The position numbers and the translations under genes are program-made. The notes below the pieces were generated by a model. That model was not told the DNA's origin. It did not search any database and saw only the letters and a list, made by a program, of their open reading frames with translations. A stretch of DNA of 64,000 nt, from assembly GCF_921293095.1 (NCBI RefSeq), contig NC_060248.1:78375243-78439242 (forward strand). Direction: 5' to 3'. Source of the stretch: Ischnura elegans. Its lineage: Eukaryota; Arthropoda; Insecta; Odonata; Coenagrionidae. Shown here one piece after another: positions 1 through 64,000 of the stretch; the first letter of the stretch is position 1, and every line of letters begins with the position of its first letter.

Positions 1-248
1 GGTATTTCAATGTTGGCAAAAGTGGTTTCCGTCCCAAGGAATTATCCAAAGATTTTCTGTTTTATCTTAACGCAATAAAAAAAGTATGAATGAGATTACT
101 ACGTTTTTATGATGTAAGTAATTGGCTTAGTCAGTCATTTTGATATTTTCACGTTTTGCCGTTTTCTCTTAACGTAAATTTCTAAATTTTCTTATCATGA
201 ACAATTGAGTAACCCCTAAAAAGACTTGATATTCTTGCCAAAAGCCTC

Positions 249-374
249 TTAGTCCATCGAACGCACCATTTCAAGAAGAAAAGATTCAAGATTCCGAATT
301 TGGTCAAGAATCCTTTGGAACTTCTCGTACAAGCCGTTGAAATCATCCATAATCTCCAGCAATTGCGTATTCAG
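249..374 (-). CDS. Terminal exon of an unrecognised small coiled-coil protein (partial gene)
   Basis: On the minus strand a pyrimidine-rich acceptor (TTTTTCAG) is followed at 374 by 41 codons and a TAA stop at 249-251. The other two frames hit stops early, so the frame is forced. The peptide begins LNTQLLEIMDDFNGLY and ends FLLEMVRSMD. It has hydrophobic residues at heptad-like spacing and no glycine or proline in its last 27 residues, so it should form one long amphipathic helix or coiled coil. I do not recognise the protein. A small subunit of a lysosomal or kinetochore coiled-coil complex would have this look, but that is only an impression. Upstream exons should lie at higher coordinates, and I could not identify any between 375 and 2.2 kb with confidence. 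Confidence 0.55.
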   Translation of the reverse strand: MNTQLLEIMDDFNGLYEKFQRILDQIRNLESFLLEMVRSMD

Positions 375-2718
375 CTGAAAAAGAGAAAACGATGAAACCG
401 TATTTATTTATGCTCTCGTCCATAAGCTAAAAGCTGTACTTGGACCGCGCGATCTTGTGCCTAATTTTTCGGATTAGCTCCCACTTCGCAGTTACTTTAC
501 CGCTTTCCAAAATTGTATTTATTTTGCCTCATGTGGATTTTTGACATGGCGGAGTTCGAGCAAGTTTGTGTATCTCATTGAGTACAATAATCGATAGACG
601 CTGTTTCGAAGGTGGGGGCCAGAATTTTTGTCCATCTGTAGTCGGGTCCGTTTGATGTCCTCTTGCTCCGCCCACGAATATACTGATGAAACGAAGGCCA
701 TTTTAAAAGCGCCGATTGATATCGCCGTGAAAAAGTGACGAAGCTATCGAAAAAATTTAATCCCTCCAACAAAGACCTTACTTATTATGTAAATGGATAA
801 CTGTAGTGGTCCACGTAAAAAATGCAGAAAAAGGTTAATCAATGTATCTGTGGGGCTCAAGTAGATTCAATGGTATACAATGGTGCAAAGCCTACCAAAT
901 TTTATCCGTTCACGGTATAACTTTCACAAATTTCAAAGTATAATCATTCATAATTCAATGCGAAAGCTTGTTTTGCAAGACACGGGCTAGAGTGTGTAAG
1001 AAGTAAAAAAAATGAAGAAAAAACAGTAAACGACAGCTTACAAAGATAAGAATAAGCTGGTTATAATTTTTCACGAATGTGATAAGAATAAAAGTGGCAA
1101 AATAATTTACTTTCCAGTTCTTTACGCAATACAAAGCCATAAGATCATGACGAAACTCCCATAACATGGTGAGCCCATAATGGTAGCCCATCTCTGAACA
1201 TTTTGCATAATATAATAAACATATGTATTTACTCTTTATTTCTTTGAAATTATTTGGTATTTTTATTATTATTGCCATTAAATTACTAAAATTCCATGGC
1301 ACTATAAGTAATTTGGCGTTTAAAACAATGAGAGATTTGACTTTCTAATGTGAAATTCCTTGCTTCTAAGTTGAATTTCATATTCATACTCAACGCAGTT
1401 TTTCAATTTCATGTTCAACGCAGTCGTTCCCGCGCGGTGCCAGTAGTCTTTCTTCAGGCAGTTGTACACAAGGCATGTATTTGCAAAATCTCACGTATGT
1501 GCGAGAGCACATTTTAAATTGTGTCGTTTAAAGCGGTGAATTGCCAGAACTCATGCAAATATCCATATTCTGATTTTGTTCATTCATTTGCGCATTGCGC
1601 GCTAGTTTGAGAAAAAATGTAGTTCTGAATTGTGTAGTTAAAATCCGCGAGTAAAAAAAACTTTCCTCTCAAAGCATACTGCTGCTTTATTGTCCTCCCT
1701 TACGGACTACTTCTACCCTACAATCTCCATTTGAAGATCAAACGGAACGTTATCCAAGTCACCTTAACCTTTTCAACTAAGGCTTTCATTGAAGAAAAAT
1801 GATGCACCTAACTGACAGATAAAACCTAGATCTAGTGATTCCTTAGAGAGGGTATTGGCCCGTTAACTAAACTGTATGGGGGTCACATTTTCGAACCTTG
1901 AAAATTTCTTAATTTTTTACGCTAGCTCAAAATTGTGAATAATTCCTATTAAAAAGTTGATGTTGTCTTATCTGAGAATTATTGGAATATTACTGTTGGA
2001 CATTGAAGGCTTTTATGAACTCACAATTAGTCATGTCAAAAATCTCATGTTATATTGCGGTTTACCACAATGAAGGCAAACAGGATATTTGCTATTTGAA
2101 TTTGAATCCCTCTTTTTCACTTTATTATCGAGATCATTTGTATTTTTAAGAATGAACGTTGAAAGAATTACCGGAGGTTAATTACAACTCAGGTTCTCGT
2201 ATATGATGTTATTTATATGAGAAAAATTTAGGAAAGGCAATCGAAATAATTTGATTCTCTTTTTCTCGCGTGCAAACTATAAAAATCAATTTTTATGATA
2301 GCTGTGAATGTGTCATTACGGGTGCTCTATCTGGCCGTATGGATGAAAATCAGATTTTAAATCGCCTCGCCGGACGATTGGAATCAGCCAAATCGCCGAA
2401 GCAAGTAGCAAGGACGAGCTCTGATTTATTTTCCAACGACTCCCATTGCCATGGTGATGACGGTGGGATATTTCTCGGAGCCGTTCGTTACGCTCATTTT
2501 CACAAGGACGACCTTTCGCGAGCTTGTTTGACTGTCAGGCTGAATTGATGCGTTTGTTGGGCAACCTCCAGGGGGAACGAAGGCGGGAAGAATCATCCTT
2601 CCAGCAAGGAAGATCAGGTTGTGTGCGATATTCCCATGCCTTGGAGGGGTTCCCTGCTGCGATTTACGATGGGATGAGAAATAACTTACGCGTTGCGCAC
2701 TACGTTGCCGTAAATCGA
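375..2718. other. No supportable gene
   Basis: AT-rich sequence with only short ORFs that have no recognisable motif. It is probably intron or 5' flank of the minus-strand gene whose last exon ends at 249. Earlier exons of that gene may be hidden here, but I could not find a convincing donor/acceptor pair. The overlapping plus-strand ORFs at 2270-2730 are GC-richer than their surroundings, but match nothing I know and have no splice context. Confidence 0.4.
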
Positions 2719-2946
2719 GTTTTCTTCTAGGTGGTCACTCTGCAGCGCACTCATTTGGCAAATAACTTAAAATTTATACTTGATCGAAGGGATTCCCGGC
2801 GATTTTGGAAATCGGTAGCTTTTCAAGTTTTTCACCGAGTAAAAGAGGTCACTCTTGTCGACTATAGTCTAATCGATCTGTAATACCAACAGTTATCCAG
2901 TACGACGCCTGAATTACTCCTTATTTACTTTGAATTGAAAACTATC
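2719..2946 (+). repeat. Diverged local duplication, copy 1
   Basis: This block aligns with 3183-3386, offset by about 464 bp. Shared landmarks in order are GGTCACT, AGC(G/A)CACTCA, a GGAAATCG(G/A)TAG segment, AAAGAG(G/A)(T/C)CACTC(T/A)TGTCGACTAT, and a CTTATTT(A/G)CTT tail. Identity by eye is around 70-75 percent, so the duplication is old. It may be a dispersed repeat that landed twice. No terminal inverted repeat or coding capacity is visible. Confidence 0.6.
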
Positions 2947-3182
2947 TGACTTAAATTAGCTGTTTTATCGCTGATTAATCGTAGGACCAGTCTAATTATG
3001 AATGGATAGCATTAATCGGCAGTAAATTTTGAATTATTCGAAAATTCCAGTTTTGCAAACATACTAAGAAAAATGTTCAGTTAAACTCGTATCCTAAAAT
3101 CGAGGGATTTGTTAACTCAAGCGGCCATACTACGAAAAATTTTAACTAGACATCATAAAATCCGTCCTAACATAATAAGGTA

Positions 3183-3386
3183 GTTTCTCCTCGATGGTCA
3201 CTAAGCAGCACACTCAATTGACAAATTACTAGAAATTGCGATTATGAAACATTTCCCTCCGACTTAGGAAATCGATAGTTTTTTTTGCGTTGCACCGGGA
3301 AAAAGAGACCACTCATGTCGACTATGATCAGCTGTTTTACCCGGTGCGGCGCCAGTATAACTGCTTATTTGCTTAAAGTTTAAGAA
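3183..3386 (+). repeat. Diverged local duplication, copy 2
   Basis: Direct-orientation partner of 2719-2946, with the same landmarks in the same order. The 236 bp between the copies shows no clear similarity to either. From here to 3924 I see only AT-rich sequence. Confidence 0.6.
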
Positions 3387-3924
3387 TCTTCCAACGCTAT
3401 ATGATTTGCCGAAGATAACAAGTCATTTGATTTCTTCCAATATTTCAGTCTGGGACATGTATTCTAATTTTGCTGTTATCTTATCATGCTATCAAATAAA
3501 GTGAGGCACATTTTTTTAAAAATTATAATGGATAATATTGGGTTTTAGTTCTTATTTGGTAAAAATTCTTGATATCTTTAATGTAAGAATTGAATAGAAC
3601 TCGCTCATGATTGTGCCACGGTAGTGGAACGCGTTGTGCGGCTTAAATAGCGTTGAGTACATAGAAAGCGCGGAATGTTAATAGAATGTCTAGTTTAGTT
3701 ATAGCCTTCATTCAGAATGATACGATTCCACCGCTTCGGACCTGAAACATTGCTTCATGGAACTATTTGTTTAAAACCCATGTTTCTGTTACATTTTAAT
3801 TTTCCATGAAATATCTATTTATACGAAATTATAGATCAAAATTAGCCCTATTATTTTACCGTCAATTTTATTTTATGTTGTTTAAATAAGCTATTTCTTA
3901 TTTGTAATCTTAAGACATGATGGC

Positions 3925-4120
3925 CTGATGAAGACAATCGTCGAGGGACAAGTGGAAGGCAAGAACGGAAAAGGAAGACCTCGAACAAAATATATGGAGC
4001 AAGTAAAGAGAGATGTTAAAGAGAAGAAATACGTAGGTGTGAAAAGATTAGCTGATAGGAGAATTGAGTAGAGAGCTGCGTCAAACCAATCCTGGGATTG
4101 TTGACCAGTGATGATGATGA
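3925..4120 (+). mobile_element. 3' end of a non-LTR retrotransposon (LINE) ORF2
   Basis: Translation from 3925 gives a lysine/arginine-rich tail containing EGKNGKGRPRTKYMEQV, then RRIE, a stop, RAASNQSWDC and a final stop at 4102-4104. The pattern GK.G.GR.RTKYM.QVK...W is the familiar C-terminus of reverse-transcriptase polyproteins of many arthropod LINEs. The TAG at 4068-4070 replaces the tryptophan codon expected in RR.EWRAASNQS, so this copy is dead. A short TGATGATGATGAA microsatellite follows, typical of simple-repeat LINE tails. The copy is severely 5'-truncated: only about 60 codons remain. The exact clade cannot be assigned from this stub. Confidence 0.75.
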
Positions 4121-5034
4121 ATCTTATGTGATTTATTTTAACTAATGGGTGCACTGATGCTTCTATAATCTCATGTATATTGTCTTCTCAGTGTCGCTGA
4201 TAAATCTTTCCAATAATTATTTGAAATCTATGGTATATGTGCTTAGAAATAAGTGCAGTACCAATAAACTAAGACAAAATGGGATACTCAGAAATCCTGG
4301 CTTCTTTGTCTTCGGCACGATCTCCCCCAAGGGATTTTTGACCGGCTGTTTTTCATCTTTTACTCGCCAACTATACACCGATGTCACGCACATAGCCTGA
4401 GGACTTGGATCCTGCAAAATACGTCTCATCTTCTCGGATAAAGCAATGCAATCATTTCTCGAACCGGAACTGCGTGGGCTCTTCAGAAACTGTTACAGAC
4501 TTCGGTATTCAATTATCCGATCATCACGCCCCATCAACTGGAAAATGGAGGGGAGAAGGTATTCTCAATCCTAAATATATTGCGTTCTGAACGACGTCCC
4601 ACAGCTTTATAACTGCAGCGAAATGTAATTTCATATCCCTTTGCCGAATGTTATTTGCTCTCCGACGGAATCGGACCGTAATTACCGATTTGATCGGCAA
4701 TTTTCCGCGCAGGATGTGCCGCACAATTTCAAATAGCTTTGGATGGAATGGCCTCCCCAAGGTCGAAGGGTCAAAGTATCCTTGGGTGATCGGAGTGGGC
4801 ACATTAGGCACGCCTTGATCCCCGGATCGTCGCATCCGGCGTCATCCCTGTGCGGAATAACAGCCGTAGATCGATTAGTGTGACCGATAAAAATAGACTT
4901 TTACGTGGTGATACGTGAAGATGGGAGGGAAAGATCGGAATTCCACTCTCCAACTTCCATCCCCAAGGCCTTGGCGTTATTTCGAGATATCGGATATTGT
5001 CATGATATTTATATATATCTGTGTTGACTTCCCA
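4121..5034. other. No supportable gene; moderately GC-rich
   Basis: Contains overlapping short ORFs on both strands without recognisable domains. Base composition is richer in G+C than the neighbouring DNA, which suggests it may belong to an old repeat joined to the element at 5035-5330. Confidence 0.3.
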
Positions 5035-5330
5035 TCCCGTGGGCTCGGGTTCGGATCCCGGCGGTGGCTGAGAATTTTCATAGGCTGCACGATCTCTACG
5101 TGAATGATGTGTGGAGGACATTTCAAGCGCAATACTCCGTCCGTCGAATTGGGCGTTATGCCGTGGTACCGTTGGCGCCTTTCGTAAAGAGCAGGCTAAT
5201 GCCGACGTCGGGTTTTTCTCCACCCTTCCTTACCTACCTTTCCCTCATGGCGCATATGACCTTAGCTGTCGGTCCCCTCCTCCAAATACCATATCATACC
5301 TGTAATCCAATGTTGATTATTGACCATTGA
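5035..5330 (+). repeat. Probable dispersed repeat (SINE-like)
   Basis: Starts with CGTGGGCTCGGGTTCGGATC, which resembles a Pol III B box (GGTTCRANNCC) with one extra base. It continues into a GC-rich body containing GGCGTTATGCCGTGGTACC, GGCTAATGCCGACG and a CTTCC(T)TACC-rich tail. This style of sequence is common in arthropod tRNA-related repeats, and no protein frame makes sense. No clear A box or target duplication is visible, so it is a fragment or a different class. Confidence 0.4.
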
Positions 5331-6052
5331 CTATGTGTGATTGTCAGGCAATAATCGTGATACATGGCCCGATTGCAAAATATCGGGTTCCATAAAAAAT
5401 ATCACGGTGAATCATATATCTTGTCTGCGCACCGCCACACACCTGTTGAGGTAGCTTGCTGGGTGTTCAGGTGTAGATATTTATTTCCTTGTCATACAAA
5501 AAAGTTTTTAATATCAATCACTTAAATTCGGTAATTAAGTAATGGCTGCATTTCATATTCATTTAAATTTTAGAAGGAACTTGGGACCATACCAACTTGG
5601 GTTTAAGTACTCAGGAGATACTTAGTTATATAAAGATATACTGGAAGGAAACTATTTTTATGTTTGACATAATATTAAATATTCGCCTTTAAGTTGGTGA
5701 TTCATTCTATCAATCGAGTTTTTGAATCTGTGATGGCAAGGAGAGTAAGTTTACACTCATCGCCGCTCTATAAAAATAATTTTTCATATACACCCGTGAC
5801 ACCAGTTTAAAGTAAAATTTTTAGCAAAACATGAAATGAGACAGAATACAAAAAGAATATAAAATCAAACAAAGAATAATCTGGAGGAGAGAGGAAAACA
5901 TTCAATTAGCCGACAGATGGGACAAAGCTTGTATGGAGTAATTCTACTTTGACAAGTGAAAAGGATCAATGGAGGGATGGAGTTTAGAAGGGAAGAGAGG
6001 CGATATGAAGGGTAGCGCTTGGTTCGGGAGATCCTGGGAATAGGCAGATGGA
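5331..6052. other. No feature seen
   Basis: AT-rich intergenic or intronic sequence with no ORF, repeat or RNA signal that I can support. Confidence 0.4.
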
Positions 6053-6060
6053 GTGGGGAG

Positions 6061-6356
6061 CAGTGGCGCAGCGAGGGCGGTTTTGGGATATAAACCCCCC
6101 CCCCCCCAGATCTTAGAGAAACTTTTAAGTTTGATCCATTTTACTTAATTTGATTAATATACTTATATAAGAGTCCAAGTATTAATAAAATATCCCTCAG
6201 AAAGCCATAATAATCACCATTTTTAACAATTTATCTTAAAAATTTTCTGGGGAGGGCCGCCGCACCTCCCGCTTTCCCTGGTGGTTATAGCATACACCCC
6301 AGGTCTAGTTGCGCCTAAACCTCCCCCCCTATCCTTAATTCCTAGCTGCGCCCCTG
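6061..6356 (+). mobile_element. hAT-type MITE, family A, copy 1
   Basis: A 296-bp element beginning CAGTGGCGCAGCGAGGG and ending CCTAGCTGCGCCCCTG. The ends are imperfect inverted repeats (CAGKGGCGCAGC). It is flanked by GTGGGGAG (6053-6060) and TTGGGGAG (6357-6364), an 8-bp target duplication with one mismatch, as hAT transposases make. The interior is AT-rich with C-runs just inside the ends and no coding capacity. Three more copies lie at 18727, 22433 and 57480. Confidence 0.88.
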
Positions 6357-6364
6357 TTGGGGAG

Positions 6365-9300
6365 ATATCATTTATTAAGTGTGGGGAACTCCGCGGATCA
6401 GGTGACAGTGACTTTGTTTGCTTATAAATAGATTACAAGGTGATGTTTGAGCATACGTCAAAAACATTGCGCGGAAGGAAAAGCTCTATTATGACTCTAG
6501 CAGCCTCTAGCATCGTTGAAGCCTTTCAATCGATCATTTTTAAGCCTCCCTTTCATGAACTTGCAGAATGAAGAGTGATGGCATTGCCTTTCTATTATTA
6601 ACAGCCCGACATATAAGTAGTCAATGATGATGCCTTTATAATCTAAGGACTGGAGCCAGTGTTTTATAACCGCAGTTCTTGATATTCTAGTGAGGTACAG
6701 TAAAAGACGCGATGAATGAATGTGGCAACTCATGTAATGCTAGACTGATAAATTAGATTGGCATTAAAAATGATGAGTTCACGCAACACTTGCTCTCGAG
6801 GAAGTAGTGTGATGTGATCTTTGTGAGTGTCTACGTTTCCTTGAGAAGTTAATACCAAGCTTCCGCCTTCAAATGACTTGAAGGTTAAAAGGATTTCAAT
6901 CGATTCTTACCGAATAACGATAGAAAATCTGATTGCTTGTCAAGCATGCATACGCTTGACATTAAATGCGTATTTGGGCATTAGACAAATTAGCATAAGA
7001 AGTTATTAGTAAGAAATGGACAAGTTTTAGGGATCAATTGGAAATAATGCCGAATCTTAGGACTAGCGAACTACTCATTATATTTTTCCATTTTTTTCTG
7101 ATTCTCATAGCAAAATATCATTTATGCAAACTCTTATGTGATTCTCATTTCAACGATTAAACGATTTATTTTCTCATTTTTTTCCTTTTTTAATCCGTTG
7201 ACGTATCTAGCGTCAAGCGTTATGTCCTAAGAGGCATATACCTTAGGAAATAAGAAAAGCCCAAGATCTGCCCACCAAGTTTATTTTTTTATCTCACCAC
7301 CAAGGCCCGTACGTTGGTTGACTAATAGATAAAGAACAATTATATAGAACAATATGATAGCAAAACTTCGAGATCAAACTAAGAAAGCGATTCAATTCGT
7401 ATTTATTTATTTTTGTATACGGACCGTCAGAGGTGATATTACTTGAGTCTCCCACAGAATCCAGCACCGTCTATCATTCCATTGATGATGCAAATGATCG
7501 CACGAAAATTGGAATATGTGAAAGTGTCATTTTCTTCGCATTTCTTTTGCGGTAGCGCGGATAATTTCCAAATTTCAATTTATCAACGCATCGTTTCAAA
7601 TCTGAAAACTGAATGCGTGAAGATCTCCAACCTACGTACCTAAAACTAATGATTTATAAATGTAGTTCTATCATCATTTACGCTAGGAAAAGAGTTTCTT
7701 TAACTCGATTCTGGTTTTCTGTTTTGTTAAGTTTCGGGCTTGAAAATATTTTACTTCCCAGAAAAGAGATAATCACTATTTTTAATAATTATACTGATGA
7801 AATTTTTACTGTTAATTTTGGAATGAGAGTGAGCAAAATGGCGGAAATTCCAGATTGTGGCTTAATAGGAGAAGTTTTTTTATAGATGTTTTCATGGCAG
7901 TTATTTTGAAGAAAAATACAATGTTTTGAGGCATTCATTGATCTAGTAAAGACGGCAAGCTTTGATTTTTCATCTTTTATAATTTTTCGTGAAATAAATT
8001 TTTTCATAATCAGTGCTTTAAAATAATCGCTGCTAAAGACCTCTTTTTTACGTCATTATCACTTATTTTCCTTTTGCTGCCGTATAACTGAGGAATCGAG
8101 ATGTTTCAGACCATCAAGTGATTCTAAGTAGAGTATTCGATCACCCCACTTATATATTCATATATTACTTAACGGTTCAGGCTATGAGTGCTTATTATGA
8201 TGATTATTTTTCCAGTTTAGTTTTTGACGGTGAACAGAATATATTATTTCAAATCGTTATGCCCCCCGATTTGTACAAACATTTGGTAAAATGAAGAATA
8301 CTTTATTTTACTTTTACTAATTAAATTTTAGATATCCCGTTTAGCTTGGTATGCTTGTACCGTTATTTTTGTCGTATTTTATCACCATTCTTTTTCATTC
8401 AAATTACAAATAGTATCCGTTGAATGTCACTACTTCATCTTAGTTTAAAAATGCTATGAATCTCAATTATTTTTAGAACCGTGTAAATATGTGCCACTTT
8501 TCTTTTGGTCGCCTTTGTTTGAGTGATGTCCCTACTCTATTCTACAGCGTCCCAGTCTTGAATTTCTATCGAAGCCATCTCTGGAGGTTGTGTCACGCCA
8601 GCCCCCCGCAGTTTGCTGAACATGAGACGTTTTAATGAGGGTCGTTTTTGGCTGCGTGAGTCCAAGCGAAGAAATCCTGCCTTTCCCTTATTTTGTCGCG
8701 TGAATAGTTCTGCTTTCGCCGATGACATCTCTCAGCTACTGGAAAGAAAAATCAATCCGCTAAACTCGGAGATGAATGACCAGATAAGTATATATGACCA
8801 TTGACCATTCCTACCACCGGCGTGGGGATCAATTCTTTTCAGAGAGTGCATGATTTTTCTGGATTTGCTTCGTCTCCTTCTTTGTCTATTTTATCGATTG
8901 AATCTTGTCATTGATTTTTAAACAACTTCCCATTGTTGGAGCGGCTTGAAAATTTGTACACTTGGTTGCTTTTGGTGACAATACAATATTCAATATTCAG
9001 ACATTTGAAACTTTTTTTCCACTGTGCTCTCATTAATTGCCTGAATTTCCATTTGGAGAAATAGTTTTAAATATTCTCAATATATGGCGTTAGTGATATT
9101 TTTTGGCAGAAATGTCTGAAAACGGGTCTGGTTTAATCGATTACACAATGCAAAATGCAGATAATAAAATAAAAAATATCTTAAAAACAAACTGTTTCAA
9201 AAAACAGTGTTTAATGCATTAAAAGTAAAAAATAAGCATTTCATAATTCGGAGAATAAATCGTGGGTGCTGATTAGGTTTAGATATGAATATTGCGTGCC

Positions 9301-11074
9301 ACTCCTTACTCACCTATCAGGCTCTTCCATACTCATTTTATTCAGTACCCACGCTTTACTCTCCGAATTGCGTGTGCGCAATTTCAAGAGATGTGCTGAG
9401 ATACCATATGCATTGTCGTTTGTTGATTTGTAATATCAGAGTTAGTTTGTGAATCTTTAAAACGGAGAACGCATGTTCCTTTATGGTTGAAGTAACTAAT
9501 TAATTTCCATCTGGCCTGAAAATCAATCCACGACAACAGTTTTAATCTATTTTATTTCAATTTCACTTACTGAATTAAATTATTCTATTTTCAATAATAA
9601 AACTTATGAGCTAAAATGAAAGTCATTATAATGAAACCTTAATTTTACTCCAATGTAATTTTATGGAAGAGCCTATTTCAAATTAGTTGACAAATGTTTA
9701 TAGCATTAGTTCTCCGCGAAGAATTCTGTAGGAAGCGAGTGCAAAAAAGGTATGCCCATGGCTATTATGTGTTATATAAGTCACAAGATCACTCACTAGC
9801 TATTTTGCGATACTAAGTGCCCTCTTCATATTAAGAATACGCTAAAATCTTGAATTAGTATTACACGACGAAACCCCGTTGGTGATACTGCTGGTGATTT
9901 TCTCTTCTGGATTTTCTCAATCACTTACTTCTAATTGTGGTGAATTTCGTGGTCGGGGTATCTCTTAGAAACAGGCTTTTGAAAAAGCTTTCAACCCAGG
10001 AATTATTCTTGAATTTCCATAACTGGAAAATTGTCGAGATATTCGCAAATATCTGATTTGAGCGAGAAATTAGTAAAATGATGTAATAATGATACCATTA
10101 TTTTACAGTACAACCCAACCGCATTGGTAACGATGCATTAAATGATGTCAAGATCAAGGAGTGCGTGTCTTTGTTTTGTGCGTGAGTGTTTTTTATATAG
10201 GCCGTCAAATTTTCATTTCTTGAATCTAAGTAGTCAGCTGAAGTTGTAGTATCGATTGCTGCGAATATCGATTTCTGCGAATAAACTGTGTGACTTAATT
10301 CTTGGATACCAATTCACTCATTATAGACGAAATCAATTGTGATAAAGTATTTTCCTTGAGAAAACTCCTTGAGTATCTAGTAAAAGTACATTCATCGTAA
10401 AAAAAGACCTACTTTAACCCTCTTGGGAAGGGATATTGCTGCATGGCCAGATTCTCATCTAGTTTTCCTAATGCATTATGAGCAGAAAGTTTCATTATTT
10501 TTTATTGAATCTTTATTTACTCTTGAAACACTACGCATTTTCTTGTTTTATTTTACATCTTTTACGGCCAGTTGGCGTCGGTGGCGGCGCGGCGGTGCTA
10601 ACGACGCGTCGTTAGTCTACTGCTGAGAGAAATTCTGCCTCCATTCCCTTTGGGTAATCTCATCTTGGTCTACCAGGGTACGTATATTTGAAATCGCCAT
10701 TATGGTGTAGTTATTGTATAAGGTAGAAACTTATGTCCTAAACTCGCTTATTTACGGAATATGGACACTTATCATGAAATTTTCAAGGTGGTAGCATAAG
10801 TTTAAAACGAAAAAAACGTTGATTACTGAAGTAAGGTCGAGTGGGAAGACCTCTTCCGTCGATCTGCAATGAGTTGTTGATCGGATCAAGCTTCTTTGTT
10901 CCTTCAGTACATTGGAACAACACTTCTCCCTTCTAGGAGTTGGAATCAATGAATGGAAAGTGTTTAGATACAAATTGCAAAAGAGTCTGAATAATTATTG
11001 GCACTAGTGCCCTTTGCTCTGGTCGCCATATTATTTTATTTTATTATTTTGTTTCTTCTTATCTTTACCTCGTT
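6365..11074. other. No supportable gene
   Basis: About 4.7 kb of AT-rich sequence. The only patch with somewhat coding-like composition is 8537-8800, open on both strands. I recognise nothing in it and see no clear splice signals around it. Confidence 0.4.
10598..10615. repeat. 18-bp perfect palindrome
   Basis: CTAACGACGCGTCGTTAG is its own reverse complement. It sits at the edge of a short GC-rich patch (10566-10615) inside AT-rich DNA. It could be a dimeric protein-binding site or chance. Confidence 0.7.
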
Positions 11075-11225
11075 TAATACATGTTAAAATATTTCCTGGA
11101 GTTTAGGTCAACGTATATTATCCAAACAAGTTATATCCTACCTAACTATTGACTACTCGTTGGCTATAACTTGTTTGCATAATATACGTTGACTTAAACA
11201 CCAGGAAATATTTGAACATATATTA
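11075..11225. repeat. Long palindrome with 61-bp arms (MITE-like)
   Basis: The left arm (11075-11135) and right arm (11165-11225) are inverted copies with only a handful of mismatches, separated by a 29-nt spacer. Landmarks are ATATTTCCTGG, GTCAACGTATATTAT and CAAACAAGTTATA. Such compact snap-back structures are typical of the smallest MITEs. No clear target duplication is visible, so the class is unassigned. Confidence 0.8.
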
Positions 11226-14200
11226 TTTTAATCCGTTTTCCAGTTAGCCACTACCTCTCGACACCTGGAGATTCATTCATGAGATATGAGTGTGGTAAAT
11301 CACTATGTCAAATGATAAATACGTCTGAAAAGTACACGTTTGTTGAAAAAAGTTATTTTTTATTACGCACAAACTTGTTTTAGGCGCATGGCCTTCATTC
11401 AGGTTCTTTCATCGTACGGTTTATGATAACTCACTTTAGCTGGCCATTTGAAGATAATACAGTGGATACGAAACCCTTGGGCGGGCTCGCGGGGTTGCAC
11501 TTTTGGGCCGAAGTGTGAAGCTACAAGCTTATCATCTCTGCACCGCAGAAGGGGGAGGACCACGCAGGATAAAGGAGGGAGACGCCGCCGCGATAGGAGC
11601 CCGTCGACGCCTTCTGGGATAGGATAGGGTTGGAAGGGAAGAGGAATCCCGCACCGTCACAGAGGCGGGCGGGTCCTACTACTAGCGAAACTATAATTAA
11701 ATATTTCTACAGAAAGGAAAAAAATTCCTATGAGGAAGGAAATTTCTACGATTTTCCGCAGATTAGAAGATAATACAGCTATTTTTTTCGCTAAATGGAG
11801 TAAGCACTACCTAATTTTAACCTGAATGAATACTCTATGCGTTTACTGTGGTGCCTTTAGCGGCCGCTCACTCGAAGTTTACGAATAAATCAGCAAATTT
11901 CGCTGCCATTATTTGCTATGCTTATGGCTAGCTGATATCACCAAAAGCTAACCCTTGCCGACGATGGAACCGGATTAAAGGCCAAGGGTGATCTTTCTTT
12001 CGTAACTACTTTCAAAAATTCCCTGAGCTTATCGGAAGTATTTAACAGATTACTAACGTTTAAAGTTTAAAGTTTAAAGTTCGTGAGTTACTACGTAACG
12101 CCATCAATCTCAAAATAATCAAGCGTTGAGGAAAATATCGTATAGCTCGCCAGTTGGGTATAGGTTGCCAGTTGATAGAATCATCGTTTTGGCATAGGGT
12201 GCAGTTTCTGTAGAGGGAGACTTAGAGGAAAAATTAAATGACGGTGTCAGAAAACCCATAAGGGAATAACCCTGAAGCAGCAGCACTCTCTTTCGTCTTT
12301 GCGAAATTTCAAGTTCCCCCGCGAGTCACGAGTCTGAGCGTCCGGTGGGTGGTGGGAATGTGGAAGCCGTGACGCCATTAACGTGTCGAAATTCTTCGGG
12401 AGTGGACGGTCCACGACGGTGGCGCATGCTGGTATTTTGTGAGCATCTGCTCCCTCGTTTACGATAACAAATGAGGATCGTGAGGGAAATAAATTCTAAG
12501 CGCTAAAATGGCTTTAAGGAAACTTAGGGTAGAGTTTCGAGCGAAAAATGTGAAACGCGAGGAAGGAGCACTGGAAGTGACATCTGATGGATTGACGTCC
12601 GAAGTTCAACACGGACAGTAGACATACTGGACAGGAGTGTTCTAGAATGAAAAGGTTCTTAATGAAGTCCCTATGAAAAAATTAGTGAGAGTCATTTTCT
12701 TCATTCTTGTAGAGAATCGTTGCTCGCACTTAATTTGGCTATAGTTTGCCTATTTTTCATTGTGAATAAAGAGATAATAAGCACTTAGTGTATCCAAAAA
12801 ACGATTCCTTTTTTCTTTTTGTCACTGTTCTTCTGCATATTTTTGTGGGATTTCGTGAATATAAATGTGGGTAAGTAATTTGCTTAATATACTTTGAATT
12901 TTCTTGCACTTTATTTCTTCGTAGAAACTTCGATGGTCACCCCGATACGCTCTCTGTTCTATGCAACCTCATTGGAAAACCTATGCCTCCGAAATATTGT
13001 ATAAGTATAGAAATAATTATTATGTCACTACCACAAGGGAACTTCTTGTAGTTGATCTTTGTAAAATGCTTTTTATTAGTGTAAAATTTGATTACTGATT
13101 GATCGATTGGATAGGCACTGTTAATATGCCATCACGGAAAATAAATGATAGTCATTTTGGAAAATTCAATACGCCTATTCTGGTGTGGTCGGCTGATAGG
13201 AATGTTTATTGTGTGGGCTAATTTCTTATCAACGAGACATAGGAATACAGTTGAGGAATTTAGTGACGTTACAGAAATGGTTCTCCTTCGTGGGCGTAAT
13301 CCTCGACCTGGTGATAACTTTAAAAATCCTTTTGTCACCAGGAATAAAAGCTGTGATTCCTTACTCTTCCAGCCTAAGCCGCACTCCCAAATGCCTCACT
13401 TCATCATTGCTCGTAGGCACAGTATCTGTTGATTGGAACAATTCCTTTCTCACGTGAAATAATGAGAAGAAACGTGATTGAAATCGAGTATAATATATTT
13501 TTAGCGTAATCATTTATTAAAACTACAGTTACCTCCCTCCAAAATTAGTTAATATAAATTTAAGTCATTTAAGGCCAGAGCTCAATGAATGAAATCGTAA
13601 ATTGGGCTTCTACCTGGCATTCAAAAAAAGCTATCAATTTCGACGTAATAATCCTTTAATTCGTGGAGTGAACATACGGCGTGACTACTTCTTCGTATAA
13701 ATTAAATAAATATAAAATAAATTCGTAAAATAAGTTTCTTCAAATTCACGGAAAATTGAGTGAAAAGTGAAATTAAATTTAAAAGCCACACTGTATTTTC
13801 TTCATTATTCTGGCGTATGTCGTATTTCCTTTCAAGAGGCAGTGCGCAACGATTCATGAAATGAAGTTAACTTAATCTATGGCCACAAACTTTCTATTTC
13901 TCGAAAAGGTTGAATCTCGGTAATTGAATTTACTGCCGTTATTTTCAGTATTCAAATTGAATACTCCAATACCATCGGCTTTAATTGGATATTGCAAGAA
14001 TGAAATCATTTCAATTTTTCTTAAACCTTTTTTTTTACTTCTTAGTGGCTACGTTATTTCTCTTTAAAAGATCCGCGACTAGTTTTGAATGCCTGTAATT
14101 TCACAAATATAAGTTCTCACCGTTACCACAGCAGTTGCAGTGCATCATAGATTGTATTACTCGGCACATTATCTTTCACTAAAGAGTTTTCTCTAATTTT

Positions 14201-17200
14201 CTACATCCCATAATTATAATTTATTGCGAACTTAAGGGCTGTAGATAATCATCAGTGGGTTGTCTTTAGTCTAACAGTGGCATAGTCTGTAGAGGTTGTA
14301 TGGACAATCTCTCCAGAGACAAAGTGGTTTTTATATTAGTATTTAAATTTCAGACTCTTTTAAATGCGTGCCCATTTTAATTTAACCTTAATTTTCTTGT
14401 ACTTTGTATGATTTTTATTGAGAATTTTTGTAAAAAAACGCACTTGTGTTGTGCACCATGCCTTTCAGTTTGGCGAAAACGCGGAGAAGTTGCATCTTTG
14501 AGTTACCGACTCTGGAAAAAAGATTTTCCATTCACATAAGCTTGCTGGAGATTATCAAATTAATTATAAGCACCCCTTACCTTATGATTTAAACCGTGAT
14601 TGACCTCATTTAAATCCAAATACTAAACAGAATTTTTTAGGGTCATTATAGATGCTGAAACTTTCAAGGAACTCATAGTTAATCGCTTTGAGCTAATTTG
14701 ACAAATCTACGGTATTAAACAGATTCAAGCAAATAAGTTTACTGTGAATATATATATATAGTACGTACTTGTGACATAGTAAGAGAAAGTTGTAGAAGAT
14801 ATAACCTCAATTTGATTTTATGTGCCTTCTAAGTTATTACTACGACCATAACTAGGAGTTTATGTTAGAGGTTTTAAGGATATCTGTTGTGAAATGTGTG
14901 TATATTGAACAGAAATTTAAAAAAAATGAAATAATCGCAACCCGTTGGAGCGTGACATAGATTTTACAGGATCAATAAACCTATCACAGGAATTACTTCC
15001 AAAGACGATACCACCAAAAATATGAACAGAACTCACTATGAATTCCTTTATTTGAGGTCCACAAAGACGATAACAAAAATTAAACCTTCGGTCTCAAAAA
15101 CCACACCATTGATTGAACTATTTTCTTGTTTCTCGTCGTCACTGACTGATTTGAAAATATATAGCTCCTATCTTATGTAAATCCAAAAAGCTATGATACC
15201 GCAAAAATCCTGTTCCTGACAGTAACAATTATGGTATTTATAGGTATGTTTATTTGGCTGTGTATGAAAGACAAATTACCATTATTAATATACACTGTAA
15301 ATCATATTGGAAAGATATATATTTTTTTAAATTAGTTTGCAGTTTAATTAGAAATAAAATTCACTATTTAGAAAATAAATTAAATTTTAATAAAATTCAT
15401 CATACTTGTATGTTATATTTATGCAATCGTGTACTTGATTTTTTTCCATAAGCCGTCACGAATTTATGTAGCAGTAATTGCTTCATTTTACGAAGAATTT
15501 TGTAGATGCTGTGTCCGAGCTCCTCGAAGTTATAACCGTGAAATGGATTTTTAAGCAATAGAAAAGTGTTGCATTTGAATATAAGACATTTTCTTAGATA
15601 ATAAAGATACGGAATTTAAATTAAGAGAGTTTTTTCCAATGCTTTTGTCTATTTTTTACCTAGGTTCTTGTTTTGCCTCCATCCAAACGTTTAAAACGGA
15701 AACTTTGAAAGGAAAGTTTGAAACGTATGATATTCTCTCAAGTTAAATTTTTGTGAAATCGGTTGTAGATTATGAAGAATATAAATTTGTAATTACATTT
15801 AATTTTTTTTAATAATAAATTTGAGTATTTCCGTGTGAAAACAGTTTGAAATGATAAGCTTCAACGCCTTTTAGGAAAAAGAGGACGTGAAGCAATGAGG
15901 TTTAATGATGAAAATGATAGTTAAACATTTTAATACAGTATTTAATTACTTGCCTCTCAATTTTACGGGTGGATGATAATCTAATGCTGAAAAATTGGAA
16001 GAGGGCTTCAAAATGATTGATGGGGGTAATGGGAACTTTGGGGTCTTGGTAGGTGATTTTTATCTTCTATTTCCGCAATTTCTTCTTTAATTTCCTTACT
16101 TCCTTTCTTTTCTTCACTTTCCATCTACTTCTGCTTTGTTAGACTAGAAAATTTGAGGACGAAGAAGTTGATGATGGTGAGAACTCAATCACCGACCGCG
16201 AAATCGTTATGTGATAGTTATGATTCAAACACAATCTGCACACACGAAACAAAACCATCTTTCTCGGCTGTATAGATTTCACTTGTAGGGTGCTCCTACT
16301 ATTATTTTATTATTATTGCTATATTACTATTATTATCTCTCAAGAGACTCTCATGGTTTGAAACCAACGGAATCGTTTGCTCTCTCGAAATAAACCATTC
16401 ATAGTAGTCCTAATAGGTATATAAATATTTATATTTATATGTTGTATAGTTCAAGTAGCATATTATGTAGCTTTCATATATATATATATAGCTAAAATGA
16501 CTAATATCAAATGGCTAGTTGGATTGATCATAACTCAATATCGAAGAACTAGACTCGCTTACTTTAATTTTCCTTTGGGTATATACACTAATTTTGATTT
16601 AACTAAAACTAACTAACTAAACTAAAAACTAATTTTAACTAAATTTCTCTAGGGAAAAAAGAATCGATCAAGTCAAGTATCCAGCATGACGTTACCTATC
16701 AAGTGATCATTATTCTTTAAAAAAAATTCATTCATCTACGTAAAATCGAGGTAAAATACTTAGGGAGAAAATTCAAAGCATAAGATAACCAAAAAATAGC
16801 GACAATAAAATTTTGTTTACATGATACCATAACGTGATTTATGCCAACAACACATGATAACAACCAGCACCTATGCTGGATTTTTAGGGTGCAACTTGTA
16901 ATCACGTTATGCGCTTATGAATACATTTTCCCTGATTCCAAAAATTGGCATGCAACACCTCAAAGCCCAAATCTACCCATTAAAATTCAAAAAAGTAAAT
17001 TTATAATTACTCAGAATCCATTCCATGTTTCGCAACTTAAAAATTGGACAAAAAAACCTAGCCTTTTGCATTACAAGTAAATCGTCGTGCAACGATTGTA
17101 GGTCATCCTTTAATAAGCCTAACATTGTCCCTGAAAGAATTTCACGTAAATTTAAAGTCGATACATCTCGAGAACGAATAGACTATTTTACGATCTTCCA

Positions 17201-18718
17201 TCACCAAAACACGCAAACAGAGGATCCGAATTAAACGCTCCAAACCTCATTTAGATAGCTGGAAACCTAAGATAGCCAAAATGGGTACAGAACACGCCGC
17301 AAAATCATTATATGTATAAAGAAGGATTTTGAAGGCGTCCAACGGTGTTCGGCTTCGTTTGATGATTGCCTCTTTGAGGTGCAAAACATTTTCTCACCTG
17401 TTGCGGCTATTGGTTTTCTCAGGAAAATAATACATAAAGGATCCTAATGCGGGACGAAGTCGCGTTCGAATTGATTTTAGACACGCAAACCACGTTGTCG
17501 GCCGCTCCGATTATATTTCACAACTAACAGGGGTAGAACTGAAAATAATATCATTCACGGACCTTGCCGGATGTTTTCATAATTTATTCAACCTGGCTTG
17601 ATTTTCATTGAGTTTTTAGTCTGAGGTTCGCCTAAGTGTAATATTTTTAATTCAGGATATTTAATTCTTGGTAATGGCACGAGTTGCCGAAACTATGGTC
17701 GGTTTAAATAAAAGTGTGTAGAAACAGACAAGTGGTTTTACTAAGCTGAACAATTGAAATGTTATTAGCTTATTTGCAATGAAAAATATGGTATTTTTTC
17801 ATATTTCAATCGTAGCTTATGAAATCATCCATCCGAAAAATGACTTCTTCATCGTTCTATTATTCGCTCCATTTGTATACTTACTCATTTTTAGAATATT
17901 CAGTATGTTCATTTTGATACTTCCCATGACTGTAATAGGAATGAAACGGCTTTTCACTTGACTTGAGTTTTTGTCCTGTGCAGTACACCCGCGAAGCCTA
18001 GTGATCTCTTCTACCCCGTGCCTGATCCCTGCAGCCATTCACATGGATTTGAATCCAATCTCCGTCGTATTTGCTTTTGAAGGAAGGTTCCTAAACATCC
18101 CGAGGAATGCGGATTCCGGCTTTTGCTACCTGTGATTCGCGGAAACCCGTGGTGGCTTCGGCTGGTGGTTCAGGTAGGTGGAGGGATTGTATCGATTTCC
18201 TGCAGGAAAACTGCGAGGATGCAACCTCGAGGTCGGGTTCACAATTCCGTGACTTGTACGCCCTGCACCTCAAGAGTGGGAAGGAAGATGATGTATTGGA
18301 GAGGAAAAGGAGTTGGATGTTAGAATCCTGCGTCATCATGAAGGCAACGCGAGCTACCACTAGCGATGCCACCCACGCAGCAATCAATATCCCAACAAAA
18401 TCCAGACAATATTCTCAGAGTTAACATATGTATGACATCCGTGCAATATCCATCTTAATCCAATTAACGTTGTATGTATATCTGTCAAATATCCAAAGGA
18501 CCTGCCAAACCCCGTTGCAGCGATGTCCAACAATGGACATGGAGGTCAATATTTCAACGTCTCTTAGATATCTTGACAACATCTAATGGGTAGATAATGG
18601 GTGTGCTTACTATGGTTTATTAATGCTTATTATGGTTTTTAGTTTTACCCATACATACAGACAAAACATTTGAACGGAACAGAAACATTATATACAAAAC
18701 ATGCGCTACCTATGGATA
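11226..18718. other. No supportable gene
   Basis: About 7.5 kb. Two GC-richer patches (11480-11690 and 12290-12450) interrupt otherwise AT-rich DNA and could be regulatory or decayed repeats. There are short simple repeats: TTTAAAG near 12060, AT runs near 14750 and 16480, and CTAA-rich sequence near 16600. ORFs at 18107-18424 are open on both strands but unrecognised. Confidence 0.4.
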
Positions 18719-18726
18719 CTGTTTGA

Positions 18727-18999
18727 CAGTGGCACAGCGAGGGGGGAGGTTTGGGAGATAAAAACCCCCAGAGCTCAGGCATTTTAAAAAATTTTAATCC
18801 ATTTTACCAAATTGAATTAATAATTCTTGTGAAAAAGTGTAAGTATTAATAAATATCCCTCGGAAAGCCGTAAAACTCACCATTTTGAACCATTTTCCCT
18901 AAAAAATTTCTGGGGTGGGCCCCCCACTTACGCCTCGGACTCCCTTGTATTAGTTGCGCCAAAAACCTCCCCTAGCCTTAATTCCTAGCTGCGCCCCTG
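18727..18999 (+). mobile_element. hAT-type MITE, family A, copy 2
   Basis: A 273-bp element beginning CAGTGGCACAGCGAGG and ending CCTAGCTGCGCCCCTG, colinear with the 6061 copy through the TATCCCTC(G/A)GAAAGCC segment. The flanks CTGTTTGA (18719-18726) and CTTTTTGG (19000-19007) match at 6 of 8 positions, consistent with an old 8-bp duplication. Confidence 0.85.
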
Positions 19000-19007
19000 C
19001 TTTTTGG

Positions 19008-21457
19008 AATTGCAATTTTATTAATAACACGGGTACCACAACTTGGATGTCTATGTAACGTTATTTTTAGACCTGTTCGAGGACCTTAAGAATAGGATAC
19101 CTATTTATGTAATTTCAAAATCTCCTTTGTGTAATATTAACGTATTTTGAATGTATCAACCTTATTTATATATCCGATGGATATCGTCTGCTGCTTGGGC
19201 AGAATTACTGTTCTCAGAGAAAGGGAAGATCGTTCCATGAGAAGAATGATCCAGAGATTTTTCTCTAGGTAGATGAGGCACTAGATTAGATCGTCCTTAC
19301 ATTCCTTCCACTGGTTTCGTGGGTAATGGCGGTCATGCCCAAGAGATCTCATCTTCGAAATGGACGCTCTGAGTTCCTCTAATGATGGAGTCGTACGTGA
19401 GTGACCGCGTATTCCGGGACGCTTGCTCCCAAAGTGCTTTGCCGAACTTGAAACTCGTTTTGCACTCAAGCGGTGATTTGCATCGACCACAATATCATTG
19501 GAGTAGCAGCGGAGATGCAGTCACACCGTGTACATCTCCATCAGAGCCCTGCCTTCCGCTTCAAAGACGTAGGCAATACACAATTGTTACGAGTAGGGTG
19601 AACCCGCTGAACTGAATTATGGGCCATAGTCATTATGACAAATTGAGATCTCGGATCGATTGGGACGAGGGGGAACATCGTGTTCAGTGAGGGGTTGCGT
19701 TGAGTCGCCTAGGGCACGTACTTATCCTCAGCATCGGGGATTCCAACGGGATTTCTTCTTGCCGGATCTTGTATTGGGGGAGAATATCGTGATCCATGTG
19801 CAACCTTCTGATTGTCGCGCATCTATGTCCAAAATGGTGGAAAATTGTTGAAGTTATTTATATAATATTGCAGTGTGGATTTCCACGCTTAATGTTAGGA
19901 GGGCGAACTAGAGAAAAATTATTATTAAAAATGGTTGCAACCATTGCAAGTCTTATTTTCCTCTACTTTATGGATATGAAAGTATTCCTTATTTTATTTT
20001 ATGGATTTCCTCTCCCGTTGGGAATTATTTACTACTTGAAGGGTCAAATTTAGATAAAGTGAGGGGGTTTGGACAAAATATCGTGAAAAATACGTAGGTA
20101 AACGAGAAAAGAAAGTCAGCTGCCATTGTTTACTGACCACGCGGTTATGTGATTGGTCATGACCCCGCATTCCTCATTACCAAAACTCCTCCTACTTTCC
20201 TTTCCATCAGTTACATCTTCCCTTAGGTTAATAATCTTAGATTCAGTGGAATATTGGGACGGGACCTTTATCTCAAAATAATTACAGATCCTCCTCATCA
20301 TCAGACAGGATTGCAGAAGAGAAACTGTACTCTTTTCAGAATTATATTTTAGAGTATATTTTCCTGTAGGGTAGGAAAATATATCTGATAGATAAATCAT
20401 GACGTGGCGAGCAAAGGCAATGAATTATTAATAAAGGGGCTAAATTCCTCCTGAACTTAAAAGGAAAATTTTAAAAGAATAAAGCAGTTCCCTATTAACT
20501 TTAAGAAAGTGAATGATCTGCAAGCGCGTTATGGAAATGACAACTGCTAAAAAAATCAATTACTTCTTAAACATTTCGTTTTTGACCAAATATAGTAACG
20601 CTAAATAATAGCTGTAGTAAATGGCGTAATGTAGTAAAATCAATGCCTCAACGAATTCTTAACTTCATATTCTCAGATCTTTTTGACGTATGCCTATCTT
20701 ATATCATAACATTTTACGCCGTACCCCGACCGACAGAGGAACTTTCACGTACGAATCGCAAGTTTTATGTGGCTACAATATTATTATATAACGCCTTCCT
20801 GGCACTTTGCTGGAGATTCGGACAAGGAGTGCTTTATTGACATTCAGGTTGCCCACGCTACCTATTTTTCCCTTATTCTGATTCATCGCAAAGCCATAAA
20901 TTTCATTAAAATTTTGCGATGAATTACGTTTGCATTGTACTGAAATTTAAAGTCTTCGTTAGTTTTTCACGAAACAGCTGTATTTATTATGGCTTGGTCT
21001 CCGTATGCGTTTTTTTCCCATAAGTTCGCCTGATGTTTTCGTAATAATTGTAAGCATGAGTGCATTGGTGGTAATAGTTAATATTATCCGATTTGGAGAA
21101 AATTTTTGGATCTGAGACCCTGATCTCAATCCATTGTTTTTAATATCTGACAATGAGAGAAAGTCTGGGGACGTATTCCCCTACCGTAGTTGTCTCCTAA
21201 GGGGATGTATGACGAGCAGTCGCCGCAAGGGAAAAATATTTCGGGGGTGGGAGGGACTGACACCCCCTGGCTACGTGCCTGATCCCTCCCGGAAAAAAAT
21301 TCTGGCTAAGGCTTTGCGGTAGAATTCCCATTTTTAATACCCTTCCCAATGGGAATCCGGGCCACACATTCGTGATTATCCTAATTAATATCAAGTAATG
21401 CGGCAATTAAATTGTCTAACATTGATGTCATACGGTTGAAAGAAAAGGGTCACTGTC
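19008..21457. other. No supportable gene
   Basis: A mildly GC-rich patch at 19180-19850 and an ORF on the minus strand at 20116-20400 have no recognisable domain or splice context. The rest is AT-rich. Confidence 0.35.
21211..21281 (-). mobile_element. Fragment of a short dispersed repeat, copy E1
   Basis: Shares GTCGCCGCAAGGG, AAAAAT..TTTCGG and a CCCTGGCTACGTGCCTG end with 48463-48537. The end reads CAGGCACGTAGCCAGGG in reverse, close to the GTAGCCAGG termini of the hAT-type MITEs here. Only one terminus is visible. Confidence 0.45.
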
Positions 21458-21705
21458 GTAAGCGAGAGCTTCACAAACCTGTGTGAGTGCTTGTGTCCTA
21501 CGCGGGAATTTGTTCCTTGGAGCAAATCCGCGAGGTGCGTGAGTGTGAGCATGTTTTTCTTAATTTTATAATTTTGTCTATTTCTTGTGTGTGAGTGGGT
21601 CGTTGCGAGAGCGTAAGCGAGAGCTTCACTAGCCTGTGTGAGTGAGTGCGTGTGTCCTACGCGGACATTTGTTCCTTGGAGCAAATCCGCGAGGTGCGTG
21701 AGTGA
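21458..21705 (+). repeat. Tandem duplication, period 155 bp
   Basis: Units at 21458-21544 and 21613-21705 share GTAAGCGAGAGCTTCAC, CCTGTGTGAGTG, GTGTCCTACGCGG and TTGTTCCTTGGAGCAAATCC with few differences, so this is a fairly recent head-to-tail duplication of an alternating GT/CG-rich sequence. The AT-rich segment between the cores is present once. A 16-nt C run follows at 21757-21772. Confidence 0.8.
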
Positions 21706-22432
21706 GCTGCGCGATTGTTTTGTTTCATAGTGTTTTAGCTTGTTTTCCGTGTATTACCCCCCCCCCCCCCCCTGTCAGCCTTGTAGCTTCTCACCCCCCA
21801 CCTTGCCCACCAAAGAGTACGGCCTTGGGGAATTTATTTTCTTTCAACTGTTCAACGGCCGTAGTTCGTTCAATCACTTATATTTGATTTCATACGTTTT
21901 CCTGCTTAAATGAAAGGTGATGAATGTCCGATTTTATCACGCTTTGAAAGGACATGTTCGGTAGGCATGTGAAATATTTCTTTTGAGCTTTCGAGACGCC
22001 ATTTAACGGGGAAAATGCAGGCTGTGTCCATCCTTTCGTAAGAATTGGGCAGGTTGCTTCTTGCGAACGTTCTCTTACGCGTGATTTATCGCCTTGCCTT
22101 AGTTCACCCGCGGATTCGCTCGGGAAGGAGAAATAGGGGAAACCCGAGGGATGGTTGATTTATCGTGAGAAGATCCGCGGGGTGACCGAACCGGAAAAGA
22201 GAATTCGTGCTGTGCGCGAGGACTCTAAACGCGGGATATTTCTGCGTTTACCCGAGCACGTCGTCGCCATATAGCCAAGGTCATAAGCTGATTAAAGGGG
22301 GAGGGCACGGGGGCACGTGACGCTTAATAAGCTGACAATATTTTAAATACGGTTATCATTGCGTTTTGTTTTGTGTACCGCGGAGCCTAAATCTATTAAT
22401 TTCACACAGGGGCGGTCTGGGGTGATTGGCGG

Positions 22433-22709
22433 CAGGGGCGCAGCTAGGAATTAAGGCTAGGGGGGGTTTCAGGCGCAACTAACAGTGGGGTACTTGGGGT
22501 ATTGCATACCCGCCAGGGTAAGCGGGAGGTGCGGAGGCCTTCCGCCGGAAAATAAATTAAGATAAATGGTTCAAAATGATGAATTTTACGGCCTTCTGAG
22601 GGATTTTTTATCAATCCTCACACTATTCTATAAGCAATATTAATCCAATTAAGTAAAATAGATTTAACTGAAAATTTCTGTGAGCTAAACCCCACTCGCT
22701 GTGCCACTG
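22433..22709 (-). mobile_element. hAT-type MITE, family A, copy 3
   Basis: A 277-bp element in reverse orientation, CAGGGGCGCAGCTAGG to CGCTGTGCCACTG. The flanks ATTGGCGG (22425-22432) and ATTGGTGG (22710-22717) are an 8-bp target duplication with one mismatch. The interior matches the 6061 and 18727 copies, including the TTTTACGGCCTTCTGAGGGA segment. Confidence 0.88.
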
Positions 22710-22717
22710 ATTGGTGG

Positions 22718-23944
22718 CCCCTCTTACCGGGAGATTCGGGTCCTCCCTCGGAAAATTTTAGGAAAATCTATGCCCGGAAATGGATTTTGACGCTCTTTTG
22801 ATTCTTAAAAACTAGTTAAAAGTTAATTTAAAAAATTAATTTCTTTTATGCGAAAAATATATTTTTTGGCTACTTATAACTTCAGCTGGTGTTCTAGGGT
22901 TTTCATAATGGTTATGTAAGCTTTTGGGTTGTCACCATGCCAATTTTGGGGTGCTTCAAATATATTCTGACCGATCCTGGTTGTATTGTCGAGAATAAGG
23001 CATAGGAAAGGTTTCTTCATAAATTTACGTACCCACTACAGGATTTCAGAATATCTGCTAGAGATTGGATGTCTTCACCCTAACTTCTCCTTACCACCTA
23101 TATATTTGGCAATAGATGTTCACATTTATAAGTACATACATAACTCCATCCAGGCAAAACAGGTGGTAATAGTCATTTCCCTCGTAAAAGTGTCTAGTAT
23201 CATTTGGGAAACATTGGTATAATCCTAATGAGGATAATAATCTTAAAATTGATGTGCTGACGTGACCCAAAATAGTTTTTCTTGTGTGCTGTTACTTTTA
23301 ACGGTTTGGTAATAAATCCAAAGAATGCAAACATATACATGCCCAAAAAATAAATATAAGTATATATTTAAAATGCATCGTATGGTATGCATAGCATCTT
23401 CCTGCCCCTTCTGTAGGCATACTTCATTATATTTCCAGCATAAAATTAAGTGTATTATTTTTGCTTTGTAAGATTCAGAGGATTTTTTTAGTGTGTAACC
23501 CTTTTTATTTCCACTCAAGACTTCAGACAATGATTATGCAGTGCATGTTCAGTTTTCATCTGATTTTCTAATTATTGATGAAGACCCAGTTGATGGGGCA
23601 GTGAATCAATCACCACACATGGAATAAGTAGTTTTTGTTTCCAGGTAATATGCATAATTTTGCAAATAGAAAAAAAACTTTTACTTAAATATTTTTATAA
23701 TACTAGTCATCAAAATAAATTTTTTTTCTCCGTCCTAGACTTTTTGCAGGAGATCTTAGAGGTGTTTTTCATGCTGATTCCAAATCTGGGCTCAGGTTTT
23801 TTCCATCATGTCTAGTTTTCTTAGGACAAGCAGATTAAATAAGGGCTCAAGGACATCTCAGGAAATAAATCGTGATTTTCAAAAATGTGAAAAAAATGGG
23901 TACTTTCTTTTTATCTTCTCACATATTTAGCATCTGGTAAGTCC
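22718..23944. other. No supportable gene
   Basis: AT-rich. Short ORFs only. It may include flanking sequence of the decayed element on the minus strand at 23945-25420. Confidence 0.35.
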
Positions 23945-25420
23945 TTATTCAGTGTCCAGCAGTAATCCGATAACATGTTGCTGAATTTTCCTTGTTGCCT
24001 TTTTTACATGTTTAAAATATCCTTGTGGAAATGATCCTGTGTTCATCAATAATAGCACCGAGGTTTGGTGGAAAAAAAAGTCAAATTGTGTGCCGAGAAA
24101 GTGAATTTTTAAATTCATATTGCAATTAATTTTTTTGGATTTAATTAGATTAGCCACCAGATCGCAATAATTTTCAGCCATGATATTTCCTAGAAAATGT
24201 TCAAATACATTTTTGAATGCATTCCACGCACTTTTTTCAATTGAACTCAATTGCTGTTGAAATTCCAAATACCCTAATCTGTGGCCCAATACAAATTCCT
24301 TCTTTGATCTTTGCCTCACTGACTTTAGGGAATTTTTGTTTCAAATAAGTAAAACCAGCACCATTTTTGTTCATGGATTTCACAAAATTTTAAAAAGTCC
24401 TAATTCAATACAAAGTGGTGCAAAAGAATATTTTTCGGATCAACCAAAGGACATTTTTGGATCCAGGAGCGAGTTACCAGGCTTTACGTGCCAACCAATA
24501 TTTTTTCAAGTAATTTTGTTTTCTATCTCTACCACTACTATCACTTGCAGATGACGCAACAATATTTACTGTGGCCAAGCTGTAAGCCCAGTAAAATTGC
24601 AGTTATATGCAAGTCGCCACGCATTTTCCACTTACTTTTTCGTAGTGAATTTTTGCCAATATTTAGTAAAGGCATATTCTCGTAAGACTTTTTCATGTCA
24701 GTTCCATCAGCTATCAGAATTGAGGGGAGCACATTGCCATTATGTAAGAGAATAGCCTTTAAAATAACCTTGGATGAATCGATGAACAAATGCCAATCAT
24801 TTGTGTTGAATTCAAAATTAAGAGTATCCCTTACAAAGAGAACATAATTGCAGAAATTAAAGTTGTTAAAATTTTTGATGCCATGACGAATTTAAAATAA
24901 TTTAAATTCGTCATGGCGAGATGGATACATAGAAATTTTCATACTTGGATCCAGCAATTTTCAACCCTGTAATCGTTATACTAAGATTTAAATCTGCTTT
25001 TTGGACAACTGTAAAATGTGTACTAGATCTTTTAAATCCTCTTGTGTGATAAAATGAGATCCATCAGATGTACTCTGTCCAAATTTGGATCTCTCTAGTC
25101 CTAATCCTTTATTCTCATGTTCTTGATTACTTTCTGAATCTTCACTGAGATTTACATAATCCATTGGTTCCAGAACTTTTAAATTTTCAGAGTGAGGGAT
25201 CTATGGTATTGCTGATTCCAAATTGTTTGGATATTTTACAGTGTGTTTCGACTTTGAAGTAATTCCTTTCATTTTTCAAACAAAAATAACAGCCTGAAAA
25301 ATTATCCTTAGGATCCCGCCAAATCATGGGGACGTCAAAATCCTTATGATGTTTTATTTCAGTCCAATCAGTAAGAAGCCTAACAGTGGTGCCACACATC
25401 ATATGGGAGTCCATCCTTTA
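23945..25420 (-). pseudogene. Decayed copy of a multicopy arthropod gene family, probably transposon-derived
   Basis: Minus-strand pieces appear in the order expected for a protein family I know as highly repeated, unannotated open frames in arthropod and cnidarian genomes. From the N-terminal side these are KDFDVPMIWRDPKDNFSGCY (near 25330), FIDSSKVILKAILLHNGN (near 24780), GDLHITAILLGLQLGHSKYC (near 24600), KNFVKSMNKNGAGF and YLKQKFPKVSEA (near 24350), and SAWNAFKNVFEHFLGNI with CNMNLKIHFL (near 24200). No single open frame survives, so this copy is broken in several places. The paired Cys (CYFC) and the conserved D and E/H positions are compatible with a transposase-like core, but the family's biochemical role is not established as far as I know. 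Terminal repeats were not found. A domesticated-gene origin is the alternative. Confidence 0.7.
24880..24917. repeat. Perfect hairpin, 17-bp stem, 4-nt loop
   Basis: GCCATGACGAATTTAAA, then ATAA, then the exact reverse complement. It lies inside the decayed element at 23945-25420. Confidence 0.9.
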
Positions 25421-27216
25421 TCTTGGTCAACCAACAGACAGTCAAAATAAAGCTTATAACAATGTCTCACAAAGGGAGTAATGTTCCACCTTTGAGCCTT
25501 AATGGTAATTTCACTGCATATTACCATAAGCCATCAGGATGGATCACGCACTATCTAGGCCTGATGAAAGCTAAGCCACTTCTCACAGATTACTATGTAA
25601 TAAGCTGTAATTTCCTGCGAGCAACAAAATTCTCAAACCTCATCTTCAGAGAAAAAATAAACATCTTCACGCACTGACAGTTAGTCACTTAATGATGTGA
25701 AGTGGCAGCTGATTCAGCATTGCTTTGAACAAAACGATAGGATAGTGCAAGTTTAAACATGTTTTGGCAGGAAAGTTTTATTTTCACCTGCTCATGCTAT
25801 CAAGATATTTAAATGAGTTAAATTATAACTTTCGTAAAAGCAAAATCATATATTAAGCTGTCCTAAGAAAACTAGATATGATAGAAAGAATCTAAGCACA
25901 GATTCAGAACCAGCAGAAAAATTACGTCCACGATTCCCAACAACTTCTCTAGGACAAAATCTATGTTGACCAGTGTAATTCATTTGATAGCTCTCACCTG
26001 ATGACTTAGATTGCTTTTCCTGGATAAGTCAGAGGTACATCATTTATATTCAGTGTGGCATGGGGACACACTGCCTCAAATGCTCAGCCAAGAAACACAG
26101 CAGCTCTGTAATGATATAAGGCAAGGGTCATTTCAAGAATATCTAGTTATAAATTTTGTTTGAGTGATATCTATGCTATTGCCCCAACTTTACAGCCAAT
26201 AACTTCGGTTCATCACTACATATTGCAAGAATACTGAAGAAATGTAATATCTAATTCTTTGACAATAGGAGTAGAGTTAGATGGGAGGTGAAATTATGCA
26301 ACTCTCACAGTTTATCAAGTATAAGGACAAAACATTATGCTATTCAATGTTATTTATTTTTTTATTAATTTGTAATTAAGTTTGTATATTTGGCTTCATC
26401 CTGCTATTCCAAGCATGAAGAAACAGAAAATTAAATTGTTGTTGCAAAACATATCTTGACAAACAAGTTAATGTTACATCTGCGGGTTGAATGATACTTA
26501 ATTCATCAGATGGCATAGGATTTATTTCCAACTTCACACAGTAGTACACTTAAGCCAGGGCTGCTTCCCGCGAGCCCGGAAGTTCGTTACCCACTGCCCC
26601 TACTTACTCCTGCTGGACAGACTGGTATTCATATATTTACAAATGAACATCAATAAACACTAAGCGCACATACATAACAGATACAATCTCCCTAAATGTT
26701 TAGCAATTGATTTGTGGATAGTGTTTCAAGGAGCCTCAGGAAAAACTGAGAGGGGACAACTTTATCCTGGAGGTTGCAGACACTTCGAAGACAGCCATTA
26801 CAGCATCTAGGCTAGTTGATGCCTGTGGTGAGAATCTGAAAATAACTCATAAGAAGAGAGCGATAAACTAGGTTGGGTTAAGCAAAGACATTTAAGGAGT
26901 AATTTTTGTAGCACCTGCCAAAAGCAGGTGTGTGTATTATGCTAAGGGGTAGAAAATAATATCCTTTCCTGAAAGGTATTAATTGAAGCAAGGCACACAT
27001 TTGTGAGCATCTAATATTTGAAAAAAAAACTCTTCACTGTACTCCTTATTATCAGTAACTGAATAATTTCTCAATTCTTTTTTTACTATAGTACATTTCA
27101 GTTAAACTTGATTATGCAAAGTGCCAACTAATGAATTATTCTACTTCTTAAGAAGAAAGAGTAAAAATATTGAATAATTACCTTAGTGGTTGTATTTTTA
27201 ACTGCATTCATAGCAT
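25421..27216. other. No supportable gene
   Basis: AT-rich sequence with no recognised coding, RNA or repeat feature. The 84-codon plus-strand ORF at 25423 has no known motif. Confidence 0.4.
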
Positions 27217-27286
27217 GGCTTGTATAAAATATATATGAGAATATATATTTTATACAAGCCTCTCATATATAAAGATATATGAGAGG
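27217..27286. repeat. Two adjacent, slightly overlapping perfect hairpins
   Basis: Hairpin 1 has a 20-bp perfect stem (27217-27236 with 27241-27260) and the loop GAGA. Hairpin 2 has a 12-bp perfect stem (27259-27270 with 27275-27286) and the loop AAAG, beginning CCTCTCATATAT. The two overlap by two bases. Both are AT-rich but bounded by GC clamps. Confidence 0.9.
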
Positions 27287-27513
27287 AATAGAAACAAAAC
27301 CTCTCAAAAACAACGGAGAATAGTACGACCACTCAAAATGACAGGCGCTGGGGTTCTAGTATTAAATGACACTTCTCTGGAAAGGAACTTGTGTTGCATA
27401 AACCTGCTCACCACCTGTTGATTAAATCACACCTATAAGAAATAGGTGTGTCATCTACATGGATGAATAAAAGTAACAGAAGCAAGCGTTATGTAGTGGA
27501 ACGACATTCTAAG

Positions 27514-27692
27514 TATTTTAAAAAATAACACGAAGATGGCAATATTCCACAGGTTTATTTTTCGTACGACGCGTTTCGACCGTTAGGTCATTATCATATA
27601 TATATAATATGATAATGACCTAACAGTCAAAACGCGTCGTACGAAAAATAAACCTGTGGAATATTGCCATCTTCGTGTTATTTTTTAAAATA
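27514..27692. repeat. Long near-perfect hairpin (about 86-bp arms)
   Basis: The arms run inward from 27514 and 27692 and differ at only about two positions, with a short AT-repeat apex near 27600. Landmarks are AACACGAAGATGGCAATATT and CGTACGACGCGTTTCGACC followed by GTTAGGTCATTATC. The GACGCGTTTCGACC..TTAGGTCATTATCA motif resembles the conserved part of many arthropod dispersed repeats. Such arm identity implies recent formation or gene conversion between arms. Confidence 0.88.
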
Positions 27693-29267
27693 CATGGATG
27701 AAGCTCTGTTTCAAATTATTAAAATGTAATCCTCTGCCAAAAAAACTGTCTCTTATCAAGTTAGGGGAATTTCTCTCTTCCCCCCTTCAATCCTCTGTTG
27801 AATTTTTAAAAAAGGTTTAGAGGGAAGAGGAATAAACAAGAGAAGTTGAGGATGTGGATCTGAAGCTTCCATGATTTCCAATTAGTTTGAAACAAAGTGT
27901 TCTGTTCATATTTTGGTGAAAAAAATAAGCCTTCCCCTGCTGGTAATGTACATTCGTGTGCATGTCTATGAACAACTGTGGGAAAGCATTGGTACGTACT
28001 TGCTCGTTCAGCCATCTCTTCCTTCCTGCTCCCTAAGTCCTTTCTCATTGTTGCAGACTTCTTTTATGGGGTGTTCATTTAACAAGCAACAATCAACATT
28101 TGAAAATGAAAATGTCCACAGATTTATTTAACTATGTATTTGTGATGCAAAATGGCATAAACAATGTTCCCAACTCAGAAACCAACTCACTACCCATTAC
28201 TTTTCCTCAGTGGGCAACACTATCCTGCAACTATACTGTCAGATTAAATGGGATACATCATCATATGTTATAGGACTAAACTCTTTTCTTAAAAGGAAAA
28301 TGGCTATTCTGACACTTTTTTATCCTAATCCCTCTCTGTTTAGGGGTAGATTTTCATTGGCGTGAACAGCGAGCCATGTCCCAAATATCCTCGATTCATT
28401 CTATTTATGGGTTTGTACCAATTATTTCCTTGGTGCTTCATATAGAATTCTGCAGAAAATTACAAGAAAACTTATTATGATACCTCTTTTGTAGATTTAT
28501 TATACCTGCTAAAATGTTTTTCTGAGTGAACTGAAGTTGCACTAATCTGTCACCTAATGGCCAGGTGACCTGAAAGCTGTCACGAAAACAAACTCTCTGT
28601 GGGAGTATGCAATAGATAGAGAGAAAGAGGGCATATCCTGAATTTTCCTCACAAACATTTCCAAATGTCTCCAACTGCCCCTGAATGCTGGCGAACTGAG
28701 GTGGCCAGTTGCATGACTGCCGAGTACTCCATAGGCAAAATATCATTCGCCCAAAGGAAAACCCCTTCTCAGGTCCTTATACCCAATGATCTCTCCGAAG
28801 GGGTTGTTAAGGCATTTAGCTGAATGCCAGCTAAAACTGCGAACTTTGAGCGAATGGCCATGGTTGGCCACCTCCTTAATCTGGTTGCCTCCAAGCACAA
28901 ACTCACATGACCAAGGACCCTGAATGGGGAGAATTTGGGTTTTACATTTGCTTGCAGGTCCCTAAGACCAGGACATTTCCAGGGGAGCCTCAAGAAAAGG
29001 GTCAGGTGGAGATTGCAAGGGTTCTTTTTATCTGCTCTACCCTACCCTAGCATCCTTTGAGTTTATACCACTCATTGTAGAGAACTAATTATTTAGGTGC
29101 CATAGCTGATAGATTAATCGCAATGTTAACCATCAAAAGTTACAACCTATAAAAAGAACAGTATTATGAAAATCACCCTTAATTGCCATGTGAGAAATAT
29201 CACCTGGACCAGTAATCAAAACACAGACCATTGCATTTCAGGACCACAGCAGAGACGACTACTTTTT
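27693..29267. other. No supportable gene
   Basis: Minus-strand ORFs at 28438-28746 and 28769-28993 have somewhat protein-like composition but no domain I recognise, and they may be remnants of a decayed gene or element. Confidence 0.35.
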
Positions 29268-29374
29268 ACTCTCTTTAGCAGCACATATACTCAAAGTTAC
29301 TTAGATATGATGAAGAGAAAATTAGCATGACCCTTGCACAAGGGTGACACTCAAATTCATGGAAAATTCCATAT
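29268..29374 (+). pseudogene. U6 spliceosomal snRNA pseudogene
   Basis: This 107-nt stretch aligns end to end with U6 snRNA. It has TTAGCAGCACATATACT near the 5' end (U6: TTCGGCAGCACATATACT). The centre reads ATTAGCATGACCCTTGCACA (U6: ATTAGCATGGCCCCTGCGCA) and continues AGGGTGACAC. The 3' part has CAAATTCATG and TTCCATAT. The ACAGAGA box that contacts the 5' splice site is not intact (ATGATGAAGAGAA in its place), there are many substitutions, and no T-run terminator follows. I see a full-length but dead copy, probably made by retroposition. Confidence 0.85.
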
Positions 29375-29709
29375 CAATGTCGTATATGTATTAATTTATT
29401 ATACTGTGTGAATTTTTTCACTGGGCAATTTATGTGAATTTCTTTGCCATTCACCTAGAGAAAAACCTGGATTATTCTTCTCATAGAATGATCTACCTTA
29501 TCTCTAGGGACAGTAAATTCAGTTTTGCTGGTGATAGCCCATGTCACCCTAATAGCAGTGATGGGATTCTCCATCCTTTCCTTCCGCTCCTATCCCACTC
29601 CCCTGAAGCATCAGCAGTATCATTATATTGCAGTGGTGACTCCTTCCTTCCCCTGTCGTCCCCTCTTCTGTCTGACTTACGAGCCTGGCCCCAGGAGTGT
29701 ATCCCTCCA

Positions 29710-29952
29710 CATGGGCTTACCCAGCGAGGGGCAGCTGCCCCCCCCCCTCCCCAAGAAACAAAAATCGCAAAAGTCTTTAAGCAAAATCATTACTGAATTG
29801 AAACAAAAGTATTCAACAAATTTTCTTTAAACCCACGAAAAACTATATATATTAGTATAAGATACGTAACTAAAATAAAAATATTTTCATGGAAATGATC
29901 TCATAAATCCCATGGCTTGCCCCCCCTAGTTATGATCCTGGGTACGCCCTTG
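29710..29952 (+). mobile_element. hAT-type MITE, family D, copy 1
   Basis: A 243-bp element from CATGGGCTTACCCAGCGAGG to ATCCTGGGTACGCCCTTG. The inverted ends are GGGCKTACCCAG. Both flanks are TCCCTCCA (29702-29709 and 29953-29960), a perfect 8-bp target duplication. A second copy is at 42962-43216. Confidence 0.9.
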
Positions 29953-30419
29953 TCCCTCCATCCCAGCCAACCCTAGGTCTCAGCTTCTATTGCCATTCAC
30001 ATTTAAGGTGTTTTCATGTAACATACGACATTCACAGCAACTTGTGGCTTTCATCCAGGTATGACGTGGTTCACCAGTCACAGTTCCCTTTTTATGCAAT
30101 TCTTGGTGGATTATGAGGGCACAGCATCTACCACCATAAACCTCAATAAATTGCCATGTGAATGCCAGACCTTGATTACATATGCCTGTGCCATAGCCAG
30201 TAAAAGCCTAGTTTGATTCCCAGGTTAGACAGTGGTGAAGTTTTGATCATACTTTCTGTCTCTGCATTAGCCAAGCAAAACATTATTGATTCTACACTGG
30301 CATTTTATATGAGTTATTATGCTTTGTAATTTGCCCTGACAAAAATAAACTCCACCATGGTGGGTACAGGAAGGGTGGCATCCTTCATGGTGGGTAGTTA
30401 CCCTTGCACAACCCACGCC

Positions 30420-31570
30420 CTACCCACCATTAAAGGTAAGGGAAGGAGAGAAAAATCCTTCGTGTACCCTTCCTTGGAACTCCTTCCCTTACCATCCGTG
30501 TACCCTTCCTCTACCCACCATTAAGGGTAAGGGAAGGAGAGAAAAATCCTTCGTGTACCCTTCCTTGGAACTCCTTCCCTTACCATCTGTGTACCCTTCC
30601 TCTACCCACCATTAAGGGTAAGGGAAGGAGAGAAAAATCCTTCGTGTACCCTTCCTTGGAACTCCTTCCCTTACCATCCGTGTACCCTTCCTCTACCCAC
30701 CATTAAGGGTAAGGGAAGGAGAGAAAAATCCTTCGTGTACCCTTCCTTGGAACTCCTTCCCTTACCATCCGTGTACCCTTCCTCTACCCACCATTAAGGG
30801 TAAGGCAAGGAGAGAAAAATCCTTCGTGTACCCTTCCTTGGAACTCCTTCCCTTACCATCCGTCAACCCTTCCTCTACCCACCATTAAGGGTAAGGCAAG
30901 GAGAGAAAAATCCTTCGTGTACCCTTCCTTGGAACTCCTTCCCTTACCATCCATCAACCCTTCCTCTACCCACCATTAAGGGTAAGGGAAGGAGAGAAAA
31001 ATCCTTCGTGTACCCTTCCTTGGAACTCCTTCCCTTACCATCCGTGTACCCTTCCTCTACCCACCATTAAGGGTAAGGGAAGGAGAGAAAAATCCTTCGT
31101 GTACCCTTCCTTGGAACTCCTTCCCTTACCATCTGTGTACCCTTCCTCTACCCACCATTAAGGGTAAGGGAAGGAGAGAAAAATCCTTCGTGTACCCTTC
31201 CTTGGAACTCCTTCCCTTACCATCCGTGTACCCTTCCTCTACCCACCATTAAGGGTAAGGGAAGGAGAGAAAAATCCTTCGTGTACCCTTCCTTGGAACT
31301 CCTTCCCTTACCATCCGTGTACCCTTCCTCTACCCACCATTAAGGGTAAGGCAAGGAGAGAAAAATCCTTCGTGTACCCTTCCTTGGAACTCCTTCCCTT
31401 ACCATCCGTCAACCCTTCCTCTACCCACCATTAAGGGTAAGGCAAGGAGAGAAAAATCCTTCGTGTACCCTTCCTTGGAACTCCTTCCCTTACCATCCAT
31501 CAACCCTTCCTCTACCCACCATTAAGGGTAAGGGAAGGAGAGAAAAATCCTTCGTTTACCCTTCCTTGGG
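30420..31570. repeat. 91-bp minisatellite, about 12.6 copies, with a 546-bp higher-order repeat
   Basis: Units begin at CTACCCACCATTAA (30420, 30511, 30602 and so on to 31512), spaced exactly 91 bp apart. Each unit contains GGTAAGG(G/C)AAGGAG and its reverse-complement partner CTCCTTCCCTTACC, so every unit can fold into a hairpin. Variants at two sites (GGGAAGG or GGCAAGG; CCGTG, CTGTG, CCGTC or CCATC before AACCC/TACCC) recur in the same order over six units, so 30511-31056 and 31057-31570 are two copies of a 546-bp block. The protein frames across it are meaningless. Confidence 0.95.
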
Positions 31571-31686
31571 ACTTAGCATTTATAACTGAAGAAAACATAT
31601 CCTGAAAGAGTCTCCTTATCTACTTTCACCTGCGAAAGAGTATTGAGTTCCGTACAAGAACGTAAGCAGTCTTTGAAAGCAAAGAT

Positions 31687-31716
31687 AGACGGGCTACTCA
31701 ATTGTGTAGCCCGTCT
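31687..31716. repeat. Hairpin, 11-bp stem, 8-nt loop
   Basis: AGACGGGCTAC, TCAATTGT, GTAGCCCGTCT. The stem is GC-rich and perfect, and lies between the minisatellite and the nested MITE of the foldback-like element. Confidence 0.85.
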
Positions 31717-31767
31717 TAGTTAACTAATCTTTAAAATTTCCTTAAGGAAAACAATAATATACATATT

Positions 31768-32030
31768 CAGTGGCGTATCCAGGGGTGGGGTCCGGAGGGT
31801 TCGGACCCTCCGCCCCCCGAAGTATAAAAACACAATCATTTTCCTTCATAATAGAAATCAAAATATTGAAAAATAATGAATTTAAAAAATATTTCTTTGA
31901 CTATTGAAGTTATTTCGATTATGAAAAGTGTTTGAATAAGTTGAATTCCAACACTTACTATCCTGTTTTTCAAAACTTTTCCCACCTGGTTTTGGACCCC
32001 CCCCAAACGAAATTCCTGACTACGCCACTG
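31768..32030 (+). mobile_element. hAT-type MITE, family B
   Basis: A 263-bp element from CAGTGGCGTATCCAGGGG to CCTGACTACGCCACTG, with inverted ends CAGTGGCGTAKYCAGG. The flanks TACATATT (31760-31767) and TACACAAT (32031-32038) agree at 6 of 8 positions. It is inserted into the foldback-like element. Confidence 0.85.
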
Positions 32031-32290
32031 TACACAATAGTTTCTGTAATTGTGTGAAAAAAGGTCATTTAGAAGTTCTTCCATTCACGTTTTAGGATGT
32101 AACCTATTTGTGTGGCTGACAATGAGACATCGCTAGAGTGATGTTCAGTATTAGAATGCCGATCTTATTTTCTGAAACGAAATAGGTGTGGTAGAAAAAA
32201 GTCACAGCTTTCTTCCACATAGGCCGGGGTGCGATTCTCATCTTAAGATTTTGTAGTTTAAGTTCCGTTGAGAAACTTCTTCTGTCAAGT

Positions 32291-32370
32291 ACCTTGATAG
32301 CCGAGGTTGCTATATCTCTAGTTTGTGATCCTGTAATGCGTAGGTCCTGGGTTCAAGACCATGTGAAGGC
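32291..32370 (+). pseudogene. tRNA-like sequence with Pol III A and B boxes
   Basis: TAGCCGAGGTTGC fits a Pol III A box (TRGCNNAGNNGG-like) and GGTTCAAGACC fits a B box (GGTTCRANNCC), spaced as in a tRNA. The putative acceptor arms (ACCTTGA and TGAAGGC) pair at 5 of 7 positions, and the T stem and anticodon stem pair poorly, so it is not a functional tRNA. A run of ten T residues follows at 32374-32383, as expected for a Pol III terminator. It is best seen as a tRNA-derived SINE head or tRNA pseudogene. Confidence 0.6.
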
Positions 32371-32505
32371 TAATTTTTTTTTTATGCCCTGTAACTTTAG
32401 AAATCACCGTTGCAACTCATCCCCATTCGTTTAATTTAGTTTATTAGCGATTTTTTAAATTTTTATGTTAATTTATGGATTTTTAGTTTTTATTTTATCC
32501 TACCC

Positions 32506-32744
32506 TTCATTGAGGCTGGCCAAACCCTTCCCGTACCCTCCAGGAAGGAGAGGGCGTACCCACCAATGTTCTAAAATACCTTTGTGTACCCTTGCTGAAG
32601 GGTACACTTATCCTTCCTGTACCCTTCATCGAGGCTGGCCAAACCCTTCCCGTACCCTCCAGGAAGGAGAGGGCATACCCACCAATGTTCTAAAATACCC
32701 TTCGTGTACCCTTGCTGAAGGGTACAGGAAGGGTACACCTATCC
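32506..32744. repeat. 119-bp repeat, two copies
   Basis: GAGGCTGGCCAAACCCTTCC occurs at 32512 and 32631, and the units continue through CCTCCAGGAAGGAGAGGGC and ACCCACCAATGTTC to GTGTACCCTTGCTGAAGGGT. Sub-motifs are shared with the 91-bp array to the left. The open frame at 32465-32902 is an artefact of this repeat. Confidence 0.85.
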
Positions 32745-32805
32745 TTCCTGTACCCTCAATGGAGGGTAAACCTCTCCTTAATGGAGGAGTTTATTTTTAT
32801 CAGGG

Positions 32806-33613
32806 TGGTAGCTTGTGGGAATTGATAGGTCGCATTCATTTAAACCTCTTACCTCCATTTACATTTATTTTTCCTTTCATCACAAAGCCTACACCAGAGT
32901 AAATCTGAACAATAAACCTTGCTCTTATCTGCCTCCTTCCACATTTACCCAACAACATCTCTCATTGTCTACCATTCTATCATCCCTTGTTATGTGACTT
33001 GATCTGTTTAACTTCTCAATTTTCGGCAACAAGGAGGCAATCCTTGAATTTCCAAAGAATATCTGCTTTTTCAGTGACTCATTTGAGGTTTACCATGAAA
33101 CTTTATCTTCTAGGATCACTTCATGATTTTGTGAGCAAATTTAATAAAGCATGGTGTTATAACTTACACTGGTTTTCTCCATAGGGCTCTTTGCTAGGAA
33201 TTAAAATGAATTCAGCCCGTGGGCTTTGGGGAAATAATTCATGCATATGCCCGGCAACTGCAGAAAAAAACACCTTTCTATGTTCAACCCTCTCTTTCCT
33301 AGGTTGTCTTTATGATTTGAACTCATTGTTTTCTGTGCAGAATAATCATTCTGCATTCTTACCAAAATCATTACCCCTCTCACTATTTATGATCTGCCCA
33401 TTTCTATACTTGTAGACACAATATTTGATGATACACACAGATGATTTGAGTTTGTGGCCATCCACACTTGCCATGTAGCTACCGATTTCTTTGGTCGAAG
33501 GTATCAATATTTATAACCAATACAATGGGTAAACTCTCTCACTCACCAAGAGTGTTACTCTTTGTTTTAAATAATCCCGTCTATTAACAATTTGATTTTT
33601 TTAAATAGTAATT
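32806..33613. other. No supportable gene
   Basis: AT-rich. A plus-strand AATAAA near 33141 has no gene attached that I can see. Confidence 0.35.
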
Positions 33614-33789
33614 CCCCTTGGGTATCCAATTTCCACTAGATAGAATGGTAATTTTTTTCAGCCCCCACTACTGCTGGAATTTTAAGCTCCACTTAGCCCC
33701 CTTGTCCCTCTCCTGGATACACCACTGCTAATGACTATCACAAGGACATTGATGAATATCAAATACATTTACTTATTACTACGTTTTCA
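33614..33789 (+). repeat. Duplicate of 36801-36984, including part of a MITE and its flank
   Basis: Nearly identical to 36801-36984 from CCCCTTGGGTATCCAATTT through GATAGAATGGTAATTTTTTT and CAGCCCCCACTACTGCTGG. It continues past the MITE terminus into unique flank (CTAATGACTATCACAAGG). The 36.8 kb copy has an extra 8-bp ATCAAATA. Because host flank is included, this is a segmental copy rather than a second transposition. Confidence 0.9.
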
Positions 33790-36751
33790 GAATGAACAAG
33801 TTTGCATTGGAGAAAGCGGAAAGTGACTCTTGGCAGCCTCCTGCCTGTTGTTTCTCATTCACTAAGTACAAACTATGCTCTAATCACTAATCACTTTTCT
33901 CCAGAGCTAGTGTGTAAGACCACCATGTTCTGTGCTATTCAGTAGAAACCACCTCTATTCCAAAAAAAATAACGTCTTTCAATGCCGGTATGTTTCTGCA
34001 ATTAATTTCAAACCTGCCAGGTTAATGGCAGTGAAATTTGCATGAATTTCCACTAGGTATGATTCCCCTGGATTGGGATTCATACAATAGATCTTTAGTC
34101 CTCCAGTCCTATGGGCATACCAATAGGCTATCTCGATTCTTTAGCACATTACTCATTTGACTCAGATTATTTTGGTGCTCAGGGCAAAAATAACCAATGA
34201 TATTATTTTTCCATTAGGCATGGGCTTGAATGCATGACCTCTGGCATCCTGGCAACAAATATTGGATGCACATATGTACATATTTGTTTTTTGGGTGAAA
34301 AATTTAATTCCCATGGTAATTTTCCTGTGATTAATGATGCTAGATGTAATGACACCACAGTCTCTGAAGGACAGCAATGTAAGAGAGTAGAGCTTTAAAG
34401 CAGCTACATCCAAGGTTGAATTTGAATTGTCATTAACCTCTTACCAGCACCAAAGCTGCGGTTGGCAGTAACAGTGTTTTATGTTGAAACTGCAGCATGA
34501 AGTGCAGTTAAATTCTCGGAAATTATTTAGGGAAAAATCAGGAATCATACCATGCTGAGAGCTTATCCAGGTTCCTTATTTCTCATGGCATTTTTATTGA
34601 GATTGGTGGGCCAAGAATTCAAGAGTTTTGTACTCTCGGCCCATTTAGGCTGGCAATCCAAGAAAGTACATATACGTTTCAAAGTGAATCTCATACCAGC
34701 TCTAAAGTTGTTCTTGGTAGTAAAAATCATTGACTCCAAATTTAAGGCTCGGAGAGTGGTGCCACGAGATATCAAATCGAAACACTTTGCAGAGGAATTT
34801 TAAAACATTCCATATTTCTGGGTTTGAAGTCCTCAACTGTATTGTATGATCTCAATAAAGGAAAAACTTCTGTCACCAATTTCGGCTGCAGATACAGAAA
34901 CCATAAAAGCATGATTCATTATTTTCCCTGGGAGGGCAGAATTAGATTTACCCAGTACGAATTATAACTGGACTATGTGTCATTAATGCTGAGAAATTAT
35001 CTCTTTGTACCCACCCAATTATTCTGGGAGACTGAATGTCATGATTTTGAGGGAGGAGGAAGGGCTTCATCATTTTCCGCGCTGCCTTGATTGTATGCAA
35101 TGCCACTCGGAGATATTTTGGTGCTTAGTATGTATCTCTTAGTAATCTACTTAGACAGGTGGCTTTAGGTATCCTTCTTTAGATACCTATCTTTAAACAT
35201 TGCTCGCTGAGCTGGAAAATATAAACTTACATGGGAGAGCCACCTTAATGGTTGAAATCTTTTCCATTTTCCCAGAAATCATGCAAGTCACCCACCCCCC
35301 GTGGCAGTGGCGAATTATGAGTGGTGTTGACCTGGCCACTTCCCCTCCCACTTTCTGAAAAATTGAAAAGGTGGTCATCTTTTAACTGGCTCCCCGATGA
35401 AAAATTGTTCTTCACCAGCTAAACAACGTTTTAATAATGAATGATTAGTAGTATGTACGAGTTAAATGAGTAATGCAAAAGTATGGCCACGGAAAGTATT
35501 GATAGTCCAACATTTAAATTCAAAATATCAAGGGGTGTCATTTAAAATTATTTAACGTAACCTTAAAATAATATTTGTCCTCACCACTATACATTATCAA
35601 TCCATCATCTTAAGTTATACCAAAGACTAAGAATGTGAGATAGATAGAGTAAAACCTGTAGGGCAAAAATTGCCTAACTGCATTTGATGTCCACAGCTTA
35701 AGTGTCTGAACAGGCCTGTAAACATTCTGTGACATAGGACTATGCTGTTTTAATGATAACGGAAGTCTCCTCAAAATGAAAACATCTATACATGCCGCTA
35801 GTAAATATGCTTCTTCAACTCGATTTACGTCCACTATTTCATCATTCCATCCATCAAGCTCATTCTTTCCCTTCCTCGATATGGGTAGCCTCACACACTT
35901 CCATATATCATTGATGCATGCATTTACTCACCTCTCACTGTCAGCATACTTCCGCATCCCAATTAAATCAGTCTCTACTCATCATATACCTACCACCTCC
36001 TTTTACTTTCTACCTACATCAGTGTCCCAATTTCCCGAATAGTCAAATAGATTAGAATAGAATAGAAAACAGTTCAATTATTCTGAGACTAAGTACTTTA
36101 TTACATAAAATCACAGAAGAAAAAAATGCTACAATGATTAACAGCTAGAAAAACATCCTGTAGTCACTATCTATACTTTGGCTTTGGGTTAAAGCTCCTT
36201 CTGAAGTTGAATTCAAGACACTGCAAATATTTATTTTTTTTGCTATTGCTAACTGAAAAAGTTGTCACAATTTTGAACTCCTACTATGCTTTAGTTAATT
36301 TCCAGGAGGAAATACATATATAGTGAAGTGGGTTTCATCGATAGTGCTTGCTGCATTACAGATATGCCTTTTCTTTGGCCTATTTCATATGGCTATAAAG
36401 TTTGCACCCAGGAATAGTCTGAGGAGTCATTGGAATTCACAATTCTAAATAGCATTCAGGGAAGTCAACTGGCTGAATGTATTATTTCCATGTTAAATCA
36501 TGCCTCACAAATAACTTAATTTTGGCAGATGGTATTTTTATGAACATCCAAGTATTACAACCTAGGGCAGTCCTAGGTTTCAAATCTTGAGTATGTAACG
36601 CACGTTGCCTTCAGGCCTGACCTGCTTTTTCCATTGGCAATTGAAGTAAAATCATTGAATTAAGCTACAGAGGAGGGAAGCTTTTATGATTTGAAGATGT
36701 GGATCCATCAATGAATGGAATCAGAGCTCTTTTTTAAACATGACCACATAC
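33790..36751. other. No supportable gene
   Basis: AT-rich. A minus-strand AATAAA (36097-36102) followed by GTACTTAG could be a polyadenylation signal for a minus-strand transcript, possibly a very long FKBP12 3' UTR. The MITE at 36.76 kb lies between them. Confidence 0.35.
35594..35719. repeat. Diverged dispersed repeat, copy 1
   Basis: Matches 44741-44880 at CATCATCT(T/C)AAGT, TAGGGC..AAAT.GCCTAACTG and TC(T/C)..ACAGGC, in the same order and spacing. It is an old dispersed repeat of unknown class. Confidence 0.5.
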
Positions 36752-36759
36752 CTAATGAC

Positions 36760-36914
36760 CAGTGGTGGATCTATGGAGGGGACTAAGAGGGCTATAGCCC
36801 CCCCTTGGGTATCCAATTTACACTAGATAGAATGGTAATTTTTTTCAGCCCCCACTACTGCTGGAATTTTAAGCTCCACTTAGCCCCCTTGTCCCTCTCC
36901 TGGATATGCCACTG
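36760..36914 (+). mobile_element. hAT-type MITE, family F
   Basis: A 155-bp element from CAGTGGTGGATCTATGGAGG to CTCCTGGATATGCCACTG. The flanks CTAATGAC (36752-36759 and 36915-36922) are a perfect 8-bp target duplication. Part of this element and its right flank is duplicated at 33614-33789. Confidence 0.9.
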
Positions 36915-36984
36915 CTAATGACTATCACAAGGGCATTGATGAATATCAAATAATCAAATACATTTACTTATTACCAAGTTTTCA

Positions 36985-39900
36985 ATACAATTTAAATTAT
37001 GCATCTATAAAATTCATAATTTTCTCTACACTTTATTATTGCCTGGGGAAAAATCAACTGCCAGATGGCAGAGTAAGCTATTCCCCCAGAAAATAGACAA
37101 TTATAACATAGATGAAAAAGTTACACCTCGAGGAACCAGCTCATATAGGCAAGAAAAATGTCCACCTCTATAATTCCATTTTTGGTATACATGTTTGAAC
37201 CTTAAGAAATTGAGAAATTTACTTAATGTCATCTGAATCCATTCATATACGGCCCTTGTAGCTTCAGCAGAGTTGCTTCAGTCATGATACCAGCCCATTT
37301 ATCAACTTAAAAGGTGCATAAACTCTAAAAGAAAAACTCATTGTTAAAAGAACTAATTGTTTTCATTTTTACCTGATACCCAAAAGTCATGCTTGAAAAA
37401 AGGCAAATAATTTGTTACGTACTTGATTTGAAACCTAAAATGGTCCTCAGTTATAATGCAAGGAAATCCATACACATTGCCACCCTCTGAAATAAAGTTA
37501 TTAATTTAAGAGGCTAAGATCTAAGCTCAAACTAAATCAAGGGTGCTATTTACACCAAGGATGACATTCGCAATTAAAATCAGCACGATTAGCCTGGATT
37601 TAAATCCAGATAAGGAGATCCCAGTTCAAATCTCTACTGAGTTACACGATTTTGTCATGGTTGATTTCACCCTGGATGTAAATATTGGACAGCTACTATA
37701 AGCCCGTGCGTAAAACTCTTGAAATGAGAAAATTATATAATAACTGATAAATCTCATAATGCAATTTTTCCAAAGGGACTGCAGTTTCTGATAACCTTAA
37801 AGATAATGTAATAAACTCGAGGTAATGTTCTCTCTGATCTCTTTCTGCTGATCAGTGAAATTTCTAATGGGAAATATCACCAGATTATAATAATCTTGGC
37901 CATGGATCTGAAAATTCTCAAGCAATCTTTATCTCCAGTAAAATGTTAGTCGCATGGACACCAGGCACGATTGGTTTTTACAGCTTAGTCAGATTATGGT
38001 ATGCATTCAAAATTAAAGCAATGTAATTGGGGACATTTGATGCTGATGACATACTCCCGACATGTCATATAGTAGGTAATTCTGTACTAAGAGGAGGATA
38101 TAATATTCTCTTTTACCTCTCATGTATGGCTTTTTACAAACTTAACAAATTTCCCAGGCATCACATCAAATTATTTTATATTATTTCCAGCTACTATGAC
38201 TATCCATTAGGCAGGAAGCAAGTAAGACTCCCCAAAGTTTTCCATTTATATTATCAACACTACCTTGGATTTTCCTTATTTCCATCAAGTGACTTGTCTG
38301 TGGTCAAACTCAAGGAGTATTTTACATGTCCATCCTAAATAGTATGAATACTCATTAATTTCAACCGATTAAATGCCCACTTTCTTTTCATAATATGACA
38401 ATATATACTTTTTGTGGTATGTTACTTCACTAGCTCCTCTGATCAAGTGAACAATGGTAGGTTGAACCTTCCTATGCCAATTGATTTCCAAATTTTTGTG
38501 GCACTAGCCTTGCCAACTCAACCAACACAAGGTTAACTAGACTTGCTACATGTATAGGGTCTGCTGAACTCTAACCAAAGAATGTTTTTAGAGGGAGGCA
38601 GAGTTTCCGGAACCCAAGTTACAACAGACTTCATGTTTTGTGACAACATAGTAAATCTTTTCTGATGAAATATCTGATATAAGGAGCATGTTACTATTCA
38701 TAAATGCAATCATGATTGAATTCTTCAATAAACTATCCATTTATGCCTGCACACTGTGTGACTATCATTTAATAAGAACATAACATTAATAAGACAGAAA
38801 TACTCTGCAGAGGTTTACCAGTTGTTTATTATGAGTTTCATGTAACAACTTTTGTCAGCAGATAAAACAGGATTTATTTAAAATACATTTGTGTACTGCT
38901 CAGAAGTTTCGGACTAACCACAGGTACGAGTTTGAAGAATTAAATTTGTTAAGCATTGAACAGACATTTCCATGACAGATTTGACAGACATGACAAATTT
39001 AATACATCTCAAAGTCAAAACTGCAACTTAATTACTTTAGTGCAAATAAAGGAATAAATTGTCTCATAAAAAACTTAAGTCCATTGCAACTGAGCAGGCA
39101 TTAATTTAATGGCTTTGAGAGTACTTATCTCTCAACTCTTCAAACTGAACATTTGAATATTCAGAAATTATTAGTTAATTTTCAATGTTATAAATTTACA
39201 AAATGACATTTTAAACCATCTATAAATCCTGAGTTTTTCTTTCAATGTCAATCTGTATTAATTTCAATCCTCTGGCATTCGTGGAGATTCTCTACCAAGG
39301 GTACAATTACACTAATGAATACATAACTCCATTTTTAGGATTTAAGAAGAGCCTAGGAGTATACATATTACAGACACAATATAAACAAATAAGAAGTTAC
39401 CAAACCAGTAAGCTCAAGAAAATTACAATAATCCACAAACATTGGGAATGAATAATTTCATAACACCTTACACAATGTGTGTACGCAAATAATAAGAAAT
39501 GCATTGAATGGCAATTTATCCTTAGACTAACATTGCATTATTGCATGAAAACCCTTACCACAGATTCCATCCAAGGAGTAATTGCAAAAGAAATCTCTCT
39601 TACATCTAAGTCTACATTAGTAAGTGTGGCAACTGGATAATACTCGGTGAGAAGGCATTCAGAAGACAGATATAGATGGTTTCCATAGGTCCATACATTG
39701 TGAGCTCAATGCTACAGAAGTCGACAGGCAAATTGAATATTTGTTTAAAAGGGCTAGGTTTGAAAGACTGGACGTGCTTAGGTGTGAGAGGTGTGGGACC
39801 TACTCCCTTCTCCCCATACCTTGCTCACAATTTTGCAGAAAATGGGAGGGGGGGAGTAGAAGTCTGGGAAAGACTAAAGGAGTCAGCGGATGATAAGGTA

Positions 39901-40004
39901 TTGAGGAGGGGCAGGAGATTTGGGGTCATACATTAACATACACACACACAGACATAATTCTGGAGCAGATCTAAGACTTGTGTTGGAAGAGATCCCTTTC
40001 CTGC
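36985..40004 (-). other. FKBP12 3' UTR and intergenic DNA
   Basis: No coding feature seen. On the minus strand the first good AATAAA downstream of the FKBP12 stop is at 38825-38830, which would give a 3' UTR of about 1.2 kb. This is inferred from the signal alone. Confidence 0.35.
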
Positions 40005-42184
40005 TCATGGCTCCACCTTCAGCAGCTCCACATCGAAGATGAGAGTAGCATTTGGTGGAATAGTGGGCATCAGTCAAGGAAATTTTACGTGACAATTGCA
40101 ACAAACTGCATAAAATTAGAAGGAAATCAATTTTTCGGTCAACTTCACATTCAAACATTTTTTATAACACACTAACCATTTACAAGAAATCAAAATATGA
40201 AGGCCACTCTTCACTGTGAATGATCACCTGATAGAGCAGAAGAGAATATGTTCTAATTTACACTGAAAGATCACGTGCATGATGGATCATTTGCAAATTT
40301 TTCCGTTACACATGGCGAATGATTTCATTTGAATGATCATTCACTGTGTATAGCAGCTTTAACTGACATCTAATTTCTCCTGGCATGATAAAAACTAGAA
40401 TGAAATTTTTAGTAGCCTTACCAGTAGCTCAAACAATACATTTTGTTTACTTAAATGTAAAATATCATTACCCTTTCAGGGATTGCTTATTTCCCCATGA
40501 ATTTTAACATACCAAGGTGGCAATATTTTAAAACATTTCACGAGCTCTTTGATATACAAAGGGATCTATTATAACATTACCTACTCACAGCAAAAATAGT
40601 TGAACAATAGGTGCAATTATTACATCAACCATCCAACCACAGACAAGCCATTTACATAGCTCGTGTAGTTCATTAGGATTCTCTACATCTACTTACAGAG
40701 GCAAATAGATTTTATTTTCACTGTTTAACATTACTTGAACTCAAATTGCAGCTCTTGTGGGAGAATTGATCTTGATTGTGTCTACTCTTTGCTTACCAAA
40801 AAATAAAAGAAATGAAAAGTGACATAACGCCCTGTACAAATTCTTTCAGATTTCCTAAAGCCTGAATGGGATATTTTTAGCAAAAGGATAAAAAATCGAC
40901 ATTTTTTCCACTGCCTAAGAGTAATAACAGAACAACTTAACAATCGCAAAATATCACTGGCAGGTAAGGATATAAGACTAAAATAACAACTAAACATAAG
41001 AAGGAAGATTCGCCCACTTCACCTTGTCACCATGCAGTACCATTGACCTACTAAGTTAATCAACGATCAATGCAACTATTCAAGGTATAATACAACATGC
41101 ATAACATACAACAACATATTGATGCACACGAAACACCTATATTAAGGGAAAATTTAAAAAAATATGTGCCAATTGATGTTACGTGTAAAAAGAGCAATTT
41201 TTAAAAGGGATCAAAATATATATTAAAATTATTCCCGTTACTATTCAAAAGGATATATTCCAGGGTGCCCTCTTGCTCCATAGCCGTAATCAGGGGAGCA
41301 CGTAAGACGTGCGCGCTGACCAACACAGAGCTGAAAAAGAAGAGAGAACCAACGTCAAAGCTATATTCGCGGATGTATCCACCGATTACTTGTTCTGTTT
41401 AATCACTATCTGACATTCCAAATAATAAAAAAAACTGCACCCATGCGAATTTTAAATCGAAAAAGTAATAAATTATTAAATACCTGGGCAACTCCCTCGT
41501 CCCAGCCTTTGATGACTTCTCCTTTCCCAATGCGGAACTTAAATGGCACACTTCTGTCTCGTGACGAATCAAATTTTGTTCCATTCGTCAGAGTACCTAA
41601 AGCAACACATACGGTAAGAAATTCGAAAATTGGCCGCCTATACGAGAAAATTCGAATTTAAGAAACTTTCTTCCTCCACTTACCCGTATAATGGACTACT
41701 ACGGTCTGCCCATACTTTGGATAAGTTTGCCCTGAAATAGACAATACGTCAAGTAAGCTTAAATACTAGCAACAATACTTCATTCATATCCTGCATTAAT
41801 AATGGCATGCTCTTACGATATCTATACACGCCATGTTCATAGGAATTACCTCAAGGATTACCATCTATTAAATAGATACAACAACATTGATTTTTTTATT
41901 TTTTTTTAAATCCATTGTCTAACTTCAACTGAGCTGAGAAAACCACATCGGCACCAATGCGGCATCTATTCTTACAACTAACACCAACTAATTCGCACCA
42001 ACTATACATATCATCAACCTGAAACCAAACATCAGCTGCTAATACCACCAAATAATATCTAATTAAAGGCACACTGAATTAGTTGAAACCCAAATAGCCT
42101 TAATAAATTAAAACCGTTACAAATTTCCCGTTAAAGACATTAATTACCATCGCCGGGAGAAATGCTTTCCACTTCAACACCCAT
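40005..42184 (-). CDS. FKBP12: 12-kDa FK506-binding protein, peptidyl-prolyl cis-trans isomerase (5 coding exons)
   Basis: Cytosolic FKBP-type prolyl isomerase, known to bind FK506/rapamycin and to modulate ryanodine receptors and TGF-beta type I receptors. Coding exons, in transcript order: 42184-42148, 41731-41684, 41596-41484, 41330-41257, 40062-40005. They join in frame to 109 codons, against 108 residues for the human protein. The N-terminus is [20 protein letters not shown] and the C-terminus is [11 protein letters not shown]. Ligand-pocket residues (numbered without Met) are all present: Y26, F36, D37, F46, V55, I56, W59, Y82, H87, I91, F99. Introns 1-3 are GT-AG. Intron 4 is AT-AC with U12 signals and splits the codon for I90, just before the conserved IPPNATL loop. 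Reading through intron 4 would stop after HPGIYPFE. The start Met is the conserved one. The gene looks intact. Confidence 0.96.
40063..41256 (-). other. U12-type AT-AC intron in FKBP12
   Basis: On the minus strand the exon ends GGAAT and the intron starts ATATCCTTTT at 41256, matching the U12 AT-AC donor consensus ATATCCTTT. Near the other end TTCCTTGACT (40081-40072) matches the U12 branch consensus TTCCTTRAC, with the branch A at 40074, 11 nt from the terminal AC at 40064-40063. No AG acceptor is available at the correct position, and the frame upstream contains a stop, so only the AT-AC junction gives a normal FKBP12. Length is 1194 bp. Confidence 0.93.
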
Positions 42185-42222
42185 GCTTCCTTCTTTTTGC
42201 TGGAAGTTTCTTCCGGAAACTA
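42148..42222 (-). other. FKBP12 exon with start codon; likely spliced 5' UTR upstream
   Basis: The sequence before the ATG at 42184 reaches a good acceptor (TTCTTTACAG) ending at 42223, giving 38 nt of 5' UTR in this exon. A donor-like GTGAGAAG begins at 42310, so a separate non-coding first exon may end at 42311. The GC-richer sequence at 42311-42400 fits a first exon or promoter. This part is inference. Confidence 0.5.
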
Positions 42223-42961
42223 CTGTAAAGAATAAATAGACGTAGTAGAAGTTACTGAAAGACCTATTGTAGGATGAATACAGCCAATGTATACCGAAAT
42301 GGCTTCTCACTTTGGCTGACTTGGACGACCACTCCTTCCTCGGTGGATGCCGTCGAGGCGTTATCAACGAAAAGTGGTGCCACCTGGCTGTCTTTATTCA
42401 AGCTAACATATTTTTCTGTTCCTATTTATGAATTACTTTTAAAAAGAAAATTAAGTTGTAAACGTTTTATTTTTCCAACTGCTCTCTTTTTAAATTATTT
42501 AAAAGGCCTTTTATCACCCTTAAACTCTAAAAGATAGCGGAGACTGATATTTTAAATACAGCTTGATTTGGCCGAGGATTAGCCGCCATATTCAGTTGTA
42601 TCACTTATTGGAAATGAAGGATATATACACTATTCACCTGCCTTAATTGAGAGAAAGCCTTACTTGAAAGACATTATATAACTGTAATTTTGATTAAGTC
42701 AATATTTTCACCTATTTTTATTGCTTATTATGATCTTAAGCAATTATAAATTAGCATTTGCCGCGCGCTTGATGATCAAGAGTGCTGCATGATGCAGGAA
42801 CCGGAGAGTTTAGATACATGGACGAATTATGAAAGAAATGGATTTACGGGAATGTAGCAGGAGGTGCAGTTAATGGGTCTGAGTTAGGCAAGTTAAGAAG
42901 GAAGCAAAATTTTTCTACCTCCAAGAGGGCCCAAATCCTACAATAATAATTACCCTTTACG

Positions 42962-43216
42962 TATGGGCGTACCCAGCGAGGGGCAGGAGGGGGCAGCTGC
43001 CCTCCCCCCCTCGAAGCAAAAATCGCAAATGTCTTTAAGGAAAATAATATTTTTTTCAAGCAAATAAGTTTAAAAACTAATAAATAGCTGTTACTGTTTC
43101 CTTTAAATGTTGATTTCATTCACCTTTTCCACGCTTAAATATTACCTACAACTTGAACAACGATGGCTTACCCCCCCTCCCCCCCCCCCCTAGTTTTGAT
43201 CCTGGGTACGCCCTTG
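42962..43216 (+). mobile_element. hAT-type MITE, family D, copy 2
   Basis: A 255-bp element from TATGGGCGTACCCAGCGAGG to ATCCTGGGTACGCCCTTG, with both flanks CCTTTACG (42954-42961, 43217-43224), a perfect 8-bp duplication. It shares AAAAATCGCAAA.GTCTTTAA with the 29710 copy. C-runs lie just inside both ends. Confidence 0.92.
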
Positions 43217-43224
43217 CCTTTACG

Positions 43225-45949
43225 CATTATATATCCATTTTTTTGACGCCATTTTTCCACCTCGATACAAATTTGCTTTTTCCTCTTCCTTAGCGTTTTC
43301 ATTAAACTGGCGATAACGAGAAGATATGTTCACGTGTTACGCAACACATTCATCCTCGAGCAATAAGATTGCCTCGCGTATGGACGTTAATTTACTCGCT
43401 CAGAGAAAGCGCAGGGCATGATTTTTCATCCTTCACCAAGCTCCACAACCGGTTCTATGCTTGGTGCGTGGAAAAAGAGTATGCACTCAGCATTTGATTT
43501 CCGTAAATATCATGAGTCAAAATAAAATTTTAACCATTATGATTACGGTGCATTTTACATATATTCAATTGAAAACATATTTCTCCAAATCTTATCTTGC
43601 GTGTCTATCTTCATTATTGAATTAGCTAGCTGTACCTTCAATCAAGCGTCATGCTAACAATTTTTCTGTTCTGTAAAAACTGTGGCGAGGACCAGCACTG
43701 GCACATTGAATATTTAAACGATGAACAAAACGTTATTACTATGCGGAGCTAACAAATAGAAAGTACCGCATTCAAGTTATAAGCCATAATCACATCACTA
43801 ATTTCTTACGACGAAATGCAAGTCAGGCTAATTCATGGCCATGGCTAAATGGAATAGAATATGATGCAGGTCCTTGAACTTTGTTGGAAACATGTGATTG
43901 AACCAGCCCTGCCTATTACGACTCAGCTTATTGAGACACAGAAATCTCTCGCTTTCAAAAAGTTTATTGGAGATACTGCATATAAAATCCTTTTATACGC
44001 CGTGGGATTTAATGAGCTATTGGCGGTAGATAATCAAAAGTATGCCCATGCTGCCGCGGTCTTACCGTTCGGCGCAATGACGAAATTTGACCGACCAGGA
44101 AACTGCTTTCCGGCTTCTTCCTTACAGGTATACGAGGCCGTAGATAACGCCATGGCAAATGGTATACCGTATTTCCGCTCATATCCATGCATGCAGAGCA
44201 ATGAGAGGTAGTGGCGCACCTAGTAATTGGGGAATACCGACTCACTGCGCCTACTGAATACATCCTACTGCAGGTTCAATGTAGGATAACTCATAGGCGT
44301 GTAATACGGGCGGTCCAGAGGGGGGATGCAAAAGGAGGATATAAAGGATAAATTAAATATCGTCGTCTGAATTTTTTAATAAAGGCAAGTGCCTTCTAAT
44401 GAGCCTCGTGTAACTCAGAGAATCTCATAGTTTTTCTTTTGTTTGGAAAGATCGGATAGTGTCCAGTGTTTAATCAGGGGATTTGAAATTATTTATTTAT
44501 GGTTTGTCTGAGTAATTCTTCATAGAATTTTTGTAGTTTTCATTTGTATCTCAGTTCTTTATTTCTGCCTAAGTATTTTTAAATATATATAATACTTAAA
44601 ATTTGTCATGAATCATACGCGAGGGCATGGTGGCGACATGCAGGGATGTTCCGTATTCGTATAAAATATGAAATATCATGAAGTGTCCTTTTTATAAATA
44701 GGTTAATTTAACGTTGTAATGACCTTGCCCAATACCCATACTATTGTCGATCCCATCATCTCAAGTCGTTTCTGAACATCGTTAATCAAAGTACGCCAAA
44801 TGGATAAAGAGAGGCAAATCCTTAGGGCCGAAATCGCCTAACTGAACTTGACGATTCTTCTCAAGTGTCCTGACAGGCGCGATCGCCTCTCGTCAACTAG
44901 GTTACTCTCTACCTTGGGGTCTAATTAACTTTTAGGTTGCTAATAATAATCGCGTCAGGGACGAATAAAAAATAAATGATCCAGTGCGTCCACCTCCCCC
45001 TTTCCGAAATGATCCTTTACAGTTGCTGATGAAGAGGAGGGCGGGGAGACCGCCCCACCCCCGTAATTCCTGGAAAAATCAATTAAGGTGTATCACCAAT
45101 GTATGTTTTTATTTCACCAGCTCAACCAGCAGTGTGTAGATATTAGGATAATATCTAAAAACCACTTGTCTATAGGCAATCACGTTATCGCTGAGAAGCA
45201 TTGCATATCTCCAAGACGCTGCGGAAACCGTACCCCCCTCTGCCCTCTCCCCCAATTACGACCATAACCGTCTCTGGATCTATATTCATCTCTAGGATGA
45301 CTGCTACATTACGTTGCTCATGTGTCGCAGTACAGATACAAACGTACTTATATTTTTTGTTTCATTAGCCGCACTCAATTAAAGCGCTGTAACACACTAA
45401 AGATTTATTTCGGTTGATCTGAGATCTTAGGGGTAGGAAGGAAAGAAAGAGCCCTTTTGTTTTCTACCCCTCTCAAAACCCGTGGTCGAGTTATTAAATA
45501 CAGGTAGATACTAATAACATTTAAGGTGCCACCGCACTATACCCTCAGTTTGTAATAAGTTTATAGTACAAACCCCTACTTTATTCCTAGGTTCAGTGCG
45601 ATCGAGTACCCCGGCCCCGCAATTATGTTTTTCCACACGGTTTCTAAAATATGGCCCTATTAAAATACGTTGCAATTAAATACTGCAGTGTCGATTTACC
45701 CTGAAAAACGAATTAGAATTTGCCAATGTGTCCAACGATTTTTTCTCCTTACTTGTATCACAACTTGTTTGTGAACGGGTGGTCAAAATAGACGATGTGC
45801 ACCCCCAAATGTAACCTGCCGTGAAAATGTGTTGCCCCATTACCGGTTAATAACCGCTTTGGATGAAATTCGTAAAACATATTGATTGACGAAATGTTAC
45901 AATTTCATTATCAATGTATTTCACACATATGGCTTACAGTCACTCCATT
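43225..45949. other. No supportable gene
   Basis: The 116-codon plus-strand ORF at 43861-44211 is the longest open frame here, but no domain is recognisable and overlapping minus ORFs exist. The remainder is AT-rich with occasional C-rich patches. Confidence 0.35.
44741..44880. repeat. Diverged dispersed repeat, copy 2
   Basis: Partner of 35594-35719, same orientation. See that entry for shared landmarks. Confidence 0.5.
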
Positions 45950-45957
45950 GCTCAAAT

Positions 45958-46298
45958 CAGGGGCTTATTCAGGACGATGTGTTGGGTTCTACCCACCGCA
46001 GTGGGTGGGTGGAGCGTCCCTCTGGAGAAAATGTGAACATTTTTATGTCAAGAAATCAAACTTTATGCTATTCTAGGCACATAAAATTACACAATTGATG
46101 GGTCGTCATGAAGCTGTTTTGCTAAAACATACTGAGCTTCATAATTCATTTAGCAAAAACGAGCTTTTTTTATAAATCTAATCACTATATAACCAATACC
46201 TTTTACTCAAAGAAAAGAATAATGGAATATCTTTCTGCTAACATTAATTGGTTTGGGGGGGACGTGCACCCCTGTGCCCCCTCCTGGCTACGCAACTG
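45958..46298 (+). mobile_element. hAT-type MITE, family C, copy 1
   Basis: A 341-bp element from CAGGGGCTTATTCAGGA to TCCTGGCTACGCAACTG, with inverted ends. The flanks GCTCAAAT (45950-45957) and ACTCTAAT (46299-46306) match at 6 of 8. The interior segment GATGGGTCGTCATGAAGCTG followed by TTTTGCTAAAACA is shared with the copy at 63398 in the receptor gene. Confidence 0.85.
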
Positions 46299-47146
46299 AC
46301 TCTAATCTGTTATTGGTCTCAGGCGGGCCCTAGATTTAATTATTGATGGTATTTTAAAAATATAACTCTAGCACACATTTAAGTTCTGGGTAGCGAATTG
46401 ATTAATGCATACAGTCTTCGACCATCTTCATTGGGTAAGGAATGATGAAGTTCTATAGCCTTTCAGTTGACCTCGTGGGCCTGCGGCTTGGGTGGCGTTT
46501 TCTAATTGAAGCCAGCCGGGTGCGTGAAATCCCGTCCGTTTGATGCAGTACTCCGAGCCGCGCTGTCTGTGGATATGAGACATCGATTAGACATTGAACT
46601 TCCGTGTCAATCTATATGCCTTCCGATGAGAGATGACCCATTCCTACGCCGGGATTTTTCTCTCCAGTGCATTATGTCGCCAATTCAACCAGCCTTTCCT
46701 CTTTCAAAATTTTCGATGGGTCCTGATGAGCAAGTATAGAGTATTTTCAGGCTATATCACATTGAATTCCACCATATTAAGAAATTAAAATTTACCTACA
46801 ATTTTCATTAATACTTTGATTTCACCACCTGTTTCAATGCAGTTTGGATTCATCTTCAAGACCTGAGGATAATGCAGTAATACAATCTCAGAACCTGATG
46901 ATAATACAAAGCATATCGATACCGGTTATTGCATTTAAGTATTTTTGGAAAATTATCGGTTAATTTTAAAATACATTTTAAAAGAATGAATAATCATCGG
47001 ATCACTTCGCATATCGTGCATTTTAATAATTAGTATAATGGCATGGAGACAATTTTTAACCTGAATTTAATTTGAAAATACTTTTCAGTATTACTAATTC
47101 TACCCAGCGGTGTCACGTGTGTTGGTATCACTCACTGCTGTAGCTC

Positions 47147-47470
47147 ATGGTTTCAACTCCTCATCCCGGTAATCATTTGGAGGAGGCGATTGACAGCGGA
47201 GGTTCTTTGCGCCATTGGGATGGGAGAGTGAAGCAAGGGTGGAGTGAAACCTGGCGTCGGCATTTGCCTGGTCTTAACAAAAGGCGCCAAGGAGACCACG
47301 GCTTAACGCCCCATCCAACGCTAGGAGTGCTGTAATTGAAGTACCCTCCATGAAGAATTCCAGTGGGGATCGGTCAGTCTGTAAAATCTCTACCACCGCC
47401 AGGATTTAAACACGGGCTCAAGGGGTGGTAGTCGAACGCTCCATTCTACATCAACTCTAGACGAACCCTA
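47147..47470 (+). repeat. Probable dispersed repeat
   Basis: GC-rich block with GCGCCATTGGGATGGG, GGCGCCAAGGAGACCACGGC and TTAACGCCCCATCC, a style I associate with arthropod dispersed repeats. There is no inverted terminus and no coding frame. The assignment rests on pattern memory only. Confidence 0.35.
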
Positions 47471-48462
47471 TCACCCCTACCCTCTATCTTCTAAAGGAGT
47501 TAGGTATTACGCATGCTCGACCACGACGTTTTAGCAATTATAGCTGGCATAACAGAGACATTTTGATATTTCAGTGATATTTTTCTTTCGCCTGGGTGAG
47601 ACGGTGCGTAAAAATAATTTCATAGCATAAAATATAATCATGTGCAGCAATATTTGCACGTAAGGGTCGTCTCATATGGCGGCATAACCTGGTGATGTCC
47701 TTACCCCTAAAATGACGCTTATGATTTACACACTGGTTTTAATTTTATACAAGCAACTCATGCCACTTGACGTGAATCGTCGTATCCGCCAGATGAAAGA
47801 GTTAACCTAAGGCTGAGGCACCAAATTATCACGGATAACAATTATAAGTACAGTAAATTTCATCAATATTCGGCCCAATAATTGAAGTAAAACGTGCAGA
47901 CTCTCCCTAAAGAGTATCCATAACATTTCCATTTAGTCTATAACACAACCATGCAAAAACAAATCGTTTAACTGGATCCTGTGATTTCGCTTATCGCGAA
48001 AATTCGGTTCCTCTGACTATAGGCTAATCGCACCCACCATGTGAACTATGTTGTAAAGGAAGGACATCGCCACTGTCAATCACGAGCCAGAAATTTTCTT
48101 CGGGAGTGCTCGGGAGGTTTGCGGGTTACTCATACCGATGTTTCGTCGTCAATTTGCACGCATCGGAAAACCAGTAATTTCAATAAATCAGCTATATATA
48201 TTACTGTTGCATGATAGTGAAAGGTCAATTTATATTTATTTACTGGCAGGCGTTATGAAATTAACTTTCTCGAAAGATGGTCCTAAATTAACGGACTTTC
48301 GCTAGGGAACAGACTAACTAAATCCTGAATGAAGTTATTATCTCCAAAGTTAAGGTACATCTAATCTTTCATCACTTAAAATTTTCTTGAAACTATAATT
48401 TTTAGCTCGGGGTGTCCGAGCATAGACTCCCCTCGGCAAGGGGTCTCCACGAAATATGCATA

Positions 48463-48537
48463 GCGGGTCGTCGCCAGTAGAGGAAAAATTTCGGAGGGGT
48501 TGAAGCCCCCAAGCCGAACCCCTGGCTACGTGCCTGG
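48463..48537 (-). mobile_element. Fragment of a short dispersed repeat, copy E2
   Basis: Partner of 21211-21281. It shares GTCGCC, GAAAAAT..TTCGG and the CCCTGGCTACGTGCCTG end. The similarity may extend left to about 48405. Confidence 0.45.
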
Positions 48538-51500
48538 CCATTGTCGGTATTTCACCCTAGATCCTCGGAGTGTAAATCCAATACCCTAGTCGGAGCACTG
48601 GCCCACTATCCAATGTTTTGGCGCTTGAATCAATACTTGGCCCAGGGTCGTCATAGGGCCAAAGCTCGTCGCTTGGCCTAGAGTTCAAGCATGGGGCATA
48701 AAGGATACCCGTTTACAGCCTAGTCATCTCTACATTGGTAGTATTTTACCAATTTTACGAGAGTAAATCCATTCGGTTCGAGGCATAACTTGAAAATAAG
48801 TTGCCTATCACGAGGCCCACGCCTTCATTTGAATTAATTTTATGTGCACTAATAAAATTTATGATTTCACTTTTCTAGAAGTACAGTCATCAAGATAGTG
48901 GGTAGAGGACTGAATCATAGTGTGTTTGATTTTACTTTCATATTAATCAGGTATCCTTTATTTCACGAAATTCTTTGTTGTCTTGGATCATTGCCTTCGC
49001 TTCTATTCATTATTCTGTTGGTCCCTTTTCATCGCTTCACTGTCGTATTCCCATCTCTCGTAGCTGCAGTTTTAGGCCTCATTCTCTCTGCTGGGTGCGT
49101 ACACCGTATACTCTTTGAAGCGTGTACCATTATTTATTCTGAATCAGATCCAATTCAGATAATCTAATTCATTTATGTCACCCCAGTTTCCCACGACCAT
49201 AATCATCAGCCTTATAATATTAAATATTGCCAGTGTTCTTTGCCTTAAAAGCGCTTATTTTCGATGGGCTTGAAAATCGATGTTATTAGCGGTATTGTCC
49301 TGTTTTTCATCGCAATGGCTCCTACACGAGTACATACGTGAACCAAGTCTCCCCCTGGGAAATTATGGTCCCCTATAAAATGTAATGTGGTTGATGAATC
49401 CTCCTACTAACAACCCAAGCCCAAATGCCGCGGTTGTGTTCAATTGCATGTTAATTTCTTAAATAAAATAAAATTTAACAAAATTAAAAATTAATTTTAA
49501 ATTAAACAAGACGACGCCTGTTACATGGACTCACATTTTATACCAAGGTCCTTTCGTGGAGACCATGGAAGACTGCAAATATCAGTCTGTAAGATTAGGA
49601 CGCAAATATTTCAAGCAAACCGTTCTTTGGTGGAAAAACAAACCACCCCCGGAATTGAAGATGCAGTCTAGGGGTTCAAACCCTACTGTTTCATTTCTAT
49701 CTGCGTACAATAATTGCTTTTGACACTCCAACCGATTACGCCACACGGAATGATTATTTCCAAAGTGGTTTTCTTGTTTAACGCGAATCCATACACCTGA
49801 CCCCGTCCGCATTGCGACGGAAGTCTTGGTCGGTTGGAAATGAAACGATGATATTTAAGATTGGGGTCGCTTGCACGATGATTCTGGGCTAATTTAGTGA
49901 TATAACTGATGATTTTAGGCTTAACTTTGTGAAAAATTTCCGTTATGGAAAATGAAAGAATAAACTTTGTTAGGAGATATTTTAGAAGATGCATGCATGA
50001 TCGATGCACCTGACGATTTAAAGATGTCATGAAACCCAGGTCGTGATTTTTCAAAGGTATTTGTGACCCTAACAAAGGTTATTCTTTCATATTTCATAAT
50101 TTCGTGATGTTTAAACCACGCCAGAGAAATACTAAAACTTCCTTTCATACCAGCACCAATATTCCGAAGAAGATTCTCCAGTTGACCTCTGTGTTTTCAC
50201 CCACCGCGCATTTAAATGGGTTTACAAATGCCGCCACTCATGTCGCTGACGGCCGATCCGAATTTCTCGGAGAATCAAGCTATAAGTAAGGCTGATGCCA
50301 GAAATGCATTCAAAACATGGAGAAGTAAACACGAGAAGCTACATGTAATAAGTAGTCAAAATTGGAAATATAACTTAATTTGAATGATAATGGGCGTAGA
50401 AAGCTTTCTTTATAGTAGCCTCCCCATGTGGAAGAGGGGATGAATCGGTAGAACGTCTTGTAGTATATGCAAATTGTTCTCGGGTTATTAGGCTTATTAA
50501 CCATTACCAGCCCTGATTACGATAAGAGAGTCACTCACCTGAACGTCGGCCTTCAACAGGCTTACCCGGTGCCTAACCCCAAAATATTTTACAAATATCA
50601 CTCGTCGAGATAATCTACGATCTTTAATCACCTTGTAGTATTTGGCTCTTGCCAGCAGATTCCAGGTGGAATGTGCCGTAGGAAATCGCTTTAAGAGGAC
50701 GAATCAGTCCCGTTCGACCGGGTGTATTTTGTCTGTTTACATGGCCAAGTGCTCCTCTAATTCTCACGATATAATCTAGGAATATTCACGGGATATCGAG
50801 GCGACCCTTTCGAATGTTTATCTTTAACTCAAATATTGAAATTTTACAGTTGAGGAAATAATGATTTTAAATTTTAAAAATCATGATATAGCCAAAATTT
50901 GAAGATGATGGCTTATTTTTTAAGCAAGCAATTCATTACAAAAAGAGACAGGCCGAGAGGGTGTAGAGCGTTCTCTTGAGGGATACAAGTAACAGATAGA
51001 GAAAAAAAAACTCAAGGGCGGGTCGCTAAATATAATTTGAGCTACCTTTACTGTTATCGTAATGAAAATAATCACGTTACATGCAAAGTTTAAGATAGTT
51101 TCATTTAAACTGATTATACGCATAAACAAAACAATGCTATCTTATGATGTAAAAAAGTTACAATTGTGGGTCTGCAATGCGGGCAGCCCCGCAAGGGGGA
51201 GGGGGGCCGCGCGCCCCCTGCGCCACCCATATGTATCCGCCACTGAGGGACACTCTAGGGCTACAAGGGTCACTCAAGTCGTCAGATAACTGATAAATAG
51301 CCTATTTTTAATTCAGATTATGTATTCTGCTATTTATTTAGTCTTCCATTCCGAGCTCATACTTACTTTGTCCAAAGGCTAAGGTGCGCTCAGGCCAGCA
51401 GCCAACCATCATGTCAATACAATTGGCCCACTTTTAAGTTTTTAAAAATAAAATGTTAAAATTAATACGACCAGATTTCATCGAATATTCAAAATCGTAA

Positions 51501-52114
51501 GACCATCGTGGACATTGTAAAATGTATTATACTACCAGACCTTATGGTGTCGAGTATTCGTGATTTGATACCAAACTGAAAGATGAAAGGTCGTGTACCC
51601 ATGTCAACACGAACTGTTATGGGTGTTTTTCTGGAGATTAGACGGTTAAGATATTTCTTTAGCTTTGGCAGATGATTTCTTGTAAATCAAGGGAGCAAAG
51701 TGAAGTAGGCCTCTCTGTAATATGACAGGAGAAAACTGAGTCATGATTTTTATATTGCCACAATTAGGCATGTATCAAAAAAACAGTTTAATTGAGAAGG
51801 GAGGATTACCAGTCGTAGATCCATTCCCTGTTATTACAACCAAGCCTTATCCTTTTGAGTGGTGAAAGTGAACAAATCCCGTTGGCTCATATTCTAATTA
51901 ATCGAAAATATCCGCAAAAATTGCAGGATTATTAACTTACAAATAAAACAAGTTTCAATATAAGATGTAACAAGTTAATAAACGCGGTTTTTGGAAAGTC
52001 GTACACTATAATATTGGGAAACATGAACAAAATACCAGGGGATGGTATCAGCGGCAAACGTAGGTCGTTTTCTGGTGGTTTGTTCATCACTGTCCGATGC
52101 GCCTTGGTGGGATC

Positions 52115-52463
52115 CAGTGGCGCCGACTCCATGGGGCCTGAGGGGGCCCGAGCCCCCTCAAAGATTCGTTTGTGGGGGCCGAGCCCCCTCAATAATTCAA
52201 GAAAATAATTAAGTTATATTATGCTTTGTGAAATCACAAAAATATATCAGTAATTTTTTTCCCCAAGCTTGACGATAGTTACCTTTTAAAAAACATTCAG
52301 TAATGAGTTTAAACGAATAATTAATACGGTAGAAGGCAGGTTAGCTGAAAACAAGTAGTGTGAATCATGATAGTGTTTCGGTGCTGCGACACACTTTGAA
52401 TTTAACCTCTTCCCGGAGCAAGACCTCCGATATGGGCCCCCCCAATATTTTTTACAAGTCCTG
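52115..52463 (+). mobile_element. hAT-type MITE, family G
   Basis: A 349-bp element starting CAGTGGCGCCGACTCC and ending ACAAGTCCTG, flanked on both sides by GTGGGATC (52107-52114, 52464-52471), a perfect 8-bp duplication. Two GGGGGC(C)CGAGCCCCCTCAA motifs lie near the left end. The inverted match of the termini is short (CAG...CTG), so the assignment relies on the duplication. Confidence 0.75.
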
Positions 52464-52699
52464 GTGGGATCCAATACTGCTGCGCGATAATGTGTCTGAT
52501 ATTTGACATGTGTAGAAAAGTGGTGTTTTGATATTCATCAATTATTTTTAGATATTATATAAGTTGATGAAATAAAACCTTGTATTTGAGATCCACTTTT
52601 CAGATTACCGCCTTATCAATTTTTTCAGACATTATAAGGAGAGAAAGCCACCCCATAGTCCGCCACTGGGTAATAAATGCTCCATGCCTTGTAGAGAGG

Positions 52700-53090
52700 C
52701 CAGGAACTAGGTGGGGTAGGGAGGGCTCGTGCCCCGGGCGTAAGATTTCGGCAACGATTTCAATTTTGAGGCACAATAAATAGCAATTTTTTGCGTAGTT
52801 GAAACTGAGTTACAATAAAAACAAATTATATGTATTAGTCATATATAAGTGTATTTATACAGGTCTTTTTCAATATAAGTGTAATGTATGCGTTAATTTA
52901 TTAATATGAATGTTATTGACTAGTGTTTTTCATTAATAAAACTTCTTAATAGCATGCATACGGAGTGCAATATCAAACGAATGCATCTCAAAAAGTATCT
53001 TACGGAGTTATTTTATTTTAGTGGTGGAAGTAGGGAGTGGGAAGGAGATAAATAGACCTTGGTCCCCCCTGGAAAAACTCATAGTTCCGG
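52700..53090. mobile_element. Short inverted-repeat element, unassigned family
   Basis: The left end CCAGGAACTAGGTG and the right end CATAGTTCCGG (reverse CCGGAACTATG) are inverted with one gap, about 390 bp apart. The interior is AT-rich and non-coding. No target duplication is clear. Confidence 0.5.
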
Positions 53091-53707
53091 ACCTACTTAA
53101 AGTAACAATTGTAATTACGAAGTAACAATCATTCCATGCTCATCGCAGACTTCAAATTCACTAGCTGTTACAAGGAAGCTCCCTGGCAACGTGACTCGTC
53201 ACGAGTATTGAGGGAGCGAATTTCATCTTAGGAAAATCCCTCCCCTCAACTTCGTCCCCCCAACCCCGTCGGTGTCTCACTGATTTCGGGTGGTAGGTTT
53301 CAATGGCCTAAGACATCCCTCTCCGTCAAACCCGTGACTCTCCTCTCTGCTTGAGTACATTTCCTTATCCTTCCCCCCACCTCCACCACAGAACTTATCG
53401 GAGAGCACCGAGTCCATCGAGACTTCGGAGGTTCCATTCAACCTGACCGATTGCTGTCATATTCCCATTCGGAGTGTGCGTGGAAGAGTACGAATGCAAA
53501 GCTCGAAGTTGCAGCCGAAGAGCCGCCGCCAAATGGCACGGGGAACCGCGAGTTGACTCGAATCCAGGTAGAAGAGGAGACCCTCTTTTCTCGAACTACT
53601 GATAAGGATAACTGCGGCAAGGAGTCACGGCTTGGTGAGGACACATCAGGGGAATGAGGGAAGGTTACCGTTGAGTGTGAAGCCATCATCGGCCGAGTGT
53701 CCGTGTC

Positions 53708-53744
53708 TATAAATTGGAGTACACAGCACGTCAGCCCTCTCAGT
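53708..53744 (+). promoter_or_regulatory. Core promoter of the vitellogenin receptor gene (TATA plus initiator)
   Basis: TATAAAT at 53708-53714 is followed by TCAGTC at 53740-53745, a match to the arthropod initiator TCAGTY, with the initiator A 34 bp from the first T of the TATA box. This gives a 5' UTR of about 110 nt before the ATG at 53852. A second TCAG at 53731 is an alternative start. Confidence 0.55.
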
Positions 53745-53851
53745 CGGCCCTTGAGCTTCGAAGCTACGCACCATCTAGGGTTGGTGCTCTCGCTGTAAGG
53801 ATTTTGTCGTCTTCACCTTCGGAGCATCGAGGAATTGCTGTGAATATTCGC

Positions 53852-56800
53852 ATGAAGCCGAGGTTAGTGAGAATATTTCCTAGACTGTCATAAAGCTTTT
53901 TTTTTTAGTTTGTGGTTCATCCCGCATATTGTAAAGTAAATTGATGATTTTATAGGGCATGTGTGTGCTTTGCAATTAATTACGAAGATATTTCCAATAA
54001 TATATTGTGGCGCAGTACAGAGTGATATGTGCTTATATTCAGTGTACATTTTCGAGGGAGTGAATTTTATGCATGAAGTAGGTGTGAGGCGTTCGTTACT
54101 TCCTCCTACGCACCATTTCAGATAAATATCGTTACGTAAGATTTAAGAAACATTTTGCTATGTAAGTCTTGAATCCTGTCCAGATTAAGTGAGTCCATGC
54201 GTGTGTTAATTCTCTGTAGTACCCTGCCGTATTTCATTCGTAACGGAAGTAATTTACGGGCGAACTCCATCTAACTGGGAAAGTTTTGGTAGTGCATGCT
54301 TCTGGCGGACAATTGTACGATGAAACCTCGTAGGATTAATAAGAGTTAAATAATATTTTATTCGTTAGGTATTTGATTGTGATCTGTCAGACGTTACCCG
54401 GGTAAGTTAGTGCTACAATTATGGATAAAAGTTACCATTTGTATTTGTGTGTGCCTCTATGCATGGAACGGTTACTTTATCCTTAACTTAAAAATAGAAT
54501 TGTAAATGTTGCTCGACACAAGTGTTTTCTTAAACTCTCAAACATTTGAATCCTTGGGCATTGATGGTCTTTGCGATAATCCTTTCTGTTGTGTTGGGTT
54601 TAAGATGACGAACTTCCTGGTCTTACCATAAAATATTAAGTCTTCCTAGAGTAACTTTTTCTTAATTCCTTATATCCCTATTTGGTTGGTGACTTTTTCT
54701 TCCCGATTCGATAAAAAGTAGATACCATAACTGAATATTCTAGTCTCATGGCTATTGTTTTTTTTCAATTTACAACGGATTGTTGATGGGCAGAGATAAG
54801 AGAAGCCATAGCCCTTCTAAGCGTACATTTTACGTTACCAATAGTTCGGTATGGTATGAGGGTGAAGATTTGTCCCGCGACTCTTGGCCCGGGACCTTCT
54901 GTATGCGGCTCATGAATCAGGTGTTCATCAGGGTTTCTAATGGTGCAGTTACTAATAAGCGATTTGCTTCGATTTTATGAATATACCGCCGCAATTTTGT
55001 ATTTATAAGTTTTGTTCTGGTCACGTCGATTCGCAATCATTTTTTTTTTTAGAACAAAGTTCTCGTAGACATTAAGCAATTTTATCCAAATTGCTTCATA
55101 TTACGGAACAGCCTCTATCCTATGCCTTGGTGAATAAATTGAAAATTTTTCGTCAGCACTCAAGCGGCTTTCAGATTCCATGACTGGGCTAACTAGTTAG
55201 TTTGTTTTTACTATGTTTTGTCTCATGATTCATTGCTTCCTTTTGTTCTGCAGAGGCAATCTCGGAAGTCCAATGGGCCAAAACACCCCTCGATTGCGGA
55301 GCAACCTGTGGTGGCTAAGCCATGGAGCCTGTAACTTAGCATTCATCGTGGTCCTTTTCTTAGCGGCATGCTCCGGAAGTGAAGACTGTGAGTTTGGCCT
55401 TTCGTGTTTACAATTTCACTGACTGTTTTAGTCCATAAGATTACTGGGTTTGTCTCAATGTCTCAGCGCATATCTAATCATCAGTGCTCCCACGGAGTAC
55501 GCTTGATCAACAAATTAACTCAAACAGTGACAGGCTTTGCGCCGCTTGATAAGTTTTCTCGAGATTAAATAAGAATAGGAAACTTACTTCCGAAGATAGG
55601 ATCGTGGTTCACTGTCCTTAGTTACCTCTTCCTAATAACTTCGTAATGCTTGATTAGCTATTTTTCTCCCTACGCTAAGGTTAAAATTTTAGTTACGGTT
55701 CGTGCGAGAAGAAAAATAAATTTGGCAAACAATTGCCCCTAATTTCGTGACTATGCGTTGAAATTCTGGCAGGCGTTTTAAATGTTTTCAAGAATAGTGA
55801 AGTATGCTTGTGAAATTATGAGGTGTAAGAGCTTTCTCTACCGAACGTCATATTTTGGCGACCTATAGGGATCTAGGATCGATAGGGCTTTGCATCGTGA
55901 GGAGGCAGCGACTAGAGTACCGCTCCGCGTAGTACAAATTCAATTTTGTTTTAGGATTAAAGCCTAATTTATTGACATCACACAATCACGTAATGCCTTG
56001 AGGCATCACGCCTGAAATACCTTTCTATAGGGTCTGGGATGAGGCCACAGCCAGAAAAAACTGTTCATTACGAGAGGGGTACATATCTTGGGGAATTAGC
56101 TGAAACGGGTATAATGAAAACCCTATTAAAAATTGCGTAGCGCCAAGGGATCGTCTATTGGAGATAAGTGGTCCTGTTCTTGATAGGTACGGAAAAGATT
56201 ACTTAAATCTTTGATGTTCTAATTAGAACCATTCATATTTGAAAAAATACTTGATCACTTTGAAAGCAAATTCCTCTTTTAATATCTAGAGATAGGCAAG
56301 AGAAATGAAATGTTGTCTTCGAAAAAAATATTCTCATATTATCTGCAGTTATTGTATACACAAAGGATGAAATTCGCCTAAGTTCAATGTAGTAATCTTA
56401 TTTAATCTGGCGTCCGATGGAGAAAGTTTTAAGAGGAAGAATATATAGGATTCGGACGTCGACCGGGACAAGTTTATTTACGATGGCCTTGATCGCGACT
56501 ATCTGTGGTGCTATCGGTCGAAGTGTATACAAAGATGAGTAACGTGCTTCTAGAGTTTTTGTATTTTATCGCTAACGAGACTGTTTTTATCGTTTAAAAC
56601 ACCAATTTATTCTTGGAGGTCTTATGCTATCGGATCGAGATTGCGCTTTTTTGTTCGTGCACAGATAATTTTTTTCATTTTACTATTTTTGTAGATTGCC
56701 TTTCAATCATTGTTTTTGTTCAATGCTTTGAGCTCCTACAATCCCGAGCTTCATTTACATTAGACAAGAATGCTGCAAAGCATCCCGCCTATCGTAAGCT

Positions 56801-59800
56801 CAGAAGAATTATTAATAGTCGGGAGCTTCTTACCAATCAAGCGTATCAAGTTTCGGCGAATATCAAAATTTTCTAACGTTTCTAAGAAAAATTCTAATGA
56901 GACTTATTTTTTATTTAATCTAAAATCAGTCTTTAATTGGGCCACCTTGGGATAGATTCTCAAGGGGGAGTGGTTGACTTAGGGCTGGGGTTGGCGTAAG
57001 ACAATGTATATCCCAAGCATTTCCGGGGGTGGTTTGACCTCCTCCCCTCTCAGACCTTGCCCTGGTGTCATCGCGGCCAAGAGCGGATTCGGGCCTTAAA
57101 ACGAGTCATCCTTGATTAAAATCTTAATTAATATTTCCCATTGAAATTTCAAGGAGAATGTGGAATGAAAAACATTCCATTGCCAGAAAAAACTCTAGGC
57201 GAAATAAGAGGGAAGGGGATTCGTTATGAGAGGGGGGGGGGGCATTTTAAGATCGTATTTCCCTAGCATTCTGGGTGAGGAATTTGCACCCTCATGCCTC
57301 TCCCTCTCGCTACGGCCATGGAAAAAAAAAATGCGCACAGGGTTGCGGATAAAAAGGGAGTCACTTCTGCATCCCTCACAATCACGGATAACCAGCCCGT
57401 TAAACATTAAGATTTAAAAAACGGTAGGCGCCTTTTTGCCAGTCTTAAAATGTCTTCTGTCAAATACCATATGGTAGACCAGGGGCGCAGCTAGGAATTT
57501 GGGTTAGGGGGGTTCTGGCGCAACTAATACTTACGGGTGTCGGGGTATTGCATACCTACCAGGGTACGCAGGAGTTGCGGGGGCCCTCCTTCAGAAAAAT
57601 TTGAAGAATAATGGTTTAAAATGCAGAGTTTTACGGCTTTCTGATGGATATTTGATAAATCCTAACACTAGTCTATAATTAATACTGATCCAAATAAGTA
57701 AAATAAATAAAGATTAAACTTAAAAATTTCTCTGAGCTCTAGGGGGGGGGGTTTATCCCCCGAAACCACCCCCACGCTGTGCCACTGTGGTAGACTACTT
57801 GGTGATCAGTCGCCGGGGGCGGGGGGGGGGGGGGGGGAGCGTGGTACAAAAAAGTTTGGGAACCCCTGTTCTAGAGCCTTAGGCTTGGACAAAATTTAGT
57901 CTTTCATTTCTTGTCAAGTGTACACATGGTTGCCTGCATTTCAGGAAATTAGTTCCTTTATTAACACTAGAACTACCGATGGAGTCATTTTGACTCCTCG
58001 CCATTTTTATTTCTCTGCCCTGTTTAAAATTTTCCGAATTCCGGCCTGAAATTCCGTGACTTTTATTCATTTTCGTCACAAAATAAGGCTTTGCGATCAA
58101 AGTAATTCTAGAAAATAAAATAGTGCACGTTTTTCAAAATTTACCTTTAACTACCAAAGGGAGTCATTTTGACTCCCTAACGTATTTTGCTTGTCTTTTC
58201 ACCAAATAGTAATATTTATACAAGTTTTTATCTCTTCTTATGTCAATAGTAATTAATTTAAATCAATCAAAGTCTTAAATATAGAATTATTTTCTTTTTG
58301 GCCCATATTTACGAGACTTTGAAAGCATTTCTTATTTTACGGATCTGTGTTTGGATCTACAAACTATGTGAATGTCCTGATATTATTTTACCTTGCGATA
58401 AAGTGGTGAATATGCAATTCATAGCATTTTCAAATCCATGTGTTTAGAATCCGTTGTGTCTGTCCCTCCTCCGTTACCCCTTCGAATTCCTTCTCGCCGC
58501 CCGCTAATACTGTGCATTGCGCTGCAGCACTTTTATTTCAGCCTTGACAGTGTGGAAGTTGATTTTAAAATATGAAAAAGTTCCTCTGATATACCGATTC
58601 CCCAGAAAAATTGATGTACTGATGAACCAGGAAAATAAATCAGTAGAATGAAATAAAGTTACTGTCCTAGCACGTTCGGCTCTGACAGCGCTGGCTGCCG
58701 GGTGCCGCACAGGAAAACCGTGCGCTGTCCTTTGCATTAGTGAATCCAGTGAACTCTCGAGTGGACTGCAAAACTCCTATGAAGCAAGGATTTCATTTTT
58801 CCTGACTGGGAGTATGGCTAGAAGAAGTAGGCGAAAGCGTGAAGAAGTCCTATCTATGTTGCATTCTATACCGGAAGGTGAATCGGAACGCGAAACAAAA
58901 GATCATTTCGGCTGTGACGAAGTCGAGAATTTTATTCCTCAAAACGTTTCTAGTGAGTCTGAAGATTCAGACAAAACGCGTGCGAAATATAAGCAGTAAT
59001 TTACATTTACTTTCCCTTTCATGGGTAGTTACAAAAAAGGTATTATATACGATTATTTATCGATTCGTTTATACGGACTCACATAAAGCGATGTACAATT
59101 GTGGAACCACGCAAGCAAAATTACGAAGATTTTACACTTTCCGATGTGGAGCTAGTTGCATGTATAGCCATATTTTATGCCCGAGGAATATCAGGTACAA
59201 ATGATTACTCTATTGAGAGTATTTGGTCAAACGACTGGGGAAGACCATTTTCTACTACGAACTAGGTTTGTTAACATTTTGCTATGTCTAAGAGTTGATG
59301 AGAAATCTAATTGATTCCAGCGGCTCAAAACGGTCAAGTTTGCCCTCTTTTCAATAGTGTACGACAGATTCATAGAGAATTACATTGCTTGTTACAAACC
59401 TGGTCCGTACATTATAGTTGATGAACAACTTTTTCCCAGTGTAATTAGGTATATTTCACTCTGTACATTCCTTCTAATCCGGACAAATACGGCCATGAAT
59501 ATTGGCTACCTGTTGACAAAGAGAGCAAATATCTTGCAAATGCCTTCCCTTATGTTGGAAAAGGTAGTTCACTTCATGCAGATTGCCGTTTAGCAGTACT
59601 GAAACTAATGCAGCCATTTCTGAAAAAGGGCGAAATGTTACTGTATATAATTACTTTACCTCAGTCAAACTCGCTGAACAGCAAAAAATCCAGGGTGGGA
59701 AATTGTGGGAAAGGTAAATAAAAGAAAATAGAAGAACCAAAAGAGATGAAATCACAAATATACCACAAGAACGTCTACTCAGTGATAGCCTATCTACTCG

Positions 59801-62800
59801 TTGGAAAATACTCCCGACTTAGCAGGTATTCATGGATAGTGTACAATGAGACTACCTAAAACATTTCGCGCAAGACGTTTTAGAAAAAGCTCGTTACAGA
59901 GTTGGCTGATCCTCATGTTAGATGTAGATAAAAGTGTTGCGTGTCCAATGCCGCAGATTCTTCTGACGGGCTTCTGCAAATAAATTATTTCCCGGCAAAA
60001 CCAAAGTGCAAAAATAATCTATCAGTTGTGAATTGTATGACCTGCCAAAAGTCTTTGTGTGGGCAATGAAAATGAACGGCAATGCTTGAACTCTAAAGCA
60101 CCTCAGACAAATGCGTGGCGTATCAACTGCATTTTTTTGCTTTATTTAATTATCTTCCCAACTACCATGTAGCCTAAGTAATATTTTTGATCATTCAAAC
60201 AATATGATAAAATGTGTTGAAAAGTCTACGTTTGCTATTTTATCCAATTCCTCCATTATAATTCTATTAAAACAACATAACATGTAAGAAAAAAGAATTT
60301 CAAAGCAACACTGTCGAATTTCGCATTTAAAAAAATATATTTTTTTGTTAAAACGACGCCTGAAATATTGCTATTATTAACAAAAATGATAAACAAATGC
60401 AATCTATCAATAAAAACAGACATAAACAGCAAAAATAAACAATTATAAGGTAGGAGTCAAAATGACTCCATTCGGTAGTTCTAGGGGGGGTGTCAAGTCC
60501 GGTATTCCTAGTGTTAAGCGGTTTTCTTAGTGCCTATAAATGGGTAGATTTACAGTACCATAGATAGGCTGATGGGTCTTGTGAATCAATCCTTTTATTT
60601 TAGCATGCATATTTTTATTCAAATTATTGCATTTTATGGCTCTATGGATCCCTAGTGATTTTCTTTGCTCTCAAGGGTTAGCATGGATAGGAATCTTGTT
60701 CCTACTTCAAGTTACCTAAAAGTGACTAATTTGGGACTAGTTTTGCTATCGCATCATCTGGAAATCTTATTTAATATATACAGGTTAGTTTTCAGTTAAA
60801 CGATATGCAGCAGTCAAAATGTCAAATATGGTTTGATGAGATATCCTACCAGGAGATTGGAATGGTTTTAATGGTGCGTACTGCATAATCTTCTGGGGTG
60901 TTAGCTAATATTTATCATTTAAATCCACAGCTTGTGAAGGACCTGATTGGTTCAGATGCCACAATGGGATTTGTTTAAGCCATCACTACTTGTGTGATCA
61001 AGAAAACAACTGTGGTGATTGGTCTGATGAGCAGTCCTGTTCAGAGTTCCAAGTAAGAAGCCTTTTATATAAATAGCAATTTTGATGAAATGAGAAATCA
61101 ATGAAATAATGAAAAATCCTTCCCCTGAATGCTACTTAATGTGAGGGTGCTGGTATAATGATTAAACATTTCTCCCCTAGTACACACCACCTCCAGCTAA
61201 GTGTGGTAAATCAGAGTGGCTGTGTTTGGATAATATCTGCATTCCAGAATCTTGGGTTTGTGATGGAAAGACAGACTGCTTGGATGGAAGTGATGAAACA
61301 TTAGGCTGTTCAACAAAGGTTGGTTTTCATAACTTTGTGTTACTTTTTTGTTCCTGTTCCTAGAAAAAGGTTCTAAATTTGAATGTGGTTTCTAGATTGA
61401 CTGTGATGGATTCAGATGCAAAAACAAGCAATGTATCCCCTCAGAATGGCAGTGTGATGGTGCCAAAGACTGCACTGATGGAAGTGATGAGGAGAATTGT
61501 CGTGAGTATAATATTTCCCTACAATGCATAATTTTAACTTAAATTTCTTTGTTAACACATGCCCTGCCATAGATTTTTGATAAGTTACCCATTGCACCGA
61601 AATTTTTATTTTCCTTTCTCTTTAATACTTGGTTCCTTTCAGTTTGTTTTTTTTGTGCATTTGTCTGTGTGCTACCACGTCCTTCACATCATATAATTGG
61701 CAATGAAGTAGCTGAGACTAATGGTGTGCTAAGAGAGGCCAGAAGTGAACGTGTTAATTAATGAAATACATTTCTGTTGATAACTGGAGTAACATTTTTC
61801 TCTTATTTTGGAATTATCAGGTGTTGATGTGAAGGCAAAGGATTGTACTACTGCAAATGGATTCTTCCTATGTAATGACACTGTCTCTTGCATTCCACTG
61901 AAATCAATGTGCGATGGCAAAAATGACTGCAGTGATGGGTCAGATGAAGGTGGCAATTGTGGTAAGGAAACTTATAAGTTGATCTTAAAAATTCAGTTTT
62001 TCTGATACGTAGAATTTAATGATTAACTTTAATTCTCAGGGTCCAATCTCTGTGATAAGTTTGGATGCAGTCATTCATGTGTGATGGAGCCAACAGGTCC
62101 ACAATGTATCTGTCCGAAAGGATATAGGCTTGATGGGAAAGTGTGCAAAGGTAGGTGCATTTTCTGAATTTATTAATGCAATACCTTGGTGGCTGATTTG
62201 TAATCCATCCTGGTTGATTTCAGATATTGACGAGTGTAAGAAATATGGAAGATGCAGCCAGAAGTGTACCAACACCCCTGGAAGTTACATTTGTTCCTGT
62301 GAAAGGGGCTACACATTGGATAAAAACAATTCATCATGTAAAGCAGAGGGTAAGCATATCCCTCTTTGTTAAAATTTTCCCTCTCTTGATGTATATCTGC
62401 CTGTAGCAGAGCATAGCCATCTACAAAAATAAGACTTAAACTGTAATCTACTCTAGATTTTCCTGGATTATTCATATAATTGACCACATTCCACCTGCGT
62501 AATTCTTATTAATGAAATTAAAGTAATACTTTGTTAATCCATGAAAATTGTAAATGTAATTTTAATCCATCCATGGATCAAAAATGGATTAACAACTACA
62601 TTCTGTTCTTGATATTAAAATCAATGGCCTATGCAATGAAATCTTAGCAATATAGCTGGTGTAGTCTAGAATTCCAATGCACTGTAAAAAAGGAAAGTTG
62701 GTATTAGATGACATTGGGACGGGATCAAGTATTCAAACTAAAACTGAGGACTCACTTGCATAAAGGATGGCATACATGCTTTTAATTGAAATGATATACA

Positions 62801-63932
62801 TAGTTCTTAATTTACCTTCAGGCAAGGCTCTAAAATGTCTCTAATATTCCAGGCCTTGATGCAGTACTTATATTCACAACTCGGCGTGAAATCAAAGGGC
62901 TCTACCTAGATACGAAGATGTATTTCCCTATTCAACGAAAGCTAACTCAGTGTATCGGTGTAGCTTATGATGGAGATAGGGTATACTGGACTAACATTGA
63001 CCATGGAGAAGAAACAATTATGCGTTCTAAGATTGATGGATCAGAGATAGAGCCAGTTGTAACATCAGGTGAGTGCTTGGGGGTTGTTGTTCTTGCAGTT
63101 GTTCCTTAATGATTTCTGAAGTCATTGATCAAAAATGGACTCTCTGCCAAGATTTATTTTATTAAGAATTAATTTTTTTCACATTCTTGACTTTATTTCT
63201 AGGCCTCAGCCTTCCAGAAGAATTGACAGTGGACTGGTTGGCTGGAAACTTGTACTTCACTGATGCTGAAGCACATCACATAGGTGTCTGCACTTTGAAT
63301 GGAGACATTTGCACTGTTCTAGTGAATGCAGATGTGGATTCACCCAGAGGAATTACACTTATTCCACAGCAGGGGTGAGATTCTGATTAATTATTATTAG
63401 GGGCATAGCCAGGATGATGTTGGGGGAAATGACCTGGGGGTAAGGGGGGCTGGAACCCTCCTCTAGAGTAAATTTTAATATTTTCATCTCTAAAAATAGC
63501 ATTTTATGCTACTTTAGCTCATGAAATCAGATGATCGATGGGGCGTCAGGAAGCTGTTATGCTAAAACAGATTGTTGGGAAAGAATTTTTTTATGGGTTA
63601 TTATTCTATTAAAATTGGTTTTGGGGGCACCTGCCCCCTATTTCCCCAAAATTATAAATCATAATATGTAATTATGTACTAGTATAAATTGCACAACATA
63701 GGTCACTTACAACTATTCTTCACATTACAGATATGTATTTTGGACTGACTGGGGGCAAAAACCAATGATAGCAAGAGCTGGTATGGATGGTAGTGATCCT
63801 GTGGCATTTGTAGACAGAGATCTTCAGTGGCCAAATGGGTTGGCTCTGGATTACCCTGCTGAAAGATTGTATTGGGTTGATGCAAAATTGATGATCATCG
63901 AATCCATAAAACTTGATGGGACTGACAGGAGG
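53852..63932 (+). CDS. VgR: Vitellogenin receptor-type LDL receptor family protein, N-terminal 493 codons (11 exons, gene continues)
   Basis: Oocyte-surface endocytic receptor for yolk protein, by family. Exons: 53852-53862, 55254-55387, 60931-61052, 61181-61318, 61396-61501, 61821-61961, 62040-62150, 62224-62349, 62853-63068, 63203-63374, 63731-63932. All introns are GT-AG and all phases join. Residues 1-48 form a signal region with a hydrophobic core at 31-42 ([12 protein letters not shown]), preceded by about 30 polar residues; Met11 is an alternative start. Four LDLa repeats follow (50-85, 97-132, 138-170, 179-217), the last three with DGSDE-type calcium motifs. Next are an EGF domain (222-253), a calcium-binding EGF (DIDEC, 255-292) and the start of a YWTD propeller (VYWTN, LYFTD, VFWTD, LYWVD). 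The segment [20 protein letters not shown] is typical of insect VgR. Five LDLa repeats are usual in many insect VgRs; I find four. Intron 2 (5.5 kb) holds a MITE and a piggyBac. Lipophorin receptor or LRP are less likely. Confidence 0.88.
57480..57787 (-). mobile_element. hAT-type MITE, family A, copy 4
   Basis: A 308-bp element, CAGGGGCGCAGCTAGG to CACGCTGTGCCACTG, inside intron 2 of the receptor gene. Both flanks are TGGTAGAC (57472-57479, 57788-57795), a perfect 8-bp target duplication, so this is the youngest-looking family A insertion here. The first 2.1 kb of the intron (55388-57479) holds nothing else I can identify except an 11-nt G run at 57232. Confidence 0.95.
57796..57868 (-). mobile_element. 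End fragment of another hAT element, with a G17 run
   Basis: The sequence AAAAAAGTTTGGGAACCCCTG at 57848-57868, reversed, is the CAGGGGTTCCCAAACTTTTT terminus typical of a widespread hAT group. It is preceded by a run of 17 G at 57821-57837. The other terminus is not visible. Confidence 0.6.
57965..60513 (+). mobile_element. Decayed piggyBac DNA transposon in VgR intron 2
   Basis: Flanked by TTAA on both sides (57961-57964, 60514-60517), with ends CACTAG...CTAGTG. The transposase runs left to right. It has an N-terminal start at 58814 ([20 protein letters not shown]), then pieces such as [30 protein letters not shown] (the region carrying a catalytic Asp), [20 protein letters not shown] and [11 protein letters not shown]. 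The C-terminal Cys-rich segment is [10 protein letters not shown] near 60040. The frame is lost soon after 58999 and shifts several times, so the copy is inactive. It lies sense to the host gene and far from the splice sites. Confidence 0.9.
57981..57997. repeat. Subterminal palindrome of the piggyBac element (one of three)
   Basis: GGAGTCATTTTGACTCC occurs at 57981-57997, 58160-58176 and (reverse complement) 60453-60469. Each is preceded by CTACCRAWRG-like sequence (AACTACCGAT, AACTACCAAAG, AACTACCGAAT). They probably mark transposase binding sites. Confidence 0.85.
63398..63650 (+). mobile_element. hAT-type MITE, family C, copy 2 (right end lost)
   Basis: Lies in intron 10 of the receptor gene. 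The left end TAGGGGCATAGCCAGGA and the internal GATGGGGCGTCAGGAAGCTG match the 45958 copy. The right terminus expected after GGGGGCACCTGCCCCC is not recognisable. The element sits 24 bp downstream of the exon 10 donor and 80 bp upstream of the exon 11 acceptor, nearly filling the 356-bp intron. Confidence 0.75.
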
Positions 63933-64000
63933 GTAAGTTTGTCTTCAAATTTAAAAAGTTTATTATCTTGACTCGTTAAGGGCACTGTTAGAACTTGCAA

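Follow-up and report, generated by a model that had tools for sequence, protein, structure and literature searches.

The FKBP12 locus and its fourth intron

The window, i.e., the whole stretch of 64,000 nucleotides that was analyzed, lies on contig C3 of the assembly used for all genome searches (1.72 Gb, 110 contigs). Its minus strand carries an intact FKBP12 gene with five coding exons (Table 1). The joined coding sequence comprises 330 nt including its TGA stop and encodes 109 amino acids. Compared with Pfam, the joined protein showed a full FKBP_C domain (PF00254, E 1.8e-36), and in the PDB it matched FKBP1A/FKBP1B chains over residues 1–108 (E about 3e-54). Members of the FKBP12 group (FKBP1A/1B) consist of a single, full-length FKBP_C domain of about 108 residues, as was found here. 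Introns 1–3 measure 416, 87, and 153 nt, respectively, and all have GT-AG termini. We take the human FKBP12 coding region to consist of four exons, with its introns placed as introns 1–3 of the present gene. Four exons are also given for the fly FKBP12 gene in a passage of PMC5870485.

Table 1. Coordinates of the FKBP12 gene parts and of the elements of its fourth intron.
Feature	Position in window	Strand	Remarks
FKBP12 exon 1, coding part	42184-42148	-	ATG at 42184
FKBP12 exon 2	41731-41684	-	GT...AG introns on both sides
FKBP12 exon 3	41596-41484	-	GT...AG introns on both sides
FKBP12 exon 4	41330-41257	-	3' end reads ...CAC CCT GGA AT
FKBP12 exon 5, coding part	40062-40005	-	T ATT CCA CCA ... 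GAG CCA TGA; stop included
FKBP12 intron 4, AT-AC, predicted U12-type	41256-40063	-	1194 nt, phase 2
Predicted U12-type 5' splice site ATATCCTTTT	41247..41256	-	same ten bases at PHB2 AT-AC intron
Putative branch site TTCCTTGAC	40073..40081	-	branch A putatively at 40074
3' splice site, terminal AC	40063..40064	-	
Dispersed MITE-like repeat in intron 4	40200-40360		27-nt imperfect inverted ends; repeat coverage about 40193-40366 (intron bases ~891-1064)

Intron 4 reads ATATCCTTTTGAAT...TTCCTTGACTGATGCCCAC, and its 3' part consists of TTCCTTGAC followed by TGATGCCCAC. U12-type introns of the AT-AC subtype have the 5' splice site consensus ATATCCTTT and, near their 3' end, the branch site consensus TTCCTTRAY. 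The donor ATATCCTTTT satisfies the former and TTCCTTGAC the latter. From the putative branch A to the last intron base we counted 11 nt; the intron ends in AC, the reading frame is open across the junction, and exon 5 is unbroken as far as its stop codon. On re-reading the sequence, we found the intron coordinates, donor, branch site, acceptor, and 11-nt spacing just as a preliminary description of this DNA had given them. It had also placed the split codon next to I91, a numbering that holds if the initiator Met is omitted; counted from Met, the split codon itself is that of Ile91 (Ile90 without Met), directly before the next Ile. This neighboring Ile is presumably the one that contacts the ligand.

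Intron 4 contains a dispersed, MITE-like repeat. We counted at least 39 other places of this repeat in the genome, the best pieces being 78–88% identical (40 of 512 candidates scored); this count was obtained from 42 match rows after subtracting the intron itself and two second pieces of the same places. The repeat is clear of the intron 4 donor, branch site, and acceptor. A transposon origin of intron 4 was considered and rejected, because neither of its splice sites lies in the repeat.

The remainder of the window was also surveyed. At Rfam gathering scores, U6 at 29266–29378 (+) was the only match (51.7 bits, gathering 44) and is possibly a U6-derived copy, and at E values up to 0.1 there was no Rfam match in 39900–42400. 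Pfam was run on 10 of the 191 stop-to-stop frames of at least 65 residues, and 3 of these 10 matched. Frames with EGF_CA and Ldl_recept_b domains lie at 62085–63968 (+), of which 62834–63106 stayed under the Pfam cut-off; they probably belong to a gene for an LDL-receptor-related protein. In the genome, four matches to the odorant receptor family PF02949 scored above cut-off, each with one to three internal stops; this family is not known outside insects, and the matches lend indirect support to an insect as the source. Exact arrays of five TTAGG units hardly occur genome-wide, with two overlapping matches at one place.

The exon 4/exon 5 junction

We enumerated all junctions, letting the donor range from 20 nt inside exon 4 up to 120 nt inside the intron and the acceptor from 40 nt inside the intron up to 30 nt inside exon 5. 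Within this range, 412 in-frame junctions keep the C-terminal peptide, five of them with AT-AC termini and none with GT-AG or GC-AG, which bears out the earlier claim that a GT-AG splice would cost the protein its conserved end. Only one of the five AT-AC junctions, 41256/40063, restores HPGIIPPNATL. It is likewise the only one with legal termini among the 21 junctions of the enumerated range that leave the length unchanged. Shifting it by one base yields an identical peptide, but the termini then read TA-CT.

With the window modeled as an order-2 Markov chain, the probability per position is 1.3e-5 for ATATCCTTT and 3.4e-5 for TTCCTTRAY. Just two placements of the donor leave the peptide unchanged, and the donor occupies one of them; taking these two placements together with 14 allowed branch positions, a product calculated by hand gives a joint chance of about 1e-8. 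Counting both strands, the window has two occurrences of TTCCTTRAY and 11 RTATCCTT sites. For 3 of these 11 sites TTCCTTRAY follows within 5 kb downstream, and it is always the intron 4 branch site. Genome-wide, we counted 11,373 copies of ATATCCTTTT on one strand and 10,254 on the other, about 6e-6 per position and strand. This is about twice the frequency of its reversed control (5540 and 5501 per strand). Three ATATCCTTTT copies spaced by 313 nt lie near 9.41 Mb on contig C1, and repeats may contribute to the excess.

Minor spliceosome components, PHB2, and alternative readings

Rfam models for all four snRNAs searched matched the genome above their gathering scores: U12 with 118.8 bits, U6atac with 98.8 bits and two weaker copies (63.2 and 46.3 bits), U11 with 93.1 bits, and U4atac with 82.4 bits. 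Moreover, an exon on contig C5 encodes a CHHC zinc finger (PF05253, 36.7 bits) and has as its best PDB match U11/U12 48K (E 4.7e-7), followed by GTSF1 chains (E 4.6e-6). We regard it as a candidate U11-48K exon only, because 1 of the 14 control genomes also gave a match to PF05253 and because GTSF1 came next in the PDB. Two further PF05253 matches stand side by side on contig C8 and are, we assume, more GTSF1-like. At sequence level, the minor spliceosome is represented in this organism by four snRNA matches and the candidate U11-48K exon.

As a control for a known AT-AC intron, we used human PHB2 as query against the same genome. Table 2 of PMC2831892 lists an AT-AC U12 intron in this gene for both fly and human. 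PHB2 is broken here after ...EAEAARM and resumes with LGEAMSKNPG, and the intervening intron reads ...GCTAGAATG/ATATCCTTTT...TACCTTAACTAGTTTTAC/TTGGGAGAG, with slashes at the splice sites (C4:77642504-77652143, loci L035 and L036; phase 0, about 9.6 kb). PHB2 indicates that the organism keeps AT-AC introns of the ATATCCTTTT form.

We also computed duplexes of the FKBP12 intron 4 sites with the genome's own snRNAs. For the donor and the U11 5' end, the duplex energy was −7.8 kcal/mol, a value that 14 of 2000 shuffles equaled or bettered. Donor and U6atac gave −6.8 kcal/mol (equaled or bettered by 229 of 2000), whereas branch site and U12 gave −7.1 kcal/mol (by 100 of 2000). The pairings agree with a U12-type intron and add little to it; only that of donor and U11 stands out.

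Three other readings of the locus were weighed against these data. The C-terminal peptide might stem from another 3' exon, 40062–40005 being a relic; nothing was found that favors this reading. The search for such an exon recovered the peptide only once in the six frames of the window, where the nearest other stretch, the only one with at most 9 mismatches in 17 positions, has 9 mismatches and two stops. A second DNA copy was not found in the genome search either, nor was a retrocopy of the spliced FKBP12 transcript, which would have testified to the junction at RNA level; all matches fell in the five exons of the gene itself. With 40062–40005 intact to its stop codon, we consider the probability of this reading to be practically negligible. 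Removal of the AT-AC intron by the major (U2) spliceosome has precedents, since U2-type AT-AC introns exist and make up 0–0.07% of U2-type introns in the animals of Table 2 of PMC7367187. The FKBP12 donor, however, fits the long U12 consensus, a full U12 branch motif stands near the intron end, and the identical donor recurs in this genome in PHB2, for which an AT-AC U12 intron has been published. Removal by the major spliceosome is thus extremely improbable.

A nearby U2-type GT-AG splice could be the real one or could compete within a twintron; it would lead from the GT at 41241 to an exon start at 40105 or 40227. The acceptors before 40105 (TTCCTTCTAATTTTATGCAG, score 5.58) and 40227 (6.24) are fair and lie within the range of the gene's real acceptors (0.79, 2.13, and 8.57), and the 40105 acceptor would leave the frame open for 78 residues beyond HPGI. 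The donor ATA/GTAACG at 41241, in contrast, is poor: with approximate scoring weights it reaches −2.1, and the best of the 11 GTs from 41316 to 41107 reaches −0.46, whereas the donors of the three GT-AG introns of the gene reach 1.73, 7.41, and 2.04. The predicted products speak against this splice as well. The 40105 product loses the conserved C-terminal end in exchange for an unrelated tail, translation of the 40227 product terminates after HPGIYPFE, and the GT-AG junctions of the enumerated range leave no variant with the conserved end. Even if used, an inner U2 intron would not make normal FKBP12. We judge it very unlikely that such a splice is real or competing.

Intron 4 of FKBP12 is almost certainly a true U12-type intron and belongs to the AT-AC subtype. 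This core reading of the preliminary description is strongly supported by the sequence, the minor snRNAs, and the PHB2 donor. We infer that the 41257/40062 junction is used in vivo and formed by the minor spliceosome. In the mechanism that we propose, U11 (with U11-48K) and then U6atac would recognize ATATCCTTTT, and U12 would pair with TTCCTTGAC, leaving the branch A bulged. The minor spliceosome would then join 41257 to 40062 and so complete the Ile codon of HPG-I-IPPNATL, giving full-length FKBP12. If intron 4 is retained, conceptual translation meets a stop four codons past this Ile codon, after ...HPGIYPFE, at 95 residues. Such a protein would lack the end of the FKBP fold, and the output of FKBP12 could be limited by how efficiently intron 4 is spliced. 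FKBP12 production may, as had been proposed before, be rate-limited by the minor spliceosome.

Intron history and comparison with known U12-type introns

Paralogous FKBPs were aligned at eight loci, corresponding to seven distinct regions as L021 and L022 overlap. Two of the seven regions end short of the FKBP12 intron 4 site, and none of the five spanning regions (L019, L022, L025, L026, and L027) has an intron there. Stops lie inside L025 and also inside L019. The paralogous FKBPs lend no support to intron 4.

Published surveys give some context for the history of the intron. FKBP12 is absent from the 19 Drosophila U12 introns of Table 2 of PMC2831892. According to passages of PMC10639083, Diptera underwent strong minor-intron loss and minor introns are biased away from phase 0; the human AT-AC share is given there as about 26%. 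In Table 2 of PMC7367187, AT-AC introns make up 8.6% of U12-type introns in Apis and 8.3% in Anopheles but 47% in Drosophila, so that the earlier statement that the AT-AC subtype is rarer still among insect U12 introns suits the bee and the mosquito and fails for the fly. Word searches of the literature, covering the main texts of largely open-access papers, found no published U12-type or AT-AC intron in FKBP12. 'FKBP' and 'FK506' are absent from the main texts of PMC2952598 and PMC7644725 on fly minor introns, and the relevant passages of PMC10351895 concern a degradation tag, not FKBP12 introns.

Survival of an old intron in FKBP12 seems more likely than its gain, because PMC2831892 names a single observed case of U12 intron gain in its comparison. 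We regard it as unlikely that FKBP12 acquired a U12 AT-AC intron in a lineage-specific manner or that its level tracks minor-spliceosome activity via intron retention. If the retention reading were true, the response to rapamycin and FK506 and the regulation of receptors by FKBP12 would follow minor-spliceosome activity.

As an AT-AC minor intron, intron 4 would be a well-defined addition to the few such introns of insects, the group to which the organism probably belongs, and it interrupts a short gene that has been much studied as a drug target. Gene prediction programs that insist on GT-AG termini would drop the last 18–19 residues of FKBP12. Moreover, the position of intron 4 offers a clean character for distinguishing an ancient U12 intron lost in some lineages from one gained in others.

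As read from its motifs, FKBP12 intron 4 is an addition to the known class of U12-type AT-AC introns, in a host gene for which we found no published example. It resembles this class in its ATATCCTTT donor, in TTCCTTRAY near the terminal AC, in its non-zero phase, and in the GT-AG termini of the other introns of the gene; it departs from the class in its host, a gene outside the fly list of PMC2831892 Table 2. The same table lists, as a twintron, the AT-AC U12 intron of prospero in Drosophila, likewise an insect. In contrast to prospero, FKBP12 has a poor inner U2-type donor, and splicing from it would not yield normal FKBP12. The PHB2 intron shares with FKBP12 intron 4 the ten-base donor ATATCCTTTT and the AC end within the same genome. 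It differs from the FKBP12 intron in its phase and its greater length, and in its gene, the level at which the comparison was made, an AT-AC U12 intron is published for fly and human.
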